Shown one piece after another: positions 1 through 64,000 of a stretch of 64,000 nucleotides of DNA. The translations under genes and the position numbers were made by a program. Positions within the stretch are counted from its first letter, which is position 1, and the number at the start of each line of letters is the position of its first letter. Under the pieces are notes generated by a model. That model searched no databases. It was not told the DNA's origin and saw nothing but the letters and a program-made list of their open reading frames with translations. Source of the DNA: a virus; IMG/VR virus record IMGVR_UViG_3300032116_000123, positions 1-64,000 of that record, one strand, 5' to 3'.

Positions 1-101
1 CGCAATAATAATTTATTTAGTTACTTATAATAAATATGATTCAAATGGAGACGGGCTTAGCGGATAAAAGCCCCCACACTAGCTGCGGGGTCGGGCGTGT
101 C

Positions 102-135
102 GTTATGGGTGTGATGTAAATCACCCTGGAAAATA
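102..135 (+). repeat. Degenerate copy A of the TTTACG/CCTGRAAAT element
   Basis: CCTGGAAAAT begins at 125, and a degenerate form of TTTACG (GTTATG, 102-107) lies at the spacing seen in the better copies near 1.8, 3.1, 5.7, 7.8 and 8.0 kb. It sits 29 nt upstream of the first TGTCAG promoter. Function unknown. Confidence 0.4.
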
Positions 136-153
136 TGGGCGTGTCGCAATAAA

Positions 154-175
154 TGTCAGTTAATACTGATATAAT
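154..175 (+). promoter_or_regulatory. Left-arm promoter P1 (TGTCAG-N10-TATAAT)
   Basis: TGTCAG at 154-159 and TATAAT at 170-175 are separated by exactly 10 nt, followed by the AACGAAAGG leader at about 186-194 and an ATG at 199. The same three-part arrangement recurs six more times up to 5.75 kb, which is the main support. Confidence 0.8.
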
Positions 176-198
176 TCCATACACAACGAAAGGAAAAT

Positions 199-483
199 AT
201 GTTAGCAACAGCAATATCAATAGCAAGCGCAACCAAAGAAGCCATATATGATGATGAAATTATGGCATTGGCTGGCGAACTACACACACGCAGAAATGAA
301 CTTAATGATAATCAATTCCCTAGATATATCTATATGTATTCAGTAGCGTTAGCAAGCAAAGTAGCAGACCTTACTACTAAAGTATTATTAACTGAACAAC
401 AAATGTCAGACCTTGTTGATAGTATTAACGAAATGGACAACTTAACCGAAACTATCTTGGAGGAGGATAATAATGGGGAGTAA
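199..483 (+). CDS. Small left-arm protein, unknown function
   Basis: A 94-residue, mostly helical, charged protein with no family I recognise. The ATG lies just after the AACGAAAGGAAAAT leader of promoter P1, which fixes the start. It ends in an acidic run, and the next gene starts inside its last codons, so the two are translationally coupled. First gene of the left-arm series of short, co-oriented, probably early-expressed genes. Real by promoter, ribosome site and coupling, not by homology. Confidence 0.75.
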   Translation: MLATAISIASATKEAIYDDEIMALAGELHTRRNELNDNQFPRYIYMYSVALASKVADLTTKVLLTEQQMSDLVDSINEMDNLTETILEEDNNGE

Positions 484-751
484 TCTAGCAACAGAATTAG
501 CCGATGGCTTATTAGACTTAGACTTGGAAACTCAGATAGGAATGCACTTACAGGGTAATCATTACCCACCCGTTCCTAAATCTATGATCCAACCTTGTAT
601 AGATGCTATTGATGCTTACTACGATGAGGACTATAACAGAAAGATAACTCTACCTGAAGGCGTATCTTGGAAGGGCATGACTAAAGCACCTGCCTGCGCT
701 ATTGTAGAGGCTCACCACCTAGAGGCTTGGCTACCTGAAACCGACTACTAA
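473..751 (+). CDS. Conserved actinophage-type small protein
   Basis: A 92-residue protein whose central HLQGNHYPPVPKSM and C-terminal APACAIVEAHHLEAWLP segments resemble small conserved proteins I recall from actinobacteriophage genomes; the role is unknown. The ATG at 473 overlaps the end of the upstream gene and has GGAGG upstream. His, Trp and Pro content suggests a compact globular domain. Function not assigned. Confidence 0.75.
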   Translation: MGSNLATELADGLLDLDLETQIGMHLQGNHYPPVPKSMIQPCIDAIDAYYDEDYNRKITLPEGVSWKGMTKAPACAIVEAHHLEAWLPETDY

Positions 752-752
752 T

Positions 753-774
753 TGTCGGTGGTGGGTGCTATAAT
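753..774 (+). promoter_or_regulatory. Left-arm promoter P2 (TGTCGG-N10-TATAAT)
   Basis: TGTCGG 753-758, 10-nt spacer, TATAAT 769-774, then AACGAAAGG before the ATG at 800. CCGAC at 741-745 can pair with GTCGG at 754-758, so the upstream element also forms one arm of a small hairpin. Confidence 0.8.
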
Positions 775-799
775 ACAACTTCAAACGAAAGGAAACAAA

Positions 800-943
800 A
801 TGGAAATCGGACAACTATACACAACTACTCAAAGTGGTATTACTGGAATTATCAAGGCTATTGATAATCACCCAAGCGGAGTAAATCGTGTCTTGCTAGA
901 TGTAAATGGCAAAGAACGCTGGACTTCAGTATCAGTTAAGTAA
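800..943 (+). CDS. Short left-arm protein
   Basis: A 47-residue protein beginning MEIGQLYTTTQSGITG. The reading frame is open 48 nt further upstream, but that part is promoter P2 and its leader, so the start is placed at the ATG seven nt after AACGAAAGGAAAC. The sequence looks like a small beta-rich domain with alternating hydrophobics. Function unknown. Confidence 0.7.
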   Translation: MEIGQLYTTTQSGITGIIKAIDNHPSGVNRVLLDVNGKERWTSVSVK

Positions 944-948
944 TAGTT

Positions 949-983
949 AGCGGATACTGCTTGTCGGTGGTATCCGCTATAAT
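949..983 (+). promoter_or_regulatory. Left-arm promoter P3 inside a perfect stem-loop
   Basis: TGTCGG 962-967, 10 nt, TATAAT 978-983. AGCGGATAC (949-957) and GTATCCGCT (970-978) form a perfect 9-bp stem whose loop carries the TGTCGG, and whose 3' arm runs into the first base of the -10. The hairpin may end transcription of the upstream gene while the same DNA starts the next transcript. Confidence 0.8.
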
Positions 984-1012
984 AAACCAAAACCCAACGA
1001 AAGGAAAAATAA

Positions 1013-1435
1013 ATGGCAAGAGGAAAAGCAATACAGGTAAAAATACCTACTGCTAAGGTTATCAAAGCCTTAGAAGCAAAGTTAGCACAAGTAGAGGCTG
1101 ACTTTAAGAAACAAGATGAAAACGAAGCAAAGTATAATAAAGCCCGTGAGAAGTGGTCAAAGGAACTTGGTAAGTATGCCGTTGCTCAAATAGCAAAAGC
1201 AGAAAACCTACGCACCAACTATCGCTCTTGGAACAAAACTCTCAATGTAGATTTTGACCTTGTATGCGATGAAAAGGATTTTCCAAAAGAGCCTGAAAAG
1301 GACTACGAGGTTATTCACCTTCATACTTATCGTGAAATGAAAGAGGAAATGGAAAATGCTATCCGTATTCTCAAGATGACCGATGAGGAGGTAGTTTCTA
1401 CTTCTACTTACAACGCTATCGCAAGATACTTGTAA
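1013..1435 (+). CDS. Helical left-arm protein, unknown function
   Basis: A 140-residue Lys/Glu-rich protein, strongly helical; residues about 15-75 look like a coiled coil. The ATG follows the longest version of the common leader (AACGAAAGGAAAAATAA), which is also the version matching the putative anti-leader loop near 5.56 kb over 14 nt. No catalytic motif seen. Ends just before a strong stem-loop. Confidence 0.75.
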   Translation: MARGKAIQVKIPTAKVIKALEAKLAQVEADFKKQDENEAKYNKAREKWSKELGKYAVAQIAKAENLRTNYRSWNKTLNVDFDLVCDEKDFPKEPEKDYEVIHLHTYREMKEEMENAIRILKMTDEEVVSTSTYNAIARYL

Positions 1436-1442
1436 TCTTAGC

Positions 1443-1477
1443 GGGGGCTAGACAAAACCTAGCCCCCATGCTACAAT
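1443..1477 (+). terminator. Stem-loop followed by a -10 element
   Basis: GGGGGCTAG (1443-1451) and CTAGCCCCC (1459-1467) form a perfect 9-bp stem. It lacks a T-run but directly precedes TGCTACAAT (-10 at 1472-1477), so it separates two units: the upstream gene ends at 1435 and the next begins at 1505. This start lacks the TGTCRG element of the other left-arm promoters. Confidence 0.55.
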
Positions 1478-1504
1478 TCATGTCCCTACTACAAAAGGAA
1501 TAAA

Positions 1505-1717
1505 ATGCGTTATCGTGTAGAAATATATGATGCTAATAAAGCTCACGATTTAACTATCTACTCAGAAGAAAACTTAAATCGTAATTCTTTAACCCGTCTT
1601 GTAAAAGATAATCTAAATAGATTTCAAGGCAATATCAAAGCATATGTTTTTGATACTAATCAAAATAAAAAAATATTTGCTGCTTTCTTTCCAGAGGACA
1701 TTCATAGTCTAATCTAA
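1505..1717 (+). CDS. Short basic left-arm protein
   Basis: A 70-residue protein starting MRYRVEIYDANKAHDL, with a ferredoxin-like alternation of strands and helices by eye. The start has AAAAGGAATAAA upstream, a variant of the common leader lacking AACG. Transcription probably starts from the TACAAT at 1472. Function unknown. Confidence 0.65.
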   Translation: MRYRVEIYDANKAHDLTIYSEENLNRNSLTRLVKDNLNRFQGNIKAYVFDTNQNKKIFAAFFPEDIHSLI

Positions 1718-1723
1718 TAATCT

Positions 1724-1830
1724 TGGGCCAGGTTTGTGTCGTGTAATCATCTAGATCCCTGGCCCATCTTCCCCTGCCCGCAAGTAGCTGCGGGGTTTTC
1801 CACAGGTTTACGGGCCCTTGTGGATAACTC
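1724..1830 (+). terminator. Stacked intergenic stem-loops before the DUF932 gene
   Basis: GGGCCAGG near 1724 can pair with CCTGGCCC near 1760. CCCGCA (about 1778) pairs with TGCGGG and is followed by GTTTT, an intrinsic-terminator shape. CCACAGG near 1800 pairs with CCTTGTGG near 1817. No ORF is supported in 1718-1906; it holds these hairpins, element copy B and promoter P4. Confidence 0.5.
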
Positions 1831-1842
1831 CTGAAAATGTGT
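1807..1842 (+). repeat. Copy B of the TTTACG/CCTGRAAAT element
   Basis: TTTACG at 1807-1812 and CCTGAAAAT from 1830, 23 nt apart start to start, the same spacing as the other copies. It lies 27 nt before TGTCAG of promoter P4. Confidence 0.6.
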
Positions 1843-1856
1843 GTTAGTCTTGTCAA

Positions 1857-1878
1857 TGTCAGTCATGTGTGTTAAAAT
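1857..1878 (+). promoter_or_regulatory. Left-arm promoter P4 (TGTCAG-N10-TAAAAT)
   Basis: TGTCAG 1857-1862, 10-nt spacer, TAAAAT 1873-1878, then AACGAAAGGA and the ATG at 1907. The -10 is the most degenerate of the seven, but the spacing is preserved. Confidence 0.75.
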
Positions 1879-1906
1879 TAGGCAACTCAAAACGAAAGGA
1901 TAAAAA

Positions 1907-2923
1907 ATGGCTCATGAGTTAGAAACTCAAAACGGTGTTGCAAGTTTTGCATCATTCCGTGAACCTGCGTGGCATGGTTTAGGTACTGTGTTCACAGAAG
2001 AAAAAACAACTAGCGAAATGCTAGAGGCTGCTAACCTTAATGGTTGGAATGTTCGCTTAGAGGAATTAGAAATTCCATCTACATTAACAAGCGATAAAAA
2101 CTATCAATATGTTGTGCGTACTAATCCTACGGACAAAACACAAACCGACGTTTTAGGAATTGTTGGTGAGCGTTATGTACCATTGCAAAATGAAGAATTA
2201 TTTGCATTCGGAGATAACATTCTTGACGGCGGTGGACGTTGGGAGACTGCTGGCTCAATTCGTGGTGGTCGTGTTGTATTCGGCTCTCTTGCATTAGAGC
2301 GTGAGACTGTATTAGACCCTAATGGCGTGGCAGATAAAGTAAAAACTTATTTGCTTATTAACACATCACATGACGGAACTATTGCTATTCAAGCAAGCAT
2401 TACACCTGTTCGTGTTGTATGTGCTAACACTCTTAACCTTGCGTTAGGTCGTACAAAAAAGCGTGATGGCGTAAAGCAATCATTCAAAATTCGCCACACA
2501 CAAACCGCACAAGGTCGTGTGCAAGTTGCTCGTGAGACTTTAGGTCTTGCTAATGCATACATGGATGAATTCGATAAAATGGCTAAGTTGATGATTGAGA
2601 AGGAAATTACTGCTCAACAATTTAACGATATCATTTTGGCTGCATATCCTAAACCTACTAAGGATACTAAGGGTGCTGTTAAAAAATGGCAAAATAAAGT
2701 TGATTTAATCAACGATATTTATACTGGCGAATTTAATCATACAATCGCTGGTAATGCGTGGGGTGCTCTTAATGCTTTAACTGAGCGTTTAGATTGGCAC
2801 CGTTCTGCTCGTGGTGCTAACAATGAAAATCTGTTAGCCTCTGCAAGTGGATTTGATGCAACTATTAACGCAGAAAAAAATCGTCTGCTTAAAGTTGTTC
2901 AAACTAATTTGCAACTCATCTAA
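1907..2923 (+). CDS. DUF932 (phage/plasmid-like) protein
   Basis: A 338-residue protein recognisable as the DUF932 / TIGR03299 phage/plasmid-like family: N-terminal AHELE...FREPAWHGLGTVF, a central VVCANTLNLAL segment, and a predicted helical C-terminus. The family is common in actinophages and plasmids and often sits among early genes; its biochemical activity is not established. It is the largest left-arm gene, has its own promoter P4 and is followed by a GC-rich hairpin and tRNA-Asp. Start set by the AACGAAAGGATAAAAA leader. Confidence 0.9.
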   Translation: MAHELETQNGVASFASFREPAWHGLGTVFTEEKTTSEMLEAANLNGWNVRLEELEIPSTLTSDKNYQYVVRTNPTDKTQTDVLGIVGERYVPLQNEELFAFGDNILDGGGRWETAGSIRGGRVVFGSLALERETVLDPNGVADKVKTYLLINTSHDGTIAIQASITPVRVVCANTLNLALGRTKKRDGVKQSFKIRHTQTAQGRVQVARETLGLANAYMDEFDKMAKLMIEKEITAQQFNDIILAAYPKPTKDTKGAVKKWQNKVDLINDIYTGEFNHTIAGNAWGALNALTERLDWHRSARGANNENLLASASGFDATINAEKNRLLKVVQTNLQLI

Positions 2924-2929
2924 ATAAAT

Positions 2930-2947
2930 GGGCCCCGCAAGGGGCCC
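2930..2947 (+). terminator. GC-rich stem-loop after the DUF932 gene
   Basis: GGGCCCC (2930-2936) and GGGGCCC (2941-2947) form a 7-bp stem with a GCAA loop, a stable GNRA-type tetraloop. No T-run follows, so it may be a weak terminator or a 3'-end/tRNA-processing structure just ahead of tRNA-Asp. Confidence 0.5.
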
Positions 2948-2953
2948 CTCTTA

Positions 2954-3027
2954 GGTCCGTTAGCTCAGTTGGTTAGAGCGCTACCCTGTCACGGTAGAGG
3001 TCGTGAGTTCAAGTCTCATACGGATCG
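2954..3027 (+). tRNA. tRNA-Asp (GTC)
   Basis: Full cloverleaf: acceptor GGTCCGT/ACGGATC with one G-T wobble, D-arm GCTCAGTTGGTTAGAGC, anticodon stem CTACC/GGTAG with loop CTGTCAC (anticodon GTC), T-arm GTGAG-TTCAAGT-CTCAT with a G-T closing pair, and discriminator G. CCA is not encoded. It lies on the plus strand between the DUF932 and DUF1281 genes. Confidence 0.95.
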
Positions 3028-3061
3028 CAAAGCCCCCAGATGGTGAAGGCCGATTTTCTTC

Positions 3062-3094
3062 CTTACGGCAAGGGGATTTTTTTCCTGAAAATGC
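3062..3094 (+). repeat. Copy C of the TTTACG/CCTGRAAAT element
   Basis: CTTACG 3062-3067 and CCTGAAAAT from 3084, 22 nt apart start to start, 18 nt before TGTCAG of promoter P5. Confidence 0.6.
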
Positions 3095-3101
3095 TTGTAA
3101 T

Positions 3102-3123
3102 TGTCAGTCTCATCCGCTATAAT
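3102..3123 (+). promoter_or_regulatory. Left-arm promoter P5 (TGTCAG-N10-TATAAT)
   Basis: TGTCAG 3102-3107, 10 nt, TATAAT 3118-3123, then AACGAAAGGAATA before the ATG at 3148. Confidence 0.8.
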
Positions 3124-3147
3124 TGGGCCAACAACGAAAGGAATAAT

Positions 3148-3915
3148 ATGCCAAACTGGGTATATAACACATTAACAATCCAAGGACCTAAGTCTGAGAT
3201 AGATTATATCAAGGATAAACTAAATGCTCCATTTACATTAGCAATAGAGAATCATGGAATGGGAGACATTAGTGCACATGGATTCCCAACTAAAATTAAA
3301 CAAGTAACATATAGTAATCCTGTATTTGCATTCTTCAACATTCATTCATATAAGGATGATGGAATTACAGATGAGGAATATGCACAGCAACCTGACCGCA
3401 GTGGTATAGATATAAATAATGACCCTGATTGGTTTGCTAAATCTGTTGAACGTGCTAAAACCGCTAAAGATTGGTATTCATGGAATAACTCTAATTGGGG
3501 TACCAAATGGGATGTTGCTGTATCAGATGATGAGGAATATCCTGATACAGAATTACTTGAATATAAATCAGACGGTGATGATAACTGGCTTATATATAAA
3601 TATAATACTGCTTGGTCTCCTGCCGTCACAATTCTAACTAAACTATCTAATATGGTTCCTAACTCTTTGCTTACTTTAGAATATGAAGAGGAGCAAGGTT
3701 GGGGCGGAGAGTTAGAGATTGTCCGTGGTGATGTCACAGAGATTCTAGAATATGAGAATCGTTGCTATGCCTGCCAATCTTTTGACACATTAAGTTATTG
3801 TGACAATGACTGTGGTGAATTCTGTTCAGAATGTAACCAAGGCTCTTGGCAAGATGAAGAGGCTATGGCACAATGCGATACACACGTTTCTCTATTAGAA
3901 AAGGTGGAAGCATGA
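3148..3915 (+). CDS. DUF1281/Api92-like protein with C-terminal Cys-rich tail
   Basis: A 255-residue protein starting MPNWVYNTLTIQGPKSEI, typical of DUF1281 (Api92-like) proteins of phages and plasmids; their role is unknown. After about residue 190 there is a Cys cluster (CYAC, CDNDC, CSEC) likely to bind zinc. The frame is open 108 nt further upstream, but that part is promoter P5, so the start is the ATG after AACGAAAGGAATA. Its stop overlaps the next start (ATGA). Confidence 0.8.
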   Translation: MPNWVYNTLTIQGPKSEIDYIKDKLNAPFTLAIENHGMGDISAHGFPTKIKQVTYSNPVFAFFNIHSYKDDGITDEEYAQQPDRSGIDINNDPDWFAKSVERAKTAKDWYSWNNSNWGTKWDVAVSDDEEYPDTELLEYKSDGDDNWLIYKYNTAWSPAVTILTKLSNMVPNSLLTLEYEEEQGWGGELEIVRGDVTEILEYENRCYACQSFDTLSYCDNDCGEFCSECNQGSWQDEEAMAQCDTHVSLLEKVEA

Positions 3916-4529
3916 CAGAAAGCTGGTTTAAAGATTCACATCTCTGCACAGAATGTGATGCTTTAATAGAGGTAACTCGTAAAGATGAATTCAGAAACAT
4001 TTGGCACTGTGGAATAGAATGTAATCTATTGTCAGTGGAAGATGCTACAATACACCCAAACAACGAAAGGAAAGAAATGGAAACAAATACGGTCCCTGAG
4101 ACCTATAACCCTAATCTACTTGTGACATACAAGTCGATTACCGACGGTGAGGTAACTTACCCAACAATCAAGGTAACTAGCCTGGAATATCAATTAGACC
4201 AAGTTAAGTACACTGAGAAGACGCTTATGCAGAATGTTAGTTTAATTAATCAAATCACATCTAACTTAACTGCAGATGGCTGGTACAACCCAAATATAGA
4301 TAAGGAAGACATTCTTCGTGACCTTTGTGAAATCCTTGGACACGAGCCAAAGCAAACAATTCGTATAACCGCTCAAATTAGTGTTGAGGCTGAATATGAA
4401 ATTCCTTTAGAGGAAGTTGAAAACTTTGATGCTAAATACTTCCTACAAGATAATCTAACTATTGATTCATACAATGGTGATTTAACTGTAGATACATTTG
4501 ATGTTGAAGATGCGGATGTGGATTGGTAA
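3912..4529 (+). CDS. Zinc-finger-led protein with an internal promoter and second start
   Basis: A 205-residue protein starting at the ATG that overlaps the upstream stop. Its first 50 residues hold CTEC and HCGIEC, a likely zinc site. Codons 40-55 are also promoter P6 and the common leader: TGTCAG 4030, TACAAT 4046, AACGAAAGG 4061, ATG 4077 in the same frame. A shorter 151-residue form (4077-4529) lacking the zinc part is therefore expected from its own transcript. The downstream half is an acidic alpha/beta domain of unknown function. Confidence 0.7.
   Translation: MTESWFKDSHLCTECDALIEVTRKDEFRNIWHCGIECNLLSVEDATIHPNNERKEMETNTVPETYNPNLLVTYKSITDGEVTYPTIKVTSLEYQLDQVKYTEKTLMQNVSLINQITSNLTADGWYNPNIDKEDILRDLCEILGHEPKQTIRITAQISVEAEYEIPLEEVENFDAKYFLQDNLTIDSYNGDLTVDTFDVEDADVDW
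4030..4051 (+). promoter_or_regulatory. Left-arm promoter P6, inside a coding region
   Basis: TGTCAG 4030-4035, 10 nt, TACAAT 4046-4051, followed by AACGAAAGG and the in-frame ATG 4077. Same layout as the intergenic copies, but all of it is translated in the longer gene form. Confidence 0.75.
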
Positions 4530-4744
4530 TGTATATCGAACTAACCGCTCCATCCCAGCAAGCACTAAAGGCTGCTTACTGGGAAGCAGATTTGATTGGG
4601 CTGGATCCTCAGCCCATGACATCATTGACTTTCAATATCGGAACTGGTAATATTGAGAAGGTAAGTAGGATTAGAGATAAGTTTAATTTAAAAGAAACTT
4701 ATGTCGCTGAATATGAACCTACTGGATATTTGAGAGGATTGTAA
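4529..4744 (+). CDS. Small left-arm protein
   Basis: A 71-residue protein, MYIELTAPSQQALKAAYWEADLIGLD. A TTG two codons upstream is possible, but the ATG at 4529 overlaps the previous stop (TAATG), the coupling used throughout this arm. Its own end overlaps the next ATG. Function unknown. Confidence 0.65.
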   Translation: MYIELTAPSQQALKAAYWEADLIGLDPQPMTSLTFNIGTGNIEKVSRIRDKFNLKETYVAEYEPTGYLRGL

Positions 4745-4890
4745 TGTCTGATTATAAAGATGGATTCCAGGACGGGTATAAATTTGCTCGTGAGGAATTA
4801 ATTGAGAAACTAAGAGAGATTGATATTAACGATATCGATTCCTGGTTACTAGATAGATTATCAGACATGATAGAGAGCAATAAACTATGA
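4744..4890 (+). CDS. Very short left-arm protein (48 aa)
   Basis: Begins MSDYKDGFQDGYKFARE and ends SDMIESNKL. The start overlaps the previous stop (TAATG) and the stop overlaps the next start (ATGA). The KDGFQDGYKFAREEL pattern resembles short helical proteins common in phage early regions. Function unknown. Confidence 0.65.
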   Translation: MSDYKDGFQDGYKFAREELIEKLREIDINDIDSWLLDRLSDMIESNKL

Positions 4891-5075
4891 GCGAATGGAT
4901 TAAATGTGATTCATGCTCAGCTCAGGCTAAATGGTTAGCCCGTAGCACATCTGGTGAGCTGGCATTTTGCGGGCATCACCGAAATAAGAATTCAGAAAGC
5001 CTAGACAAGTGGGCCTATGAAATGATAGAATTAAATAAAACGGAAGAAACACCTCAACTAGAAAAGGCGGTTTAA
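4887..5075 (+). CDS. Small zinc-binding protein
   Basis: A 62-residue protein with CDSC near residue 8 and CGHH near residue 28, a C2-CHH zinc site as in short phage zinc-finger proteins. Coupled to the preceding gene by ATGA. May bind nucleic acid or protein; the target is unknown. Confidence 0.65.
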   Translation: MSEWIKCDSCSAQAKWLARSTSGELAFCGHHRNKNSESLDKWAYEMIELNKTEETPQLEKAV

Positions 5076-5076
5076 A

Positions 5077-5481
5077 ATGGGAGACAGAGCAAACTTTGTA
5101 TTCGTAGATGGAGCAGGAGACACCATATGTCTATATGGACACTGGGCTGGATATAACATGCTAGGCAAATTAGCGGATGCTGTTATTGCTGCCCGTCCTC
5201 GTTGGAATGATGAATCATATGCAACACGTATTACTATTAGTCATCTAATCGGCGACCAATGGAATATGGAGACTGGATGGGGCCTGCAAGTAAATGCTAT
5301 TGGTGACAATGAGCACAAGATTGCCGTGATTAATTGGCAAGAGCGAACATTCTCATTGCACGAACAGGACGACCATCGTAACCTAGAGAATAAAGTTTTA
5401 GGTATGAAGAATGAAGCAATCTTTACCATGGACCTAGAAGCATTCTGTGAGAAGTATGCAATGGAAAGACTACTCGTCTAA
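5077..5481 (+). CDS. Conserved MGDRANFVF-type phage protein
   Basis: A 134-residue protein starting MGDRANFVFVDGAGDTICLYGHWAGYNM. This N-terminus (MGDRAN, then LYGHWAG) belongs to a family I recall as widespread in actinophages, function unknown. Starts one nt after the preceding stop. Followed by the non-coding region holding the putative anti-leader RNA. Confidence 0.75.
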   Translation: MGDRANFVFVDGAGDTICLYGHWAGYNMLGKLADAVIAARPRWNDESYATRITISHLIGDQWNMETGWGLQVNAIGDNEHKIAVINWQERTFSLHEQDDHRNLENKVLGMKNEAIFTMDLEAFCEKYAMERLLV

Positions 5482-5486
5482 TATGT

Positions 5487-5622
5487 TATAATATTGGTAG
5501 GCCTGGGTGCCTATCTATACGAGTGGTGCAACTAATCGAGTTGCTAAGTAAAGCAGGTTTTTCCTTTCGTTGAGGTCCTAGCAGCCACTCTTCCTGATCC
5601 CCTAGTTTTATAGCTGGGGGAT
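5487..5622 (+). ncRNA. Putative structured RNA with an anti-leader loop
   Basis: No credible CDS lies in 5482-5774. TATAAT at 5487-5492 could start a transcript. It folds as: hairpin GGTAGGC/GCCTATC (5496-5515); GAGTGG (5521-5526) pairing CCACTC (5585-5590); inside that, hairpin GCAACT/AGTTGC (5528-5544) and a short stem 5553-5557/5577-5582 displaying a 19-nt loop; then a 9-bp hairpin 5597-5622. The loop holds TTTTTCCTTTCGTT (5558-5571), the exact complement of AACGAAAGGAAAAA, the leader of the left-arm genes. An antisense RNA acting in trans on those leaders, or an anti-SD mimic, is inferred. No strong -35 and no T-run terminator is seen. Confidence 0.45.
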
Positions 5623-5640
5623 TTGCCCACAAAAAGACAT

Positions 5641-5691
5641 GAGGGTAGCATATCTCTTTTACGGATGTCAAGTATATTTCCTGGAAATTTG
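5641..5691 (+). repeat. Copy D of the TTTACG/CCTGRAAATTTG element (long form)
   Basis: GGGTAGCATATCTC, then TTTACG (5658-5663), then CCTGGAAATTTG from 5680. It shares the extended upstream half with copies E and F in the convergent junction. It lies 47 nt before TGTCAG of promoter P7. Confidence 0.65.
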
Positions 5692-5726
5692 ATCAAGCTT
5701 TGTGTGATACACACCATATAGACAAA

Positions 5727-5748
5727 TGTCAGTGGTATGAATTATAAT
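5727..5748 (+). promoter_or_regulatory. Left-arm promoter P7 (TGTCAG-N10-TATAAT)
   Basis: TGTCAG 5727-5732, 10 nt, TATAAT 5743-5748, then AACGAAAGGAATA and the ATG at 5775. Confidence 0.8.
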
Positions 5749-5774
5749 TAGGTCATACTAACGAAAGGAATAAA

Positions 5775-6014
5775 ATGGCGGAAACATCATTTCTAGATAA
5801 TGAAAATCAAATGGTAATTGACGCAGAACTGCAAACAATTGCTGAACAATTATTAGATGACTGGATGTATGAAAATCTAAATGAAGGACAATTCTATGCA
5901 GATTGGCGTATTGCAGATATGTCAGATTCAAATTATCTGAAAGGTAGATTTAATAAACATTATAATTTAAATAAAGATGATGAATATTATATTGAATGGG
6001 ATGAGGAAAAATAA
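5775..6014 (+). CDS. Acidic left-arm protein
   Basis: A 79-residue acidic protein, MAETSFLDNENQMVIDAEL, ending YYIEWDEEK. First gene of the last left-arm operon, placed directly after promoter P7 and its leader. Its end overlaps the following ATG. No recognisable domain. Confidence 0.7.
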   Translation: MAETSFLDNENQMVIDAELQTIAEQLLDDWMYENLNEGQFYADWRIADMSDSNYLKGRFNKHYNLNKDDEYYIEWDEEK

Positions 6015-6181
6015 TGTTAGGTTATACATATAAAGATATACAGGCATTTGGTAATAGTCTTACTTGGGCTATTGATACCGCCAAGTCTCAGGGTGAAGAA
6101 CAACAGTATAAACAATTATTAATTGTATGGGACTTCTTTGAAGGTCTATTAGCAGAAGGATATATATCAGAAGATGTCTAA
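6014..6181 (+). CDS. Short left-arm protein (55 aa)
   Basis: MLGYTYKDIQAFGNSLTWAI at the start, then an acidic, aromatic-rich C-terminus. It begins at the A shared with the upstream stop and its end overlaps the next start. Helical by eye. Function unknown. Confidence 0.6.
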   Translation: MLGYTYKDIQAFGNSLTWAIDTAKSQGEEQQYKQLLIVWDFFEGLLAEGYISEDV

Positions 6182-6329
6182 TAGTTTAATTGAATATATG
6201 AAAATACATTTAACTAGCCTGTACCAGGACATGAATCAAATGCAAGATATTGAGACATTTGATTGGCATTATTTAAAAGGACAAATAGATTCTATTGAAC
6301 ATGTATTGGAGATGTATAATGAGTTATAA
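6174..6329 (+). CDS. Short left-arm protein (51 aa)
   Basis: MSNSLIEYMKIHLTSLYQDM then a helical remainder ending EMYNEL. It overlaps the preceding gene by 8 nt and the following by 11 nt. Resembles the 55-residue neighbour in size and helix content. Function unknown. Confidence 0.55.
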   Translation: MSNSLIEYMKIHLTSLYQDMNQMQDIETFDWHYLKGQIDSIEHVLEMYNEL

Positions 6330-6603
6330 AACTGATACTCTTGACCCCCGCCTACAAAAATTAGTAGATATGGGAGAAACAGGCACAGACATCCTACATG
6401 GGGAATTAAAGAACCTTATGTATAAAGCTGAACAGGAATACCTGGAAGCTAAGCGTATAGAGGAAGAGAATGACTATGATGACGCAATGGAATCCATGGA
6501 GCGTAAATATTGGGAGGGCCAATTAGACGCCTTGACAGGAATCTATACTCTGACGTATAATTTATCATTCGCTATCAACGAAAGGGCGCAAAAACGTGGA
6601 TAA
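6319..6603 (+). CDS. Helical left-arm protein (94 aa)
   Basis: MSYKTDTLDPRLQKLVDMGE followed by a long acidic/basic helix. The frame is open 24 nt upstream, but that part overlaps the previous gene and lacks a ribosome site; the ATG at 6319 follows GGAGATGTATA. Contains an internal TTGACA-N18-TATAAT promoter for the next gene. Confidence 0.65.
   Translation: MSYKTDTLDPRLQKLVDMGETGTDILHGELKNLMYKAEQEYLEAKRIEEENDYDDAMESMERKYWEGQLDALTGIYTLTYNLSFAINERAQKRG
6532..6561 (+). promoter_or_regulatory. Intragenic sigma70-type promoter
   Basis: TTGACA 6532-6537, 18-nt spacer, TATAAT 6556-6561, then AACGAAAGG at 6577-6585 and a GTG start at 6596. It keeps the common leader but replaces TGTCRG by a conventional -35. 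Confidence 0.6.
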
Positions 6604-7015
6604 TAAAGATAAAGAACTTGGAACAAAAGTAAGACTTCAATTAGATAAAATGGTTTCTGTTTTAAATGATTTGCCAATTGGTGCTTCATTAGTATGGCTT
6701 TGGGCCTGGGACATAATCAGAGATAAATTTAATAATTATTCTCAAGATGACTTTGCTAATGATTATACTGTTACTGATGGAACTACATTAGATGTTATCT
6801 GGGAGAAACTCTGGGATAACCCGCCTGCCGATTTTACTCTTGAATACGGGGCCGAATTAATGGATGAGGCTGTCATGGACTGGATGATCGACAATGAATT
6901 CATTGCTTCTCTAGATGACGACGGATGGCTGGACGAGGATTCTGACGAAGAGTCAGATAATACAACTGAATATGGGCAGGACCTGGCGCTTCAAGGCGGA
7001 GCACAGGGTATTTAG
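6596..7015 (+). CDS. Acidic left-arm protein with GTG start
   Basis: A 139-residue acidic protein (DNKDKELGTKVRLQL...) with a very acidic C-terminal third (DDDGWLDEDSDEESD). The start is GTG, eleven nt after AACGAAAGG; no ATG fits. A strongly acidic tail on a small phage protein can indicate DNA mimicry or binding to a basic partner; this is speculation. Overlaps the preceding gene by 8 nt. Confidence 0.7.
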   Translation: MDNKDKELGTKVRLQLDKMVSVLNDLPIGASLVWLWAWDIIRDKFNNYSQDDFANDYTVTDGTTLDVIWEKLWDNPPADFTLEYGAELMDEAVMDWMIDNEFIASLDDDGWLDEDSDEESDNTTEYGQDLALQGGAQGI

Positions 7016-7027
7016 AAAGGTAACACA

Positions 7028-7171
7028 ATGACAACAAAGCGTGAATATCTAGCCTCAAAGGGCATTACAGTGGGCAAGCGTGGTCGCTTCTCAGGTGCTG
7101 CTAAGCAGGCTCTCTCTGAAGCAGAGAAGAACGGTATCAAGTTTACTGCAGAAGCTAAGCTGACTAAGTAA
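7028..7171 (+). CDS. Lsr2 C-terminal-like DNA-binding miniprotein
   Basis: A 47-residue basic protein resembling only the C-terminal DNA-binding half of Lsr2: (K)REYLASKGITVGKRGRFS then a helix KQALSEAEKNG. In Lsr2 the RGR triplet enters the minor groove of AT-rich DNA; here it is R18-G19-R20. The N-terminal dimerisation domain is absent, so it could compete with the host silencer rather than bridge DNA (inference). It lies before an intrinsic terminator, in an arm with an AT-rich intergenic region. Confidence 0.6.
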   Translation: MTTKREYLASKGITVGKRGRFSGAAKQALSEAEKNGIKFTAEAKLTK

Positions 7172-7178
7172 ACTATTA

Positions 7179-7229
7179 AACATTGGGGAGGGTTGAGAGT
7201 ACGTGCCCTTGACCTTCCCCAACCTTTTT
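7179..7229 (+). terminator. Intrinsic terminator after the Lsr2-like gene
   Basis: TTGGGGAGGGTTGAG pairs with CTTGACCTTCCCCAA (15 positions with G-T wobbles), followed by CCTTTTTG. The clearest rho-independent terminator of the left arm. Confidence 0.85.
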
Positions 7230-7231
7230 GA

Positions 7232-7237
7232 TATAAT
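7232..7237 (+). promoter_or_regulatory. -10 element after the terminator
   Basis: TATAAT at 7232-7237, about 24 nt before the ATG at 7261 with AGGCGGA as ribosome site. No TGTCRG or clear -35 upstream. Confidence 0.5.
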
Positions 7238-7260
7238 CTAAAGACAAGGAATAGGCGGAT

Positions 7261-7530
7261 ATGGCAAAGAAAACAGATGAAGATAAAATTGCTGAACAAC
7301 TACAAGAGGTATTAGACAACCATTGGTTTAATCCAGTAATTGCCGCCAGCGTTATTGTAAATAGATTTCCTCTATATACCCAAGATAGACTTATGGAGTT
7401 AATGAAGGAAATTATTAAACAACAAGCAGGCAATTTTGAACCTTATTGGGCAGAGGGTATAACCTCTGAGGCTTTAATGTTAGCCTCTCATCTTGCTGAG
7501 GTAATAGAAATGCATGAGCCACTAGCATGA
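7261..7530 (+). CDS. Helical left-arm protein (89 aa)
   Basis: MAKKTDEDKIAEQLQEVLDN then helical segments with VPA-free, amphipathic character. Begins after its own -10 element and AGGCGGAT ribosome site. Its stop overlaps the next start (ATGA). Resembles short regulatory or replication-accessory proteins of phages, but no family is recognised. Confidence 0.65.
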   Translation: MAKKTDEDKIAEQLQEVLDNHWFNPVIAASVIVNRFPLYTQDRLMELMKEIIKQQAGNFEPYWAEGITSEALMLASHLAEVIEMHEPLA

Positions 7531-7718
7531 GCAAGCCCGTAGGGACTCCAAATAAAAAGGCAAAGAAATGGACGGATCCGAAGCGGGGCAAAGATAAGAA
7601 TCATGCCCTAGCTTCATTCCGTAAATGGAAGAAAATAGAGAAGGCAAAAAAGCAGGCGGAATTAGATAGATACAATGAACTATGTGGACCAGTATCAGTA
7701 ACATATATAAATAAATAA
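7527..7718 (+). CDS. Small highly basic protein
   Basis: A 63-residue, Lys-rich protein (SKPVGTPNKKAKKWTDPKRG, then KWKKIEKAKKQAEL). Likely nucleic-acid-binding from charge alone. Last gene of the plus-strand arm, coupled to the previous one by ATGA and followed by a palindromic terminator. Confidence 0.6.
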   Translation: MSKPVGTPNKKAKKWTDPKRGKDKNHALASFRKWKKIEKAKKQAELDRYNELCGPVSVTYINK

Positions 7719-7728
7719 TTAAACATAT

Positions 7729-7790
7729 ATAGGACATAATGTCCGATTTGTACTGTATGTACATTTTGGATATATATGTCCTATTTTTAT
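7729..7790 (+). terminator. Left-arm terminator with nested palindromes
   Basis: ATAGGACATA (7729-7738) pairs with TATGTCCTAT (7775-7784), followed by TTTTTAT. Inside it are GGACATAATGTCC and TGTAC-N5-GTACA (7749-7763), so the DNA can form a branched cruciform. Position and T-run fit the end of plus-strand transcription. Confidence 0.65.
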
Positions 7791-7796
7791 GTGTGG

Positions 7797-7852
7797 GAAC
7801 GTGGGCAGAATATCCCCTTTACGATAGCTTATAAAAAATCCCTGAAATTTAT
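7797..7852 (+). repeat. Copy E of the TTTACG/CCTGRAAATTTG element (long form)
   Basis: GTGGGCAGAATATCCCC, TTTACG (7818-7823), CCTGAAATTT from 7841. The long upstream half matches copy F 180 nt away. No gene start follows on the plus strand. Confidence 0.65.
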
Positions 7853-8222
7853 AGAAGAATGTCTAATAATATAGATAAATATAATATAAATTAGACTAAA
7901 TGTATAATAAATATAGCAAAATGTCTAGCAAATTTAGCATATATTTATGCCCAAATTATGTCAAAAATCTCTTGACAAAGTGGGCAAAATATGCCATTTA
8001 CGAGAGGTCTTGACAAATCCCTGAACATTTGATATATGTGGGGACATGTGGAGTATTATGGAGTATTATGGGGAATCGCTCAATTACTCATATAATGTCT
8101 ATATATATAATTAGTAATATTTGCTGATAAATTGATAGTATTTGTTTTTCTCTATATGATCTAGATATAGCTCTAAATGGGCTTTAAAGGGGGTTTTTAG
8201 AGGTTTAAATGAAGGGGGGAAT
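7853..8222. other. Gene-free AT-rich convergent junction
   Basis: With the preceding 130 nt this is about 500 nt without a supportable CDS between the plus arm and the minus arm. It contains element copy F, a tandem GAGTATTATG (8051-8070), several TGTCTA words, GTCTAAT/ATTAGAC inverted repeats and a lone TATAAT near 8091. A small RNA, replication origin or phage-regulator binding cluster are all possible; nothing decides between them. Confidence 0.4.
7977..8033 (+). repeat. Copy F of the TTTACG/CCTGRAAATTTG element (long form)
   Basis: GTGGGCAAAATATGCCA, TTTACG (7997-8002), CCTGAACATTTG from 8020, 23 nt start to start as in copy E. It carries TTGACA (8010-8015) between the two halves. Confidence 0.65.
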
Positions 8223-8342
8223 CTAGGATGCTGATGCCATATTGAAGTGTTTGCTGCATACGCTTACAATGGCATAATCCACAGGTTGTGTGTATATGCC
8301 TTCTCTATTGCAGTAATAGCATTTATCTTGGTTATTGTTCAT
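8223..8342 (-). CDS. 39-aa zinc-finger peptide
   Basis: MNNNQDKCYYCNREGIYTQP then CSKH: C8, C11, C29, H32 form a C2-CH zinc site. TATAAT on the minus strand (8355-8360) lies only 12 nt before the ATG and there is no Shine-Dalgarno, so it may be translated from a nearly leaderless mRNA, as is common in actinobacteria. Last gene of the first minus-strand group. Confidence 0.55.
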   Translation of the reverse strand: MNNNQDKCYYCNREGIYTQPVDYAIVSVCSKHFNMASAS

Positions 8343-8360
8343 ATTGGTATAAATATTATA

Positions 8361-8552
8361 TCATTTCTTTCTACCGAGAAATCCTCCTATATTAGGATCT
8401 AGCATCTCTTCTGGTACGTCCCGCCCATTTGGATATATTATATGGACTACATTAGGATTTGATGTATCTACGATTTTCTCCAGTTTTATGCAATAATCTG
8501 GATTTTTATTGCATCTAGGGAACATGCTGGATTGATCGCATTTACAGAGCAT
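8361..8552 (-). CDS. Small Cys-rich protein
   Basis: From the ATG at 8552: MLCKCDQSSMFPRCNKNPDYC, 63 residues, with four Cys that could hold zinc or form a cluster, then an alpha/beta tail. Starts up to 8570 are in frame, but the GAGGACA ribosome site favours 8552, overlapping the upstream gene by 11 nt. Confidence 0.6.
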   Translation of the reverse strand: MLCKCDQSSMFPRCNKNPDYCIKLEKIVDTSNPNVVHIIYPNGRDVPEEMLDPNIGGFLGRKK

Positions 8553-8682
8553 TGTCCTCTTTCTCATCATCCCAAGCCATTTCCCAGCTTTCCATATTCT
8601 TTGAAAAACGAGTAAATAATACTCCTAAAACTCCTGCAGTCACCCCAATAATAGCCATGAGTAACAATATAACCTTCTTCAT
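8542..8682 (-). CDS. Single-pass membrane miniprotein (46 aa)
   Basis: MKKVILLLMAIIGVTAGVLG VLF is one transmembrane helix, followed by an acidic soluble tail (WDDEKEDNAL). AAAGGATGG precedes the ATG, which overlaps the upstream stop (ATGA). Could act at the host membrane, for example in superinfection exclusion or lysis timing; no direct evidence. Confidence 0.6.
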   Translation of the reverse strand: MKKVILLLMAIIGVTAGVLGVLFTRFSKNMESWEMAWDDEKEDNAL

Positions 8683-8870
8683 AAACTGCCATCCTTTCTC
8701 ATATAATATTCAATGTCTAATTGTATTGCTACACATTTTTGACATAAAGCGTATATAAATTTCTCTTCCATAACATGTAAAAACAGTTGACCAGAATTTT
8801 CACATCCATGACAACGTAATTTACTTCTCAAGAGACTTTTCCCATTCCTCTTGATAACTCCAATATTCAA
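8679..8870 (-). CDS. Small zinc-ribbon protein
   Basis: CHGC near residue 20 and CQKC near residue 43 make a CxxC/CxxC zinc ribbon. The ATG at 8870 overlaps the upstream gene by 50 nt; a TTG nearer 8830 would reduce this, so the start is uncertain. Function unknown. Confidence 0.5.
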   Translation of the reverse strand: MNIGVIKRNGKSLLRSKLRCHGCENSGQLFLHVMEEKFIYALCQKCVAIQLDIEYYMRKDGSL

Positions 8871-9093
8871 CTAAATCCTTTGACCCTAGATCATCAAATA
8901 GGTATCTATTATTCTTTTCATTGTATATCCACCCACGCCATAGACCATCATAATCATCTATCCAAGACATATTAAAGTACTCGTATCTTATCTCATCTAA
9001 CTCTGACTTGGCTAATAGGGCAAGTAACTCATCATTTTCTTTAATTAGCTTTCTGAGGGCATTTCTAAACTTAAAATATCTAATCATCATCAT
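8821..9093 (-). CDS. Acidic helical protein (90 aa)
   Basis: MMMIRYFKFRNALRKLIKEN followed by an acidic, aromatic-rich sequence (YFNMSWIDDYDGLW). Overlaps the gene upstream by 14 nt. No family recognised. Confidence 0.55.
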   Translation of the reverse strand: MMMIRYFKFRNALRKLIKENDELLALLAKSELDEIRYEYFNMSWIDDYDGLWRGWIYNEKNNRYLFDDLGSKDLVEYWSYQEEWEKSLEK

Positions 9094-9319
9094 CCAATTC
9101 CTCCGCCAACTCCTCTATATCTTCATCTATCATTACCTTGAACTTCTTATAGAAAGATTTTGCTAACTGCTCTAACTCCTCTATAATCCAAATTAGCTCC
9201 TCATGGCTAAAATCCTCTATATGATCTAGTATGAAATCATCTATTAAATTAAGGGTTTCATTTCTAAGGTCAGGTACTGACTGCATGTTCTCTCTTTCCG
9301 CCGCACTTTTCGCTTTCAC
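9080..9319 (-). CDS. Very acidic helical protein (79 aa)
   Basis: Begins MKAKSAAERENMQSVPDLRN and ends EELAEELDDDD. Predicted helices with a strong negative charge. First gene of a minus-strand operon with a good promoter at 9336-9364. A later in-frame ATG (codon 12) is an alternative start. Function unknown. Confidence 0.6.
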   Translation of the reverse strand: MKAKSAAERENMQSVPDLRNETLNLIDDFILDHIEDFSHEELIWIIEELEQLAKSFYKKFKVMIDEDIEELAEELDDDD

Positions 9320-9335
9320 TAATTGGGATGTATAT

Positions 9336-9364
9336 AGTATATATTATCTATATATTCTAGTCAA
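9336..9364 (-). promoter_or_regulatory. Right-arm promoter TTGACT-N17-TATACT
   Basis: Read on the minus strand: -35 TTGACT (9364-9359), 17-nt spacer, -10 TATACT (9341-9336). It drives the small-gene group down to 8.2 kb. Same -35 as the katG and tRNA-Met promoters. Confidence 0.75.
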
Positions 9365-9844
9365 CTAATCAAATAGCTTATCTTGTAGCCATATGTATTC
9401 TTTAATTAATGTAGCATTCTTTGTTATATTACAATATCCGTGAGAAGGTTTTGTATTTTCAATTGTATTTGGCCCTCCTTTAGATAAAGGGATTACATGG
9501 TCAATATGTAGACCGTTCTCCCATCCTGGTTTTCCTACTTGTCTGGGTGCGTTGAGATCTATTGGCTTTTTGCATATATGGCAATCTGTTCCGTATTTTT
9601 CTAATATATCTTTTTCTAATATAGTATTGTTTGATAATATTGATAATCTTTTAGCACGAGATTTACGACTATTGGCTCTTATTTGATCGCCACGCCTAAT
9701 TAGTTCATTCCGCCAATATTGTATTTCAGCTTCCCTGCATCTATCACAAGGCAGTTCTTTTGCATCTCTTCTGTGCCAATCATAACCAGAACGTGAACCA
9801 CAGTCTGGCTTGACTCTATGCCTTTTACCTATTTTATATTCCAA
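9365..9844 (-). CDS. HNH endonuclease
   Basis: A 159-residue protein. The N-terminal half is basic with CDRC and paired Cys; the C-terminal half is an HNH module: CHICKKPIDL, then HIDHVIPLSKGG, then NTIENTKPSHGYCN. HNH nucleases in phages act as homing enzymes, in packaging, or as nicking enzymes. Here it is free-standing, far from the terminase (37 kb), and flanked by an SGNH-type gene, so a homing or moron-like origin is plausible. Confidence 0.8.
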   Translation of the reverse strand: MEYKIGKRHRVKPDCGSRSGYDWHRRDAKELPCDRCREAEIQYWRNELIRRGDQIRANSRKSRAKRLSILSNNTILEKDILEKYGTDCHICKKPIDLNAPRQVGKPGWENGLHIDHVIPLSKGGPNTIENTKPSHGYCNITKNATLIKEYIWLQDKLFD

Positions 9845-9851
9845 TCTTATA

Positions 9852-10760
9852 TTAAACTAATAACTTATTAATAGTTTCCGCAACGTGTAAATTTCTATGT
9901 AATCCCCAATGTCCTGATATTTTATTAGGAATATAATCATTTGCCCTATAAAAATATTTATTATCAGCATATTCAGAATGACACTTAAAAGATAGTTCTT
10001 CGTTAGAAATTAATAATGTAGGTATTGGATAATCAATTGCAAAATAATTATTGCTATAATTTAACATGTAATCTTTTAAAGAACCTAAATAATTCATATC
10101 ATCGTCAAAAAAATCATAATTATAATCATGTTCATAAATACTATATTTAAAATTAATATTAAAATTTTTGCAATAAATTTCTAAAATATTTATAAAAGTA
10201 TGAGTATAGTATCTTGTAATTTCAGTAGTTAATAATTTATTAGGATCATATGGAGATTTATGATATTTTTCAAAATTAGTGTTATGCGAATCTACTAATG
10301 TAATACTTGCTTTATTTTTATGCAATATTGTAAATTTTTTTTCTTTAGAAGATATTTCCCATTTATTCTTTTCTAAAGGAAATTCTGCTCTATAACATGG
10401 AAAAACTCCAACTACATTTTTAGGATTTCCAAATTGTTTGACGTATTGAAAAAATTTTATTACTTGCCCTTGGGCACTGTCTCCAGGTGAAGCTAAAGAA
10501 TTTATTGTTTTAATCTTGTTAGATTTTAATAATTCTGGCCAAGAGTATTCGCTAGGAATCCCAAATCCAAAAGTATTTGAACATCCTAGCGATAACAAAT
10601 CTACATTTTCTATAAAATCTGTTCCTCTATAACCAAAATTATTAATTTTATATTCAATATCTTTTTCTTTAAAAGAGCTGTTATAATTATTAAAAATATG
10701 ATTTTTTAATTCGCTATTTATAAATGGCAAATATACATTATCTAAATAGTCATTATTCAT
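9852..10760 (-). CDS. SGNH/GDSL-like hydrolase domain protein (paralogue 1)
   Basis: A 302-residue protein with a GDSL-like nucleophile block GCSNTFGFGIP (Ser61), a middle NSLASPGDSAQGQ block, and a C-terminal GHWGLHRNLHVAET that could supply the catalytic His. Same architecture as the 32.9-33.9 kb protein (GCSNTMGDGL, PKNILFLMPNFER). SGNH enzymes remove or transfer acyl groups, often on polysaccharides. No signal peptide, so it would act on cytoplasmic precursors or activated sugars. The paralogue lies in the glycan cluster, suggesting a related job. Confidence 0.65.
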   Translation of the reverse strand: MNNDYLDNVYLPFINSELKNHIFNNYNSSFKEKDIEYKINNFGYRGTDFIENVDLLSLGCSNTFGFGIPSEYSWPELLKSNKIKTINSLASPGDSAQGQVIKFFQYVKQFGNPKNVVGVFPCYRAEFPLEKNKWEISSKEKKFTILHKNKASITLVDSHNTNFEKYHKSPYDPNKLLTTEITRYYTHTFINILEIYCKNFNINFKYSIYEHDYNYDFFDDDMNYLGSLKDYMLNYSNNYFAIDYPIPTLLISNEELSFKCHSEYADNKYFYRANDYIPNKISGHWGLHRNLHVAETINKLLV

Positions 10761-10769
10761 ATTAATTTT

Positions 10770-10868
10770 TTATTTAATTTTTATTTTATAATTGGCTTTC
10801 CTGTAGCCTAAGCCATATGAACCTAACATTAATAAAATAATAGCTGATGAATGTAACAAATAAAACAT
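10770..10868 (-). CDS. 32-aa membrane peptide downstream of katG
   Basis: MFYLLHSSAIILLMLGSYGL then a basic tail (KANYKIKIK). The ATG is 3 nt past the katG stop, with AAGGG from the end of katG as ribosome site, so it would be co-translated with katG. One hydrophobic helix. Could be chance; the tight coupling is the main support. Confidence 0.4.
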   Translation of the reverse strand: MFYLLHSSAIILLMLGSYGLGYRKANYKIKIK

Positions 10869-10870
10869 GA

Positions 10871-12913
10871 TTAGCCCTTCTTTACATCAAATCGGTCTAG
10901 CATCATAACCTTATCCCACGCTGAAATAAAGTCTTTAATATATTTATCTTTTGCATCATCTGAGGCATATACTTCAGCAATTGCACGAAGTTCTGAATTA
11001 GATGCAATAATTAGATCCACTCTAGGAACCCCGTTTGCCTGATCAGCATTAATATAGGAAAGTAGATCAACTAAATAACTATTGTCTAGTTTTTCATTAC
11101 TTAGCATTCGCATTCCAGATAACAATAGAACCATTTCTACTGGTGTTAGACCTAATAGGTTAGCTTTTTCTACTAACAAAACCTCTTCTGGGGTTGGTAT
11201 ACCTTCCTGAACATAGTTACGGAAACCATCAAACTTTGGCTCAAGAACAGCAAATGATTCAATATCTGTTTGCTCTTGTGTAGCATCTCCACGACCAGCA
11301 ATAAATGGAACCTCTACTTGATCTCCAGTAATTTTTTCAATTGCTGCACATCCTGCTAAAACAATTAAATCTGCAAGTGATGCATTAAAACTATCCTTAA
11401 TAGATTCTAAGAAGCTAATAACATTTAATATTGATGGCTTATTATTAATTTCCCATGTATTTTGAGGCTGTAATCTAATACGGGCACCATTTGCGCCACC
11501 ACGCTTATCTGTTTTACGGAAAGTAGATGCAGAAGCCCAAGCGGTCTCTACAAAGTGTGACATAGGTATATCAGATGATTTAATCTTATTCTTAATAGCA
11601 TCTATTTCAATATTAATATTAGATGATTGAACTGGATCCTGCCAAATTAATTCTTCTGATGGTACATCTTTACCAAGATATCTTGCAATTGGGCCCATGT
11701 CTCTATGAGTTAACTTAAACCAAGCACGAGCAAAAACATTTGAGAAATAATCAAAATCTTCAAGGAATTTCTTTGAAATTTTTTCATATTCTGGATCGAA
11801 TCGCAAAGCAAGGTCTGCTGTTGTCATTACTGGGGCATGGAATTTACCTTCAATATGAGCATCTGGAACTAAATTAGCAGCAGATTCATCTGTAGGTATC
11901 CATTGTGTAGCTCCTGCAGGACTCTTTGTTTGTTTCCATTCATATTTAAATAGTAATTTAAGATATGAGTTATCCCATTTAGTAGGAGTTGCAGTCCATG
12001 CACCTTCAATACCACTTGTAATTGTGTCTTCTGCATTACCTTTTCCAAATGAGTTTTTCCATCCAAGACCCATATCTTCAATTGGGGCAGCTTCTGGATT
12101 TGGACCAACATGTGAAGGATCGCCAGCACCATGTGCTTTACCAAATGCATGTCCACCTGCAATAAGTGCAACTGTTTCCTCATCATTCATTGCCATACGA
12201 GCAAAGGTTTCACGAATATCTTTTGCAGAAAGAACTGGATCTGGATTTCCATTAGGGCCTTCTGGGTTAACATAAATTAATCCCATTTGAACTGCAGCTA
12301 ATGGATTTTCTAATTCACGATCTCCGCTATAACGATTGTCTGCAAGCCACTCTTTTTCTGATCCCCAATATGTATCGTCTGATTCCCAGACATCTTCACG
12401 GCCACCAGCAAAACCAAATGTTTTAAATCCCATATTTTCAAGAGCAACATTTCCTGCAAGAATCATAAGGTCTGCCCACGAAATTTTCTTTCCATATTTT
12501 TGTTTAATAGGCCATAGCAAACGACGGGCCTTATCTAAATTACCATTATCTGGCCAAGAGTTTTGTGGAGCAAATCTATGTAGACCTTCTCCAGCACCAC
12601 CACGACCATCTGAAATTCTATATGTACCTGCTGAATGCCATGCCATACGAATAAAGAATGGGCCATAGTTACCATAGTCTGCAGGCCACCATTCTTGCGA
12701 AGTAGTTAAAAGATAATCAATATCTTTTTTAATAGCATCAAGATCTAAACTTTCAAACTCTTTCGCATAATTAAAATCATCTGACATTGGGTCAGATTTT
12801 TCTGAATGCTTTCTTAATCCTGACAAATCTAATTGATTAGGCCACCAATCTGCATTTGATGTTTTTTGATTGTTTAATGCATTACCCGTAAATGGGCATT
12901 TTGCTTCGCTCAT
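10871..12913 (-). CDS. katG: Catalase-peroxidase KatG
   Basis: A 680-residue, apparently complete class I haem peroxidase that destroys hydrogen peroxide. All key residues are present at a constant offset of 15 from M. tuberculosis KatG: distal Arg89, Trp92, His93 ([11 protein letters not shown]); the Trp-Tyr-Met adduct Trp92-Tyr214-Met240 that gives catalase activity; proximal His255 ([11 protein letters not shown]); Trp306. The haem-free C-terminal domain is present ([11 protein letters not shown] to [12 protein letters not shown]), although the whole protein is about 50-60 residues shorter than usual. Own promoter at 12942-12971. Flanked by phage-type small genes, so it belongs to the phage. 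Likely protects the infected cell. Confidence 0.97.
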
Positions 12914-12941
12914 TATTTCTCTTTCTACTAGTAGATAATCT

Positions 12942-12971
12942 ATTATATAATATTTATACTTATTTAGTCAA
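12942..12971 (-). promoter_or_regulatory. katG promoter TTGACT-N18-TATAAT
   Basis: Minus strand: -35 TTGACT (12971-12966), 18 nt, -10 TATAAT (12947-12942). The -10 sits in the palindrome TATTATATAATA, an AT-rich dyad reminiscent of Fur/PerR-type sites; peroxide control is possible but not shown. Ribosome site AAAGAGAAATA. Confidence 0.65.
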
Positions 12972-12977
12972 TAGTAT

Positions 12978-13241
12978 TTAACAATTATGTGTACATCCAC
13001 AAACTGGACATGGAGATCCTGGTGGAGATACGCAATCATCGCACCACTCTGGCGGAGTTTTTTGATAACCAGGAATACTATTTTCAATTTTATTTTTAGG
13101 CACAATTCTTCTAATTTCATATAAACATACTAGGCATTCCCCTATGTATAGATAATTTCCAGACTCCAATTGATTTATAGCTGTAGTTTTACCCCTTACA
13201 ACCATCTCACAATATTTACAATATGCATCAAATTCTTTCAT
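12978..13241 (-). CDS. Cys-rich zinc-binding protein (87 aa)
   Basis: Five CxxC pairs or part-pairs: CKYC, CLVC, CDDC, CPVC, CTHNC. Likely a double zinc-ribbon. It starts at the A of the previous stop (TAATG) and ends just upstream of the katG promoter, so it belongs to the zinc-protein group preceding katG. Nucleic-acid or protein binding is likely. Confidence 0.65.
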   Translation of the reverse strand: MKEFDAYCKYCEMVVRGKTTAINQLESGNYLYIGECLVCLYEIRRIVPKNKIENSIPGYQKTPPEWCDDCVSPPGSPCPVCGCTHNC

Positions 13242-13399
13242 TATTCATATTCCCTATATTTACAATAAGGACATTTATCTTGTTTTTTTTCTATTTTTTT
13301 AAAAGTAGTATCGTATCTATTTCCGCATGTATAACAAAGTTTATTCACTAAACCATTTAACTTATGTTCCCAGTATATTGGACTTCTAAATTTAATCAT
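13241..13399 (-). CDS. Zinc-ribbon protein (52 aa)
   Basis: MIKFRSPIYWEHKLNGLVNK then CYTC and CPYC, a CxxC-N18-CxxC ribbon. Overlaps the upstream gene by a few nt and is coupled to the downstream one by TAATG. Related in layout to its neighbours. Confidence 0.65.
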   Translation of the reverse strand: MIKFRSPIYWEHKLNGLVNKLCYTCGNRYDTTFKKIEKKQDKCPYCKYREYE

Positions 13400-13662
13400 C
13401 TTAATTTATCTCTAAATGGAGTTATTGGAATATTCCAGTCACCGTCATCGGACCATTTACCTGTTGAGTACCCAGCTTCAGATATTTCTTTATCTTTAAT
13501 CCTGATCCATTTACCATACTCATTTGGTTCTGCAGAGCCCACATACTCCTGACCAGTTTCCATATCAATTAATTTCCATTTAGCTGGTGCTTTTGTATGA
13601 ATAGTTAAATCTATAGCATTTTCATATGATTCTACTGTTTCTCCATTTAAAAGCTTTCTCAT
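13396..13662 (-). CDS. Conserved phage protein, unknown (88 aa)
   Basis: MRKLLNGETVESYENAIDLT, then WKLIDMETGQEYVGSAEPNEYGKW, a beta-rich small domain. The frame is open 36 nt upstream, but GGAGAAAAT directly before the ATG at 13662 and the ATGA overlap with the upstream gene decide the start. Function unknown. Confidence 0.65.
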   Translation of the reverse strand: MRKLLNGETVESYENAIDLTIHTKAPAKWKLIDMETGQEYVGSAEPNEYGKWIRIKDKEISEAGYSTGKWSDDGDWNIPITPFRDKLR

Positions 13663-13793
13663 ATATTTTCTCCATTGGCGTCTTTTATATATCCACAAGA
13701 ATCACAAATAAAATATTTTTTCATAGTAAATGGACAGGACGTATATCTAAACAAAGGATGTCCAAACAACTTGCATTTTATTTTATTTAACAT
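13659..13793 (-). CDS. Short zinc-binding protein (44 aa)
   Basis: MLNKIKCKLFGHPLFRYTSC then CDSCGY. Cys7/His12/Cys20 and the CxxC could bind one zinc. Stop overlaps the next start (ATGA). First of the chain of small zinc proteins leading to katG. Confidence 0.6.
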   Translation of the reverse strand: MLNKIKCKLFGHPLFRYTSCPFTMKKYFICDSCGYIKDANGENI

Positions 13794-13820
13794 TAATTTA
13801 TTTTACAATATTGTAACAAA

Positions 13821-14642
13821 TTAGTCAATTAATTTTTTATTAATTATTTTATGGGTATTATCGCAATATGGAAAATCTTTAGATTGTCCACAAATGCATT
13901 TCTTTTTACAAAAAGTTGTTTCTGGATGTACAGTATTTACCCAACTAATTATTTCCTCTTCTTCTTTCATAAAAGGATGTTTTTCTGGGTCAAACAGCTC
14001 AAAAGTTCCAGGCGCATGTTCTTTTTCCATTGCAAAATTAGAATAAGCATATCTAGTACCGCCAGTTATTTTTCTTACCCCATGTTCCCATGGATGACAT
14101 GCTCCATGAATTACTAAATCTCTTGGGTTTACTTCAACTTCTAAACAATCTTGATCATCTTGAGGTCGTTGTTTAATAGATCCATCTTTTTCAATATTAG
14201 GATAATAAATGTTTCCACCCTCGTAATCTCCAAAATATGTTACTATTCCATGACTTAATCTACAGCATGTACTCCATCTATCTAATTGTGTTAATTTATG
14301 CTCCATATTCATTCCTGGACTATCTGCATGTATGAACATGCCTTCATCTCCAGGTCTCATTACGTTAACAAAAAGTTGTGGATGAATATAGTGTTCTGGG
14401 TATAGAAGATAGGATATTTTGTCCCATATTGGCTTTAAATCAATTAGCAGTGGGCCAGTTTTATCTTTATACCAATCAATATGTTGATTTTTGTAAACAA
14501 AAGCTTCTTTTTTATCTTTAAATGTATTTTCATATTCTTTCATTAAAGAAGTTATTTTATTATTTTCTTCTTCTGAAATAAAATTTTTATATATCCATAT
14601 TTCTTCTGCAATTTGTTTTATATTATTGTTTTTTGTAAACAT
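13821..14642 (-). CDS. 2OG-Fe(II) oxygenase fused to a CDGSH-type [2Fe-2S] motif
   Basis: A 273-residue prolyl-4-hydroxylase-like protein. Iron ligands: H105-x-D107 (MFIHADSPG) and H187; the 2OG-binding Arg is R197 (GGTRYAYSNF). After about residue 240 comes CICGQSKDFPYCDNTH (C249, C251, C260, H264), matching the mitoNEET/CDGSH pattern C-x-C-x2-S-x3-P-x-C-D-x-x-H with Asn in place of Gly. The substrate is unknown; the cluster could supply electrons or sense redox. Paralogue of the next gene (two nt apart) and of the 39.2 kb gene, which both lack the Fe-S tail. Confidence 0.85.
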   Translation of the reverse strand: MFTKNNNIKQIAEEIWIYKNFISEEENNKITSLMKEYENTFKDKKEAFVYKNQHIDWYKDKTGPLLIDLKPIWDKISYLLYPEHYIHPQLFVNVMRPGDEGMFIHADSPGMNMEHKLTQLDRWSTCCRLSHGIVTYFGDYEGGNIYYPNIEKDGSIKQRPQDDQDCLEVEVNPRDLVIHGACHPWEHGVRKITGGTRYAYSNFAMEKEHAPGTFELFDPEKHPFMKEEEEIISWVNTVHPETTFCKKKCICGQSKDFPYCDNTHKIINKKLID

Positions 14643-14643
14643 A

Positions 14644-15369
14644 TTAAACCTTGCTATTTTGTATAGGATTCAACCAATTATCAAAAGACTCTTGTGACCT
14701 GTCTTTAATTTTTTCTAAATACTCTGGGCTTTTATATGAATAAAAAGTTCCTGGTACTTGTGCTATGTTTGTAGCAAAACAAGAAAAGGCATATCTAACA
14801 CCAGACAATACTGGTTTTGTTCCATGAAAATATGGAGCTTCTGATTTGTGTATAACTACGTCTCCAAGTCCAGGCTTGTATATTAATTCATCTGATTCAT
14901 CAAAATTATTTTCTGATTTTAAAATTCCATCTTTTGAAAAAGCAGGATAAAATATTTCTCCACCTTCAAAATTTGATATATATGCAACAACTCCAAAATC
15001 AATTATGCTACAGGTTGAATAACTATCTTCTTGAGTTAATTCATGAGCATTTTCTTTACCAGGGCTATCACAGTGAACAAACATTCCTTCTTGTCCTGGT
15101 CTTGAACATATGAATTGTGATTGTGGATTTATAACATACTCTGGATAAATAAGATCAGACACATGTTCCCACAAATCTAAGGCTTCTGGTACCGATGGAC
15201 TCATTTTATCGTCATACCAAGGAATATAGTTTTTATCTTCTTTAAATCTATTTTCTTCGAATTTATCTAATATTGTAGAAAATCTATTGCACATTTCTTC
15301 TGGAATATAGTTTTTAAAGACATATATTCCTTCAGCAATTTGGATGCAGTCTGGTCGATTATAAAACAT
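14644..15369 (-). CDS. 2OG-Fe(II) oxygenase (P4H-like), paralogue 2
   Basis: A 241-residue protein with H99-x-D101 (MFVHCDSPG), H182 (YFHGTKPV) and R192 (SGVRYAFS), a complete 2OG/Fe(II) site. The N-terminus IAEGIYVFKNYIPEE parallels IAEEIWIYKNFISEE of the adjacent protein. Adjacent and co-directional, so co-expressed. Phage P4H-like enzymes may hydroxylate proteins, nucleotides or small molecules; substrate not predictable here. Confidence 0.85.
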   Translation of the reverse strand: MFYNRPDCIQIAEGIYVFKNYIPEEMCNRFSTILDKFEENRFKEDKNYIPWYDDKMSPSVPEALDLWEHVSDLIYPEYVINPQSQFICSRPGQEGMFVHCDSPGKENAHELTQEDSYSTCSIIDFGVVAYISNFEGGEIFYPAFSKDGILKSENNFDESDELIYKPGLGDVVIHKSEAPYFHGTKPVLSGVRYAFSCFATNIAQVPGTFYSYKSPEYLEKIKDRSQESFDNWLNPIQNSKV

Positions 15370-15396
15370 TATGTCTATATTCTATCATATATTTAA

Positions 15397-16041
15397 TCAT
15401 TGAACAATAATTCCTACCTGTAAATGATTTAAGGCTAAATATTTATATTTTATATCATTATTTAAAACAAACTCTTGCCAAGCCTTAAACTCATGAGATC
15501 TCCAATTATTATATCCAAAATATTCATCAAATATAATAACTGTACCTTTCACTATTCTATTTTTCCCTAATAAATTTAAAACAGTTTTAGTTGACTCATA
15601 AGTATCACAATCAATATTAATAAACGCAAATGGGCCATTATTTTTAGACAACCAGTCTGGTAAAGATTCATCAAAATATCCAGGAATTAGTTCAACATTA
15701 TTATTAACTTCAGGCATAACTCCATTTAATGAAAAATCTCCTTGAGACCACTCCCAACCAGACCAATCTTCTTTAAGTCCTGTAAAAGAATCAAATCCGT
15801 AAAATTTATAGTTTGGTAATAATGAACTTATATAATTAATTGATTTACCATTAAATACACCAAATTCAGCCATTATGCCATAAAATTTTAATTGTTTTAA
15901 ACAATAACGCCACATTGATTCTTTACTCTCATCAAAAAAGACTAAGGCGTCTTTCATATTTTGTTCAGCATAATCAGCAGAATCTTTTACAGCTCTTTCT
16001 AGTAAAACATCTGCTACTCTTAAATAAGGTTTTCTACTCAA
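15397..16041 (-). CDS. TylF-like SAM methyltransferase
   Basis: A 214-residue class I methyltransferase of the TylF/macrocin O-methyltransferase type: motif I MAEFGVFNGKSINYISSLLP, acidic FYGFDSFTGL, and the metal-site-like FAFINIDCDTYEST and TVIIFDEYFG. Family members methylate sugar hydroxyls. With two oxygenases immediately downstream it may form a small tailoring operon acting on a glycan or glycosylated product (inference). Confidence 0.85.
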   Translation of the reverse strand: MSRKPYLRVADVLLERAVKDSADYAEQNMKDALVFFDESKESMWRYCLKQLKFYGIMAEFGVFNGKSINYISSLLPNYKFYGFDSFTGLKEDWSGWEWSQGDFSLNGVMPEVNNNVELIPGYFDESLPDWLSKNNGPFAFINIDCDTYESTKTVLNLLGKNRIVKGTVIIFDEYFGYNNWRSHEFKAWQEFVLNNDIKYKYLALNHLQVGIIVQ

Positions 16042-16099
16042 AAAAGTCTTTCTACTAAATAATTCCTGTTTGTTCTGCGTCGTCTATCTGATCATCTAT

Positions 16100-16145
16100 T
16101 GTTCTTAAAATATCAATATGCAACTCCGAAGAGTCGCATATTGAT
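16100..16145 (-). terminator. Terminator with UUCG tetraloop
   Basis: On the minus strand a 15-bp stem (16145-16131 with 16126-16112, one G-U) closes a C(TTCG)G loop and is followed by ATATTTTAAG. It separates the methyltransferase from the small-gene group above it. A 33-codon frame crosses this hairpin (16055-16156) and is not called. Confidence 0.75.
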
Positions 16146-16158
16146 TGTTTACACATAT

Positions 16159-16377
16159 TTATACTTTCTTAGATCTACCAGTTCTTTTTACTCCGATATT
16201 TGTTTCTCTACGAATACCGTGTTTATTTCTATCTATTCTGGTTAATGATCTTTTATCTTGAATTCCAGATTTAAACTTACCCTGTGTTGGATTTTTACGA
16301 CCAACTTCTTGAGAAGTTAAAGCTCCAGATGGTTCATTGTTTGGCGGAGTTGCCATTCCTGTACCATTTTCACTCAT
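16159..16377 (-). CDS. Basic small protein (72 aa)
   Basis: Low-complexity N-terminus (SENGTGMATPPNNEPSGALT) then a strongly basic tail (DKRSLTRIDRNKHGIRRETN). Probably binds nucleic acid or is a minor virion component. Starts 8 nt inside the upstream gene. Function unknown. Confidence 0.6.
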   Translation of the reverse strand: MSENGTGMATPPNNEPSGALTSQEVGRKNPTQGKFKSGIQDKRSLTRIDRNKHGIRRETNIGVKRTGRSKKV

Positions 16378-16519
16378 TAATAAATCTTTCTCTTTGTTCT
16401 GAAGTTGCAGTCATATTTAATGTTAGTCCTGCTTCTCCATCTCTTGTTACATCTAACATAGGAGCTGAAACAATTCCTGTTTCGCTTCCTACTGATTCAC
16501 ATCCGCATTCTACACACAT
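16370..16519 (-). CDS. Short protein with N-terminal CVECGC (49 aa)
   Basis: MCVECGCESVGSETGIVSAP and a C-terminus ending TSEQRERFINE. Three Cys in the first seven residues. Its end overlaps the next gene by 8 nt. Typical of small phage structural-region genes, but no homologue is recognised. Confidence 0.55.
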   Translation of the reverse strand: MCVECGCESVGSETGIVSAPMLDVTRDGEAGLTLNMTATSEQRERFINE

Positions 16520-16521
16520 TA

Positions 16522-16680
16522 TTACTTACCGCCGTTGTTTAGTCCTGCGCCATCTTGTGATGATTTATCTGTTGCAGGGAATGCTGCTTTTGGAGCTTCT
16601 GTGTATGACTCTGTAGCCCATGGTGAAGAACCTGCTGGCTTTGCCTCATTGAAGCCTGTTAAATTTTTTCCGTCTGACAT
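16522..16680 (-). CDS. Short unstructured protein (52 aa)
   Basis: MSDGKNLTGFNEAKPAGSSP, then WATESYTEAPKAAF, Gly/Ser/Ala/Pro-rich with no clear secondary structure. GGAGAAATAAA precedes the ATG and an extended -10 (TGCTATAAT, minus strand, TATAAT at 16742-16737) lies about 60 nt upstream. Possibly a minor virion component. Confidence 0.55.
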   Translation of the reverse strand: MSDGKNLTGFNEAKPAGSSPWATESYTEAPKAAFPATDKSSQDGAGLNNGGK

Positions 16681-16754
16681 TTTATTTCTCCTATAGGTTT
16701 GTATTTAGATGGGTCTAGAAGTCCATCCATTACTCAATTATAGCATTTATAGGA

Positions 16755-16901
16755 TTAGGATCTATATTTCCCATAACATGACTCACAAACCCATGAATAT
16801 AGGTTTAAATCTTTAATTATTCTAGTTGCCTTATTATTACAGTCTTTTTTTTCGCATAAACTCTCTACGTATGGAGAGTCCATTTGTTCTTTAGAAATCA
16901 C
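16755..16901 (-). CDS. Zinc-binding short protein with GTG start (48 aa)
   Basis: VISKEQMDSPYVESLCEKKD, then CNNKA and CESCYGKY. Cys pairs suggest a zinc ribbon. GTG overlaps the upstream stop (GTGA); ATG at codon 7 is an alternative. Confidence 0.55.
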   Translation of the reverse strand: MISKEQMDSPYVESLCEKKDCNNKATRIIKDLNLYSWVCESCYGKYRS

Positions 16902-17116
16902 TTAATCCTATTTCCAAATTTAGCCCATGCTCTTTCATGTAAAAAGAACCCAAATATTTCGCACAATGTATAAATTAAAGCAAAAGCACCAGCATATTCC
17001 CAATGGGCTTCTCCAGTAAGTAATTTTTCAAAAAAATAAACCATAGTTCCAACAAACAATATATGAACTGCTGGCCAAGTTAGAGCTTTAAACAAACTTC
17101 TTTTTTTGCTATCCAT
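16898..17116 (-). CDS. DUF2061-like membrane protein
   Basis: From the ATG at 17116: MDSKKRSLFKALTWPAVHIL, two hydrophobic segments, and the C-terminal LHERAWAKFG typical of DUF2061 (SRSLAKALTW...HERAW). A small integral membrane protein of unknown function, here 72 residues, usual size for the family. The frame is open 15 nt further up, but AGGGAATAAA favours this start. Confidence 0.75.
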   Translation of the reverse strand: MDSKKRSLFKALTWPAVHILFVGTMVYFFEKLLTGEAHWEYAGAFALIYTLCEIFGFFLHERAWAKFGNRIK

Positions 17117-17117
17117 T

Positions 17118-17243
17118 TTATTCCCTGCCAATTTTTCTAATTATATAATCTATTACTTCTCGTGGTTTCCATTCATAAGGTAATTCTAAATATCTAATTT
17201 CATCCAATATTTTTTGCCTTATTTGATCCTCTATGTAATCCAC
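17118..17243 (-). CDS. Short charged protein (41 aa)
   Basis: Starts GTG: VDYIEDQIRQKILDEIRYLE, then LPYEWKPREVIDYI. A probable two-helix protein. No Shine-Dalgarno is visible. Followed two nt later by the DUF2061 gene. Confidence 0.4.
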   Translation of the reverse strand: MDYIEDQIRQKILDEIRYLELPYEWKPREVIDYIIRKIGRE

Positions 17244-17264
17244 ACATATATTCTATCATTTATA

Positions 17265-17297
17265 TAAAAAAAGGGCAAGGTTTCCCCTGCCCTTTTA
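17265..17297 (-). terminator. Terminator after the exported protein gene
   Basis: Minus strand: AAAAGGGCA pairs with TGCCCTTTT across GGGGAAACCT, followed by more T. Bidirectional in appearance. It lies 12 nt past the stop of the 17309-18322 gene. Confidence 0.85.
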
Positions 17298-17308
17298 ATA
17301 TAAAGAAT

Positions 17309-18322
17309 TTACTTCTTTAAAGCAACCTTCTTTTTAGGAAATGCCTTGTTCCAGGCTGTAGCCAACTTATTGTAATCGGCTTTTTCCTTAATTACTGCTG
17401 CGTCAGCAATAACTTTTGCTGCTGCTGCTGCATCTGCTGCAATTTTATTTGCAGCAATTACTGAATTAGCATCTGATAATTGCTTGGACAAAGAATTAAT
17501 TTGTGCTTGCAATTGTGCAATTGTTCCATTTAAATCAGTTACTGTAAATGATGCCACAACTGCTTTTACTGGAACATTTAATCCAGTTACGGCTGTTGCT
17601 GATGTTGCACCAGTTACTGCAACTGTAACAGTTCCAACTACTGCTACTGCTAGGTTTTCTTTTTTAGATCCTAGCACTAGGGTTGAATCTGCTGCAACTT
17701 GAGCTGCAGTAGATGTTACAATTTGCTTAGAAATTGAGCCATCTGCCCAAGTTCCACCAATTAGTGTTGCTGTCACAGTATCAGAAACTGCATTTCCAAA
17801 TACGTCTGTTGTGTTTACTGTAATTGATGGGATAGTTCCTACTGCTACTGCAGTTGGTACGGATACTCCTACGTTAGAAACTGCTCCTGCAATTCCTTTT
17901 ACATAAACAATTGTTGAATATGAACCATTAACAACGGTTACAGATCCTGTTGTTGTTGATGTTGTATAAGCATAAACAGTAATTGCTGATCCTGCTGAAG
18001 TTGCAGAATATGTTGCAGTTCCTGCTGAAGCATTTACTACTGCATTTGTAGCGCTCAAAGCTGTTACTAACTTAACTGTACTTGATGCAGTAAATGTTAC
18101 TACTGTACCAGTATCTGCAGTTGCTGCAATAGCAATTGCATCTGCTGAATCTACTGTATTGTCGGCTGGAACGTTCGCAGTCGCAGGCGCTGTAGATGTT
18201 GTAGCATTTGCTGAACCAGCAACAGTTACCGCAAGAGGTGCTGCTGATGCATTAATTGATTGAATGCCTAATAGTGCTAGGGCTGCAGCCGAAGCAACGG
18301 CAATCTTTTTTAATGACTTCAT
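17309..18322 (-). CDS. Exported Ala/Thr/Val-rich protein with Ig-like and coiled-coil parts
   Basis: A 337-residue protein with a clear signal peptide (MKSLKKIAVASAAALALLGI, cut likely near ASA-A). Residues 30-250 are a low-complexity, beta-rich stretch resembling bacterial Ig-like cell-surface domains; about 260-310 is a coiled coil (IAQLQAQINSLSKQLSDANS) and the end is basic (FPKKKVALKK). AAAGGAGAAAAA precedes the ATG. It reads more like a host surface protein than a virion protein. Possible roles: envelope masking, adhesion, spoiling receptor access. Confidence 0.75.
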   Translation of the reverse strand: MKSLKKIAVASAAALALLGIQSINASAAPLAVTVAGSANATTSTAPATANVPADNTVDSADAIAIAATADTGTVVTFTASSTVKLVTALSATNAVVNASAGTATYSATSAGSAITVYAYTTSTTTGSVTVVNGSYSTIVYVKGIAGAVSNVGVSVPTAVAVGTIPSITVNTTDVFGNAVSDTVTATLIGGTWADGSISKQIVTSTAAQVAADSTLVLGSKKENLAVAVVGTVTVAVTGATSATAVTGLNVPVKAVVASFTVTDLNGTIAQLQAQINSLSKQLSDANSVIAANKIAADAAAAAKVIADAAVIKEKADYNKLATAWNKAFPKKKVALKK

Positions 18323-18423
18323 TATTTATTTTTCTCCTTTATATCCATTTTTTTATCAAAATGGAATTCTATTTTGAGCATACGCTCATATATATAGACG
18401 CTTAACCAATATTTTTGTTGTGT

Positions 18424-18600
18424 TTATTCTTCTGTGAATTTAATATGAAAACTACAAGGGTCTCCGCCATCTTCCCATTCTTCCATTTCTTCATCAGATA
18501 AAGGTGGCCCCTCATGCGTATTACAAAATACTTCTGTTACCCAGTTTTTTTCACGACCATATTCATACCATGATTGAACATCTAGAAAATCTATAGCCAT
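18424..18600 (-). CDS. Conserved small phage protein (58 aa)
   Basis: MAIDFLDVQSWYEYGREKNW, then FCNTHEGPPLSDEEMEEW and GGDPCSFHIKF. The CNTHxGPPxxDEExxxWxxGGDPC pattern is one I recall from actinophage small proteins; function unknown. Its start overlaps the thioredoxin stop by 10 nt, so the two are coupled. Confidence 0.7.
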   Translation of the reverse strand: MAIDFLDVQSWYEYGREKNWVTEVFCNTHEGPPLSDEEMEEWEDGGDPCSFHIKFTEE

Positions 18601-18893
18601 TCTTTTATCTCTTCCATTAAAATATGTTTTGGTTTAGCTCCAATAATTTTTTTTACAGGTTTTCCGTATTGAAATAAGATTGTTGTTGGAATACTAATAA
18701 CTTCATATTCAGACGACTTTATTTTATTTTCATCAACATTTATTTTACCCACCCAAATTCCAGTATCATTAGAAACTTCATCTAATATTGGACTGAACAT
18801 TTTGCATGGTCTACACCATTCTGCCCAAAAATCAATTAAAATTATTTTATGACTATTAATTGTGTCTTCAAAATTAGAATCAGTTACTATCAC
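18591..18893 (-). CDS. trxA: Thioredoxin
   Basis: A 100-residue thioredoxin fold with WAEWCRPCKMF (redox Cys27 and Cys30; WCRPC rather than WCGPC) and the cis-Pro segment SIPTTILF. Phage thioredoxins keep reductases supplied, act as polymerase processivity factors (T7 uses the host one), or aid redox repair. No ribonucleotide reductase is visible in this window. Overlaps the upstream gene by 4 nt. Confidence 0.92.
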   Translation of the reverse strand: MIVTDSNFEDTINSHKIILIDFWAEWCRPCKMFSPILDEVSNDTGIWVGKINVDENKIKSSEYEVISIPTTILFQYGKPVKKIIGAKPKHILMEEIKEWL

Positions 18894-19384
18894 ACCTTCT
18901 CCTTATGAGTAGGCCAATAATATTGGCACCCTTCACAACAAGGCTTATTATACTTTGAGTTGACTGAATCTGCAAATTTTTCATAATATATAGGATCTTT
19001 TTTATATAGATTTGCTTGATGTGTAGTTGTAACCAGCTTAATAGTTGTAGGATTTATAGCCCATTTAGGAGTATCATCCCCCCAGATTAAAGATTTACGA
19101 GACCTTGAAAGTTTTTGAATATTTTGTTTATTTTTATCTACTTTAATTCCACGAGCATCTGCAAGACAAACTGCTGTCATAGCATACCTATAAAGTTCAG
19201 CTTCGGCTCCTTTCCACATAAGTACTGCAGGATGGTTACGCCAAGCATTAGATTTAGACATACCAGTTAATATATTTAGTATCTGATAAGATTCTAGTAT
19301 TTGTTTGTTAAGACGCTTATTGTCTAAAGCATCAAGACTGTCTCTTTTTGCTGCATATGGTAAAAATGTTTGCATGGTATCCAT
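18890..19384 (-). CDS. Pyrimidine dimer DNA glycosylase-like protein
   Basis: From the ATG at 19384: MDTMQTFLPYAAKRDSLDAL, then DNKRLNKQILESYQIL and WRNHPAVLMWKG, the pattern of the pyrimidine-dimer-glycosylase/MSMEG_6728-like family related to T4 DenV. 164 residues. A CCEGCQYYWP tail adds Cys of unknown role. The frame opens 39 nt further, but that part is a terminator hairpin, so the later start is right. A UV-repair role is inferred from the family. Confidence 0.7.
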   Translation of the reverse strand: MDTMQTFLPYAAKRDSLDALDNKRLNKQILESYQILNILTGMSKSNAWRNHPAVLMWKGAEAELYRYAMTAVCLADARGIKVDKNKQNIQKLSRSRKSLIWGDDTPKWAINPTTIKLVTTTHQANLYKKDPIYYEKFADSVNSKYNKPCCEGCQYYWPTHKEKV

Positions 19385-19399
19385 TCTACTAAATAATAA

Positions 19400-19423
19400 A
19401 TGGGCGGTCAATAGACCGCCCAT
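19400..19423 (-). terminator. Stem-loop terminator
   Basis: ATGGGCGGTC (19400-19409) and GACCGCCCAT (19414-19423) form a perfect 10-bp stem; on the minus strand it is followed by TTATTATTT. It lies between the 19429 stop and the 19384 start. Confidence 0.75.
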
Positions 19424-19428
19424 GATGT

Positions 19429-19635
19429 TTATTTATCTTTTAACTCTTCCGCTGCAGAGTTAAATTTATTCATAAAAGTTTGTATAACAAAAAATGTTGT
19501 TTCTCCTGCATTTTTTGCCATAGCCTGAGATGCCTCTTCGTTTTTATCAGATTCTGGTACTGAGTTATACCACTTTTGATATAGTTCTGTTGAAACTTCT
19601 TTTATTATTTCTTCAAGAACAGTTAATTTATCCAT
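19429..19635 (-). CDS. Small helical protein (68 aa)
   Basis: MDKLTVLEEIIKEVSTELYQ then a helical, acidic sequence ending EELKDK. Overlaps the subtilase stop by 8 nt, so it is translated after it; a partner or chaperone for that protease is possible, but nothing in the sequence proves it. Confidence 0.6.
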   Translation of the reverse strand: MDKLTVLEEIIKEVSTELYQKWYNSVPESDKNEEASQAMAKNAGETTFFVIQTFMNKFNSAAEELKDK

Positions 19636-20749
19636 TTATTTTTTTAGCCCATTCTGCTTTAATTGCAGCAAGTTTATCTGATGCTGCTTTAACTTCAGCC
19701 TGATATTGTGCTTCTGCTTGTGCTATTGCTTTATTTGCTTCTAGTATTAAATTAGCCTTAGCTTCAGCAGCCAATTGCTCTGGTGTTTTTGTAACAGGCG
19801 GAGTGGCTGTTGGAGTTTGTTTAGTAATTGCAATTTGAGAAGATGGAATTAATTTTCCATATTGCCCTCTTGCACCCTTAATAGGTTTTGACATTAGGTT
19901 AAGTGTATTAATAACTTCAGCATATGGAATTCCTGGTTTTGCTGATTTTATAGAAATCCATGTTGCAGCAACAACTTGTGTGGAAATAGAAGATCCTGCT
20001 GCATTTCTAATTTCTCCACCTGGAATTAATACTTGCATATTTCCATTAGCATAGTAATCTAATCTATCTTTATCAAAATTAGAATAATTATCAATTTGTT
20101 CATATTGATCTGCCATTCCAATAGAAATAGATTCGTTTATACATGCTGGCCACGATAGTCTAGAAAGATCTCTCATGTTTCCTGCTGCAAAAAATACAGG
20201 AACTTCTTTAGCAACAAGAGTAGATATTGTGCCACGCAACATTGGTGTTGCTGGACAATAGTCTGTTAATGTTGTAAGTATATTATGGTTTGCCTGAGAC
20301 ATAGCAACAGCCTGTATATTAAATCTTGATTGATTTTCTGATACCCATTTCAATGCTAATGAAACTCCAGTTTCACCAGTAGATTGTCTTAGTCCAGAAG
20401 AGGTATTTCCAATAATTCTAATAAATACAATTTTAATATTTGGATTAGTTCTAATAGCAACAGATGCCATCTGAGTTCCATGATCAAAACCATTTTTAGA
20501 AATTATGTTAAATGGAAGGGTAGCAGATCCTGTGCCCTCCATAAATTTTTGCCCATTTGGACAAGAGTTCCATTCTAAAACACAAACTTCATGAACAATC
20601 TTATCTTTAAAAATAGGTAAAGATGTGTCTATTGCTGTGTCAAGAATAGCTAAAGTGGGAGCCTGTTGATCCGCCTTGGCGCCCACAGTAATAAAGACAG
20701 TAGATAGTATTGATAGTATTGATATTGCGCTTATTAGTTTTTTATTCAT
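19628..20749 (-). CDS. Exported subtilisin-like (S8) serine protease
   Basis: A 373-residue protein: signal peptide (residues 1-26), then an S8 domain with catalytic Asp37 (AILDTAID), His90 (DHGTQMAS), oxyanion Asn191 (FFAAGN) and Ser254 (AAGSSISTQ). Residues 300-373 are an Ala/Lys/Glu-rich coiled coil, similar in flavour to the tails of the two other exported proteins here. It lacks a visible propeptide. It would act outside the membrane, on host envelope proteins or phage adhesins. Promoter at 20756-20785. Confidence 0.88.
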   Translation of the reverse strand: MNKKLISAISILSILSTVFITVGAKADQQAPTLAILDTAIDTSLPIFKDKIVHEVCVLEWNSCPNGQKFMEGTGSATLPFNIISKNGFDHGTQMASVAIRTNPNIKIVFIRIIGNTSSGLRQSTGETGVSLALKWVSENQSRFNIQAVAMSQANHNILTTLTDYCPATPMLRGTISTLVAKEVPVFFAAGNMRDLSRLSWPACINESISIGMADQYEQIDNYSNFDKDRLDYYANGNMQVLIPGGEIRNAAGSSISTQVVAATWISIKSAKPGIPYAEVINTLNLMSKPIKGARGQYGKLIPSSQIAITKQTPTATPPVTKTPEQLAAEAKANLILEANKAIAQAEAQYQAEVKAASDKLAAIKAEWAKKING

Positions 20750-20752
20750 TCG

Positions 20753-20785
20753 TATATTTTACTAAAATATATACGATATTGTCAA
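20753..20785 (-). promoter_or_regulatory. Subtilase promoter with palindromic operator
   Basis: Minus strand: TTGACA (20785-20780), 18 nt, TAAAAT (20761-20756). TATATTTTA-C-TAAAATATA (20753-20771) is a perfect 9+1+9 palindrome covering the -10. A repressor site is inferred. Confidence 0.6.
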
Positions 20786-20952
20786 GAGTTTTTGTCTAGC
20801 CTTCTTTGATACCATTTTCCAGCGTCTAATTGTGGTTGTGGTAGGTTATTTGCCTCTAAAAGAGTTACAAGCATATTGTTTAATAAATCTAATTCAAATT
20901 CAAGTTTAATTAATTGAATTTCTATTTGTCTAATTCTTTCTGACTTTCTCAT
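20782..20952 (-). CDS. Coiled-coil small protein (56 aa)
   Basis: MRKSERIRQIEIQLIKLEFE then LDLLNNMLVTLLEANNLP: a near-perfect heptad of Ile/Leu, then a short basic tail. Start overlaps the upstream stop (ATGA). Its 3' end overlaps the -35 of the subtilase promoter. Function unknown. Confidence 0.6.
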   Translation of the reverse strand: MRKSERIRQIEIQLIKLEFELDLLNNMLVTLLEANNLPQPQLDAGKWYQRRLDKNS

Positions 20953-21158
20953 TCTGGTCTATCCTCTGGTGTTGGGGCGGTTGCTAAACTTCCGCAGTTT
21001 GCACATTCCATGTCTATAAAATATTGAACAATTTCATAATCATAAAATATAGCTTTAACATTCCATATGTAGCATCCGCATGGACATACGTGAGTTGGTG
21101 TTCCTCTTAAATCCATCGCCTTATCATAGTTTTCTGGCTTAAGATTATTTATGTCCAT
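20949..21158 (-). CDS. Zinc-ribbon protein (69 aa)
   Basis: CPCGC near residue 26 and CANC near residue 54 form a CxC/CxxC zinc ribbon around a short beta domain. It lies one gene below the proteasome-like hydrolase. Function unknown. Confidence 0.6.
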   Translation of the reverse strand: MDINNLKPENYDKAMDLRGTPTHVCPCGCYIWNVKAIFYDYEIVQYFIDMECANCGSLATAPTPEDRPE

Positions 21159-21171
21159 AGTTAATTATACT

Positions 21172-21741
21172 CTAAACCTCTATGATTGTAAAGGGTGGTC
21201 TAACTGACATGTTAAACTTTGAAGCAGCTTCTAGCGCCATTCTGACACGTTTACGAGGTGTTTTAATAGATGCTGTAGAGAACAAAGACCCTAGGGCTAT
21301 TTCTTGACCAGCTCCTTCTGCCATATACTGTAAATCTGCTTCGCCTATATGAAAATCTGTATCCATAGTAAAAATACGTCCAGTGCCTTGTACGGCAATT
21401 AAAAATACTCCGCCTTCGTCACCATCTTCTGTAGAGCCTGCTGTTTGATTTCCGTAACCCTGTTCTTTAAATGCTTCTTTAACTGATTCTACAAACTTAG
21501 TTCTCATAAATTTATCTAAATTTTTAAAACCAGCATTGGGAGTATATTTAGGTGGAGCCCAATTGTACTGAAGTATCTGTCCCATTCTAAAACTATCAAC
21601 AAATGCAATTCCAAATTGTCCTACTTTAAAAACTTTTGGATCTATTCTTGAAAAAATTAATCCACTTTTATCATCAGATGCAGCAGAGTCTCCTCCTAAG
21701 AGGACTTTGTTTTCATGAATAAGGGCTACCACTGCTGTCAT
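21172..21741 (-). CDS. Proteasome-beta/HslV-like Ntn hydrolase
   Basis: A 189-residue protein starting M-T-A-V-V-A. Removing Met exposes Thr as a potential nucleophile; Asp (GGDSAASD, position 17 counted from Thr) and Lys (34) fall where proteasome beta subunits have Asp17 and Lys33. Later GTGRIFTMDTDF and EGAGQEIALGSL match the fold. No ATPase partner is seen nearby, and no alpha subunit. It could be a self-compartmentalised protease, a decoy for the host proteasome, or a head-maturation protease. Confidence 0.75.
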   Translation of the reverse strand: MTAVVALIHENKVLLGGDSAASDDKSGLIFSRIDPKVFKVGQFGIAFVDSFRMGQILQYNWAPPKYTPNAGFKNLDKFMRTKFVESVKEAFKEQGYGNQTAGSTEDGDEGGVFLIAVQGTGRIFTMDTDFHIGEADLQYMAEGAGQEIALGSLFSTASIKTPRKRVRMALEAASKFNMSVRPPFTIIEV

Positions 21742-21759
21742 AATACTAGTATACTAAAT

Positions 21760-22077
21760 TTAAAATTCTGTGTCGAAATTATGTATATTTTCCCCATCAG
21801 ATATATTCCTAAGCACATTTTCTAGTTCAGATTTAATTAAAATTAATTCTTGAAGGGCATCGTAATATTTATCTTTCCAGTCAGTTAATTCTTTTTCTAA
21901 TTGATATAATTCAATTTTAAGGTCTTTGACCTCTAATTTTAATTGATCTTGTTCTCGTTCTCTTTGTCTGTTTTTTTCTTTTTTATTCTCGTTCAGTCCA
22001 GCAATAATTGCCGTCCCCATGCCAGACAATATCGCAGCAGCGATTGCAATAATTATAGCGTTCAGGTCTAGGTTCAT
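21760..22077 (-). CDS. Membrane-anchored coiled-coil protein (105 aa)
   Basis: MNLDLNAIIIAIAAAILSGM is an N-terminal transmembrane helix, followed by a long coiled coil (EREQDQLKLEVKDLKIELYQ). The layout resembles small phage membrane proteins near lysis genes, but a specific role is not supported. Confidence 0.6.
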   Translation of the reverse strand: MNLDLNAIIIAIAAAILSGMGTAIIAGLNENKKEKNRQREREQDQLKLEVKDLKIELYQLEKELTDWKDKYYDALQELILIKSELENVLRNISDGENIHNFDTEF

Positions 22078-22106
22078 TATACATTAATTATACCGTAATA
22101 TCTTTA

Positions 22107-22343
22107 TTAAATTAATAATTCAGAAGCAGATATTTCATTTCCAATATATTTTTTCTTTAATATAAAATCTCTAACCAAATCTGCACCAGATTGTCTTCCA
22201 GCAATTATAATAAGCCATCTTGGTTCAAATTTTTCATTGATACATCCTTCACACATTAATAAATTTATTGGAAGCAATGTTGATTTTTTTACATTTAATT
22301 TATTTTTTGATTTATTGCAAGAATAGCAAAGAACTTTATCCAT
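22107..22343 (-). CDS. Zinc-finger phage protein (78 aa)
   Basis: CYSC near residue 6 and CEGC near residue 31, then PRWLIIIAGRQSGADLVRDF. The C-terminal segment looks conserved and helical. Likely a DNA- or RNA-associated protein of the WhiB operon. Overlaps the upstream gene by 8 nt. Confidence 0.6.
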   Translation of the reverse strand: MDKVLCYSCNKSKNKLNVKKSTLLPINLLMCEGCINEKFEPRWLIIIAGRQSGADLVRDFILKKKYIGNEISASELLI

Positions 22344-22560
22344 TATTATCTTCCTCTACATGACTAAAAACAATTTCATCCATAATTGAAAATTCTGAAT
22401 TGTCTATCAATTCTTCATGCTCCACTCCATCTTGTGTATACTTAATTGGAGATGCAAATGCTCCCAATCTTTCTGTTGATCCATATAGTCCCAGTTCATG
22501 AATAAATACAATTAAAACTCTATCGTAATATTCTTTCACTTGGAACTCCTTCCAGCTCAC
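22336..22560 (-). CDS. Unknown protein (74 aa)
   Basis: MSWKEFQVKEYYDRVLIVFI then an acidic C-terminus. Overlaps the preceding gene by 41 nt, more than usual, so its true start may be slightly later. No family recognised. Confidence 0.5.
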   Translation of the reverse strand: MSWKEFQVKEYYDRVLIVFIHELGLYGSTERLGAFASPIKYTQDGVEHEELIDNSEFSIMDEIVFSHVEEDNNG

Positions 22561-22840
22561 ATCTTACGCCATACGACTCTAGCAATTTTTTTACTTTTGC
22601 TACATAGTCAATGACCATTTCTTTTTTAGTACCTGTAAATTGTATAAAGTTATCCTCATATAATCTTAATGCTAAAAACTCTGGATATTTAACAACATCC
22701 ATTTGTAAGTTGTTTACTGGTTTAGTTATTCCTCTTAAAGCTTTTGCCATTTCTGGTGTATAAAAAACTGGTTTGTTTGGTTCACCAGTCCATTGATTTA
22801 TTCCGTATTTAAAATGATCTTTATTTTTATCAATATACAT
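22520..22840 (-). CDS. Unknown alpha/beta protein (106 aa)
   Basis: MYIDKNKDHFKYGINQWTGE, later YPEFLALRLYEDNFIQFTG and a helical end. Appears to be a compact domain with a ferredoxin-like pattern. Starts 11 nt inside the WhiB gene. Function unknown. Confidence 0.6.
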   Translation of the reverse strand: MYIDKNKDHFKYGINQWTGEPNKPVFYTPEMAKALRGITKPVNNLQMDVVKYPEFLALRLYEDNFIQFTGTKKEMVIDYVAKVKKLLESYGVRCELEGVPSERILR

Positions 22841-23141
22841 TTTTAACTTTTAATCTTTTCCAAACTTCATTTGTTTTATGTAAATTTTTATTTTTATCTA
22901 TAGAGCCAGAACTTAAATATACTCCACCCCAAACTCCATACTCATTATTTTGAATTCCAGATTTATAACACATTGATATTACTGGGCATGCTAAGCAGGC
23001 TTCGTCAATATTTTTTGCAATTTTTTCATCATTTTCGTATTTATCATAAAAAAGATTAGTATCCATGCCTCTACAAATAGCAAGATGCCACCAATCTAAA
23101 TCTTCTTTATCTACTCCAAGATCATTTAAAATACTTGACAT
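22830..23141 (-). CDS. WhiB-family Fe-S transcription regulator
   Basis: A 103-residue protein with the four WhiB cysteines: C23, then CLACPVISMC (C49, C52, C58), and the G-V-W-G-G turn (residues 69-73) followed by a basic stretch (KNKNLHKTNEVWKRLKVKN). WhiB proteins hold a [4Fe-4S] cluster and bind region 4 of the principal sigma factor; they are essentially restricted to actinobacteria and their phages, the best host clue in this window. It lies in an operon whose promoter carries a large palindrome. Confidence 0.9.
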   Translation of the reverse strand: MSSILNDLGVDKEDLDWWHLAICRGMDTNLFYDKYENDEKIAKNIDEACLACPVISMCYKSGIQNNEYGVWGGVYLSSGSIDKNKNLHKTNEVWKRLKVKNVY

Positions 23142-23352
23142 ATTGTTTAGGTAAAACCCACATTCCTTTATTGTTTACAGATACTTTATCTGCTATTCCC
23201 CAAGCTTTATTAAATATTCCTTTTATATTAAAAAATCCATTATTATTTTTTTTCCAAATAATTAAATCATAATTGTTCCAGTATGCTTCACTAGTAAATG
23301 ATTTATATTTATTTATAAATATATCTACGCCACGTTCGTTTAAATGTAACAT
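23122..23352 (-). CDS. Unknown protein upstream of whiB (76 aa)
   Basis: MLHLNERGVDIFINKYKSFT then a Lys/Asn/Trp-rich beta-like sequence. First gene of the WhiB operon, starting about 25 nt after the palindrome at 23376-23401. Overlaps whiB by 20 nt. Function unknown. Confidence 0.6.
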   Translation of the reverse strand: MLHLNERGVDIFINKYKSFTSEAYWNNYDLIIWKKNNNGFFNIKGIFNKAWGIADKVSVNNKGMWVLPKQYVKYFK

Positions 23353-23375
23353 TTTTCCTTAAATATAAAGGGCTA

Positions 23376-23418
23376 ATCCCTGTATACTATTATACAGGGA
23401 TACTAAAAGCCTTGTCAA
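23376..23418 (-). promoter_or_regulatory. WhiB-operon promoter overlapped by an 11-bp palindrome
   Basis: Minus strand: TTGACA (23418-23413), 18 nt, TATAAT (23394-23389). ATCCCTGTATA (23376-23386) and TATACAGGGAT (23391-23401) are perfect inverted repeats with a 4-nt centre covering the -10. It can be read as operator or as stem-loop of the upstream gene; the promoter fit favours an operator. Confidence 0.7.
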
Positions 23419-23430
23419 CTGATTTTTATA

Positions 23431-24285
23431 TTATTTTTTTATCGAAGATGGATTAAATTTTCCATCCCATAATGATTTTTTAACACTATTTACTGGTACG
23501 CAATTTGGGACCATGCGACCATTTTTTTCTTTCATTCCTACTTGTTTATATCCAGACCAACATGCTTTTTGCAAATTGTCCCATTTATCTTCTTCTTCAT
23601 TATCTGATTCATAATCTTCAGAATCCTCAGAATCTTTAGATTTTGCAACTGGCCAATTAATTTCATTTTTCATTGGATCTCCAATTGGGGCTGGGTTGGA
23701 TTCGCCAGCATCTTCTGTTTCCATTTCTGCTGAATCTGATTCCTCTTCAGAATCTTCTTCTGGAACCTCGATCATTCCTTCAATTGCTTCCATTAAATGC
23801 TCAATTACCATTCCTAATTGTTCTTTTGTAATTTCTGGACGAAGGGCTTTTGCAATATCTTCATCATCTGGAATTTCAATTACTGTATCTGCTGGATTAA
23901 TTGCGTCATCAAGCATGTCTTTAATTTCTTCTACTAAATCATCATGTGTTAAAGACTTTTTCATATTTTTTTCACGTTCTACAATTTTACGTGACCAAGA
24001 GAATCCTGCGTCTCCGCCCCATGCTAACCACATAATCTTTCCATTAGATGGATTTTCTGCATTATCCCAGTCCTTACCTTTTTTATCTACTTCATGACGT
24101 GAAAAGAAAGAATACATACGCTTAACTGTTGAAAGGCTGAGGGTTTCTCCTCTAGCAAGTTGTCCTGCACGAGTCCAGCCTACTGCTGTTCCAGCTCCCT
24201 TAGCTTTACCTTGTTCTTTTAATTTAATTGCACGACGGGCTGCAGATTGCATGCCAGCGGTTGGTTTGTATCCTTCTTTTGCCAT
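23431..24285 (-). CDS. Conserved phage protein with KRMYSFFSRHEVDK motif
   Basis: A 284-residue protein. Residues 1-105 carry a pattern seen in many phages: SAARRAIKLKEQGKAKGAGT, later LSLSTVKRMYSFFSRHEVDK and IMWLAWGGDAGFSWSRKIV. The middle is acidic and low in complexity (EDSEDSEDYESDNEEEDK) and the C-terminus is Cys/Lys-rich. The first domain is widespread in head-gene regions; its biochemical role is not established. Preceded by a 47-residue gene coupled by TAATG. Confidence 0.7.
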   Translation of the reverse strand: MAKEGYKPTAGMQSAARRAIKLKEQGKAKGAGTAVGWTRAGQLARGETLSLSTVKRMYSFFSRHEVDKKGKDWDNAENPSNGKIMWLAWGGDAGFSWSRKIVEREKNMKKSLTHDDLVEEIKDMLDDAINPADTVIEIPDDEDIAKALRPEITKEQLGMVIEHLMEAIEGMIEVPEEDSEEESDSAEMETEDAGESNPAPIGDPMKNEINWPVAKSKDSEDSEDYESDNEEEDKWDNLQKACWSGYKQVGMKEKNGRMVPNCVPVNSVKKSLWDGKFNPSSIKK

Positions 24286-24428
24286 TATTTCTCCTTAACG
24301 CTAATTACTTTAACGTTTGTTATTTCATCGTCTACACCAAATATATCATTTGCATAGTCTAGAGCATCATTTTCATCAAAGGCTTCTACTTCTACCTCTA
24401 CCTCTAATTTTACTCTATAGGTATTCAT
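24285..24428 (-). CDS. Short acidic protein (47 aa)
   Basis: MNTYRVKLEVEVEVEAFDEN, then ALDYANDIFGVDDEI and a short strand. Looks like a small ferredoxin-fold domain. Its end carries AAGGAG, the ribosome site of the next gene, and its stop overlaps that gene's ATG. Confidence 0.65.
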   Translation of the reverse strand: MNTYRVKLEVEVEVEAFDENDALDYANDIFGVDDEITNVKVISVKEK

Positions 24429-25013
24429 TTATTTAATTGCTTGACCACACTCTGAACATGTTTTTGCTTTTTTAGTTGTTTTTGCAACAGGTTCAGATTT
24501 TTTAACAAGGCTTGCTCCAAATTTAGGTCTTCCAAATCCAACAATTGAAACCATTATATTCTTTTTATTTTTCTTATATGCACGAAGCTTTTTGCAAACT
24601 TCTCCACCATTTCTTTGACTTCCTTTAGGGTCTCCAGAAGTATTTCCTTCAATACACCAAACGGTTCCATCTCCATTGTCAGTCATAACTATTCCAACAT
24701 GAGAAATTCTATCTACACCGTCTGATGGGAAATCAAAATATGCAACATCTCCTGGCTCTGGATCTGCAATGTCTCCGTCAATCCATTGACCAGCTTTTTT
24801 AAATGCTGCTGCTCCGCCTGGAGTATAAACTGTGTTAGGAACTTTTACTCCTGCTTCATTTGCACACCACATAACAAATGATCCACACCATGGTTGAAAA
24901 TTAGCTTTAGTAAATGCACCATATTTTGTTTCATTGTCTTTTGGTCCTTCTACAGTACCAATTTCAGCTTTAGCAACTTCAACAAATTTTTCTGCTGTTC
25001 CTTGTGCTGACAT
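24429..25013 (-). CDS. CHAP-domain endolysin
   Basis: A 194-residue peptidoglycan amidase/endopeptidase: Cys43 (QPWCGSFVMW), His105 (RISHVGIVM), and E122/N124 (CIEGNTSG) form the CHAP site. A C-terminal CSECGQAIK zinc knuckle may bind the wall. No signal peptide, so it needs a holin. The downstream neighbour (25016) has two transmembrane helices. Confidence 0.88.
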   Translation of the reverse strand: MSAQGTAEKFVEVAKAEIGTVEGPKDNETKYGAFTKANFQPWCGSFVMWCANEAGVKVPNTVYTPGGAAAFKKAGQWIDGDIADPEPGDVAYFDFPSDGVDRISHVGIVMTDNGDGTVWCIEGNTSGDPKGSQRNGGEVCKKLRAYKKNKKNIMVSIVGFGRPKFGASLVKKSEPVAKTTKKAKTCSECGQAIK

Positions 25014-25015
25014 TA

Positions 25016-25426
25016 TTAATCCTTATCCCAATTTGTATCTACAGGTTGTTCTTCTGGCATTGCTCCGTCTGGTTTTGCTAATCTACGAGCTTTTGCTTCA
25101 TCAATTTCTGCTTCTAATTTTTTATCTGCTTGTGTATTTTTTGCATCCATTTCTTTGTTAGCTAATTGTGCAGACATAATATCTTTAGCACCAGATTGGC
25201 CAATTAAAAGTCCAGCTAATGTTCCTGTAATAAATGTTGCTACTGATCCTAGGACATTGAAAAACATTTTATCATTCTCAGATTGACCAGTAATTGGCTG
25301 TGTTACAAATATTAAAGCATACATAATGCCTACTGCTGTAATAAAAAGAATTGATCCTAATGTAATTCCTAAAATAAATTTTAATCTTGCGTCTAATTCT
25401 GCTGGTGTTAGTCTTTCTCTAGCCAT
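25016..25426 (-). CDS. Two-helix membrane protein, candidate holin
   Basis: A 136-residue protein with transmembrane segments at about 15-37 (LGSILFITAVGIMYALIFV) and 50-70 (VLGSVATFITGTLAGLLIGQ), then a coiled coil and basic end. Two nt from the endolysin gene. Gene position and topology fit a class II holin. Confidence 0.65.
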   Translation of the reverse strand: MARERLTPAELDARLKFILGITLGSILFITAVGIMYALIFVTQPITGQSENDKMFFNVLGSVATFITGTLAGLLIGQSGAKDIMSAQLANKEMDAKNTQADKKLEAEIDEAKARRLAKPDGAMPEEQPVDTNWDKD

Positions 25427-25616
25427 TTGTATTTTCCTTAGTATCTGCTAAATCTTCTGGACATGCTCCGTTAGCTGTACAGATAGGTGGTTTACATTCT
25501 GCTTTTTCCCAATTTGCTGGGTCCTGACATGGATAACGATAATGTCCATCGTATCCGCATCCGCTTATAGACAGGACTAAAAGGCTAGAAGCTAAAAACA
25601 CCTTTAATTTTTTCAT
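25419..25616 (-). CDS. Small lipoprotein
   Basis: MKKLKVFLASSLLVLSISGC is a lipoprotein signal with lipobox SISGC (Cys20). The 45-residue mature part is Cys/Pro-rich (CQDPANWEKAECKPPICTAN). In a Gram-positive host it would sit on the outer face of the membrane. In the lysis cluster between two membrane proteins; could be an immunity or lysis accessory protein. Confidence 0.65.
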   Translation of the reverse strand: MKKLKVFLASSLLVLSISGCGYDGHYRYPCQDPANWEKAECKPPICTANGACPEDLADTKENTNG

Positions 25617-25648
25617 AAGTCTATTATAGCAAATATGAATTTAGTAGG

Positions 25649-25837
25649 CTATTCTTCTTCTTTTTCGGCTCTTTCTCTAATGCCTATAGTTAAAAACCAT
25701 ATAGCTACAGAGGCTAATGTTACATATCCAACAACTGTTTTTGCACTACCCTCAAGAACAACCCAGGCTACAAAAAATCCTAGAAATGTAAAATTCTCAC
25801 TAAGAATAGCAATTGCTCTTTTCTTTAACCAGTTCAT
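25649..25837 (-). CDS. Small two-helix membrane protein
   Basis: 62 residues: MNWLKKRAIAILSENFTFLG, then FFVAWVVLEGSAKTVVGYVT and a second hydrophobic segment, ending REKEEE-like (RERAEKEEE). A second candidate holin or antiholin. Confidence 0.6.
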   Translation of the reverse strand: MNWLKKRAIAILSENFTFLGFFVAWVVLEGSAKTVVGYVTLASVAIWFLTIGIRERAEKEEE

Positions 25838-25839
25838 AT

Positions 25840-28257
25840 TTACCCCCTTATTCTCAAAATTGAACTACCTAGAATTACTTGTCCAACTAAAACTGCTGCT
25901 ACAAGAACTTCCTTAGCCTTTTGCCTTTCTTGTGGACTCATATCTGCCCCAATATTTGCAAGCGCCTTAAATACTTCACATTGTTGTTCTTCTGTTAAAC
26001 CTTCAATTGCTTCATCTGGATTGAAACATCCAGCAATTGCTCCTACTAAAGCTGCTGGGGATTCTAATGTTAATAAAGCTGATGCTACCTCTGCTGTAAT
26101 AACTACAGGATTTCCATTTGCATCTTCTCTAACCTCTACTGGAATTTGTGGTGGAAGATCACGATATTCAAGTCCTGCTGCTTCAATATTTGCTGCAGCT
26201 ACTGGTTCTCCGTCTGCTGCTGCAATAAGGGCATCTGCAACTATTTCTTTTTCTGCAATTGTTAAAACTCCATCTTCAGATAACGCTTCTGAAAGATTAT
26301 TAACTTCTGATGATGTAATTTCTCCGTCAGACATTAATGCATCTAATACAGCTTCTGCATCTGATGCTGTTAGATTTCCATCTGCTATTAAATCTTCTAC
26401 AACTGAAACAATCTCTTCTACAGTTAATGGAGTTTCTTCTTCAGCTGGTTCTTCAGCTGGCTCTTCTATTGGTTCTTCTTCAGTTGGTTCTTCAACAGGT
26501 GGTTCTTCAACAGGTGGTTCTTCAACAGGTGGTTCTTCAACAGGTGGTTCTTCAACAGGTGGTTCTTCAACAGGTGGTTCTTCAACAGGTGGTTCAACTG
26601 GTGTTAGTCCACCACTAATTAAGTTAGAACTTTGTATTGCTGGAATTGAAATAACAGTTTCGGTATATTGGCTTACTGGGCCAGACCAGTTAGCAACTCT
26701 AATTGTATATGTAGCACCTTCTGTCAAGCCAGCTAATTGAATTGATTCTGGGGCTCCGTCGGTATTTAATGTTTGTCCTTCATATGGATTTTCTGCATTT
26801 GGATCATCTGTAATTACTTGATAAAACCAAGTATTTGCTGTATATCCTGTTGGTAATTCTGGGGCAACAGTTACTGTTGTGCCATCGACAACTGGTGTAG
26901 ATAATATCGGTGCAGGAGTTGGAATATTATTATTAATAGCAGTTGTAAGTTGAGATGCTTTTGTATTCAAAGAAGTTTGTAAATTTGTTTTTGAATTTGA
27001 TGCTGAATTAATAGCATTAGTCAATGATGATGTATTAATAGAATTTATTGAAGAAGTATTAATGCTATTTTGAGAAACGACTGGGCTTAGACTTTGATTT
27101 AATTGTGTAATAACAGCATTTGCTGCATCTACTGCTGCTTGAACAGTTGATGTATTTGGATCTACATAAGGAGTAAATGTTGTACCTTGACTTATTTGTC
27201 CAGCAAAACCAGAACCTGTATTTGTATCTTCAATTGGAATAATTGTTCCATTAGTAGTTTCTCTATAATTAAATCTAGCGCCATTTGGAATAGGTCCAGT
27301 AGCAGTCACATTTGCCATCCATGCACCATCATTTGGATTTACATCAGCATTAAATCTAATTTGAACCATTTGTGTAGATGCATCTTGTTGTGGATATGGA
27401 CGAAGGTCCCACGCAATGTCCAATGAAGATCCTGTTGTTGAATATGTAATTCCAGTTCCTGTGCTCCAAGTAGTCCAGTCCCATCCAGCAATAGAAACCG
27501 AAGGGGCGTTGGGTGTTTGATAATATACCCACCCTTCATCTACTCCAAATGTAATTGTTGCATTAGACCCAACATAAACATTATTATATAAAGTTCCACC
27601 CATTTGTAAATTAAATGGAAGATTCATGCGGATACCAGCATCATCTACGCCAGCAAGAACATTTGTGGTTGTTCCAATTGTTGCTTGCAAATTATTTACT
27701 GCTGTCTGAGCATTATCAATTGCTATATTTGCTTGAGTAAGTTCAGTTTGTGCTGTTGCTTGTGCAGTAGAAGCTTCTGTTTTTGCAGTAGAAACCTGTA
27801 ATATTTCTGTCTGTGCAGTAGTTACAGTAATACTATCTATTGCTGTTTGGGCAGTAGTTATAGTTTGTTTTGCATCTTGAACTACTTGAGAACTTTGATC
27901 TGTTGGATTTATTGTTAAGTCTATATTATTTATTGTTGTAGTTGCAGTATCAACTGCATTTACTGCTATTTGTGCTGTAGATATACTTTGATTGACCTGA
28001 GTTACTGCGGATTGAGCCTGTGTTAATTCTGTTTGTGCTGTTGCCACTAGTACTGTTGCAGAATCTGTAGCTGCAATAGCTTGTTGAACTTCTGTTGTTG
28101 CGGTTGCAATTGCTGTATTTACCGCTTGTTGAGCTGGGCTTATTACTACCTGTTCTTGATTAATATTTTCTGTTGCATATGCATAACTGGGACCAACAAA
28201 AAATAGCCAGCCAGTTACAAATAGGCCAGCTATAAATAGCTTTAACTTTCTCTTCAA
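25840..28257 (-). CDS. Large exported, possibly membrane-anchored adhesin-like protein
   Basis: About 805 residues. The best start is TTG at 28257 with GGAGAT upstream; the frame opens 12 nt earlier with another TTG. Order: signal peptide (KRKLKLFIAGLFVTGWLFFV), an Ala/Thr/Gln-rich coiled-coil repeat zone (about 40-195), a beta-rich domain (about 200-360, GVDDAGIRMNLPFNLQMGGT), second coiled coil, a fibronectin-like domain (450-540), a PVEEP repeat, an EF-hand-like helical region (IADGNLTASDAEAVL), and a hydrophobic C-terminus. It resembles a cell-surface protein that a phage exports, not a virion fibre. Confidence 0.75.
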   Translation of the reverse strand: MKRKLKLFIAGLFVTGWLFFVGPSYAYATENINQEQVVISPAQQAVNTAIATATTEVQQAIAATDSATVLVATAQTELTQAQSAVTQVNQSISTAQIAVNAVDTATTTINNIDLTINPTDQSSQVVQDAKQTITTAQTAIDSITVTTAQTEILQVSTAKTEASTAQATAQTELTQANIAIDNAQTAVNNLQATIGTTTNVLAGVDDAGIRMNLPFNLQMGGTLYNNVYVGSNATITFGVDEGWVYYQTPNAPSVSIAGWDWTTWSTGTGITYSTTGSSLDIAWDLRPYPQQDASTQMVQIRFNADVNPNDGAWMANVTATGPIPNGARFNYRETTNGTIIPIEDTNTGSGFAGQISQGTTFTPYVDPNTSTVQAAVDAANAVITQLNQSLSPVVSQNSINTSSINSINTSSLTNAINSASNSKTNLQTSLNTKASQLTTAINNNIPTPAPILSTPVVDGTTVTVAPELPTGYTANTWFYQVITDDPNAENPYEGQTLNTDGAPESIQLAGLTEGATYTIRVANWSGPVSQYTETVISIPAIQSSNLISGGLTPVEPPVEEPPVEEPPVEEPPVEEPPVEEPPVEEPPVEEPTEEEPIEEPAEEPAEEETPLTVEEIVSVVEDLIADGNLTASDAEAVLDALMSDGEITSSEVNNLSEALSEDGVLTIAEKEIVADALIAAADGEPVAAANIEAAGLEYRDLPPQIPVEVREDANGNPVVITAEVASALLTLESPAALVGAIAGCFNPDEAIEGLTEEQQCEVFKALANIGADMSPQERQKAKEVLVAAVLVGQVILGSSILRIRG
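26491..26595 (-). repeat. Seven perfect 15-bp tandem repeats (PVEEP)
   Basis: Seven identical copies of TTCAACAGGTGGTTC (plus-strand reading) code for the Pro/Glu repeat EEPPV in the exported 805-residue protein, flanked by degenerate copies. Identity at the nucleotide level suggests recent expansion or contraction by slippage. Confidence 0.9.
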
Positions 28258-28269
28258 TTGGATCTCCAA

Positions 28270-28301
28270 TGCAACAAAATTTTTGTTACATGGAAATTAT
28301 A
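28270..28301 (-). promoter_or_regulatory. Promoter and palindrome for the exported adhesin-like gene
   Basis: Extended -10 TGTTATAAT on the minus strand (TATAAT 28301-28296) and, immediately downstream, TGTAACAAAA/TTTTGTTGCA (28290-28270), a near-perfect dyad. Likely operator in the 5' UTR. Confidence 0.5.
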
Positions 28302-28333
28302 ACATGATTTTTTATTTAATTTATCTTAGTTGT

Positions 28334-28906
28334 CTAAGAGTTTGCAACAATTCCTTTTCTTAAAGAATACATTACTGTTATTCCACATCTTGCAGATTTT
28401 GTACTAACTGAATGATATATGCCATCTGGCAGAAAGATTACGTCTCCTTCTTCTACTTCAATTTCTGCATCTACCTGTTCGTTATCATCATTATGTTGTT
28501 TTTTAAATTGCCATATTGATTTTCCTTTTATCTGCCAATGAAATTGATCTGCTGGGTCGTTGTGGAATGATACTTTTTTACTATTGGATATTAAATCTAA
28601 AAATGCAGCACCAGAAGCTCCATTTTTATCCAAAAGATTATTAAAACACTCTAAAACATCATTATATTGTTTATAAAAACTAGAGTCTCTTATTTGTGCA
28701 TAAAATTGATTTTTTTGTGTTGCAACACCACCGTTTACTATCCAAGAGTCTGGGAAGTTTAAATCTGGTTTATTAAAGTATTCATATGATAGATGTTCAA
28801 ATATATCTTCCCAAGATGGAGTATTTTTAAAAAATCCTTTTAATAAAAAATGTGTTGTATTTTTTTTAGCATCAGACAATTGTTCTTTTATCTCATTTAT
28901 ATTCAT
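28334..28906 (-). CDS. JmjC/cupin-like 2OG-Fe(II) oxygenase
   Basis: A 190-residue protein with a double-stranded beta-helix: SFHNDPADQFHWQIKGKSIW carries H-x-D (plus a second His), and GDVIFLPDGIYHSVSTK supplies the distal His. This is the cupin-8/JmjC hydroxylase layout. JmjC-type enzymes often hydroxylate ribosomal proteins or other proteins; substrate unknown. Fifth oxygenase-type gene in the window and unrelated in sequence to the P4H-like set. Confidence 0.72.
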   Translation of the reverse strand: MNINEIKEQLSDAKKNTTHFLLKGFFKNTPSWEDIFEHLSYEYFNKPDLNFPDSWIVNGGVATQKNQFYAQIRDSSFYKQYNDVLECFNNLLDKNGASGAAFLDLISNSKKVSFHNDPADQFHWQIKGKSIWQFKKQHNDDNEQVDAEIEVEEGDVIFLPDGIYHSVSTKSARCGITVMYSLRKGIVANS

Positions 28907-29030
28907 AAAATCCTTAATGTTAAAGAGCAGTTTTGAGACGTGCTCAGGTCTATCCAGATATTTAATGTCGCTGTCTCCCCCGACGAATCTGCGACTTCTC
29001 AGTGACGAGATGCAGATTTCTATTATACTA
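28907..29030 (-). other. Structured gene-free gap below hsp20
   Basis: No supportable CDS. On the minus strand it has AATCTGC/GCAGATT with inner TCTC/GAGA, then GTCG/CGAC around GGGGGAGACAG, then GAGCA/TGCTC followed by TTTAAC. Three consecutive hairpins in about 110 nt suggest a small RNA or a leader controlling the oxygenase below. Confidence 0.35.
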
Positions 29031-29438
29031 TTATTTTATTTTAATAGTCTTTGGCTTCTTTTCTTCTGGGATAACTCTGTCTACGCTGATTCGCAGCATA
29101 CCGTTTTCAAAATCAGCACCTACAACTTCCATATATTCGCCAAGCGCAAATGATCTTGTGAATTTACGTGTTGCAATACCCTTATGTACAAATTGAGTTT
29201 CTGTTTCTTCTTTGTTTCCTTTTACAATAAGGGTTGAGTTGTCTACTGTTACTTCAATATCTTTTTTATCAAATCCAGCAACAGCAATTTCAACTTGATA
29301 AGAATCCTCATCTAGTTTAATTACATTGTATGGTGGATACGATTGGTTTTCTGAATATACATGGTTTAATCTATTTAATGTGTGATTAAAACCAATAAAA
29401 AAAGGGTCATTAAAAATGGCCCATGGATCTTTCATCAT
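29031..29438 (-). CDS. Small heat-shock protein (Hsp20/alpha-crystallin)
   Basis: A 135-residue protein starting MMKDPWAIFNDPFFIGFNHT; the frame opens 21 nt earlier but AAAGGAGAAAAA precedes the ATG at 29438. The alpha-crystallin domain spans about 40-130: YQVEIAVAGFDKKDIEVTVD, then NGMLRISVDR and a C-terminal KTIKIK anchor. An ATP-independent holdase. Phage Hsp20s are known from cyanophages and others. A perfect dyad lies directly upstream. Confidence 0.92.
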   Translation of the reverse strand: MMKDPWAIFNDPFFIGFNHTLNRLNHVYSENQSYPPYNVIKLDEDSYQVEIAVAGFDKKDIEVTVDNSTLIVKGNKEETETQFVHKGIATRKFTRSFALGEYMEVVGADFENGMLRISVDRVIPEEKKPKTIKIK

Positions 29439-29461
29439 ATTTTTTCTCCTTTTAAGCAAGT

Positions 29462-29496
29462 TATATTAGTACCCCCAAATGGCAGGTACTAATATA
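29462..29496 (-). promoter_or_regulatory. 12-bp perfect dyad upstream of hsp20, CIRCE-like
   Basis: TATATTAGTACC (29462-29473) and GGTACTAATATA (29485-29496) are perfect inverted repeats with an 11-nt centre. The core TTAGTACC/GGTACTAA resembles the heat-shock CIRCE element (TTAGCACTC-N9-GAGTGCTAA), although the spacing differs. No T-run follows, arguing against a simple terminator. Confidence 0.5.
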
Positions 29497-29504
29497 TTAT
29501 ATCA

Positions 29505-29687
29505 TTATTTTGGATTGTCTGTTTTATAAAATCCAGAACCTTTAAATTGAACTCCTACTGAGCTATAAGATCTAGTCATACCGTATCCACATGAGTTGCA
29601 TGGAGGAATTATTTCTTGATCATCAAATTTTCTATTTATTTCAATAGAAGTGTCGCATGTTATGCATGAGTATTCATATATTGGCAT
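29505..29687 (-). CDS. FmdB-family zinc-ribbon protein
   Basis: 60 residues: MPIYEYSCITCDTSIEINRK, then PCNSCGYGMTRSYSSVGVQF, the two CxxC pairs and PIYEY start of FmdB-type putative regulators. Coupled to the nuclease gene upstream: its ATG shares its first base with that stop. Confidence 0.85.
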   Translation of the reverse strand: MPIYEYSCITCDTSIEINRKFDDQEIIPPCNSCGYGMTRSYSSVGVQFKGSGFYKTDNPK

Positions 29688-30094
29688 TACTTTCCACTCT
29701 TTTTTCTCTTCTCAGCCAAGACTGCAAAATCTTTAACCTTAGTTTCTCCCATATATCCCCAGGCATATCCATCTTCAATCATTTGTTCATTAACTGATTG
29801 TTTTGATCCATCTAAATATAGCCATCCAAGAATTCTTCCATATTTTTCTGAAGAATCTGGTTTTTCTGTTTTAATTACAATTTCTTTTGCATCTTTAATT
29901 TTATATTTTAAATATTCTTTTGACTCTAAACCAAGAGCTTTTTCAAATTTATCTGAAGTCCTTGATTCTGGTGTATCTATGCCAGCCATCCTAACTCTTT
30001 GAGAAAAAGAAACATTAAACCCAAGATCTATATCTACATCTAAAGTATCGCCGTCTACAACACCAGTTATTTTTTTAACTCTATATTCGTACAT
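29687..30094 (-). CDS. Thermonuclease (SNase-like)
   Basis: A 135-residue staphylococcal-nuclease homologue: VVDGDTLDVDIDLGF, RVRMAGIDTPESR (catalytic Arg and Asp) and KYGRILGWLYL. Ca-dependent nuclease of DNA or RNA. No signal peptide, so it acts in the cell, perhaps in host-DNA degradation. Coupled to its neighbours on both sides. Confidence 0.9.
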   Translation of the reverse strand: MYEYRVKKITGVVDGDTLDVDIDLGFNVSFSQRVRMAGIDTPESRTSDKFEKALGLESKEYLKYKIKDAKEIVIKTEKPDSSEKYGRILGWLYLDGSKQSVNEQMIEDGYAWGYMGETKVKDFAVLAEKRKKSGK

Positions 30095-30276
30095 TAAAAT
30101 ATTTTCTTTTTCTTATCTTCAGACATTTTTTGCTCATTTGCAGTTGCTGCGTACAAAGCTCTTTGATGTGCTAATGCTCTAGATTTGCTTGGATGACATC
30201 CTTTTAGTTCACCTTTATCATTTACTACTGCAAAACCCTTACAGCCTGCAGCACCTTGTCTAATATTATATGGCAT
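30094..30276 (-). CDS. Conserved small phage protein (60 aa)
   Basis: MPYNIRQGAAGCKGFAVVND then KGCHPSKSRALAHQRALYAA. This pattern (CKGxAV.., ..C.pskekAlaqqrALYA) is common as a small separate protein or tail of prohead-associated proteins in phages. Function unresolved. Stop overlaps the nuclease ATG. Confidence 0.65.
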   Translation of the reverse strand: MPYNIRQGAAGCKGFAVVNDKGELKGCHPSKSRALAHQRALYAATANEQKMSEDKKKKIF

Positions 30277-30302
30277 ATTGACCTCCTATATGTATTATAG
30301 CA

Positions 30303-30599
30303 TTATTCATCAATTGGCCTAATACCTTTTTCTTCTATTATTTTATATGCTTCTGGTGTTAAACTTATAGTTGCCTGTAAATTTTCATCATATTCAACTG
30401 AAATTAAGTCCTTATTAAATAAATCTATTAAAGTTTTATCAACATAATTTGTATGCGAATCCCACAATTCTGGAGCAACTTCCTCTGCATATTCTGTTAC
30501 TTTAAAAATTAACTCCCCATCAGGATCTATTCCAGCTATTTCAATTGCTCCTATTTCTAAATAATATTGAAATAAATCGTCTTCCCCTGGCTCTTCCAT
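30303..30599 (-). CDS. Acidic protein (98 aa)
   Basis: MEEPGEDDLFQYYLEIGAIE then an alpha/beta sequence ending EKGIRPIDE. It follows tRNA-Met by about 13 nt on the same strand. A winged-helix-like pattern is conceivable, but no family is recognised. Confidence 0.6.
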   Translation of the reverse strand: MEEPGEDDLFQYYLEIGAIEIAGIDPDGELIFKVTEYAEEVAPELWDSHTNYVDKTLIDLFNKDLISVEYDENLQATISLTPEAYKIIEEKGIRPIDE

Positions 30600-30611
30600 T
30601 TTGCTCCTTTG

Positions 30612-30685
30612 TGCAACAGGTAGGACTTGAACCTACGATTGCCGAATTATGAGTTCGGGGCTTTAACCAACTAAGCTACTGTTGC
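30612..30685 (-). tRNA. tRNA-Met/Ile2 (CAT anticodon)
   Basis: Minus strand: acceptor GCAACAG/CTGTTGC, D-arm GCTTAGTTGGTTAAAGC, anticodon stem CCGAA/TTCGG with loop CTCATAA (anticodon CAT), T-arm GTAGG-TTCAAGT-CCTAC, discriminator A. CCA not encoded. Elongator Met versus lysidine-modified Ile cannot be told by eye; the promoter is at 30699-30727. Confidence 0.93.
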
Positions 30686-30698
30686 TCATAACAATATA

Positions 30699-30727
30699 AT
30701 TATATATATAGTATATTAATTAGTCAA
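30699..30727 (-). promoter_or_regulatory. tRNA-Met promoter TTGACT-N17-TATAAT
   Basis: Minus strand: TTGACT (30727-30722), 17 nt, TATAAT (30704-30699), about 14 nt before the tRNA 5' end. Its -35 overlaps the last codons of the upstream SDR gene. Confidence 0.8.
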
Positions 30728-31314
30728 TAGCCTAATTCAAAAATTTTACCATTATCATTTTTATTTACACTTAATATTATATTTACCATATCATTTCTTA
30801 TTTCTTCTGTTATGGTTGACGGAGATATTGAAATCATTGCTTGATTTTCTTTTACATGCAAAGATAAAGATTTAACTAAAGCTTGATTGCCAGCTTTTAC
30901 TGATGAATAATGTGCGTCTAAAATTGCTTTATTTGCAGCAACTGAGGATATGAAGATAATATGTCCATTTTCATTTAATGATTTTATGCAATTTATAATT
31001 AATAAGTTATAATTAAATAAATATGAGTCATAAAACAGTTTTAATTCTTTTATATTAATTTTTGTTATATTATCTGATATGGAATTTCCAGATAAAAAAA
31101 TTATTTTACTATAGTAATTTACTGGTAGGTCTCTAATAAAATTTAAAACAGATTCATAATCTTCAAAATCTAAATACTTCCAGTTATATTCTCCATAAAT
31201 TTTATTTTTTTGCCTGTAAGTTATTAAATCTATTATAAAATTTTCTTTTTCTAATGATTTTATTATTAATTTAGAAGATCTGGCTGTGCCACCTATGATT
31301 AAAACTTTATTCAT
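30724..31314 (-). CDS. Short-chain dehydrogenase-like protein
   Basis: A 196-residue Rossmann protein: nucleotide-binding KVLIIGGTARSSKLI at the N-terminus, FLSGNSISDN after the fourth strand, and YSSVKAGNQAL with the Tyr-x3-Lys pair of SDRs. Shorter than the usual 250 residues. Coupled to the carbamoyltransferase gene (one shared nt). Likely a nucleotide-sugar or small-molecule oxidoreductase in the glycan cluster. Confidence 0.75.
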   Translation of the reverse strand: MNKVLIIGGTARSSKLIIKSLEKENFIIDLITYRQKNKIYGEYNWKYLDFEDYESVLNFIRDLPVNYYSKIIFLSGNSISDNITKINIKELKLFYDSYLFNYNLLIINCIKSLNENGHIIFISSVAANKAILDAHYSSVKAGNQALVKSLSLHVKENQAMISISPSTITEEIRNDMVNIILSVNKNDNGKIFELGY

Positions 31315-32795
31315 TAAGTTAGTATATCACTTTTATAAATAGATTTCCATAAATTAATATCAGCAATATCATTTAATAAAGGCTGCCCTTTAATATTTAA
31401 ACTAGTATTTAATAATAATGGCACTCCTGTTTCTTGATAAAATTTATTTAATACTCTCCAAAGACCTCTATGCTGATTTCTATTTACTGTTTGTACTCTA
31501 GAAGTTCCATCTACATGAACCACAGACGGAACTATCTCTGGTTTTTTACATTTTACTGCATATTGCATGTAAGGTGATGTAAATTCCATTTCAAACCATT
31601 CTGATGCACATTCTTCCATTATAACTGGCGCAAATGGTCTAAACATTTCTCTTTGTTTAATTAAATTAACTTTATTTTTTATATCTGGGTCTCTTGGATC
31701 GGCTAATATACTTCTGTTTCCTAATGCTCTAGGTCCATACTCTGCACGTCCGTTTGCAACTGCAACAATTTTATTTTCTTTTAACTCAGAAATTATTTTA
31801 TCTACTGGATATTCTCCTTTAATATTATATCCAAGATAAGGATTGTTCCAATTTAAATGTTTTCCATATAATGCAGCAGCTGCGCCTAAAGATGATCCAG
31901 CATCTCCTGGGTTAGGCATTATCCAAATATCTTTAAATATATCCCATAAAAAAGTATTAGCAGAACAGTTTAAAGCACATCCGCCCATAAAAACTAGTTT
32001 ATTTTTACCAGTTATACCTTTTGCATACTTCATAAATTCTAAAAGTCTTAATGTATAAACCTTTTGGACTGCTGCTGCTAAATCAAAATTTCTTTGATCA
32101 AACCAAGACTTAGAGTTATTCTCCCATCCAGCCATACATGGAATACTTCCCCAATTAAAATCATATATTCCTTTATGAAAATTATATTTTTGTTTTGTAA
32201 TTGATGGAAAATAAGAATTTACTTGATCAAAATATCTATCTGGGTTTCCATAGCCAGCCATACCCATAAAAATATATTCCTCTTCATTTGGTTTTAATCC
32301 TACTAGTTGTGTAAAAGCAGAATAGAATAATCCAAAGCTAAATGGATAATTTTGTTTATGTTTTAATTTAACTTTGTCTCCTTCTCCCGTCCATATTGTA
32401 GAAGTATTCCATTCTCCTATAGAATCCAAAACAACTATAACTGCATCATCGAATTTACTTGTATAATATCCAGCACATGCATGCGAATAATGATGTTTGA
32501 AATATTTAACTGGTACGGTTTTATTAAATATATTTTTAATTTGATATTTTGGAACCCAATTACCATTTCCACCCTTTAATAATAATCTAGAAGCTTTTAA
32601 TAATGGATTTTCATAATATGCTATCTGATCTGGAAAACCGTATTGCAGGGCATCACTAATTAAATCATTATTGATATACCAATCATTTTTTTTCTTGCTA
32701 TATCTTTCAGCATGACCAGCAAATAAGATATTCCCATCTTCAATTAATGATAAAGATGCATCATGCGAAGTTTCATTAATTCCAAGTATTATCAA
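31314..32795 (-). CDS. NodU/CmcH-family O-carbamoyltransferase
   Basis: A 493-residue protein: N-terminal GINETSHDASLSLIEDGN, the HHYSHACAGYY and MGMAGYG motifs, MGGCALNCSANT, and GRAEYGPRALGNRSILADPR that marks the YrdC-like part of NodU/CmcH/TobZ enzymes. These transfer a carbamoyl group from carbamoyl-adenylate to a hydroxyl of a sugar or antibiotic. Somewhat shorter than the 550-600 usual. DNA carbamoylation has also been described for phage enzymes, so the substrate (glycan or modified base) is open; neighbours favour a glycan. Confidence 0.9.
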   Translation of the reverse strand: MIILGINETSHDASLSLIEDGNILFAGHAERYSKKKNDWYINNDLISDALQYGFPDQIAYYENPLLKASRLLLKGGNGNWVPKYQIKNIFNKTVPVKYFKHHYSHACAGYYTSKFDDAVIVVLDSIGEWNTSTIWTGEGDKVKLKHKQNYPFSFGLFYSAFTQLVGLKPNEEEYIFMGMAGYGNPDRYFDQVNSYFPSITKQKYNFHKGIYDFNWGSIPCMAGWENNSKSWFDQRNFDLAAAVQKVYTLRLLEFMKYAKGITGKNKLVFMGGCALNCSANTFLWDIFKDIWIMPNPGDAGSSLGAAAALYGKHLNWNNPYLGYNIKGEYPVDKIISELKENKIVAVANGRAEYGPRALGNRSILADPRDPDIKNKVNLIKQREMFRPFAPVIMEECASEWFEMEFTSPYMQYAVKCKKPEIVPSVVHVDGTSRVQTVNRNQHRGLWRVLNKFYQETGVPLLLNTSLNIKGQPLLNDIADINLWKSIYKSDILT

Positions 32796-32858
32796 TATAT
32801 ATACCTGTCTCTTTTTTTATTTTTTTTAAATTTTAATTTAAATCTATGTAAATAATAT

Positions 32859-33926
32859 TTAAACTTTAAAATCATATCCATACCTATCGTTTAATTGTTT
32901 TGCAAAAATATCTCTTATATGTATATGTCTATGAAAACCTAAATGTGCACTTTCTTTTTCATTTATATAGTAATCTAACGCTACATTGAAATAAATATCT
33001 TTAATAAATTCTCTATGACAACTGTCTATTATGTATATAGGATAATCAGTTAAATTTTTTCTTACCCAATTATTATTTTCTAGATCAATAAAATTTGTAA
33101 AATTATTATCATTAGAAAGTTTTTTTAAAAGTTCATTTGAATGTAAGTCCCAAGTGCCATATAATAAATTTATATTAGTTTTTTTACAATATGTTTCTAA
33201 AATATTTATACTCTGTGCAGAATACATATGAGCCATTTGTATAGGTATAACTTCTTCTGCCAAAAGTGGTCTTTTAAAATATTTTATTTCATTTTGATTA
33301 TCAAATATTATAGAAGAATTTAAGTCATCAATTGATTTATTTGAATAATTTATATTAGTTTTATCATCCATGTTAGTATAGTAAATATCTGTATTTGATT
33401 CATAGTGTGTTGATATATAATTTTCAAATTTATGGGAGGTAAAAAACATGGGAGAATTAAAAATTTTAATTCTTTCAAAATTTGGCATTAAAAATAAAAT
33501 ATTTTTTGGATTATTGTATTTTTTTATGTAAGTAAAAATTTTTTCAACCTGACTATTAATGCTCTCACCAGCCTGTGCTATTGAATTATATGTGTACTTA
33601 CTATCCTTTAATAATAATTCATACCAAATTTTATCTGTTCTTAATCCATCCCCCATAGTATTTGAACATCCAGCTATTAAAAAATCAATATTTTCTTTAA
33701 ATTCTGGTGATCTAAATCCATCTTTATTTAAAATAAAATCTATTTCAGGATCTATTTTTTTAAATAAAGAAAATCTATTTTCAATAACTCCATAATCTTT
33801 ATCAGTATAATTATAAAATTCATTATAATATATTTTATCTACAATGCTTGGATAATATTTAAAATATTTATTGTCTAATTTGTTAATTATACAATCATAA
33901 AACATTTCTGTATAAGTGTTATCCAT
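32859..33926 (-). CDS. SGNH/GDSL-like protein (paralogue 2)
   Basis: About 355 residues, from the ATG at 33926 that overlaps the upstream stop (the frame opens 12 nt earlier). GCSNTMGDGLRTDKIW is the nucleophile block, followed by NSIAQAGESINSQVE and, near the end, AHLGFHRHIHIRDIF. Matches the 9.9-10.8 kb protein throughout. May transfer or remove an acyl group during assembly of the glycan. Confidence 0.65.
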   Translation of the reverse strand: MDNTYTEMFYDCIINKLDNKYFKYYPSIVDKIYYNEFYNYTDKDYGVIENRFSLFKKIDPEIDFILNKDGFRSPEFKENIDFLIAGCSNTMGDGLRTDKIWYELLLKDSKYTYNSIAQAGESINSQVEKIFTYIKKYNNPKNILFLMPNFERIKIFNSPMFFTSHKFENYISTHYESNTDIYYTNMDDKTNINYSNKSIDDLNSSIIFDNQNEIKYFKRPLLAEEVIPIQMAHMYSAQSINILETYCKKTNINLLYGTWDLHSNELLKKLSNDNNFTNFIDLENNNWVRKNLTDYPIYIIDSCHREFIKDIYFNVALDYYINEKESAHLGFHRHIHIRDIFAKQLNDRYGYDFKV

Positions 33927-34650
33927 TATTTTTTCCAATCAAATATTTATCAAATATAAAATCACAATAAAATTTATGAAAAGATGTACCTGGATGTAAA
34001 TTATCTCTTGCCCATAATGAATTTAAATCATTATTTGACAATCTATCATACTCAAAAACTTTTTTCATCATATAATCTTTATCATAATCATAAAATGTTT
34101 CAAATCTATTTAATATATCATGATTATTAATTAATTCATACTTAGAGTTTGCTAATTCTAACCAGGAAGGACCCTTAGTAATTCTTTTTGGTTGTTTTAA
34201 ATTTATTGATTTAATCCAAGAAAATGTATATAATTTTATATTATTAGATCTACAATATTGTTCTAAATACAAATAAATTCTATAAATAAAAGAATTTCTA
34301 TGGTCTTCCTTAAACAATCCATATCTTTCTTCTCTATTAAATTCAGTTGTTACAAAAAAAACTACATCTGGATTAGAATATAGATAGCAATACTTAAAAA
34401 ATTGATCTATAGAATCACTAATTGCTGAGCCAGATGTTCCTAAATTAAAATAACCACTAGTTTTTTCTATTTCCGATATTTTTTTATATACTCTATAACA
34501 CCATGTTTCTTCTTTTTCTAAACCGTCTCCTGCAGCAAATGAGTCTCCTATAAACAATATATGTTTACCATCATGATTTTTTTTAAAATCATCACATCTA
34601 TAATCTATATCATTAAATTTATCAGCTAATCTATAATCTAAATGCATCAT
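33919..34650 (-). CDS. SGNH hydrolase-like protein
   Basis: A 243-residue protein with a classic block I (HILFIGDSFAAGDGLEKEET), NLGTSGSAISDS (block II Gly), TTEFNREERYG and RDNLHPGTSFHKFY (Asp-x-x-His pair). More canonical than its two relatives. Could be an O-acetylesterase/transferase. The ATG pair at the start (MMHLDYR) leaves the exact start open by one codon. Confidence 0.78.
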   Translation of the reverse strand: MMHLDYRLADKFNDIDYRCDDFKKNHDGKHILFIGDSFAAGDGLEKEETWCYRVYKKISEIEKTSGYFNLGTSGSAISDSIDQFFKYCYLYSNPDVVFFVTTEFNREERYGLFKEDHRNSFIYRIYLYLEQYCRSNNIKLYTFSWIKSINLKQPKRITKGPSWLELANSKYELINNHDILNRFETFYDYDKDYMMKKVFEYDRLSNNDLNSLWARDNLHPGTSFHKFYCDFIFDKYLIGKNNG

Positions 34651-34735
34651 TAGTATAAAAAATTCCTTTTTTTAAAAGCTTTTTTATTTTTTTTAATCCA
34701 TAGAATAAATTTAATTTTATTAATAATTTTTTTAA

Positions 34736-35056
34736 TCATATATTTATTTTATCTCCAACTATCCCAGGTATTTTTATACATATAATTTTGCAATTAGTTA
34801 TAAATTCTGGGTCTGCTATTTCGAATGGTTCTAAAATAAATATGTCTCCAGCATTTAATTCTTTATTATGAATAAACATAGTTCCTTCTATTAAAAAATT
34901 AATTTCTTTAATTTTAGAATGGTAATGATGACCATATTGCTCTCCTGCAATATGCTCTTTATATCCAACCTCAAACTCTTTTGTTTTATAAACTGATGGG
35001 TCGAAATCTCCTATAAACCAACCCATTTTCATATTTTTAATATTATCTATTATCAT
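34736..35056 (-). CDS. Cupin-fold protein
   Basis: 106 residues from the ATG at 35056 (ATGA overlap with the nucleotidyltransferase). Cupin motif EHIAGEQYGHHYHSKIKEI gives His ligands, and FLIEGTMFIHNKELNAGDIF gives the second motif. Could be a sugar epimerase/isomerase or a metal-dependent dioxygenase. Context in the glycan cluster favours nucleotide-sugar chemistry. Confidence 0.75.
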   Translation of the reverse strand: MIIDNIKNMKMGWFIGDFDPSVYKTKEFEVGYKEHIAGEQYGHHYHSKIKEINFLIEGTMFIHNKELNAGDIFILEPFEIADPEFITNCKIICIKIPGIVGDKINI

Positions 35057-36162
35057 AATCCATACTCTGTCCAATTTATAGTATCAAATCCAGAATCTGT
35101 AATTAAGTTAATTGCAGTAGCACGGTTATTGTCTTCTGGTAAAAGTTTATCGTTGATTAAAAATCTATTTCCGCTTGTCATGTTCATCAATAACATATCC
35201 CAGCATAAACCAAGACTTTGTAAATGTTTTTCTGTTATACTTCTAGCTGATTCTTTTCTTGCGGTAGTTAAAATAATTTTATATCCTTTAGAATCCCAAT
35301 CATTAAATTTATTTAATACTCCATTTAAAATTTCTGGGTCTGCTTTTCCTATATCACTAAATCTATGTGAATGTTTTAATATAGTTCCATCAATATCGCA
35401 AAATATTGTTTTTGGTTTTTCTGTATAGTACTCTCTAACTTTTCCATTATATTTTTCTAGATCTTCTGGTGTCCCTAGAGCAATGTAGGCGTGTTTTTGT
35501 AAAAAATATGGATATATTTTTTTATTATTTTCTATTAAATAATTATATGTTTCAGAAATATAACACTCTGGAGTTCCTAATTTTCTAAAAGTATTTAATA
35601 AATTTTGTGCTGAAAATACAAAATCTTTTCCATTTTTCCAATAATGTATTCCTACTAGAGCATTATCACTAATACTTTCTTTCTCAGCAATTTTTGTAAC
35701 TAAATTATTATTAATTTCAGCAAAACTATTTTTTAAATCATTTGATTTAAATAATACAACTGCTCCGTCACAATTATCGTCGCTAACAAATTCTAAAAAA
35801 TCTTGACTATTCCAATTGATTATTTGATCACAATTTGTAATAATTAATGGATTATCATTATTAATATATTCTTTAGCATACAGAACAGTTTCGGTAGCAC
35901 CACTAGTTAAAGTGTCTATTTTAATTTCTATGCTTTCTGGAGATATTGTTTTTAATAAATCTGAAAGTTTTCTGTTATGATTTTCGTTTTCATAATTTCT
36001 AGTTATAAAAATATATCTAGCTTTTATTCCTAAAGTTGATACAGAATGTTCTATTAAATATTTTTTATTTACTTTTATTAGTGGTTTTGGTTCTAAAATA
36101 CCAGCATTTATAAATCTAGTACCTAGCCCAGCCATAGGAATAACAATATTTAAATTATTCAT
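35053..36162 (-). CDS. Nucleotidyltransferase-HAD phosphatase fusion
   Basis: A 369-residue two-domain protein. Residues 1-245: NTP-transferase with PMAGLGTRFINAGILEPKPL and the metal-site ITNCDQII. Residues 250-369: HAD phosphatase with FCDIDGTILKHSH (Asp256, Asp258). Such fusions activate sugar- or alcohol-phosphates for surface polysaccharides, with the HAD part removing a phosphate. Coupled to the GT61 gene upstream (8-nt overlap) and to the cupin gene. Confidence 0.88.
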   Translation of the reverse strand: MNNLNIVIPMAGLGTRFINAGILEPKPLIKVNKKYLIEHSVSTLGIKARYIFITRNYENENHNRKLSDLLKTISPESIEIKIDTLTSGATETVLYAKEYINNDNPLIITNCDQIINWNSQDFLEFVSDDNCDGAVVLFKSNDLKNSFAEINNNLVTKIAEKESISDNALVGIHYWKNGKDFVFSAQNLLNTFRKLGTPECYISETYNYLIENNKKIYPYFLQKHAYIALGTPEDLEKYNGKVREYYTEKPKTIFCDIDGTILKHSHRFSDIGKADPEILNGVLNKFNDWDSKGYKIILTTARKESARSITEKHLQSLGLCWDMLLMNMTSGNRFLINDKLLPEDNNRATAINLITDSGFDTINWTEYGL

Positions 36163-37135
36163 TAACTAACTCCTTTAAAAATTTATTTGATTCTATTTTA
36201 TTAATTATGTCCTCAGACTTTTTGGTATCATTTTTTATAGAATAAAAATATATATCTCTTTCATATGAAATGTTATGAAAAAAATGATGTTGTGCTCTAA
36301 TGAATCCTCCATGCTCTCTTGAATTATGTGGAGTAACTAATTCTGTTGATATTTCTAGAATATTAGTTTTTGGTTTCATAAAAATTCCATTCATTGCACT
36401 TGCTCCACTTAAAGAAATAAGTGTTTTAACTTCACTAAAATAGTTTATTTGCTCTATAAATGAATTAAAATTTTCTGGATAGACTATCTCAAAATTTTTA
36501 TCTTGAAAATACTTTTCTAATATATATTCATCAGATAATCTTTCTTTAAAATCTTTAAGTAAATCTTGCTTTTTTTCAAATTCATAAGTTTTAGGCACAA
36601 TATTTTTTCTGCTTACATACACTTTTCTAAATGGCTCATAATCTCTATCGACATAGTCTAAAAATTTTTCATTAATTTTATTAATTGGATTTGGTACTGG
36701 CTGGTCGTCTGATTGCATTGCAAAATAAAAATTATCGATTAATATTTGAGAATGTAATGCAGGATCTAAGAACATTCTATTTATATTATTATCTTTTAAA
36801 AAACAATAAAAAAATTCAATTAGATTATGATTTAAGTACCCTGGCCTTAAATTATAAGTATTAAAAATAAATAATGGATTTTCAAAAATATTTAAACAAT
36901 TTAAAATTGTTCCATAAGTATTTATTACATTGTGAAGAGGATTTTGATGAACTTTAATTAAAATTTTAGGTTGGCTAGATAGAATTTTAAAAGACCTATT
37001 ATCTTCAGCAAAAAAATGTTTTTTATCTTGACTTTCTAAAGTAAATTTTTCATCTACTATACTTATGAGATTTTCATCTGAAAAATATCTTAGATTTCCT
37101 ACTTTTATTTCATTGCTGGAAATGCTAACACTCAT
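36155..37135 (-). CDS. GT61-like glycosyltransferase
   Basis: A 326-residue protein with the DUF563/GT61 C-terminal signature: KVYVSRK, then EIVYPENFNSFIEQINYFS, and LISLSGASAMNGIFMKPK. GT61 enzymes transfer sugars such as xylose or GlcNAc. It is the first gene of the glycan cluster in transcription order and adjoins the terminase region by one small gene. Confidence 0.82.
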   Translation of the reverse strand: MSVSISSNEIKVGNLRYFSDENLISIVDEKFTLESQDKKHFFAEDNRSFKILSSQPKILIKVHQNPLHNVINTYGTILNCLNIFENPLFIFNTYNLRPGYLNHNLIEFFYCFLKDNNINRMFLDPALHSQILIDNFYFAMQSDDQPVPNPINKINEKFLDYVDRDYEPFRKVYVSRKNIVPKTYEFEKKQDLLKDFKERLSDEYILEKYFQDKNFEIVYPENFNSFIEQINYFSEVKTLISLSGASAMNGIFMKPKTNILEISTELVTPHNSREHGGFIRAQHHFFHNISYERDIYFYSIKNDTKKSEDIINKIESNKFLKELVNE

Positions 37136-37137
37136 AA

Positions 37138-37377
37138 TTAGATATCCTTTTTATTTAATTCATTTTCAACTATTTGCTGAACGTATTCAGAAAAATGTTT
37201 TCTTATACTTCCCGAAGGTCTACTTCCTGCAGCATTCCATATTCTAGCATATTCTACTATATTAGAAAATGTAGTAGGGCATACTGTTATTCCATTATAT
37301 TCTTTTAATGTTGTTGGAAGTGGAACATGCTTCCCACAGCATTTACATTCTTTTGCTTTTTCCTGGTATATATTCAT
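37138..37377 (-). CDS. Zinc-binding small protein beside terL (79 aa)
   Basis: MNIYQEKAKECKCCGKHVPL has CKCC; another Cys lies in TVCPTTFSNIVEYARIWN, and the C-terminus is helical. Starts inside the terminase stop (4-nt overlap). Unknown role; may be an HNH-remnant or packaging accessory, not shown. Confidence 0.6.
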   Translation of the reverse strand: MNIYQEKAKECKCCGKHVPLPTTLKEYNGITVCPTTFSNIVEYARIWNAAGSRPSGSIRKHFSEYVQQIVENELNKKDI

Positions 37378-39164
37378 ATTGTCATCATCCTGTCTATTGA
37401 CTCTTTTAAATCTTCTGGCATTCTTGGAGCTCTTATCATATTTTGTACAAAGACTTCTTCTGTATTATGATCTTCAAAACTCATTGATTCATATGTATGA
37501 ATTTTGATTTCTTGATTTGAATCAAACCTAGTTCTACTTATAGCATTATAAATTGATCCACATACGGCATCTGCTAAGTCTTTAGATCCTTTTCTTGGGT
37601 GATCAACTTTATCTCTCATAATTTTTAATTGAAGTAACTCATCTATTAATAATGGAATATGTGGCCCATGTAGTCTTTCTTCTAATACAACCATTGCCAT
37701 GTCGTCATAATGTTTTTTAGCAACAGATAAAATTTCAGTATTTATTCCATATTGTTTAAGTTGTTGCATCATATCATGAGAGTTCCATCGGTCAAATGTG
37801 CATATTTTTATTTTGAATCCCTTAGTTCTTAAAGCCAATATATAATCTTTAACTTCGGTAAAATCTACTGATTTATCTGCAGTAGGTGTCCAATATCTTA
37901 TTGCATCAACTTCAACTATTGGTGCTGGTTGTGAGTAAGTATCTGTTACTTTTACGTTTACCCATTTTTGAACATGAGCTAAAGACACAGCGCAGTGGTC
38001 ATGTTTTTGTGCTAAATCTACGTGTATAAAATAATCTTTGTCTGGATCTGGGGCGAACCAATTTTCGAATCTTCCAAATTGATCTATGGCTAATGCAGTA
38101 TTATTAAAAGCTAATTCAATTTTTTCTCTTGATTTAAAAAATGCATCTATTGCTTCTGGTGGCATGCAAGCAAAACGACTTAGTGCATCTGGCATGTTTT
38201 TATAAAATTCTATTTTAAAATCTTCAATTTTTTTAGTAGGATTTACGTCCCAGGTTGGTCTTTTAAGTGCATATACTTTAGGAATATTATATGAAATTAT
38301 ATGATCTTCTTCCCATTCAACCGTTATTTCATTACCCTGCGTTCCGTCTGGTAGGTCTTCATTCATTTTTAAAATTTTAGATTTAATAATAGTTTCTTTT
38401 TCCGCTACTACTGAGTCGTAAAATTTTTGGATTGGATCATTTTTAAAACGAGGAAATGAAAGTAAAATTACTTTACCGTAATCTGGAAAGCGTGATATTA
38501 CAGATCCACGATACATATCGTATATTGCATCTGCGGTTTTAGCTTGATCATGTCCAGTTGTATTTTCTGTGGCGAAGCCAGAAATTTCGTCTAGAATGAC
38601 AGCAATTACGTTATACCCTTCAAAAGCTTCTCTTTCTGAATGTCCTGAGTATACATTTACATTTTTATCAAATCTAATCTCAGAAGCTTTTGGATCATAT
38701 TTTCCTACAAACCATGGACTTCTATCTATACGTGTTTTAAATCCTTTAAAAAATACGTTGTTTGCTTGCTGTGCGTTAACAGCAATATTAATAATATCAA
38801 TTGTATCTCCAGGTGGTTTTCCGTAATATGTTGCTGGATCTTTTAAACATAATAATAAGTAAACCATATAGGAAACTGATATTGTAGATGTATAGTCTTT
38901 TCCTGAACCCTTACCCAATTGAGCAATGATTTCTGTACAAGTCTGTTTAAATCTCCGTTTGCCTTCCTCTTCTCCAAATAATTTAATTAAGGTAGACTCT
39001 TTATATATTTGAGAACCTTTTTCAATTAATGTATATTGATATTCTGAAAGTGGTGGCAATCCTAGATATTCTGGACTAGTAACAAATGTTTTTAGGTCTA
39101 CTGGGCGCTCTTCAAATTCTTCGCCATCTAAAATATCAATTAAATCAGAAAAATCAAAAGACAT
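37374..39164 (-). CDS. terL: Terminase large subunit
   Basis: A 596-residue packaging motor: Walker A-like LGKGSGKDYTS (84-94), Walker B NVIAVILDEISG near residue 190, coupling motif LLSFPRF, and the RNase-H-type nuclease domain from HVDLAQKHDHCAVSL with further acidic residues (CTFDRW). Between it and the terminase-small gene sits a P4H-like oxygenase gene, an unusual insertion. Start ATG shares its first base with the previous stop. Confidence 0.93.
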   Translation of the reverse strand: MSFDFSDLIDILDGEEFEERPVDLKTFVTSPEYLGLPPLSEYQYTLIEKGSQIYKESTLIKLFGEEEGKRRFKQTCTEIIAQLGKGSGKDYTSTISVSYMVYLLLCLKDPATYYGKPPGDTIDIINIAVNAQQANNVFFKGFKTRIDRSPWFVGKYDPKASEIRFDKNVNVYSGHSEREAFEGYNVIAVILDEISGFATENTTGHDQAKTADAIYDMYRGSVISRFPDYGKVILLSFPRFKNDPIQKFYDSVVAEKETIIKSKILKMNEDLPDGTQGNEITVEWEEDHIISYNIPKVYALKRPTWDVNPTKKIEDFKIEFYKNMPDALSRFACMPPEAIDAFFKSREKIELAFNNTALAIDQFGRFENWFAPDPDKDYFIHVDLAQKHDHCAVSLAHVQKWVNVKVTDTYSQPAPIVEVDAIRYWTPTADKSVDFTEVKDYILALRTKGFKIKICTFDRWNSHDMMQQLKQYGINTEILSVAKKHYDDMAMVVLEERLHGPHIPLLIDELLQLKIMRDKVDHPRKGSKDLADAVCGSIYNAISRTRFDSNQEIKIHTYESMSFEDHNTEEVFVQNMIRAPRMPEDLKESIDRMMTI

Positions 39165-39721
39165 TATGCTGGGACTTTTACTTTCTTATATATGTGATTA
39201 CTATATGAGTATCTTTTTTCAGATATTACTGGCTTTACACCATGCAAAGCAATTGGTAATGCACTATGTATTACCATGTCTCCTTGATTTGGAGCATAAA
39301 TTATATTTTGTGTCGGATAATATATTTCTCCGCCTTCAAATTTATTTAAATATACTACTAAACCATAAATTGATAATTCTAACTCTTTATATGGAGTTCC
39401 TTCAACGTATAGCTTAGATAGATTTTCTGCTTCAGTAAAATCATGTATATCAGAATGTTCTCCCCAAAAATTTCCTTTGACCAACCTAGTTGCAGTGCTT
39501 GCTTTTCCAAGATATAAGCCTTCTGGTATCATGGTATTAATTCTATTTCTTAATTTAATAATTTCAGACAATGGTTCTGTTCTAGAAAAATTATTTTCTT
39601 TAATCCATTCTTCTTCATTAATTTTTTCTAATATATCAACTATATTGTTTGACTCTTCTTTGGATAAAAAATTTTCATAAACATATATTTCTTCACCAAT
39701 TCTTTTAAAATTTTCAAACAT
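39164..39721 (-). CDS. 2OG-Fe(II) oxygenase between terminase genes, paralogue 3
   Basis: A 185-residue P4H-like protein: H89-x-D91 (FWGEHSDIHDF), H160 (IALHGVKPV) and R170 (SEKRYSYS). Its start IGEEIYVYENFLSKEE mirrors the two tandem oxygenases at 13.8-15.4 kb, but it is shorter and lacks the CDGSH tail. Coupled by single-base overlaps to terS and terL. Three related genes in one window imply duplication within the phage. Confidence 0.83.
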   Translation of the reverse strand: MFENFKRIGEEIYVYENFLSKEESNNIVDILEKINEEEWIKENNFSRTEPLSEIIKLRNRINTMIPEGLYLGKASTATRLVKGNFWGEHSDIHDFTEAENLSKLYVEGTPYKELELSIYGLVVYLNKFEGGEIYYPTQNIIYAPNQGDMVIHSALPIALHGVKPVISEKRYSYSNHIYKKVKVPA

Positions 39722-40254
39722 TATAATGCTTCTCCTGAATCTATTATTACTGGCTCTACTATTCCAGTTATTTGTGATAATCTTTTTGCAACATCCATTT
39801 TACATTTAGGACAAGAAGATGTAACTTCTTTTAATATTTTAACTAATATTTCTTGCTTATGTTCTGTTTCAGCAATTTGTGATGCTAATTCAGCATTATC
39901 TAAAAGACCTACTTCTTTAAGCATAGTAATTCTTTTTGTTTCAATATCTGAAATTAATTTAAGAGCGTTTGCTTTTACATTTAATTGACCTGCCTGATCT
40001 GCGTCCTCTACAGTTTTCCAGGCTTCTTTAATTAACATTGAGTAATGTTGGTCTGCTCCTGAAATAGCCTCTTTAGCCCGTTCCTTAGAGCTTGTATCGT
40101 TGTATACGACGGTTTTCCACTCATCTATAAGTTCTACTACATCAGAACGTTTAAAGCCCGTCAGAGAGGCAATCTGGGTCGGATTATTGCCCTTTAAAAG
40201 TTCGGCAACAACTTTATTCATACGATCAAAATGATCAGATAATTCAATTTCCAT
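39721..40254 (-). CDS. terS: Terminase small subunit-like protein
   Basis: A 177-residue protein: N-terminal HTH (VAELLKGNNPTQIASLTGFK RSDV), a central helical part and a C-terminal CPKC pair. Size, HTH and location just upstream of terL (one gene between) support a terminase small subunit that recognises packaging DNA. Preceded by a palindrome TTAGTTGACTAA and TATAAT on the minus strand, likely its promoter. Confidence 0.7.
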   Translation of the reverse strand: MEIELSDHFDRMNKVVAELLKGNNPTQIASLTGFKRSDVVELIDEWKTVVYNDTSSKERAKEAISGADQHYSMLIKEAWKTVEDADQAGQLNVKANALKLISDIETKRITMLKEVGLLDNAELASQIAETEHKQEILVKILKEVTSSCPKCKMDVAKRLSQITGIVEPVIIDSGEAL

Positions 40255-40283
40255 ATTAATTTATTATACCATATTTTAGTTGA

Positions 40284-40613
40284 CTAAGATTGAGATTTTG
40301 CTATTTTAAGCAATACTAAATATCCAATTAAATCATCAATATCATTATCTCCAGGATAATCTGTGCCCTTCATAAGTCTATTTAATTTATCATCAATACG
40401 GACATGCAGTTGCTCTCTAGGACCTGCTTTTGAAAATATACGAACAGGATCTAAGGCTGAATTTCCATATGATATATTTTTTTCAATAAGCATATGAGCA
40501 ATTTCATGACAGGTATTCCAAATTTCTTGACCTGCTGCTGTACCTACTGTTAATAGATATAAGTCTTCACATCTAAATTCTTTTATATCTTCGAATACTG
40601 GCTTTAAGCTCAT
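40284..40613 (-). CDS. DUF6378/DUF1599-like protein
   Basis: 109 residues with HEIAHMLIEKNISYGNSALD, then VRIDDKLNRLMKG and DIDDLIGYLVLLKIAK. The pattern is that of small phage DUF1599/6378 proteins, sometimes annotated as nucleotide-modification-associated. It looks like a helical MazG-like relative; substrate unknown. Confidence 0.7.
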   Translation of the reverse strand: MSLKPVFEDIKEFRCEDLYLLTVGTAAGQEIWNTCHEIAHMLIEKNISYGNSALDPVRIFSKAGPREQLHVRIDDKLNRLMKGTDYPGDNDIDDLIGYLVLLKIAKSQS

Positions 40614-41323
40614 CTTGTACCTTTCACTAGTGGATCTTCAATCCATTGAACGTATCCGTCTTCCCATTTTTGACTACCATAAATATGTTTAACGTCAATA
40701 AAATGGAATATCCGCCAATTTTCTCCACCATAACAGTGGAATTTATATAGTTTAGCATTATCTGATGAATTTAACAATAGGTAATCATCAATTAAATTGT
40801 TAACCTGAATATTTAATGCTTTAAGAATACCTTTAGTCCATATATCTGGTCCTGTGTGGGTATGAACAAAATGTGGAGATCCATAAGTCGGATTAATTAA
40901 TTTTTCTTTAATTGTATCTAGGACTGATTTTAAAATAGGATTTCCAGCGGATGCAGCAAATGTCCATTGGCAAAAATGAATATCAGTTTCAGGACAAACA
41001 ATCATTTCATATTCTTCATTTAACCATGTATTAATTGGATTCAAACATTCTGTATCTAAATCTGTATATACTCCACCGTATTTATAAATGATCATATATC
41101 TCCACAAATCACCACGCATTACTCCTACTGGAAGTCCGACAAATAAATCATGCCACTCTTGCCCATATTCTTCTAAAATAAATTGTGCAGCTTGACTATC
41201 ATCCATATATCTATATTCATATTCAGGATTTAATGTCTTCCACGTATTTACTGCATCCAGCATATATGGCTGCAATTGATCAAATGGGTCTTTGTAAGTT
41301 TGCCAGATAATCTTTGGAATCAT
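40610..41323 (-). CDS. GT32-type glycosyltransferase (DXD)
   Basis: A 237-residue protein: MIPKIIWQTYKDPFDQLQPY at the start, GDLWRYMIIYKYGGVYTDLD with the DxD at the end. This is the OCH1/capsular-synthesis (GT32) pattern. Nucleotide-sugar-dependent. Part of a three-gene GT32-methyltransferase-GT25 set coupled by short overlaps, so a second glycan-modifying unit separated from the 30.7-37.1 kb cluster by the terminase genes. Confidence 0.88.
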   Translation of the reverse strand: MIPKIIWQTYKDPFDQLQPYMLDAVNTWKTLNPEYEYRYMDDSQAAQFILEEYGQEWHDLFVGLPVGVMRGDLWRYMIIYKYGGVYTDLDTECLNPINTWLNEEYEMIVCPETDIHFCQWTFAASAGNPILKSVLDTIKEKLINPTYGSPHFVHTHTGPDIWTKGILKALNIQVNNLIDDYLLLNSSDNAKLYKFHCYGGENWRIFHFIDVKHIYGSQKWEDGYVQWIEDPLVKGTR

Positions 41324-41838
41324 TGATTATCAAATTTCGCTATGAATACTCCTGTCACTGGAAATTCTTTATGCTCCACAATTCCTTTAAAAGTTTTTAA
41401 AACCCTTTCGGTGTTCCAATCTTCTTCCACATGAACCTCATATGGATTTCCATTAATTGCATCTTGATGGTAATGAATAATAGGAATAGATATGATGGCA
41501 TTTCTTGCCTGTTGAGATATTCTATTCCAAAGTTCAACCGCTGACTCTTCTGACATATGTTCTAAAACATCTCCAAGTATTACAAGGTCATATTTAAAAT
41601 TATTCATATCTTTAACATCCATAGCAAATAATTTATCATATCTATTTTCTAGATTAAATTGATCTATATATGGCTGCCACACCTCTACTGCGTTTATTAT
41701 TACTCCAGAACCAAGGCCATCTCTAATTAAATCAAGGTATACGCCTTGACCAGCCCCAACATCAAGAACTGTTTTTGGATTTATTTCAATTATTTTTTCT
41801 TTAGTCCAAGGTTTATTTGTTGGATCAGAGTATCCCAT
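41320..41838 (-). CDS. SAM-dependent methyltransferase
   Basis: 172 residues: VLDVGAGQGVYLDLI (motif I), ALE-type acidic VEVWQPYIDQ, and DLVILGDVLEHMSEESAVEL (motif IV/V with EH). Class I small-molecule methyltransferase. Sandwiched between two glycosyltransferases, it probably methylates a glycan. Confidence 0.85.
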   Translation of the reverse strand: MGYSDPTNKPWTKEKIIEINPKTVLDVGAGQGVYLDLIRDGLGSGVIINAVEVWQPYIDQFNLENRYDKLFAMDVKDMNNFKYDLVILGDVLEHMSEESAVELWNRISQQARNAIISIPIIHYHQDAINGNPYEVHVEEDWNTERVLKTFKGIVEHKEFPVTGVFIAKFDNQ

Positions 41839-42520
41839 TTAAAATTTTCCTATCTTCTTTTGTTTGAAATGTTGACTCTATTGACAATATGTCGCAAATT
41901 CTTTTAGCATCTGGCTTTAAAGTAAACACTTCTAATAAATGTTTTTGTCTAAACATAAACCAATCTAATGGTAAGTTTATACCATTACTTGCAAAATGTA
42001 TCATTTTTTGAGCACCTGTTCTGCTTACTATATAGCAGGCAGCAGACCAGTCTTGATAAGATGAGCATAATTCATCTGATATATCTAGCGAAGTATTATA
42101 TTTATGATCTTGATCTGCTGGACAGAATGCATGAAATGCGTCAAATCTTTTTGGCAATTGTTTCATATATTTTTCTAATTCAATTAAAAAATTGTCATAT
42201 AAAATAATATCGTCTTCCATTAATATTAAATAGTCATAATCAGAATCAATAAAGTTTTTCCATGCCAGCCAGTTGCTTGCCCATATTCCAACTTCGCCAT
42301 ATCTCCAGCCCTGCTTGTTGTCTAAATTGTATCCATTAATATCTATATTAAAATCTAAATTTTGATTTTTAAAATTAACATATTCATCGTATGATGAAAT
42401 TTTGATAGTATCTGTATCTAGAATTTTTATATTTTTAAGCAAATTAGAATGAACATTTTCAACTAATTTATTTCTATCATGATCTCTTGGTAAATGGAAA
42501 AGCTTATAGGCTATATTCAT
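41825..42520 (-). CDS. GT25-type glycosyltransferase
   Basis: 231 residues: N-terminal MNIAYKLFHLPRDHDRNKLV, EVGIWASNWLAWKNFI and YLILMEDDIILYDNF. The LMEDD stretch is the GT25 metal site. Similar enzymes add sugars to LPS or collagen. Overlaps the methyltransferase by 14 nt. Confidence 0.85.
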   Translation of the reverse strand: MNIAYKLFHLPRDHDRNKLVENVHSNLLKNIKILDTDTIKISSYDEYVNFKNQNLDFNIDINGYNLDNKQGWRYGEVGIWASNWLAWKNFIDSDYDYLILMEDDIILYDNFLIELEKYMKQLPKRFDAFHAFCPADQDHKYNTSLDISDELCSSYQDWSAACYIVSRTGAQKMIHFASNGINLPLDWFMFRQKHLLEVFTLKPDAKRICDILSIESTFQTKEDRKILNGIL

Positions 42521-42714
42521 CTCTTTTTAATTAATCCAAATTGCTCTAAGTATCTTTGTATAGTCATAGCAGAAACTTTACATTCTTTAGAAATTTCAGT
42601 AACTGTTTTCTTTTGAACTATATATCTACGATATAGCCAATCTTTACTTTGATATAACTTTATATAGACCACCACCCAGTATTTTTCCAAGCGTCTGGAT
42701 TTTTCTTTAGCCAT
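42517..42714 (-). CDS. HTH protein, start uncertain
   Basis: A short basic protein with HTH VTEISKECKVSAMTIQRYLE near the C-terminus, as in small phage DNA-binding proteins. The ATG at 42714 gives 65 residues but overlaps the next zinc gene by 55 nt; GTG codons at 42675 or 42672 would give about 52 residues and less overlap. Likely a local regulator. Confidence 0.6.
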   Translation of the reverse strand: MAKEKSRRLEKYWVVVYIKLYQSKDWLYRRYIVQKKTVTEISKECKVSAMTIQRYLEQFGLIKKR

Positions 42715-42821
42715 TCTTTATTTAATTCTCTTTGTTTTTCCCAATCAATTTCATGAGTTGGCATATTGCACTTTGGACATATTTCTGAGCCCATATGCTT
42801 ATAAACATGTTCACATTTCAT
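42660..42821 (-). CDS. Zinc-binding small protein (53 aa)
   Basis: MKCEHVYKHMGSEICPKCNM: C3, H5 or H9, C15, C18 make a zinc site; the rest is a helix rich in Trp/Lys (KNPDAWKNTGWWSI). Coupled to the RuvC-like gene by ATGA-type overlap. The frame looks coding, which is why the longer HTH start is doubted. Confidence 0.55.
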   Translation of the reverse strand: MKCEHVYKHMGSEICPKCNMPTHEIDWEKQRELNKEWLKKNPDAWKNTGWWSI

Positions 42822-43384
42822 CGTTTAGTTAATACCTCATTTGAATAATAAGCAATTCCAAAAGCATCTGCTACGTCGAAATCATTTAAGGATAGACTAT
42901 ATTTATTATTAAAATAATCTACCGTTCTTTGTTTACGCATGTTGCGTAACTGGTTTTTATACCAAGAATCTGCATATCCAGGATTCTTTAATCTTATTGC
43001 AGACTTTTCATCTTTCGTTGGATTTTTGTTGCCAATGAATGCCTGCCACGAGGATGGACTAATAGTAATAACCTCAGCGCCAGTAGACATAAGCTCAGCA
43101 ATAACAACTCCATAGACATATGATAATTTTATCACAGCATCTGCTGATCTGACAAGGACTGCACCTTCTACTGCAATATAATCTGACTTTAGTTCTTCTA
43201 ACATTAAATTAGTTTTTATTTTAGCATCATATATTTTTTCATATATAGTTGCGCCCTTAAATTCAATTTTACCCCACTTTAATGGTTTATTATTTTCCAT
43301 AAGGCAAAATGCAACGGAGTTAGTGGAGGCATCTATTCCTAAAACTTTATTAGCTTTTATTTTAACTAAGTTAGCTAATGTCAC
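42818..43384 (-). CDS. ruvC: RuvC-like Holliday junction resolvase
   Basis: 188 residues with RNase-H fold: KVLGIDASTNSVAFCL (Asp18), IAVEGAVLVRS (Glu73), and LNDFDVADAFGIAYY with Asp170/Asp173. These are the acidic residues of RuvC-type enzymes. Resolves branched DNA before packaging. Typical phage neighbour: a zinc-finger gene and a Cas4-like nuclease immediately upstream. Confidence 0.85.
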   Translation of the reverse strand: MTLANLVKIKANKVLGIDASTNSVAFCLMENNKPLKWGKIEFKGATIYEKIYDAKIKTNLMLEELKSDYIAVEGAVLVRSADAVIKLSYVYGVVIAELMSTGAEVITISPSSWQAFIGNKNPTKDEKSAIRLKNPGYADSWYKNQLRNMRKQRTVDYFNNKYSLSLNDFDVADAFGIAYYSNEVLTKR

Positions 43385-43649
43385 CTAATATGCTCCATAT
43401 AATTTTTTTACTTTGATAATCAATATTTTTTTCACAAGTAGAACAAATGTTGGATTGATTATATCTACTTAATTTAGTTTTACAATTTTTACAAATTCTG
43501 TGTGCTCCACTTTTAATAGCCTTTTTTTCATAATATTTTTCCATTATTCTACGATTTGTAGCAATTCGACAGCATTCGTCTGAGCAGTACTTTTGATTAT
43601 GAGTTTTAGGATTAAAGTTTTTAGCGCATTCTGAATTAAAACATATCAT
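43371..43649 (-). CDS. Double zinc-finger phage protein
   Basis: 92 residues: CAKNFNPKTHNQKYCSDECC then CKNCKTKLSRYNQSNICSTC, two Cys-rich knuckles. The KTHNQKYCSDECCRIATNRR pattern recurs next to ruvC-like genes in many phages. Probably nucleic-acid-binding. Overlaps the resolvase gene by 14 nt. Confidence 0.75.
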   Translation of the reverse strand: MICFNSECAKNFNPKTHNQKYCSDECCRIATNRRIMEKYYEKKAIKSGAHRICKNCKTKLSRYNQSNICSTCEKNIDYQSKKIIWSILGDIS

Positions 43650-44449
43650 AAGTCTGGTGCCTCATATGCTGCTATCTGTACTGTTCCAGTTTCTGCTGAC
43701 CAGCATTCTTTTTTAATAGGACATCCTTTACAGGAATATGAAGTTTTGGTGAATGGTCTCATTGGCAATCCCCCATCCTTAAAATTATCATATACTTCGC
43801 ATAACCAAATAAAAAGATCGTCAATAATTTTTTTATTTTTTTCTGTTAATTGTATTGGGATAAGTAATATCTCTTGTGTATTTTTATTTTCATATAGAAA
43901 AAATGCTTCTTTTGCATTACGTAATTTCATATATGTTAAAAGCTGAAGCATATGATTTGATGAAGGAGACATTTCAGCTTGTCTAGTATCCCAAACTTCT
44001 TGCTTAGCTGTCTTTATTTCTCCAATAACTTCTTCATCATCCCAATTAATTACAAGATCAATAAATCCACGAATTGGCGGATATTCATTTGTTATCTCTA
44101 CTTCAGTTTTAACTTCTTTCATAGAATTTGTTTTAAACAAATCTGATGATTGATTTTGTATTAGTTTTTGTAATCTTTCATGAGCTTGAGTTCCATGAGA
44201 CATATTTGCAATTGCTTTAGCATCGTTATTATCTATAAATGTTGCACCAGAAAATGCCATATACCAATATCTTGGACAATTTCCATTGCCGTATCCAAAA
44301 CTACTTGGGCTAAATGATTTTTTAGTCATTAAACCATCTGGCCTTTTTGTTGCTAGGTATGCATCATCTAATAATTTAGAAAATTCTTCAATGTTAAATT
44401 TACCATTGTATTTTTTAAATTTTAAATTATTTACTATTTCTCTAGCCAT
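43646..44449 (-). CDS. Cas4/RecB-like PD-(D/E)XK nuclease
   Basis: About 267 residues from the ATG at 44449 (the frame opens 27 nt earlier). HGTQAHERLQK, then IRGFIDLVINWDDEEVIGEI-KTAK (active-site Asp and E-x-K), then CKGCPIKKEC; with the early CPRYW this gives the 1+3 Cys iron-sulfur pattern of Cas4/AddB nucleases. Works in recombination or end processing; no cas genes or CRISPR array are present. Confidence 0.82.
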   Translation of the reverse strand: MAREIVNNLKFKKYNGKFNIEEFSKLLDDAYLATKRPDGLMTKKSFSPSSFGYGNGNCPRYWYMAFSGATFIDNNDAKAIANMSHGTQAHERLQKLIQNQSSDLFKTNSMKEVKTEVEITNEYPPIRGFIDLVINWDDEEVIGEIKTAKQEVWDTRQAEMSPSSNHMLQLLTYMKLRNAKEAFFLYENKNTQEILLIPIQLTEKNKKIIDDLFIWLCEVYDNFKDGGLPMRPFTKTSYSCKGCPIKKECWSAETGTVQIAAYEAPDL

Positions 44450-44780
44450 TATATCTAACAACATACTTGAGGGCATCTACAAGTTTGTCTATGGACTCCT
44501 TTACTGAATAGTAAACATTCTTTTTATTATTATTTTCTGTTCCAGCCTTGTCTTTCATAATTGTAGAATATACCGAAGCCATTACTGCAAATTTTGTTGA
44601 CATTGCCTGCAATTCCATTATTAAATGTGGAGCTTTTGCAGACGGTACGTCTGGATTCATTAGTAATTTTACCACAATTGCTAAAGCTTTATCTAAATGT
44701 TCATCTTTCATAAACTCATGAAGATCATTAAATTCTGTGATGTCACTAATTAGTTCAAGAGTATTTTTAGATTCAGTCAT
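44442..44780 (-). CDS. Helical phage protein (112 aa)
   Basis: MTESKNTLELISDITEFNDL, then a hydrophobic/helical middle (VKLLMNPDVPSAKAPHLIME) and basic end. Overlaps the Cas4-like gene by 8 nt and is coupled to the XapX-like gene. Likely a recombination accessory; no family recognised. Confidence 0.6.
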   Translation of the reverse strand: MTESKNTLELISDITEFNDLHEFMKDEHLDKALAIVVKLLMNPDVPSAKAPHLIMELQAMSTKFAVMASVYSTIMKDKAGTENNNKKNVYYSVKESIDKLVDALKYVVRYNG

Positions 44781-44935
44781 TATAAAATTTTACCTATCAG
44801 TCCATATCCTATCCATAATCCTACTATACCCATTACCCCAGCAAATACTGGCGGTGCAGGTACTGGAAGTTTAAATAAAGCAAATACTGCTCCTACTCCA
44901 GCACCAGTTAATGTGGTTAGAAAAACTTCTTTCAT
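44780..44935 (-). CDS. XapX-domain membrane protein (51 aa)
   Basis: MKEVFLTTLTGAGVGAVFAL then KLPVPAPPVFAGVMGIVGLW: two hydrophobic segments with the PxPxPP turn, the XapX (DUF1427) signature. Function of the family unknown. Stop shares a base with the following ATG. Confidence 0.8.
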   Translation of the reverse strand: MKEVFLTTLTGAGVGAVFALFKLPVPAPPVFAGVMGIVGLWIGYGLIGKIL

Positions 44936-45072
44936 TTTACTATCCTTTTGTCTTTAGGAAATGCTCCCATGTCAGCTTTAACAGTACCGTCTTTTCTTAA
45001 TCTAACAATTCTGCCATTTTTTATTTGCATTTTGTTAAATCCATCATGTCTTTTATATTTTCCGCTAGACAT
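44932..45072 (-). CDS. Small basic protein (46 aa)
   Basis: MSSGKYKRHDGFNKMQIKNG, then RIVRLRKDGTVKADM: a short beta/basic domain. ATGA overlap with the XapX gene. Function unknown. Confidence 0.55.
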   Translation of the reverse strand: MSSGKYKRHDGFNKMQIKNGRIVRLRKDGTVKADMGAFPKDKRIVK

Positions 45073-45073
45073 T

Positions 45074-46030
45074 TTATATTTTCCTTCCATCAATATATTC
45101 TTCTGATTCCACGAAGATCGGAATAACTCTTTTTAATTTATTTGGTTCTTGTCCTTTATAAACTAATTGTCTTCCTACTTCTCCATCTTCAACAACATTT
45201 TTAATTTTTTCATTTTGCATTTCTATCCATTTAGCAAGACCATTTGTTCTAACTCCATAAATCCAATCTTTACTTCCTGGGCTTCTAAATATAGAAAATG
45301 ACCTAATAAATATTTTATTAGGTTGAGATTTTACAGACCTTGCTCCATGCCAAAATGGTCTTCCTGATGGGAATACAGTAATGTCTCCCTTTTTAGGTTT
45401 ATATACAAAAACTTTTTTATTTTCTTCATCAACAAAATCAATTTCTCCGCCTTCATAATCGTCATTTAAATAAATTGTATATGTAATTATTTGCTTTGGT
45501 CCAGGCTCTTCTTCTCTATGATTATGCCAATCTGTATGTACTGCAATTGTATAATCTTCTTCTAAATTTAATTTATGTTGTAATATTTCAAATGTAGATA
45601 AGCTCATATTACTAGCATCTTCTCTATCTGGGGCCATGATGTCCCAATCAGTTATTTCATAAGTCCATTTTCCATTATCTTTCCAATCATTTAAATAATC
45701 AAAATGAACAGTTTTTATAGCATTTCTTATTAAACTAAAACCCTTAATGTGCTCTTTTTTATTTTTTTTCATATCATATGGGTCTGACCATATACTTCTT
45801 AATCCGAATGTATACCAAGGAGTCCATGTATAAATTAAACTATTATCGTTTCTTAATTCTGGCTGTGGGCCGTGATAGTCTCTATATACAGACTCTTCTG
45901 GTTTTGTTTTTTCAAGATCCACAATATCTTTTTGAGATTCATATATTTGATTTAATAATAGATTAATATCATTCTCAGATAATATATCTCTATAAACAGT
46001 CACTTGAGGCATTATATTTATTTTATTCAT
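45074..46030 (-). CDS. 2OG-Fe(II) oxygenase (P4H-like), divergent
   Basis: A 318-residue P4H-like protein: IAVHTDWHNHREEE (H-x-D), then the distal FWHGARSVKSQPNKIFIRSF with His and Arg. YLNDDYEGGEIDFVDE matches the P4H core. It is larger than the three related paralogues and has an N-terminal extension of about 150 residues; it lies between small genes and an unknown gene just upstream of recA. Substrate unknown. Confidence 0.8.
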   Translation of the reverse strand: MNKINIMPQVTVYRDILSENDINLLLNQIYESQKDIVDLEKTKPEESVYRDYHGPQPELRNDNSLIYTWTPWYTFGLRSIWSDPYDMKKNKKEHIKGFSLIRNAIKTVHFDYLNDWKDNGKWTYEITDWDIMAPDREDASNMSLSTFEILQHKLNLEEDYTIAVHTDWHNHREEEPGPKQIITYTIYLNDDYEGGEIDFVDEENKKVFVYKPKKGDITVFPSGRPFWHGARSVKSQPNKIFIRSFSIFRSPGSKDWIYGVRTNGLAKWIEMQNEKIKNVVEDGEVGRQLVYKGQEPNKLKRVIPIFVESEEYIDGRKI

Positions 46031-46331
46031 TATTTTTCTCCCAACAATCTAAAATTTGTTCTAATAAAGACCATTCTATCACAGCAAGCCTAGTTTTTGA
46101 ATTATCCTTACCCAATATTATTTTTAGTACTGGGTGCTTATCTCTACTTACTTTGAATGTGTCTGTGCATATCTTGGACCAAATGCTTTGAGATATTGAA
46201 ATGCTTTTTTCATATTCTTTATAGTCTACCACAAAATTACGCCATTGGGCATCTCCTTTTTGATAGTTTCCACGTCCACTATTTTTTTGTTGTTTAGCAC
46301 CATCTCGTTTTGCTTCTGATCTTTCAGACAT
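46023..46331 (-). CDS. Conserved phage protein near recA (102 aa)
   Basis: Basic start SERSEAKRDGAKQQKNSGRG, then DAQWRNFVVDYKEYEKSISI, a resolvase-like basic-plus-alpha/beta layout. Resembles conserved proteins I recall near phage recombination genes; a nuclease or DNA-binding role is guessed, not shown. Confidence 0.6.
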   Translation of the reverse strand: MSERSEAKRDGAKQQKNSGRGNYQKGDAQWRNFVVDYKEYEKSISISQSIWSKICTDTFKVSRDKHPVLKIILGKDNSKTRLAVIEWSLLEQILDCWEKNNE

Positions 46332-46522
46332 TATCCATTAACCTTTATTTGATTTGCATGGCCATCTGGACAGTTCCAAGACATAATAAATGTATCTGGG
46401 TCCCAAAAAGCTTCTTCAGCATTTTTATCACATTTAGAACATGGTTTTATTCCAGATATTTTTTCTAAATCTTTTTTATGTAAAATTTCTGGTTTTGTAA
46501 AAAACTCATTAAGACTTGGCAT
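46331..46522 (-). CDS. Zinc-ribbon protein (63 aa)
   Basis: CSKCDKNAEEAFWDPDTFIM then a second Cys and WNCPDGHANQIKVNG. One zinc-ribbon domain. Overlaps recA by 14 nt. May accompany RecA or the polymerase; unproven. Confidence 0.6.
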   Translation of the reverse strand: MPSLNEFFTKPEILHKKDLEKISGIKPCSKCDKNAEEAFWDPDTFIMSWNCPDGHANQIKVNG

Positions 46523-47513
46523 TTATTTCCTCAATTAATTTGTTAGCAACATCTGGATTATCTTTTAAATACTGTACTGCTTTAGCTCGTCCCTGTAATC
46601 TTTCTCCATCTACTGTATACCAAGCTCCGCCTTTTTCTACAAGCCCACACATTTCTGCAACATCTAAAGTTTCTCCTACTTTATCAACTCCTAAAGTTTC
46701 TCCTTGATAATAGAAGTCGTATTGCCCAGATAAATTTGGTGGGGATACTTTGCTGTAATCAACAATCCAATTAACTGGTCTGCCGACTCTTTGCTCAATA
46801 ATTTTATCGCCAACTTTAACGCCAGCCTTGATAGCATTAGCCTCAGCCTCGGAAGACCATAACTTAATAACAGTGGTGGAAAAGAATTTGACTGCCATTC
46901 CTCCCGTAGGTATATGGCTGGCATGCATAGATCCAAATTGGTTTCTTTGTTGGGAGATAAGAACAAGTAATGTATTTTTGTTTGCATAGTTTAACATTTT
47001 GACTGCGTGGGTCATATCCTTTGCTTCAGCGCCTATTTGTTTTGTATCTTGTAAATCTTTTAATTCATTTCCATCTTTTTCAAAATAAATAGCTGGCAAT
47101 AATGCAGAGATAGAGTCTACAACAATTAAATCAACATCTGCTTCCATTAATTTAGTTGCGACATCTACCATATCATTAACTGTTTTTGCTGGCGAATAAA
47201 TTAATTTTTCTGAATCTACACCAAGTTGTTCTGCCCATGCTGGATCGTAAGATGCTTCAGCATCTATCCATGCACATACTTTTCCTTCTTTTTGTGCCAT
47301 GCCTATCATTTGTAAACAAAAAGAAGATTTTCCAGCAGACTTATTGCCCCATACTAAAACTTGACGACCATATGGAAGTCCTCCACGCAACGCCATATTT
47401 AATCCAATACTTGGAGTAACTTGTTTTTTTACCTGAACACTTTGAGCTGACTGAACTCTATCTCTAGTTTTTGGATCTAGTTTAGATAATATTTCATTTA
47501 TTTCAATTGTCAT
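46509..47513 (-). CDS. recA: RecA-type recombinase
   Basis: 334 residues: Walker A GNKSAGKSSFC (56-66), Walker B DLIVVDSISALLP, and the L2-type SQQRNQFGSMHASHIPTGGM region that binds DNA. Slightly shorter than bacterial RecA (350). Works with the ssDNA-binding protein and Cas4-like nuclease in phage recombination-dependent replication. Confidence 0.93.
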   Translation of the reverse strand: MTIEINEILSKLDPKTRDRVQSAQSVQVKKQVTPSIGLNMALRGGLPYGRQVLVWGNKSAGKSSFCLQMIGMAQKEGKVCAWIDAEASYDPAWAEQLGVDSEKLIYSPAKTVNDMVDVATKLMEADVDLIVVDSISALLPAIYFEKDGNELKDLQDTKQIGAEAKDMTHAVKMLNYANKNTLLVLISQQRNQFGSMHASHIPTGGMAVKFFSTTVIKLWSSEAEANAIKAGVKVGDKIIEQRVGRPVNWIVDYSKVSPPNLSGQYDFYYQGETLGVDKVGETLDVAEMCGLVEKGGAWYTVDGERLQGRAKAVQYLKDNPDVANKLIEEINAKS

Positions 47514-47518
47514 TTAAA

Positions 47519-47848
47519 CTACTTTCTATAATATGGGCTATTGTAATCTATATATCCTACTTCTAAATTTCCTCTTGTACATTGAAATCCTATAGAATTT
47601 GTTGGTCTGTATCCGTCGTCTTCGTACATTAATTCAAAACCAAATTCATTTAAATCTTTATCGTAAGTAACGCACATAGCACTTCCATTTTTAGTAATAA
47701 AATCATTTGGCCAAGATTGTTCATTTAGTAATTCTTTAAAAATATCTGCTGGTACCGATACTTTGCCTTGATGTTTTAATATTGCTACAAAAGCTGTTGT
47801 TGCTCGTAAATTATTAAATATTGTTTCAAGGTCTTTTTGATTCATCAT
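47519..47848 (-). CDS. Small alpha/beta protein, paralogue a
   Basis: 109 residues: ATTAFVAILKHQGKVSVPAD, later GSAMCVTYDKDLNEFGFELM. Shares NxLxATxxxVAIL..GKxSVPxDxF with the 48.2 kb protein, so the two are paralogues separated by the MazG-like gene. Function unknown. Confidence 0.6.
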   Translation of the reverse strand: MMNQKDLETIFNNLRATTAFVAILKHQGKVSVPADIFKELLNEQSWPNDFITKNGSAMCVTYDKDLNEFGFELMYEDDGYRPTNSIGFQCTRGNLEVGYIDYNSPYYRK

Positions 47849-47860
47849 ACGATTATACCA

Positions 47861-48202
47861 TTAAAATAAATTTCCGTGAAGTCTTGGTCTACTTTTATTT
47901 ATATTAATTTTTTTATCCATAACTTCATCTAAGCTATGAACAATATCATTTTCATTTCTCATAGCAGCATATATATCTAATAAACGAATAATTATATCGG
48001 CCATTTCTTCAACAATATGCTCACTACCTTTTGATTTTCTTATTGCTTCTAAGACTTCAGTTACTTCAGAATGTACCAATGCCAACTTGTTTCCAATTTT
48101 GTCATAGTTATATTCACCGTCCCAAAATCCTTTTTCTATAGCTGTTTCATGAAGAATTGCAGATAAGGCATCTAAACCATAATCAGTTATTAAATTATTC
48201 AT
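47861..48202 (-). CDS. MazG-like nucleotide pyrophosphohydrolase
   Basis: About 113 residues from the ATG at 48202 (upstream overlap reduced). Helical bundle with GNKLALVHSEVTEVLEAIRK and HIVEEMADIIIRLLD, the E-x-x-E...E-x-x-D metal site of all-alpha NTP pyrophosphohydrolases. May hydrolyse (p)ppGpp-like or aberrant nucleotides, as cyanophage MazGs. Confidence 0.8.
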   Translation of the reverse strand: MNNLITDYGLDALSAILHETAIEKGFWDGEYNYDKIGNKLALVHSEVTEVLEAIRKSKGSEHIVEEMADIIIRLLDIYAAMRNENDIVHSLDEVMDKKININKSRPRLHGNLF

Positions 48203-48434
48203 TTGTATTTGATTCAACATTCTTATCAATATTTTGTTGTTCAATTTTATCCTTTAGTTCAAAAACAAACGAGGCTATATCCTCGTTATATTCAACACTT
48301 AAATTTTTATCTTCATTAGAGGCATTTAAAAATACATCTAGCGGAACAGATATCTTTTTTTGTGAATCTAAAATTGCTACTAAAATATTAGTAGCATTCA
48401 TTGCTTGATATATCTCTGCAGGAGTTTTGCTCAT
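48195..48434 (-). CDS. Small alpha/beta protein, paralogue b
   Basis: 79 residues: AMNATNILVAILDSQKKISV PLDVFLN, echoing paralogue a, then an acidic tail. Overlaps the DnaE gene by 4 nt, so translated with it. Function unknown. Confidence 0.6.
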   Translation of the reverse strand: MSKTPAEIYQAMNATNILVAILDSQKKISVPLDVFLNASNEDKNLSVEYNEDIASFVFELKDKIEQQNIDKNVESNTNE

Positions 48435-51400
48435 TTTACTTCCTTTATCATTAAGGTTCCATCATCTAATTTAGACAGAACAGGTTTACATTTCATTCCC
48501 TCACGCATTTTTGCTAATACTTGTGGATACATAGATGGGAATGCAATAGCTCTTGTTAATTCTTTATTTTTATTTGTCATAACAATATGTGCCATCGTTT
48601 TTCCAGCTTTTGTTTTATATGGATTAAAATTAATTACCATCATTTCATTATCTTCCATATCGTATTCTTTTCTATACAAATAATCTACAAATAAGTCTGA
48701 GCCGTTTGGATCGATATCGTTTATTTTAATATACCTAGCAATACGATTATCTCCTACAAGAATAAAGTACATCTGTCCAGTTTCAATTTGAGTTTGTTCA
48801 TGATGGAATAAACCAATTGATCCTGTTTCATCTACTAATTCTACTCTGGCCCAACCAGTACCACGTTTAATACTTTTTACCATCCCAAACATTGGAAAGG
48901 ATCCAAGATCATCAAAATCTTCTATTGGCCTTGCCTGTGCTTTAATTCGTGGAGGCAAATCTGTATTAAAAGTCGGTATTCCTAAATATTCGTAATAATT
49001 TTCTTTTTCTTTGTTATTACGCTGATTATCCGTAAAAGCAGCCCCACCAATGTTATTAAGAGCAGTAATAGCCCTGCTGTTAATACCGCTGCCTTTGGCA
49101 GAGGCTTTTTTAATGAAATCTGCATACGATTCATACGGTCTCTTTTCTATAATTTTATTTGCAATACTATCAGATATAAATTTAATTTCAGCTAATCCAA
49201 ATTGAATTGCATCATTTTTTAAAGAAAAATAAACTTCTGATTCATTGATGTGTGGCAATAATATTTTTAAGTTTAATCTTTTTGCTTCAATTAAATATTC
49301 TGTCCTAGCATCTTTATCATTTTCATTTTTAAGTACTGAAAACATGAACTCAAGAGGGTAATACTTTTTAAGCCAAGCAGTATAATAAGAAAGCATAGAA
49401 TAAGCAACGGCATGACTACGGTTAAAAGAATAACCTGCGTGAGCTTCGAAATCATGCCATAGGGATTCGGCTTTTTTCTTAGAAATGTGTTTTGAAGCCC
49501 CATCAATAAATTTATCCTTGAACTGGTCGAATTCTTTTGCATCCTTTTTCTTTCCTATGATCTTACGAACTTTATCAGCCTCAGACCAAGTCATCCCTCC
49601 TAAATAAACGCAAGCTTGCATAACTTGCTCTTGATATATGATAACACCATATGTATTTTCAGTAAAAGGTTTCATAATTTCATGAACGTATTCTACATCT
49701 TCAAATCCATGTTTTCTATTAATATATGAAGCACCTACCGTGTTCATGGCACCTGGACGCACTAAAGCATTTGAAGCAGCAAGATCTTCAAATTTATCTA
49801 CACCCATTTTAATTAATAAATTTGTATACGGAGTAGCTTCAGCTTGGAATACACCTTTTGTATATCCATCACTTAATACTCTATATACCTCTGCATCATC
49901 TAAAGATAAATCAGAAAGAATAATATCTTTATTGTATCTTTCTTTAATTGATTTTAATGTATCTGAGATAACTGATAATGTTTTTAAGCCTAATGCATCT
50001 AATTTAATTAAACCAATATCTGCTACGGTGTCCATATCATAAGCTACTACTGGTATTCTGCCAGAAACTTTATCTTGTGCGTCTTCTCTAGATTCAATTG
50101 GTGCATATTTTCTTAAATCATCTTTAGCAACAACAACTCCTGCAGCATGTACTCCAACTGATCTAATTTTTCCACGTAATCTTTCAGCAAGCCATACCAC
50201 TTCTGGATATTTAGATCTAAATTCTTTTGTGTTAGGAGATTCCATAAAATCTTCAAATGTATCAATTGACTTCATTGCACGATTTACGTCTTGTAGTGGA
50301 ACCATAAATACACGAGCAGCATCTCTAATAACGCCTTTATCTTTAAAATATGTGTATGTTGAAATAGATGCTACATGCTTAAATTTCTTTTTAAGATAAT
50401 CTTTAACCTCTTTGCGACGACGATCCTCAAAGTCTGTATCTATATCTGGGAAGTCATTACGCTCAGGATTAATAAATCGGAAAAACAATAAGTCATATTC
50501 AATTGGGTCTACATCTGTAATTCCTAGGGCATAACATACTAATGAACCAGCAGCAGAGCCACGACCAGGACCAACCATAATATTATTTTCTTTAGCCCAA
50601 TTAATCATGTCTGCTACTACTAGGAAATATGAGGCAAAACTTTTATCTTTAATAATTTCTAATTCTTCTATCAATCTTTGCTCATATATGTCATTTCCTA
50701 GCCATGATGAGGTCAGATGTAGGCTTTCTAAGCCTTTAAAGGCCATCTCAGCCAGTTTCTGATCTGCATCCGTCTTGGGTACTGGGAGGAGGTCTAGACC
50801 ACTATTAAAATCGTATTCTTCAATTTTATTAGCAATTTCTATTGTATTATCAAAAATATCTGATCGATTTATCCCAACTTTATTAAAATCTTCTTCTATT
50901 TCTTTTCTAGACTGAATCCAGAGATTTTGTTCTTGAAATGATATTTTCCTATTTGGGTATAAATAATTAAACCTATCCATCATATTACTTATATTTCTAG
51001 ACATCTCAAAATCTGATTCTTTATCTGATTTTGGAGATGTAGATAGAATTAACATAGCTTCAACTAAAACCTTGTCTTCTTTTTTAGCAAAATGAGAATC
51101 TGATGTTGCAACTGGTTTGATGTCTAGTTCTTTTGCAAACTCTAATAATTTATTATTTATTTCTTGTGGGTTGTGAGATTGAACCTCAATGTAAAAATCT
51201 TCGCCAAAAGTTTGTTTAAAATCTTTGAGTATAAGTTTTGCTTCTGAGAACTCCTGCCGTTCAATGCATTTACTAATAAGACCATTAAGACATCCACTAA
51301 GTACAATAATACCTTCCGCATATTCTTTTAATACCTCTCTATCAATACGTGGTTTATGATAAAATCCTTCGTTCCAAGCAATTTCTTGTAAAATATTTAT

Positions 51401-51712
51401 ATTTTCTAAACCTTTCATATTTTTGGCTAAAAGGATAATATGGTTATATGCCTGAATACTTTTATCTGTTTTAGATGATCTATCAAACCTATCTGTTGGT
51501 GATATGTATGCCTCTACACCTAATATTGGCTTAATTCCAATTTCTTTACATGCTAATTGCATTTCTCTATGAGAAGATAATGTTCCATGATCTGTAATAG
51601 CAATTGCTGTATGTCCATTATTTTTTGCAGCTTCTGCTAGAGCTTTGGGTGAATTTAATCCATCCATTAAGCTGTAATAGCTATGGACATGTAGGTGAGC
51701 AAAATTTGTCAT
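48431..51712 (-). CDS. dnaE: DNA polymerase III alpha (DnaE-type)
   Basis: A 1093-residue family C polymerase. PHP domain: HLHVHSYYSLMDGLNSPKAL; palm with GPGRGSAAGSLVCYALGITD and FPDIDTDFEDRR (catalytic Asp near 417-421); the HhH and OB regions follow. Phage family C polymerases are usually this length. Encodes its own replicase with helicase and primase nearby, so replication is probably host-independent for the catalytic core; no clamp loader is seen in this window. Confidence 0.93.
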   Translation of the reverse strand: MTNFAHLHVHSYYSLMDGLNSPKALAEAAKNNGHTAIAITDHGTLSSHREMQLACKEIGIKPILGVEAYISPTDRFDRSSKTDKSIQAYNHIILLAKNMKGLENINILQEIAWNEGFYHKPRIDREVLKEYAEGIIVLSGCLNGLISKCIERQEFSEAKLILKDFKQTFGEDFYIEVQSHNPQEINNKLLEFAKELDIKPVATSDSHFAKKEDKVLVEAMLILSTSPKSDKESDFEMSRNISNMMDRFNYLYPNRKISFQEQNLWIQSRKEIEEDFNKVGINRSDIFDNTIEIANKIEEYDFNSGLDLLPVPKTDADQKLAEMAFKGLESLHLTSSWLGNDIYEQRLIEELEIIKDKSFASYFLVVADMINWAKENNIMVGPGRGSAAGSLVCYALGITDVDPIEYDLLFFRFINPERNDFPDIDTDFEDRRRKEVKDYLKKKFKHVASISTYTYFKDKGVIRDAARVFMVPLQDVNRAMKSIDTFEDFMESPNTKEFRSKYPEVVWLAERLRGKIRSVGVHAAGVVVAKDDLRKYAPIESREDAQDKVSGRIPVVAYDMDTVADIGLIKLDALGLKTLSVISDTLKSIKERYNKDIILSDLSLDDAEVYRVLSDGYTKGVFQAEATPYTNLLIKMGVDKFEDLAASNALVRPGAMNTVGASYINRKHGFEDVEYVHEIMKPFTENTYGVIIYQEQVMQACVYLGGMTWSEADKVRKIIGKKKDAKEFDQFKDKFIDGASKHISKKKAESLWHDFEAHAGYSFNRSHAVAYSMLSYYTAWLKKYYPLEFMFSVLKNENDKDARTEYLIEAKRLNLKILLPHINESEVYFSLKNDAIQFGLAEIKFISDSIANKIIEKRPYESYADFIKKASAKGSGINSRAITALNNIGGAAFTDNQRNNKEKENYYEYLGIPTFNTDLPPRIKAQARPIEDFDDLGSFPMFGMVKSIKRGTGWARVELVDETGSIGLFHHEQTQIETGQMYFILVGDNRIARYIKINDIDPNGSDLFVDYLYRKEYDMEDNEMMVINFNPYKTKAGKTMAHIVMTNKNKELTRAIAFPSMYPQVLAKMREGMKCKPVLSKLDDGTLMIKEVK

Positions 51713-51733
51713 AAAAGCATTCTACTAAATAAT

Positions 51734-51761
51734 ATAGGGGCTGACAATAGCCAGCCCCTAT
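51734..51761 (-). terminator. Terminator between SSB and dnaE genes
   Basis: ATAGGGGCTG (51734-51743) pairs with CAGCCCCTAT (51752-51761), 10 bp perfect. On the minus strand ATTATTT follows. It would end the transcript of the ssDNA-binding protein. Confidence 0.75.
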
Positions 51762-51770
51762 TTATTTAAT

Positions 51771-52436
51771 TTACCACTCTACGCTACCTGTTGCGTTTGA
51801 TGGCTCTTCTCCGCCTTCACCATTAAAGAAGGCTTCTTGCTCTGTATAGGGTAGGTCACGAACTGCAACCTTTTCCAATTCGTACAGTTCCAATCCAGAT
51901 GAATCAAATGGTGTTTCATCTTTAGCAAGAGGGATTGCTGTATAACTGGTATCTGTTTTTGTGCCTGTACGCTTAATGCGCCACATTAAATTTGAAATGC
52001 TACCCATTTCGCCAGCATATTCAATTAATGTAGGAGTAATAGTCTTTCCACTACTACCCTGAGACAAGATGGCAACATATGGCTCTTCTTTGCCATCATC
52101 TACAAGGACATTGATATAAAGACGGGAACGGCCTTTCCATCCTGCCTTGTAATCCTTACGATGCTGCTCACATCCCCAACATTTTCCTTGGTCATCAATT
52201 GTACATAAAGCTTTACGCTTATAGTCTTTAGGATTTGTATGCTCAACAGCAATAAAACCTAAACTATTTTTTTCATTATAATGTGGAGAGTCAGGATCTA
52301 ATTCCTGTAAAAATCTAATTTTAACACTTTCTGAGTCATCTAATTTAACCCAACGAGCTTTACTGCCGTCTCCGCTAGATGATTGCGGTTTATCCATTAC
52401 TTTATTTAAATCTTTTAGTCCTTTTACAAGACCCAT
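51771..52436 (-). CDS. gp32-like ssDNA-binding protein
   Basis: 221 residues: N-terminal LGLVK.. helix, then an OB-type core with a zinc site CTIDDQGKCWGCEQH (C78, C86, C89, H92) and C-terminal acidic tail (YTEQEAFFNGEGGEEPSN). Zinc in the OB fold and the acidic tail match T4 gp32-like actinophage proteins. Coats ssDNA for polymerase, helicase and RecA. GGAAGCAAA before the start. TATAAT at 52490-52485 may be its promoter. Confidence 0.8.
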   Translation of the reverse strand: MGLVKGLKDLNKVMDKPQSSSGDGSKARWVKLDDSESVKIRFLQELDPDSPHYNEKNSLGFIAVEHTNPKDYKRKALCTIDDQGKCWGCEQHRKDYKAGWKGRSRLYINVLVDDGKEEPYVAILSQGSSGKTITPTLIEYAGEMGSISNLMWRIKRTGTKTDTSYTAIPLAKDETPFDSSGLELYELEKVAVRDLPYTEQEAFFNGEGGEEPSNATGSVEW

Positions 52437-52490
52437 TTTGCTTCCTCTTTCTGTAGTTGATAGTATAGATCTATCTGTCTTTTTATTATA

Positions 52491-53489
52491 TCATAAATTC
52501 CAAGATTTGTATTCAATATCAGAAACTGCATTTTTAATACATATTTTTATTTCTTCTTCTGACATATCTCCTGCATCTTTTGCATCATGTGGATATATCT
52601 TACCATAAGAATAAGAAGCCCACAAGATGTCTTTATTCTTTAATTTATTAGATATTGATATTCCTAATTCTCTGCCAGCTTGATCTGCGTCTGTCATGAT
52701 AATAATTTTGTTAAAATATCTATTTAATAAATTAATATTATCTGTAGATATGTGTCCACCTAGTGTGGCTACCACATTTGGAAATCCAGATTGATGTATT
52801 CTAATAGCATCAAAACTTGATTCTACAATTATTACATGGTCACCTATTTTTTTAGCACGATGTATGTTAAATAATGTTTTGTTCTTTGGCAAGTTTGTGC
52901 TATTCTTAAATTTCTTTTCTGATATTGATCTGCCAACTAGTCCTACTGGAATTCCGTCTGGGCTATGCACTGGGACAATAGCCATGCCTTGAGATTCAGA
53001 ATATCCTAATTTAAAATATGTTATAGATTCTTGATTTATTCCACGAGACTCAAAGTAATCTCTAGCTAATTTATTAAATGTTAATTCCATATATAATTCA
53101 TCTAATTTTTTTTGATCAAATTCAATAAACTCAGGCTTATCTTCTAATACTGAATTTAAGGTTTCATCAAAATTATCTAAAGCCTGTGCTTCCTTTGCTG
53201 CAACCAGCCTTATAGATTCAAAATCATTTTTACCAGTAATTTTTTTAACTAGCTGAATTATGTTACCAGTTTCACCGCATGAAGGGTTAAAACAGAGCCA
53301 TGCTCCATTATCTTCGCTAATATAAAAACTTGGACTATGAGTATTATTATGAAATGGACAATATATAACTAAATTATTATTAGATTCACTAATAATTCTT
53401 AATCCTATTTCTTTAACTACTGATTTTATATGGTTTGGCGCATATTGCGTGGAATTAACTTGCCTTGTGTTATTCCCTCTGATTCCCAT
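52491..53489 (-). CDS. dnaG: DnaG-type primase
   Basis: About 332 residues from the ATG at 53489 (GGAAGGC before it; the frame opens 51 nt earlier). CHC2 zinc: IYCPFHNNTHSPSFYI and WLCFNPSCGETGN; Toprim: HVIIVESSFDAIRI then IIIMTDADQAGREL. Lacks the C-terminal helicase-binding domain of bacterial DnaG, as small phage primases do. Overlaps the preceding gene. Confidence 0.88.
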   Translation of the reverse strand: MGIRGNNTRQVNSTQYAPNHIKSVVKEIGLRIISESNNNLVIYCPFHNNTHSPSFYISEDNGAWLCFNPSCGETGNIIQLVKKITGKNDFESIRLVAAKEAQALDNFDETLNSVLEDKPEFIEFDQKKLDELYMELTFNKLARDYFESRGINQESITYFKLGYSESQGMAIVPVHSPDGIPVGLVGRSISEKKFKNSTNLPKNKTLFNIHRAKKIGDHVIIVESSFDAIRIHQSGFPNVVATLGGHISTDNINLLNRYFNKIIIMTDADQAGRELGISISNKLKNKDILWASYSYGKIYPHDAKDAGDMSEEEIKICIKNAVSDIEYKSWNL

Positions 53490-53719
53490 GCCTTCCGCCT
53501 TCCTGTATGTATTCCATAAATAGTCATTAAGAACTTCCATGTCTCACCAGTAAATTCTACTGAAAATGCGGTGTCTATGTCAAGTACTCTAGAATATCCT
53601 TTGTCTCTCATTTGATGAACTAACATATTTTCATATTGATTTTTGAGTCTAATAATATCTGAATCGTCTCTAAACTCTACATCAATTTGAAATCTTTTAA
53701 TTTGGCTGTGGTGGTACAT
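53426..53719 (-). CDS. Conserved replication-cluster protein (97 aa)
   Basis: MYHHSQIKRFQIDVEFRDDS, then TWKFLMTIYGIHTGRRKAWE. Located between primase and helicase, with overlaps on both sides; 64 nt of its end lie inside the primase gene. Could be a replisome adaptor. No domain recognised. Confidence 0.6.
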   Translation of the reverse strand: MYHHSQIKRFQIDVEFRDDSDIIRLKNQYENMLVHQMRDKGYSRVLDIDTAFSVEFTGETWKFLMTIYGIHTGRRKAWESEGITQGKLIPRNMRQTI

Positions 53720-54935
53720 AATCGTATAACTCTTTAATAATACCTCTATTGATATCCCAATCTAAATGGAAGTCAAAATCATGACCATGTCTATTTTTCC
53801 TAGAAACAACTTCAATAAGATTTGTTTGAGGATATCTATGAATAGCCATAGCCATATCAGCATCATATTCAATAGCTTTAGACCATGCAACCTGAGACAT
53901 CATTGGTGGATTTTCTTGATCTGAGATATCGTCTGCTGTAGCAGCAGTAATATCAATAACTGGTATGTTGTTTGTTACAGCAAGTAATTTAAACTCACGA
54001 GATATATTTCTATTTCTTTCTACTTCAGAATTACTTCTTTTATTATCATTAAATAATTGGTGATAATCTAAAATAACAAGGTCTGGTTTGTGCTGATCTA
54101 TTTTACCTTGTACTGTTGCTGGAGTTACATCTCCTGCGCCTTCATTTGAAACAAGAATAAATCCATTTTTATTTTCAAACTTTTTATTACCCCATGATCT
54201 AAAATCATCTATATTAATGTCACCTTTTGATAAATCTGATGCCTTAAACAAACCTGAGCCAAGCATTGTATAAATACGATCACGCATATTTTCTGGCGAC
54301 ATTTCTAGAGAAATAATCATTGGTTTAAATCCTTGCTCCCAAGCTTTACATGCAAGATATGAAGTAAACCATGTTTTACCTTTTCCTGGCCAACCAATTG
54401 CAACAATTAAATGTCCTGGAGCCATTCCTGTAGGATATGCTTTATCAATTGCTTCAAATCCAGTTTTTATTCCTGGACTTCCGCCCATTGCGGAAGATCT
54501 ATCTTTTACAGACATAAAATGTCTTTCTGCTGCTTCTAGGTCTGTAACATCTAAGTCTCTTACATTATTAGTAAACCTAGCAAGTCCAGCAAGTTTACTT
54601 TGCATATCTGCTAATACTCTAGAGGCTGCATCTTCTTTTAATGCAGATCCACCTTGAAGAATAATACTTTTTAATCGTGCAGATAAATATTCATTTTTTA
54701 ATTTGTCTAGGTAATATCCAGTTTCTGCCTTTACGTTTAAGTCTGGTTCGAAATCTTTAAATTTTTCTTGAAGCACACCAGTTTCAGGAACTGCTTTAAA
54801 TTTATAATAATATGATTTAAGACCTTCCCAAATATCCCTATGAGATGTAAATAAGTCATCAACATTATCTGCTAATAGGGTGCTTATATCTTTATTTTTA
54901 CATACAGCAGATATTAATGTAGCTTCTGTATTCAC
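53697..54935 (-). CDS. dnaB: DnaB-type replicative helicase
   Basis: 412 residues: N-terminal helical domain (1-130) and RecA-like motor with Walker A GWPGKGKTWF (181-190), PMIISLEMSPENMRDRIYT, Walker B DLVILDYHQLF and CMBH/R-rich C-terminus (SRKNRHGHDFDFHLDW). Unwinds at the fork. Starts 4 nt inside the upstream gene. Confidence 0.92.
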   Translation of the reverse strand: MNTEATLISAVCKNKDISTLLADNVDDLFTSHRDIWEGLKSYYYKFKAVPETGVLQEKFKDFEPDLNVKAETGYYLDKLKNEYLSARLKSIILQGGSALKEDAASRVLADMQSKLAGLARFTNNVRDLDVTDLEAAERHFMSVKDRSSAMGGSPGIKTGFEAIDKAYPTGMAPGHLIVAIGWPGKGKTWFTSYLACKAWEQGFKPMIISLEMSPENMRDRIYTMLGSGLFKASDLSKGDINIDDFRSWGNKKFENKNGFILVSNEGAGDVTPATVQGKIDQHKPDLVILDYHQLFNDNKRSNSEVERNRNISREFKLLAVTNNIPVIDITAATADDISDQENPPMMSQVAWSKAIEYDADMAMAIHRYPQTNLIEVVSRKNRHGHDFDFHLDWDINRGIIKELYDYVPPQPN

Positions 54936-55249
54936 TCTTCTCCCTCTACTAATTTCTTAGTTGCTTCTTGTAATATTTTACGATTTCTTTTATCTTTTTC
55001 AATTTCTTTTTGCATTATATCAATTTTATCAAAATTAAAAAAGAAAAACTGAAGCGGATGTCCATGTTTACCAGTTGTAAAATAATATTGCAATAATTCT
55101 TTAGCACGTTCATACCCTATACTATCAACAACATCTTGCATGGCCCATTTTTCTCTATACTTATTTAAAGAAGGAAGTTTACCATATTTTTCTTTATACA
55201 TATTTTGATACATTGTTAAAAGAATATATGCCTCTTTATTATTTGCCAC
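54932..55249 (-). CDS. Helicase-adjacent helical protein (105 aa)
   Basis: MANNKEAYILLTMYQNMYKE, then a helical basic sequence ending TKKLVEGEE. Directly upstream of the helicase, so a helicase loader is a reasonable guess, but I see no defining motif. Confidence 0.55.
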   Translation of the reverse strand: MANNKEAYILLTMYQNMYKEKYGKLPSLNKYREKWAMQDVVDSIGYERAKELLQYYFTTGKHGHPLQFFFFNFDKIDIMQKEIEKDKRNRKILQEATKKLVEGEE

Positions 55250-55439
55250 GTTTTAACTCTTCTTCTACTTCTTGTGTTTTTTGAATTAGTTTATCTTCTA
55301 CAAATTTATAAACACGTTCTGTTGCTGTATCGACATTTTCTCCAGAACGTACTTCATCCTCTACGCCAATACCTATTTTTATACTTTCATAGTTTCCAAG
55401 ATTTCGAGTAAATGATAGATCAACTTTTACTGTGGTCAT
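55239..55439 (-). CDS. Small acidic protein (66 aa)
   Basis: MTTVKVDLSFTRNLGNYESI, beta strands then a helix (VEDKLIQKTQEVEEELKRGK). Overlaps the following gene by 11 nt. Looks like a small ssDNA-binding or adaptor domain of unknown role. Confidence 0.55.
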   Translation of the reverse strand: MTTVKVDLSFTRNLGNYESIKIGIGVEDEVRSGENVDTATERVYKFVEDKLIQKTQEVEEELKRGK

Positions 55440-55546
55440 TTATGCTCTGCCTTTATATGTCTATTTAATGTGTCATGTCCAAATATTCCCCAGCGCAATT
55501 CAATTTCTTTATTACACATATCACATTTAACTATTCTATTTGACAT
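55436..55546 (-). CDS. C2H2-type zinc-finger peptide (36 aa)
   Basis: CDMC then H24-x5-H30 or H35: KCDMCNKEIELRWGIFGHDT and LNRHIKAEHK, the C-x2-C...H-x-H layout of a classical C2H2 finger, unusual in bacteria and phages. ATGA overlap with the next gene. Whole protein is the finger. Confidence 0.6.
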   Translation of the reverse strand: MSNRIVKCDMCNKEIELRWGIFGHDTLNRHIKAEHK

Positions 55547-56028
55547 TACTCCGCCTTCCATACAGGTACAAATGAACCGTCAACGGTCTTAGTATACAAT
55601 ATCATGTTCTGTTTGAGAAGAGCCTGCAATTGTGTTTTTGATGGAAGGTCTTTAGTATATCCAGCTTCTAATATATATTCATGTAATTTAAGTATATCTG
55701 ATTCACTAAACATAAATTTATACCATTTACTATCTGGATTACTTATTGGATACACCTTCTGTGGCTCTTTAATTTTACCTTGAAGTATATATTCTTCAAT
55801 AGTAACTTTATGTCTTCCTATTATTAATCCCACCTGTTTTATAGTATATGCGTTTTCCATATTTTTTTTAACATCTACATATGAATACAGCACTCTTTTT
55901 TTATCTGTATAGCACCAAGCAATTAACTCGTCTCTTGCTTTTGATAATCTAATTACTTTATGTAATTTATTATTCAAGAAGAAATAGAGAAATTTTTTGC
56001 GTATTCCCGATCTTGTTTTTCTAACCAT
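55546..56028 (-). CDS. MerR/excisionase-like HTH protein
   Basis: 160 residues. AYTIKQVGLIIGRHKVTIEE is a winged-HTH/MerR-like DNA-reading helix with following wing (YPISNPDSKWYKFMFSESDI). Basic N-terminus. May be a replication or transcription regulator. Starts 55 nt inside the preceding zinc-ribbon gene; a later start cannot be excluded. Confidence 0.65.
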   Translation of the reverse strand: MVRKTRSGIRKKFLYFFLNNKLHKVIRLSKARDELIAWCYTDKKRVLYSYVDVKKNMENAYTIKQVGLIIGRHKVTIEEYILQGKIKEPQKVYPISNPDSKWYKFMFSESDILKLHEYILEAGYTKDLPSKTQLQALLKQNMILYTKTVDGSFVPVWKAE

Positions 56029-56159
56029 CTTCCAAATCTATTCGTTTCTTTGTTGATCATCCACCTTTTGCCACATAAAATACAGAATAGCTCTACATGA
56101 AGTTTTTGAGAAAATACTCTATCTACAAATACTCTGCCAGAACATTTAGCACACCACAT
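55974..56159 (-). CDS. Zinc-ribbon protein (61 aa)
   Basis: MWCAKCSGRVFVDRVFSQKL then CILCGKRWMINKET: CxxC/CxxC ribbon. The ATG at 56159 is 3 nt past the phosphoesterase stop; the longer frame overlaps that gene. Similar to ribbons of phage transcription proteins. Confidence 0.6.
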   Translation of the reverse strand: MWCAKCSGRVFVDRVFSQKLHVELFCILCGKRWMINKETNRFGRWLEKQDREYAKNFSISS

Positions 56160-56160
56160 T

Positions 56161-56967
56161 TTATACTTTGAACACCTTTCCATCTACCACGCAAGAATAG
56201 TCTGGTGATATTTCAATAATTTGAACATGTGGCCATTTACCATTTTCAATATGTGCAATAGCAAATCCCTTTTGCCAATCATGGTGCTGAGAATACTTCA
56301 TGCCAGAACTCTTTTCATCACACATATGTCCAATTTCGTACCCACGAATAGTTTCACCTTTGCCTTTATTCCTTAATTCATATGTTTGAAAGTGTGAAGC
56401 AATTCTATGTGAATGTCCACGAATTAATGAAACCTGAAGATCATTCATATCTTTACGCACTGCACCAGTGTCTGCTACAGATAATCCGTGATGAACATGG
56501 ATATCTCCATAACGCTTTTTAGGTAATTCATTATAATAAATATAATCATAACCTAATGAATCTAAATTCCATAAAGATTCTGGTGTTACTGTTTTAATAT
56601 AATCAGGAAGTTTTGCGTCTATATAATTAAAAATTCTAACATCATGATTTCCTAAAGCAGTAAATAATTCTGCATCCTTGCCAGCTACTTTTCTATTTTG
56701 AGCAAAAAAATCACGAGCACCTTTTGCTTCATGTTGCATTAATGGAATAATGGCTGCGCCATTTTCATCTTTATACATCTTAAGAAACTCTGCTGATCTG
56801 CCTTCTGTATATTTACTATAACAGGCTTGGTCGTCTGTATCTCCTAAAATATCTACAACATCTGGCTTGAACCATTTCATTACCTCAAACCAAAGCTTAA
56901 TGGCTTTATCATCTTGATACGGGAACTGTTGATCTGATGACAACATCCATTTTAGATCATTAGACAT
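56161..56967 (-). CDS. Calcineurin-like metallophosphoesterase
   Basis: 268 residues: N-terminal WMLSSDQQFPYQDD, then DILGDTDDQ, LGNHDVRIF, HVHHGLSV and RGHSHRIAS, a dinuclear-metal site with GD, GNHD and GHSH. The first Asp-x-His is Asp-x-Gln (SDQQ), a departure seen in many phage members. May act as a phosphodiesterase or nuclease (related to SbcD/MRE11 fold). Confidence 0.82.
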   Translation of the reverse strand: MSNDLKWMLSSDQQFPYQDDKAIKLWFEVMKWFKPDVVDILGDTDDQACYSKYTEGRSAEFLKMYKDENGAAIIPLMQHEAKGARDFFAQNRKVAGKDAELFTALGNHDVRIFNYIDAKLPDYIKTVTPESLWNLDSLGYDYIYYNELPKKRYGDIHVHHGLSVADTGAVRKDMNDLQVSLIRGHSHRIASHFQTYELRNKGKGETIRGYEIGHMCDEKSSGMKYSQHHDWQKGFAIAHIENGKWPHVQIIEISPDYSCVVDGKVFKV

Positions 56968-56982
56968 CTATTATCCTTAAAT

Positions 56983-57008
56983 TAAAAAAGTCACGGTTTC
57001 GTGACTTT
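56983..57008 (-). terminator. Terminator of the tail-fibre operon
   Basis: AAAGTCACG/CGTGACTTT (56987-57008) with a GTTT loop and, on the minus strand, TTTTTTAA after the stem. It separates the tail genes from the replication genes below. Confidence 0.85.
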
Positions 57009-57053
57009 GTGCAATATGCTATATTTTAACATATTGTTATATCCTGTCAAGCA

Positions 57054-57482
57054 TTATATTGTTTTAAGTTGGGCTGCCATCCAATTAATTTTTATATCTC
57101 CAGTTGCTTTAGCATTGCTAGTAGCAACATAAATAGTTCCGCCTGTACCTGTAGAATTTTTAACTGCTGACACTGAGACTATTCCTAATGCTGCTGTTAA
57201 TGCTTGTCCTACAGACGCTACAAATCCAGTATCTGTTCCAGCAACAAATGATGATGTAAATGTTACTGTTTGATTTACTGGGGTGGTGCCTTTCAATGTT
57301 ATTGTTACAAAACCTTGATCAACAATTGCAACTCTATTTTGACCACTAGAATCTCTTGTAGCATTTAATAAAGACTTAGATGTTGTAAATACATCTGTTA
57401 GATTAGATTGTAATTGATTTAAATCATTTGGGTCAAATGGAGCACCCTCATTAAATGTTACTGCTTTCCATTTTTCGGTCAT
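57054..57482 (-). CDS. Tail-fibre-like protein (142 aa)
   Basis: MTEKWKAVTFNEGAPFDPND with a linker and a Gly/Thr/Ser-rich beta C-terminus (GTTPVNQTVTFTSSFVAG). Resembles tail-fibre subunits with an N-terminal virion-binding segment. Last gene of the tail transcript before its terminator. Confidence 0.65.
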   Translation of the reverse strand: MTEKWKAVTFNEGAPFDPNDLNQLQSNLTDVFTTSKSLLNATRDSSGQNRVAIVDQGFVTITLKGTTPVNQTVTFTSSFVAGTDTGFVASVGQALTAALGIVSVSAVKNSTGTGGTIYVATSNAKATGDIKINWMAAQLKTI

Positions 57483-57886
57483 TATAAATTTTCTCCTAAT
57501 TCATGCGAATTTGCTTCTGATTCGCTTACCTCTATAACCTTTGATCTATCTATTCCATATTTAATAAATGAATCTGGGTCTACTATATGCCTCTTTTTAT
57601 TTTGAGATATTAAATACATTTTACCATCTGCTATGTTTTTTATCAAAGTTCCATCTCTAAATCCAAGCTTGCCAGCCAATTTAGTTAAACTTAATGCTTC
57701 TTCTGTTGCATTTACGGTATTAAATGCCCATGACTCCGCTGCTCTTTTAGATATAAGCCTATATCGTTTATTATCTTTTATCCAATAAACATCTTTAGAT
57801 GTTTTAACAGCAATTCCAGATGGAAAATTAGTTGGTGAGGTTACTAAGATGCTCTGAGTATTCTTCTTTAGCCTGTAATTTAGCAT
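57482..57886 (-). CDS. Tail-associated beta-repeat protein
   Basis: About 134 residues from the ATG at 57886: repeats of a motif like KDVYWIKDNKRYRLISKRAA and KMYLISQNKKRHIVDPDSFI, similar to KxYxI-type repeats in fibre or wall-binding proteins. Longer starts (57964) overlap the coiled-coil gene by 136 nt. Probable cell-wall or tail-binding role. Confidence 0.55.
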   Translation of the reverse strand: MLNYRLKKNTQSILVTSPTNFPSGIAVKTSKDVYWIKDNKRYRLISKRAAESWAFNTVNATEEALSLTKLAGKLGFRDGTLIKNIADGKMYLISQNKKRHIVDPDSFIKYGIDRSKVIEVSESEANSHELGENL

Positions 57887-58016
57887 TTTTTTCTTCCATA
57901 AGTTGAGTAATCTCTGCCCGTAAAATTGCAATTTGAGTTTCATAATTAGATACCATTTCTCCAATACGCTGTTGTAGGGCTGTTATTACTAAATTTGCCT
58001 TATTCTCCTGACTCAT
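57828..58016 (-). CDS. Coiled-coil protein (62 aa)
   Basis: MSQENKANLVITALQQRIGE then heptads (MVSNYETQIAILRAEITQLM). Overlaps both neighbours. Probably a short trimeric or dimeric tail component. Confidence 0.55.
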   Translation of the reverse strand: MSQENKANLVITALQQRIGEMVSNYETQIAILRAEITQLMEEKNAKLQAKEEYSEHLSNLTN

Positions 58017-58224
58017 TATTTACTTTCTCTAGTTCTGCTTGTAGCGCTTCTTTCTTTAAAAAAGCATTTTCTAATTGTATATTTAATGCATCTACTACTT
58101 CTTGATTAATTGGTGTGATAGCAGACTCTTGAATTATTAACATATTTATATTATAAATATTATTTACTACACTTTTTAAATGTTCATTTATAATAGCATT
58201 TTTTTCTGGTACTGATAGCTCCAT
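58000..58224 (-). CDS. Coiled-coil protein (74 aa)
   Basis: MELSVPEKNAIINEHLKSVV then VDALNIQLENAFLKKEALQA: two helices with a coiled-coil end. Coupled to the next gene. Likely a structural linker. Confidence 0.55.
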   Translation of the reverse strand: MELSVPEKNAIINEHLKSVVNNIYNINMLIIQESAITPINQEVVDALNIQLENAFLKKEALQAELEKVNNESGE

Positions 58225-58499
58225 TAAATAACATCCTTTGTTTCAGTTATTGCTCCCCATTTACCCAAAGGACAACTAGCGTGTGGCAATTTAGCTTTTT
58301 CTGTCATAAAACATCCACATTTTTTACAAGTTTTTGATGCTTTAATTAATGATGGACAATTTAAACAATGATTTTCATATCTATATTTAAATGTTTCTTC
58401 ATCTACTCTTCCAATTTTTGGATTTAATAAGTCCCAAGGGCGAACTTTGTCACCAGCATTTTTTTCTTTCCAAATTTGAAAAGGTGTTTTTTCTGACAT
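58224..58499 (-). CDS. DUF6171-like Cys-rich phage protein
   Basis: 91 residues with CLNCPSLIKASKTCKKCGCF and KLPHASCPLGKW, a zinc-binding pattern seen in small proteins encoded near phage tail genes. Function unknown. Coupled to both neighbours. Confidence 0.72.
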   Translation of the reverse strand: MSEKTPFQIWKEKNAGDKVRPWDLLNPKIGRVDEETFKYRYENHCLNCPSLIKASKTCKKCGCFMTEKAKLPHASCPLGKWGAITETKDVI

Positions 58500-58500
58500 A

Positions 58501-58749
58501 TTATTCCTCTATTGGTTTAGGGCTAAAGGTATCAGTTTCTGCATCGTACAGTGCTCCTACTGAAACTATACCGCCTTCATCTGTATATAAATTTCCAGTT
58601 ACATTTTTTATAATTGGATTACTTGTAAATATTGCACCTAATCTTTCATCTGTGTGTAAAATATCTACAACTTCTCCATCAATAACAAATGCTATTTTTA
58701 CTGGTGGTAGTTCTGGTCTTTGACCAGGCTCTAGTATTTCTTCTGCCAT
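58501..58749 (-). CDS. Small tail-region protein (82 aa)
   Basis: MAEEILEPGQRPELPPVKIA then IDGEVVDILHTDERLGAIFT and a beta end (NVTGNLYTDEGGIVSVGALY). First gene of a small unit with its own promoter (58767-58795). Possibly a fibre-chaperone or virion subunit. Confidence 0.6.
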   Translation of the reverse strand: MAEEILEPGQRPELPPVKIAFVIDGEVVDILHTDERLGAIFTSNPIIKNVTGNLYTDEGGIVSVGALYDAETDTFSPKPIEE

Positions 58750-58766
58750 TTTTCTCCTTTTTATAT

Positions 58767-58795
58767 ATTATACATAATATATTTATTTTTGTCTA
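58767..58795 (-). promoter_or_regulatory. Promoter TAGACA-N17-TATAAT
   Basis: Minus strand: TAGACA (58795-58790), 17 nt, TATAAT (58772-58767), then AAAAAGGAGAAAA before the ATG at 58749. It would transcribe the small tail genes down to 57.05 kb. Confidence 0.65.
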
Positions 58796-58801
58796 CAGCA
58801 A

Positions 58802-61252
58802 TTATGCTGAGAAATTGTCTAATTGATTACCTATTTTTTCAACTGCTGGAAGGCTAACTAGTCCTACAGATGTTCCTTTAGTGCCAGTATTTGTGGCAGA
58901 TGTAGTATCAAAATATGTGCCTACATATCCTAAAGCATTTATTGTATTTCCAGTAGTAACTGCAGCTACCTTTGTAATTGTTGGATACAATAGTTCGCTG
59001 TATTCAGATCCTGCTTGTGCAGCATAAGAACTAACAACGATTGAATTTTGTAATGTTAATGTTCCAGAAGAATATGAATATATACTTAAATTTGAATTAT
59101 ATGTATATGCATCAGATTGTACTTCTTCTACCTCTTTCCAAGATTTATAAATTACTGCTCCTAAATATTGTCTAGTTTTATAATTATTATATGTTAATGT
59201 TGTACTTGTTTTAGTTTTCCATCTTGTTTGAGTTTCAGCAATTCTTGTTTTATATAAACTTGTAGTTGTTGCTGTACATGCTCCGCATCTTTGTCCTGGT
59301 CCAGATCCTTCTCCTGGACAATTTGATTGTCCAGTTATATAATTTGAACATAAATAACTTGAACTTGAACTAGATAAAGTATATGTAGAAGTATATGTAG
59401 TGGTAGTAGAAGTTGAACATGATGTACATCTTTGTCCTGGTCCAGATCCTGTTGCTGGTAATGGCGATGGACAAGAACCAGAACCAGAGACTTGTACGTT
59501 ACATGAATAAGTTGTTGATGAAGTGCTAACTGTATACGAATATGTTGTAGTTGTAGATGGACATCTAACAAATCCTACGGCACATGCTGTATATCCAGCA
59601 GGTGCTCTAACGCATCCAGATGGGTCATTAGCGCCTGGAGTTTTACATGAACCATATGTTGTAGTTGTAGATGATGTACAACCACTACAGTTTTGTCCAG
59701 CACCAGTTGGATCTGGTCTATACGTTGGGCAAGTAGCTGATCCAGTAATAGTAGATCCATTACATGGATATGTAGTGCTTCCAGTGCTTGATCTTACAAA
59801 ATAAGAATATGTAGAAGAACTTGTAGAAGTTTCATTACAAGTGCTACATCTTTGACCGCTACCAGTTGGATCTGGTCTATATGAAATTCCTTCACAACAA
59901 CCTTGTCCGTTACATGATGCTGGTGAATTACATGGATAAGTTGTAGTTAAATAAGAATCTCTATAGCTATAGGCATATGAAGTTGAAACATTGCAATAAC
60001 TACATTGATCACCTATTGCTGATCCGCCATAATTAGAATCATTGCAAGGACCACTATTATTATAATATGATGGACATATTGCTACTACTTCACTATAACT
60101 TTCACATGCACAAAGTTGATTTGGTCCTGTTGGATCTGGCCTTATTAATAATCCGCTACAATCTGGCTGATTCAATGCCCAATCAGATGTACATACATAT
60201 TCATAAGATTCTGTACAGGATCCTGAACAAACTGTATTTTCTCCGCCAGGCATTGCAGAGCTCCAATTTTCATATTCTGGACACGGATCTCCTGCATTTA
60301 ATACTCTTACATCATTAGTACATGAATAATTATATAAGCTAGATGTTGTTGTACATGCTGTACATCTTTTGCCTACATCAGAAATTGTATATGCAGATCC
60401 TTCAATATTAGCTGAAACATATGAAACGGCATTACATTCTTCTTCTGTTCCAGTTTTATTACTAGTACAATTGTATGCAAGTCCTGGTTCAATTTCATAA
60501 GAGTACTCTGGTACTACTGCCCACCAAGAATTTGCAGATGCAACCCATACAGCAAGTCCTAGTCCACCACCTGATGTATCTATTGATGTATTTTGATTAG
60601 AAGAATTTAAATCAACACTTTGTAGGGGATAACCACTTCCATTACTATTGTTTATTGCTTTTCCACCACTTACACTCCATGAACTTGTATTTCTAGCATA
60701 GGAGCTATAAATAAATCCTCCGCTTGCAATACCTAATCCGCTTGTAGTTGTTCTATTGTTAAAGTTATCTTCTATACCTTGCATGGTAGCAGTCAGTGGA
60801 TCACTGTAATAATAATATTTAGTTATACCATCTGTTCCAGTAACTTCATCTCTTGAATAAAAAATGTTTGGTGGTGGAGTAGCATCTGTTTGGTCTATTG
60901 TATATGAAGATGTTGATTTAGTATTTCCATAAATTACCTCTTCGCTATATCCATCTCCTGGCAAAGTTTCATCTGTGGTATAAAATATTTTATTTACAAT
61001 TGAATCATAATTGCTATATGTTCCTGGTGATTTGGTAATGCTTGTTCCAACTCTACCCGTTCCTGATAATGTAGGTCTAGTTAATTGTGTTGGTGAGTCA
61101 ACTGTTCCAAATGTTTTTGTCCACTCAGTTGGAGATATTTTTACATATATATTTTTTACTTTTTTCCAGGTACTTTGTGTTACTTTAACATATATATATT
61201 TTACAGCTTTCCATGTACTTGGAGTAACCTTTAAATATGTTTTTGCTGTCAT
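58802..61252 (-). CDS. Cys-rich repeat tail protein/adhesin
   Basis: 816 residues. Residues 1-50: three copies of an STWKxVKxIYVKV-type repeat (strand-rich N-terminus), then a Ser/Thr-rich Ig-like part. About 255-680: at least seven Cys-rich repeats of 40-70 residues, each with RPDPTG(S/A)GQxC or GSGPGQRC, CxxC and a Ser/Thr/Tyr zone. The C-terminus is beta-rich with a TG(N)TINALGYVGTYFD tail. It resembles a stalk built of disulfide-linked modules. Gene lies between a fibre gene and small tail genes. Receptor-binding role inferred. Confidence 0.72.
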   Translation of the reverse strand: MTAKTYLKVTPSTWKAVKYIYVKVTQSTWKKVKNIYVKISPTEWTKTFGTVDSPTQLTRPTLSGTGRVGTSITKSPGTYSNYDSIVNKIFYTTDETLPGDGYSEEVIYGNTKSTSSYTIDQTDATPPPNIFYSRDEVTGTDGITKYYYYSDPLTATMQGIEDNFNNRTTTSGLGIASGGFIYSSYARNTSSWSVSGGKAINNSNGSGYPLQSVDLNSSNQNTSIDTSGGGLGLAVWVASANSWWAVVPEYSYEIEPGLAYNCTSNKTGTEEECNAVSYVSANIEGSAYTISDVGKRCTACTTTSSLYNYSCTNDVRVLNAGDPCPEYENWSSAMPGGENTVCSGSCTESYEYVCTSDWALNQPDCSGLLIRPDPTGPNQLCACESYSEVVAICPSYYNNSGPCNDSNYGGSAIGDQCSYCNVSTSYAYSYRDSYLTTTYPCNSPASCNGQGCCEGISYRPDPTGSGQRCSTCNETSTSSSTYSYFVRSSTGSTTYPCNGSTITGSATCPTYRPDPTGAGQNCSGCTSSTTTTYGSCKTPGANDPSGCVRAPAGYTACAVGFVRCPSTTTTYSYTVSTSSTTYSCNVQVSGSGSCPSPLPATGSGPGQRCTSCSTSTTTTYTSTYTLSSSSSSYLCSNYITGQSNCPGEGSGPGQRCGACTATTTSLYKTRIAETQTRWKTKTSTTLTYNNYKTRQYLGAVIYKSWKEVEEVQSDAYTYNSNLSIYSYSSGTLTLQNSIVVSSYAAQAGSEYSELLYPTITKVAAVTTGNTINALGYVGTYFDTTSATNTGTKGTSVGLVSLPAVEKIGNQLDNFSA

Positions 61253-61255
61253 TAA

Positions 61256-63256
61256 TTACCAACTTATCCAAAGGTCTCCGACAAAGCCTGTGCTTGCTGA
61301 TGGTGGGTTATTGGTTCCGCTACGAACTCCATAATAAACTCCAAGTCCACGTTTTAATTTATTATCATCATATGGATCTGCAATAATTACTCTATATCTT
61401 GCAGCCTTTCCATAATTATATGTTGGGCCATTTGTACCAGTACTTGGATATCCACCACTAATATATTGTGTTATAGCAGTATTAGGTGCTCCGCTATTAT
61501 TATATTCAAGGCTTCCTAAAGCTGTTAATCCATTTCCAACCCCAGGTATATTTTGAATTTCAACTCCGTCTGGAGTTAACTCTATTCTGGACAATGGAGT
61601 GTACGTAGATCCAGAACTTCCAGTATCTCCAGATTCTGTATCTATTTCAGTTGATGAAAATTCTAGTGGAACTACACCAGAGTATAAAGTAATTACATTA
61701 CTACTAGATAATGATTCTATTCTTGTATTAGCATCTCCTACAGTAAACTTTTCAGAATTCCATTTATTATATGATTCTTCTACAACAAAAGATGATCCTG
61801 TTATCGTAGACGCAGTAATATTTCCAGACATGCTAAGGTGTGAGCTATCATTTCCAGGGCTTGCTGTTAATGTAAATTTTCCAGTAGGAGATCCACCATT
61901 ATAATGTGATATTGATGAAGGGGTTAATCTAAAATGATATCCAGAACTACTTCCTAAAAATATATTTGGATCGCTTCCGCTATTAATTTTTAATGTTCCT
62001 GTTGAGTTTTGTAAATATGAACTTCCTAAATTCCAACCACCAATTTCTCCATAGGTTGATGTTAAGTATCCACTTTTTGAAACACTAAATGGAGCACTTG
62101 CAAAATCAGCATGTCCTAGCCAAATTCCTGTTGCTGGTACCGCTTTAAATATGTCATTGCTAGAACCTATTTCTAAACTTCCAGTAAATGTTCCTGATCC
62201 TTTTATAGCAAGTGTTCCAGCTGTTCCGCTTGCCAAATATTCTAATAGTTTTGTTGTTCCATCTGTTCCATAAATAATAAATGGAGATGAACTGCCTGAT
62301 ATAACTACTCTTTGTCCGCCTGAAACACCTGCAGTAATTGATGCATCTGCAGTTATTATTCCAGTACTAATTTCGCTTGCTGGTAATTTAGAAACCGTAA
62401 TAGGGTTTCCATCTGCTGCTACTGGTTGTCCGTTTGCAGTACCACTAGCATTTACTGTGTCTATTTTTACATAATATGGAGTATTATAATCTAATGTTGT
62501 ACCTAAAGATTTATCAATAATAGTTCCAACACCTATTGAAACTTTATTTGATCCATTTGCAAAATTTAATGTATGCACCCAGTTATCATTGCTTGGAGTA
62601 AATCCTGCTGTAGTACCTATAAATACTTTTGCACCAGCAAAACTTCCTTTAGTAAAATCTACTGGATCTCCGTTTTCATCTAATCTTTTTCCATTCCATT
62701 CAACAATTACAGAAGCTAATCCAGCGGTTACTATTGGAATATCTGGATCTTCTGGGGAAAGAATTGTTTCTGTTATAGCTGGAACAATTACTGATCTTGG
62801 TAAACTTACAGCAGACTTAGCACCGTAACTTGATATAGCATATAACGCAACGGCATATTGTCCTGCAGGTGCGGCTATTGTTTGAGTTCCAGCTGTTTTA
62901 AAACTTCCTGCCGCTTTTTCGCCATCAAATGGAGAACCATCAATATAAATATCAACTCTATCTATATTTGTTATTGCTCTTCCTGCTGCGTCATTACCAT
63001 TCCATGTTATTTTTATTAAACCTGGTTCTGCAGAAACGCTTCCTACTGGAAGATCTGGTGTTCCTGGTAATGTTTCTCCTGGGGTAGTTAATGTTTTTGA
63101 TGCAGACCAAAGACCAAATGTTCCATCTTTATATTTCCATCTAAATTGAATTGGATAATTTTTATTTAATTCAAGATCTGTAATAGTTACAACAAAATAG
63201 TTACCATTTTCGATAGCTACTGATGTATCTTTTAATAGATCCTGATATGTTGTCAT
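61256..63256 (-). CDS. Fibronectin-type-III tail protein
   Basis: 666 residues: N-terminal beta domain (residues 1-80, FRWKYKDGTFGLWSASKTLT), an FN3 array (PGTPDLPVGSVSAEPGLIKI and LASVIVEWNGKRLDENGDPV), a helical/beta middle and a Gly/Ser/Thr-rich C-terminal fibre (ITGSSFVVEESYNKWNSEKF). FN3 modules in phage tail proteins bind carbohydrates. Directly follows the partial gene below. Confidence 0.75.
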   Translation of the reverse strand: MTTYQDLLKDTSVAIENGNYFVVTITDLELNKNYPIQFRWKYKDGTFGLWSASKTLTTPGETLPGTPDLPVGSVSAEPGLIKITWNGNDAAGRAITNIDRVDIYIDGSPFDGEKAAGSFKTAGTQTIAAPAGQYAVALYAISSYGAKSAVSLPRSVIVPAITETILSPEDPDIPIVTAGLASVIVEWNGKRLDENGDPVDFTKGSFAGAKVFIGTTAGFTPSNDNWVHTLNFANGSNKVSIGVGTIIDKSLGTTLDYNTPYYVKIDTVNASGTANGQPVAADGNPITVSKLPASEISTGIITADASITAGVSGGQRVVISGSSSPFIIYGTDGTTKLLEYLASGTAGTLAIKGSGTFTGSLEIGSSNDIFKAVPATGIWLGHADFASAPFSVSKSGYLTSTYGEIGGWNLGSSYLQNSTGTLKINSGSDPNIFLGSSSGYHFRLTPSSISHYNGGSPTGKFTLTASPGNDSSHLSMSGNITASTITGSSFVVEESYNKWNSEKFTVGDANTRIESLSSSNVITLYSGVVPLEFSSTEIDTESGDTGSSGSTYTPLSRIELTPDGVEIQNIPGVGNGLTALGSLEYNNSGAPNTAITQYISGGYPSTGTNGPTYNYGKAARYRVIIADPYDDNKLKRGLGVYYGVRSGTNNPPSASTGFVGDLWISW

Positions 63257-63257
63257 A

Positions 63258-64000
63258 TTAGTTCCAGTCTAAATCCAATTTATATTCTATATCTAAAGAT
63301 CTGCCAGCAACTTTTTTAATTCCATAAAAAGACCCATTACCAGAAACTGCTGCTGTATTGTTGCTTGATAAGGTTATGGTATTATCTTCAATATTTGTAA
63401 TGGTTGCACCAGTTGCAATTCCAGTTCCTGATACCTTTTGTCCTATAAATAGGTTATTTATAGAGTCAACCTCTATTGTATTTTCTCCAGAAGATCCAGA
63501 TATTGTTGTAGTATTTATAACTACAGATCTACTGATTAATCCAAAAAATGGATCAAAGGTATCTTCATCATTAATTCTTAATCCGTCAAAACCAACATAG
63601 GTAGTGTCAGTTCCAGATGGAGTAATTGTAATACCAATTTTATTTATTAATGATTTATCTGGTGCTGGATTAGTTGCTCCTGCATATATTAATGACATGG
63701 AGATATCCTCTGTAATTTGATCTCCAGTTCCAGCAGGTGGTGTAATTTCATATTCAAAATATTCAGTGCTTGAGCTATAAAATTTAATTATTATAGATTC
63801 TAGATTATCGTCTATTTTTCTATATGCTAATCTTAAAGTATCGTTTACGCTATATCCAGATAAATCTAAATTTTCTATATTATAGAAATATTCATTTGAG
63901 GCTGGTCCATCTGACTGCATAACTATTATATTATTTCCTATTTTAGGATTATTGGTAGAAAAATCTGCTTTGAATAAGTCTTCATCTGTCCAGTCTAAAT
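63258..64000 (-). CDS. Tail protein, 5'-partial at window edge
   Basis: The frame stays open from 63258 to the right end; before the ATG at 63920 it reads LDWTDEDLFKADFSTNNPKI in frame, so the true start is outside. The visible 247 residues are beta-rich with TYVGFDGLRINDEDTFDPFF and GYSVNDTLRLAYRKID. Likely a baseplate or fibre protein ahead of the FN3 protein. Confidence 0.72.
   Translation of the reverse strand, partial: LDWTDEDLFKADFSTNNPKIGNNIIVMQSDGPASNEYFYNIENLDLSGYSVNDTLRLAYRKIDDNLESIIIKFYSSSTEYFEYEITPPAGTGDQITEDISMSLIYAGATNPAPDKSLINKIGITITPSGTDTTYVGFDGLRINDEDTFDPFFGLISRSVVINTTTISGSSGENTIEVDSINNLFIGQKVSGTGIATGATITNIEDNTITLSSNNTAAVSGNGSFYGIKKVAGRSLDIEYKLDLDWN

What the first reader, a model, noticed from the sequence alone, without database searches (positions are those of the whole stretch)
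10871..12942. A phage encodes a complete, apparently active catalase-peroxidase (KatG)
All active-site residues line up with M. tuberculosis KatG at one constant offset of 15: Arg89, Trp92, His93, Tyr214, Met240 (the three-residue adduct needed for catalase activity), proximal His255 and Trp306. The gene has its own promoter and is embedded in phage-type small genes. A full haem catalase is a large auxiliary gene for a phage and would matter in hosts limited by peroxide. The about 55-residue shortening against usual KatG invites study of the C-terminal domain.
Basis: partly seen in the sequence, partly recalled or inferred. Interest (0 to 1): 0.88.

Follow-up and report, generated by a model that had tools for sequence, protein, structure and literature searches.

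The report
Peroxide-destroying enzyme gene in freshwater phages
A virus that probably infects common lake actinobacteria carries a well-preserved gene for an enzyme that destroys hydrogen peroxide; many related viruses carry it too, its non-catalytic half has been trimmed while the catalytic half stayed intact, and it may help sensitive host cells survive until new viruses are made.

Summary
The minus strand at 10871-12913 encodes a 680-aa catalase-peroxidase (KatG) with every tested catalytic residue. It is phage-borne: TerL, a DnaE-type polymerase and WhiB lie on the same contig and resemble those of large Streptomyces phages. A scan found 150 viral stretches encoding relatives; in the 80 kept, all 12 tested active-site positions are unchanged and median dN/dS is about 0.13. 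Forty representatives form one clade among (or beside) KatGs of freshwater acI-type actinobacteria. The C-terminal domain has lost an internal segment (57 to 24 residues in most viral copies), while the window keeps all 146 near-invariant sites of the catalytic half. Best explanation: an auxiliary enzyme that removes H2O2 in infected acI-like cells, which reportedly need added catalase and haem. Activity is unproven: a near cellular relative with the known residues was reported not to be a functional catalase. Viral katG is already in print as an auxiliary gene, so this is a new variant of a known kind. In passing: a covarying hairpin RNA without Rfam match precedes katG or a peroxiredoxin in related phages (42 of 97 copies examined), not in this window.

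The parts
10871..12913 (-). katG coding sequence, 680 aa catalase-peroxidase
11654..12913 (-). N-terminal catalytic half (residues 1-420): keeps 146 of 146 sites that are >=98% conserved in 79 cellular KatGs (those without L083)
12635..12649 (-). distal haem pocket R89-M-A-W92-H93
12272..12274 (-). Y214 of the Trp-Tyr-Met adduct
12194..12196 (-). M240 of the adduct
12149..12151 (-). proximal haem ligand H255
11996..11998 (-). proximal W306
10874..11653 (-). C-terminal domain (residues 421-680): keeps 65 of 77 near-invariant sites
11024..11101 (-). shortened segment of the C-terminal domain (residues 605-630; 24 residues between the anchors against 57 in most cells)
12942..12971 (-). sigma-70-like promoter TTGACT-18-TATAAT upstream of katG
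12925..12934 (.). palindrome CTACTAGTAG between promoter and start codon; CTACTAGTAGAAAG stands just upstream of katG in 16 of 80 related viral loci
13396..13698 (-). small ORF upstream of katG with homologues in 41 of 80 viral katG loci; of the 14 printed, 13 start within 1.5 kb upstream of katG
37374..39164 (-). terminase large subunit, 63% identical to Streptomyces phage TerL
48431..51712 (-). DnaE-type DNA polymerase, 56% identical to that of Streptomyces phages
22830..23141 (-). WhiB-like regulator (actinobacteria and their phages)

Best explanation
The gene makes a catalase-peroxidase that a large tailed actinophage (longest related records about 110-120 kb) expresses from its own promoter in infected freshwater actinobacteria, most likely acI (Nanopelagicales) cells. 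The enzyme loads haem that the host has scavenged and removes H2O2 from light-exposed water and from metabolism, so that the cell and the replicating phage genome last until lysis. SHOWN: the gene, its residues, its phage context, one clade for the viral copies sampled, and purifying selection. INFERRED: host, expression, haem loading, catalase activity and benefit. The C-terminal domain, which carries no haem (recalled for KatG), has been pared down in the viral lineage without touching the near-invariant sites of the catalytic half.
For: Full KatG with an intact active site; the AlphaFold2 model matches B. pseudomallei and M. tuberculosis KatG (TM about 0.86 by query length). Twelve tested active-site positions unchanged in 80 of 80 viral relatives. 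Median dN/dS 0.126, catalytic half 0.075, C-domain 0.188 (2789 non-independent pairs among 81 sequences). Phage context: TerL, DnaE polymerase, WhiB in 13 of 14 katG records and 2 of 3 related records without katG, terL with katG in 22 of 32 records; GC3 of katG (0.186) is close to that of terL and polymerase (0.173, 0.195). Origin: 40 viral representatives form one clade (SH-aLRT 99) among KatGs of the family of IMCC25003. Need: monofunctional catalase in 2 of 151 genomes of that family, katG above cut-off in 82 of 201; acI strains were cultured by adding catalase (passages). Other viral contigs carry AhpC-type peroxiredoxins.
Against: No activity, expression or host has been measured. The KatG of IMCC25003 was reported not to be a functional catalase although the known active-site residues of its group are present. 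Ferrochelatase was found in only 8 of 151 genomes of that family, so haem may be limiting. Only 3 of 25 TerL-related records searched (of 80 loci) hold katG (many are fragments, but those of 107, 105 and 85 kb also lack it), so the gene is optional. The AU test does not reject acI-type KatGs as one clade apart from the viral ones (p 0.231): nested or sister is open.
Confidence: 0.66

Rival explanations
1. The protein is a weak catalase, like the KatG of IMCC25003, and works mainly as a peroxidase or on other substrates.
For: A near cellular relative was reported not to be a functional catalase despite the known residues. The C-terminal domain has lost a segment, and the window has changed 12 of 77 near-invariant sites there. 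All 81 viral sequences carry N at residue 82, where 96% of the 79 other cellular sequences have H.
Against: The Trp-Tyr-Met adduct and the Arg switch needed for catalase turnover (roles recalled) are kept in 80 of 80 viral relatives; the catalytic half evolves slowly.
Confidence: 0.2
2. The protein serves another end, such as binding scarce haem in a haem-auxotrophic host or acting as a virion-associated enzyme.
For: Hosts of this kind are reported haem auxotrophs, and ferrochelatase was found in only 8 of 151 genomes of the family.
Against: A haem sink would not need every catalytic residue; other phages hold peroxiredoxins, which use no haem (recalled), behind the same RNA element.
Confidence: 0.08
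3. A passenger gene in decay, kept by chance.
For: Loss of varying extent in the C-terminal domain.
Against: dN/dS about 0.1 across the viral set, maximum 0.254 in 2789 pairs; catalytic half intact.
Confidence: 0.04
4. A chimeric assembly of phage and bacterial DNA.
For: Assembly from a metagenome; the seven records of the phage collection that match KatG look like bacterial pieces (inference).
Against: katG and terL share a contig in 22 of 32 viral records; the codon signature is that of the phage; no cellular KatG found is closer than about 67%.
Confidence: 0.01

Closest known systems
Bacterial catalase-peroxidase KatG (B. pseudomallei 5l05, M. tuberculosis 2cca)
   Same: Two-domain fold, haem pocket, Trp-Tyr-Met adduct, Arg switch
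   Different: About 50 residues shorter; one C-terminal segment cut from 57 to 24 residues and a loop from 22 to 14; phage-borne
acI actinobacterial KatG ('group A' of PMC7527133; IMCC25003, record L083)
   Same: Nearest cellular relatives found, about 62-67% identical, in the tree around the viral clade
   Different: Mostly full length; two genomes of the family (G164, G050) show a separate shortening to 25 residues
Viral katG reported as an auxiliary metabolic gene (Zhou et al., Lake Mendota, cited in review PMC12713726; estuary viruses, PMC13390420)
   Same: katG on viral contigs in fresh and low-salinity water (passages)
   Different: The passages read mention no clade, actinophage assignment, active-site test or C-terminal loss; Zhou et al. 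itself was not read
Large Streptomyces phages (Gilson, Samisti12, BillNye; about 127-134 kb)
   Same: TerL and DnaE polymerase relatives
   Different: None is among the seven records of the phage collection that match KatG; about 33% GC here
Cultured acI phages E7 and F5 (PMC10202952)
   Same: Actinophages of fresh water with WhiB (text part 1 of 2 read)
   Different: 39 kb, about 45% GC, no katG mentioned in the part read

Membership tests
Catalase-peroxidase KatG (TIGR00198) | Score above the curated family cut-off | tested here: met
   912 bits for the main stretch, 967.1 with its neighbour in the frame, cut-off 770.25
Catalase-peroxidase KatG (TIGR00198) | Distal Arg-Trp-His, Tyr and Met of the adduct, proximal His and Trp, Arg switch | tested here: met
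   All present; unchanged in 80 of 80 viral relatives
Catalase-peroxidase KatG (TIGR00198) | Two peroxidase-like domains, the C-terminal one without haem | tested here: met
   Two Pfam peroxidase stretches; model matches KatG structures over about 710 columns. The C-terminal domain is shortened; absence of haem there was not tested
Catalase-peroxidase KatG (TIGR00198) | Catalase and peroxidase activity with haem b | not testable with these tools
   No biochemical data; IMCC25003 KatG reported not to be a functional catalase
Phage auxiliary metabolic gene | Lies in a phage genome beside hallmark genes | tested here: met
   TerL about 25 kb away, polymerase, WhiB; 22 of 32 katG records hold TerL
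Phage auxiliary metabolic gene | Acquired from cells and kept by selection | tested here: met
   One viral clade among or beside acI-type KatGs (AU p 0.231); dN/dS 0.126
Phage auxiliary metabolic gene | Benefit to the infection | not testable with these tools
   Needs a phage-host system
Large Streptomyces-type actinophages | Related TerL and polymerase, WhiB | tested here: met
   63% and 56% identity; WhiB found
Large Streptomyces-type actinophages | Genome-wide relatedness at family rank | not tested
   No whole-genome comparison was made

The most novel reading that the evidence does not exclude
Freshwater actinophages hold a peroxide-defence slot beside their tRNA arrays that is filled with either a trimmed viral KatG or an AhpC-type peroxiredoxin, and in part of them this slot is controlled by a new structured leader RNA (conserved GUCGGGAAAC loop and GUUGCAACAC bulge) that senses peroxide, haem or another stress signal. 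The window's phage would be a branch that keeps the enzyme but uses a plain promoter instead of the RNA.
Probability: 0.15. Interest if true: 0.85.

Novelty: new variant of a known kind. Interest (0 to 1): 0.62.

Why it matters
acI actinobacteria are described as abundant or predominant in fresh waters, as haem auxotrophs, and as cultured with added catalase (passages). A clade of phages, probably theirs, carrying a conserved haem catalase-peroxidase raises a testable question: do viruses supply peroxide defence that streamlined hosts have given up, and where does the haem come from? The loss in the C-terminal domain, seen separately in two genomes of the acI family, is also a natural experiment on what that domain does.

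Tried and rejected
Chimera or contamination: rejected. L003 is identical to the window over 22,040 bases and may be the same virus, so it was not used as independent support; L004 and L012 differ by about 8% and 14% in the katG stretch.

Neutral passenger: rejected.

Records of the phage collection with KatG: 7, with Salmonella, Acinetobacter and Escherichia labels, three without annotation; taken as bacterial pieces (inference; they were not opened).

KatG family in PHROGs: none. KatG-like fold in BFVD: none at E <= 0.001.

L193, L213 and L214 were suspected phage contigs in bacterial bins; their other genes look cellular (by eye) and of the window's ORFs only katG and frames overlapping it matched, so they give no host link.

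Does a leader RNA control this window's katG? Rejected: no model match at E <= 1 in the window or in the remaining 11 kb of the record. Is that RNA a known family? No match but tRNA at gathering in 8 loci, 7 of them with the element, nor a convincing one with a lax threshold in 2. Is it a katG-only or a constant leader? No: directly upstream in 21 of 80 katG loci and 8 of 80 peroxiredoxin loci (4 more with a variant further upstream); of 97 elements examined, katG follows in 22, peroxiredoxin in 20, neither in 55. On the KatG tree its presence changes at least 6 times. It was not found in 101 genomes of the acI family (no positive control) nor in 52 other loci.

Rows left out: trees used viral rows of at least 640 aa and under 93% identity to one kept (40 of 81); the first tree used 79 of 80 cellular rows; the second used 22 acI group A rows, 6 of 29 acI group B rows and 16 of the 79 other cellular rows; both left out the alignment columns of the two shortened segments. 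One search covered 32 and searched 25 of 80 loci each, chosen for long records. The RNA alignment held 38 of 39 distinct elements. Random-position control for promoters: an 11-of-12 match is held by 13 of 78 viral katG leaders, against 4 of 400 random 100-mers at 11 and 2 at 12; most viral katG leaders do not have it.

The AlphaFold2 model is mediocre (mean pLDDT 71.7; 153 residues under 50), so no structural detail is claimed from it.

Read: passages of PMC13390420, PMC12713726, PMC8353197, PMC7527133 and PMC12381374; PMC10202952 part 1 of 2. Others were seen in listings only; Kim et al. 2019 and 2021 were not held.

Full report
WHAT IS THERE. The minus strand of the window at 10871-12913 holds one open frame of 680 aa, ATG to stop, without interruption. 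It scores 967.1 bits in all against TIGR00198, cut-off 770.25, and hits the Pfam peroxidase model in two stretches. M. tuberculosis and B. pseudomallei residue numbers and roles are recalled.

THE SHORTENING. It is not a missing end. Between residues 605 and 630, 63 of 80 viral relatives have 24 residues, 9 have 39, 3 have 53, two have 29, and one each has 23, 34 or 54 (two of the 80 copies are cut by a contig end); 72 of 80 cellular KatGs have 57. A second loop (505-520) has 14 residues in the window against a cellular median of 22, but acI group B KatGs have 14 as well. In the tree the viruses with 53-54 residues (L071, L077, L079) branch first, so the loss happened inside the viral lineage. 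It is not a clean staircase: forms with 39 and 24 residues are mixed near the base, and 29 and 34 occur in later branches, so loss came more than once or was partly reversed. With a single threshold (under 46 residues) two changes suffice: one in the viruses, one in two genomes of the acI family, L193 and L211, that have 25 residues. Of 223 sites at least 98% conserved in 79 other cellular KatGs, the window keeps 146 of 146 in residues 1-420 and 65 of 77 in 421-680. Viral signatures include N82 (H in cells), F387 (P, though only 45% P in acI group A) and V592 (P).

IT IS A PHAGE GENE. The record is a 75,086-base virus record. TerL (37374-39164) is 63% identical to Streptomyces phage TerL, the DnaE polymerase (48431-51712) 56% to the same kind of phage, and WhiB was found here (22830-23141), in 13 of 14 katG records in all and in 2 of 3 related records without katG. 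Of 32 katG-bearing viral records searched, 22 hold a TerL relative, in two sets: 14 at 75-100% identity and 8 at 54-56%. On the KatG tree the TerL type changes at least 3 times among 13 labelled rows, so the gene has probably moved between phage lineages. Conversely only 3 of 25 TerL-related records searched hold katG. katG has nearly the third-position GC of the phage (0.186; terL 0.173; polymerase 0.195).

RELATIVES AND ORIGIN. In a tree of 84 rows all 40 viral representatives form one clade (SH-aLRT 99) that falls among the KatGs of the family of IMCC25003, nearest to L204, from a genome of that family whose contig is 37% GC and looks cellular. The nesting is not secure: holding the acI group A rows together gives p-AU 0.231. 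One Bacteroidota-labelled row (L085) also falls near the viral clade, on a long branch.

SELECTION. Among 81 viral coding sequences, 2789 pairs with dS 0.3-1.5 have a median dN/dS of 0.126 (maximum 0.254), 0.075 in the N-terminal and 0.188 in the C-terminal part. The pairs are not independent, but the sign is clear.

HOST AND NEED. The host is inferred, from WhiB, from the actinophage TerL and polymerase, and from the origin of katG. In the family of IMCC25003, katG passes the cut-off in 82 of 201 genomes (102 of 201 with any match), monofunctional catalase in 2 of 151 and ferrochelatase in 8 of 151; completeness is not given, so these are lower bounds. Papers (passages) say that acI strains were maintained with added catalase and that the IMCC25003 KatG was assayed as not a functional catalase, elsewhere as low-activity, and that these bacteria are haem auxotrophs. 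A phage haem enzyme would thus depend on scavenged haem. This is the weakest link of the story and the most interesting one.

CONTROL REGION. Upstream of katG lies TTGACT-18-TATAAT (12971-12942). The same strong form occurs once more in the window, at 30727-30699, just upstream of tRNA-Met. The palindrome CTACTAGTAG follows; CTACTAGTAGAAAG stands just upstream of katG in 16 of 80 related viral loci. In other phages katG often stands right behind tRNA genes: a tRNA lies within 500 bases upstream on the same strand in 56 of 74 loci, against 17 of 667 other ORFs of the same loci. The window's own katG has no tRNA beside it.

A NEW RNA IN PASSING. Of the 80 viral katG loci, 21 have a 70-base element directly upstream of katG (E <= 1.5e-18), as have 8 of 80 phage peroxiredoxin loci. 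A pattern scan of viral contigs gave 98 stretches. In 38 distinct sequences, 13 of 17 predicted pairs show changes on both sides that keep the pair. Among 97 elements examined, 95 have an exact TATAAT box upstream; katG follows in 22, an AhpC/TSA peroxiredoxin in 20 and neither in 55. Longer variants sit inside tRNA arrays, flush with the end of tRNA-Asp. No Rfam family other than tRNA matched. Whether it is a sensor, a stabiliser or a tRNA-array RNA is open. The window lacks it.

LITERATURE. Viral katG is in print: a review lists it from the Lake Mendota series as 'not validated', and an estuary study finds viral katG most abundant at low salinity. In the listings and passages of the ten paper searches I saw no account of a phage KatG clade, of its C-terminal loss or of the RNA; only aimed at RNA, none at the C-terminal loss, and preprints and most subscription journals are not in that library.

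VERDICT. A genuine, conserved phage KatG of a probable acI actinophage lineage; function as peroxide defence likely but untested; a new variant of a known kind.

Noticed in passing
L304:4820-4889, L308:7384-7453, L303:4345-4414, L042:7766-7843 and others (not in the window): A covarying 70-base hairpin RNA with conserved GUCGGGAAAC and GUUGCAACAC, without Rfam match, follows a TATAAT box; katG follows in 22 and a peroxiredoxin gene in 20 of 97 copies examined; longer variants sit flush with tRNA-Asp inside tRNA arrays.
   Followed up: partly
L398-L477: AhpC/TSA peroxiredoxin genes are common on viral contigs (553 stretches confirmed by tblastn, 80 kept); in the 14 katG records searched none passed the Pfam cut-off, two had weaker matches.
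   Followed up: partly
L193:8255-10339 (G164) and L211 / L214:8543-10627 (G050): Two genomes of the acI family have a KatG with the same C-terminal segment shortened to 25 residues, apart from the viral clade in the tree.
   Followed up: partly
viral katG loci L003-L082: katG lies beside tRNA genes in most related phage loci (tRNA within 500 bases upstream in 56 of 74, against 17 of 667 control ORFs), which suggests a cargo hot spot.
   Followed up: partly
window 30699-30727: The only other TTGACT-16/18-TATAAT match of the window stands directly upstream of tRNA-Met (30611-30685, minus).
   Followed up: no
window 13821-15369: Two neighbouring ORFs that match largely the same relatives in other phages; the first has a sub-threshold CDGSH iron-sulphur domain (27.8 bits, cut-off 29.5).
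   Followed up: no
window 18890-19423, 19628-20749, 31314-32795: Pyrimidine-dimer glycosylase, subtilase-type protease and Nol-like carbamoyltransferase genes.
   Followed up: no
L071 and L072, upstream of katG: A different leader with a GCCAGC...GCTGGC inverted repeat stands before katG in these early-branching viruses.
   Followed up: no
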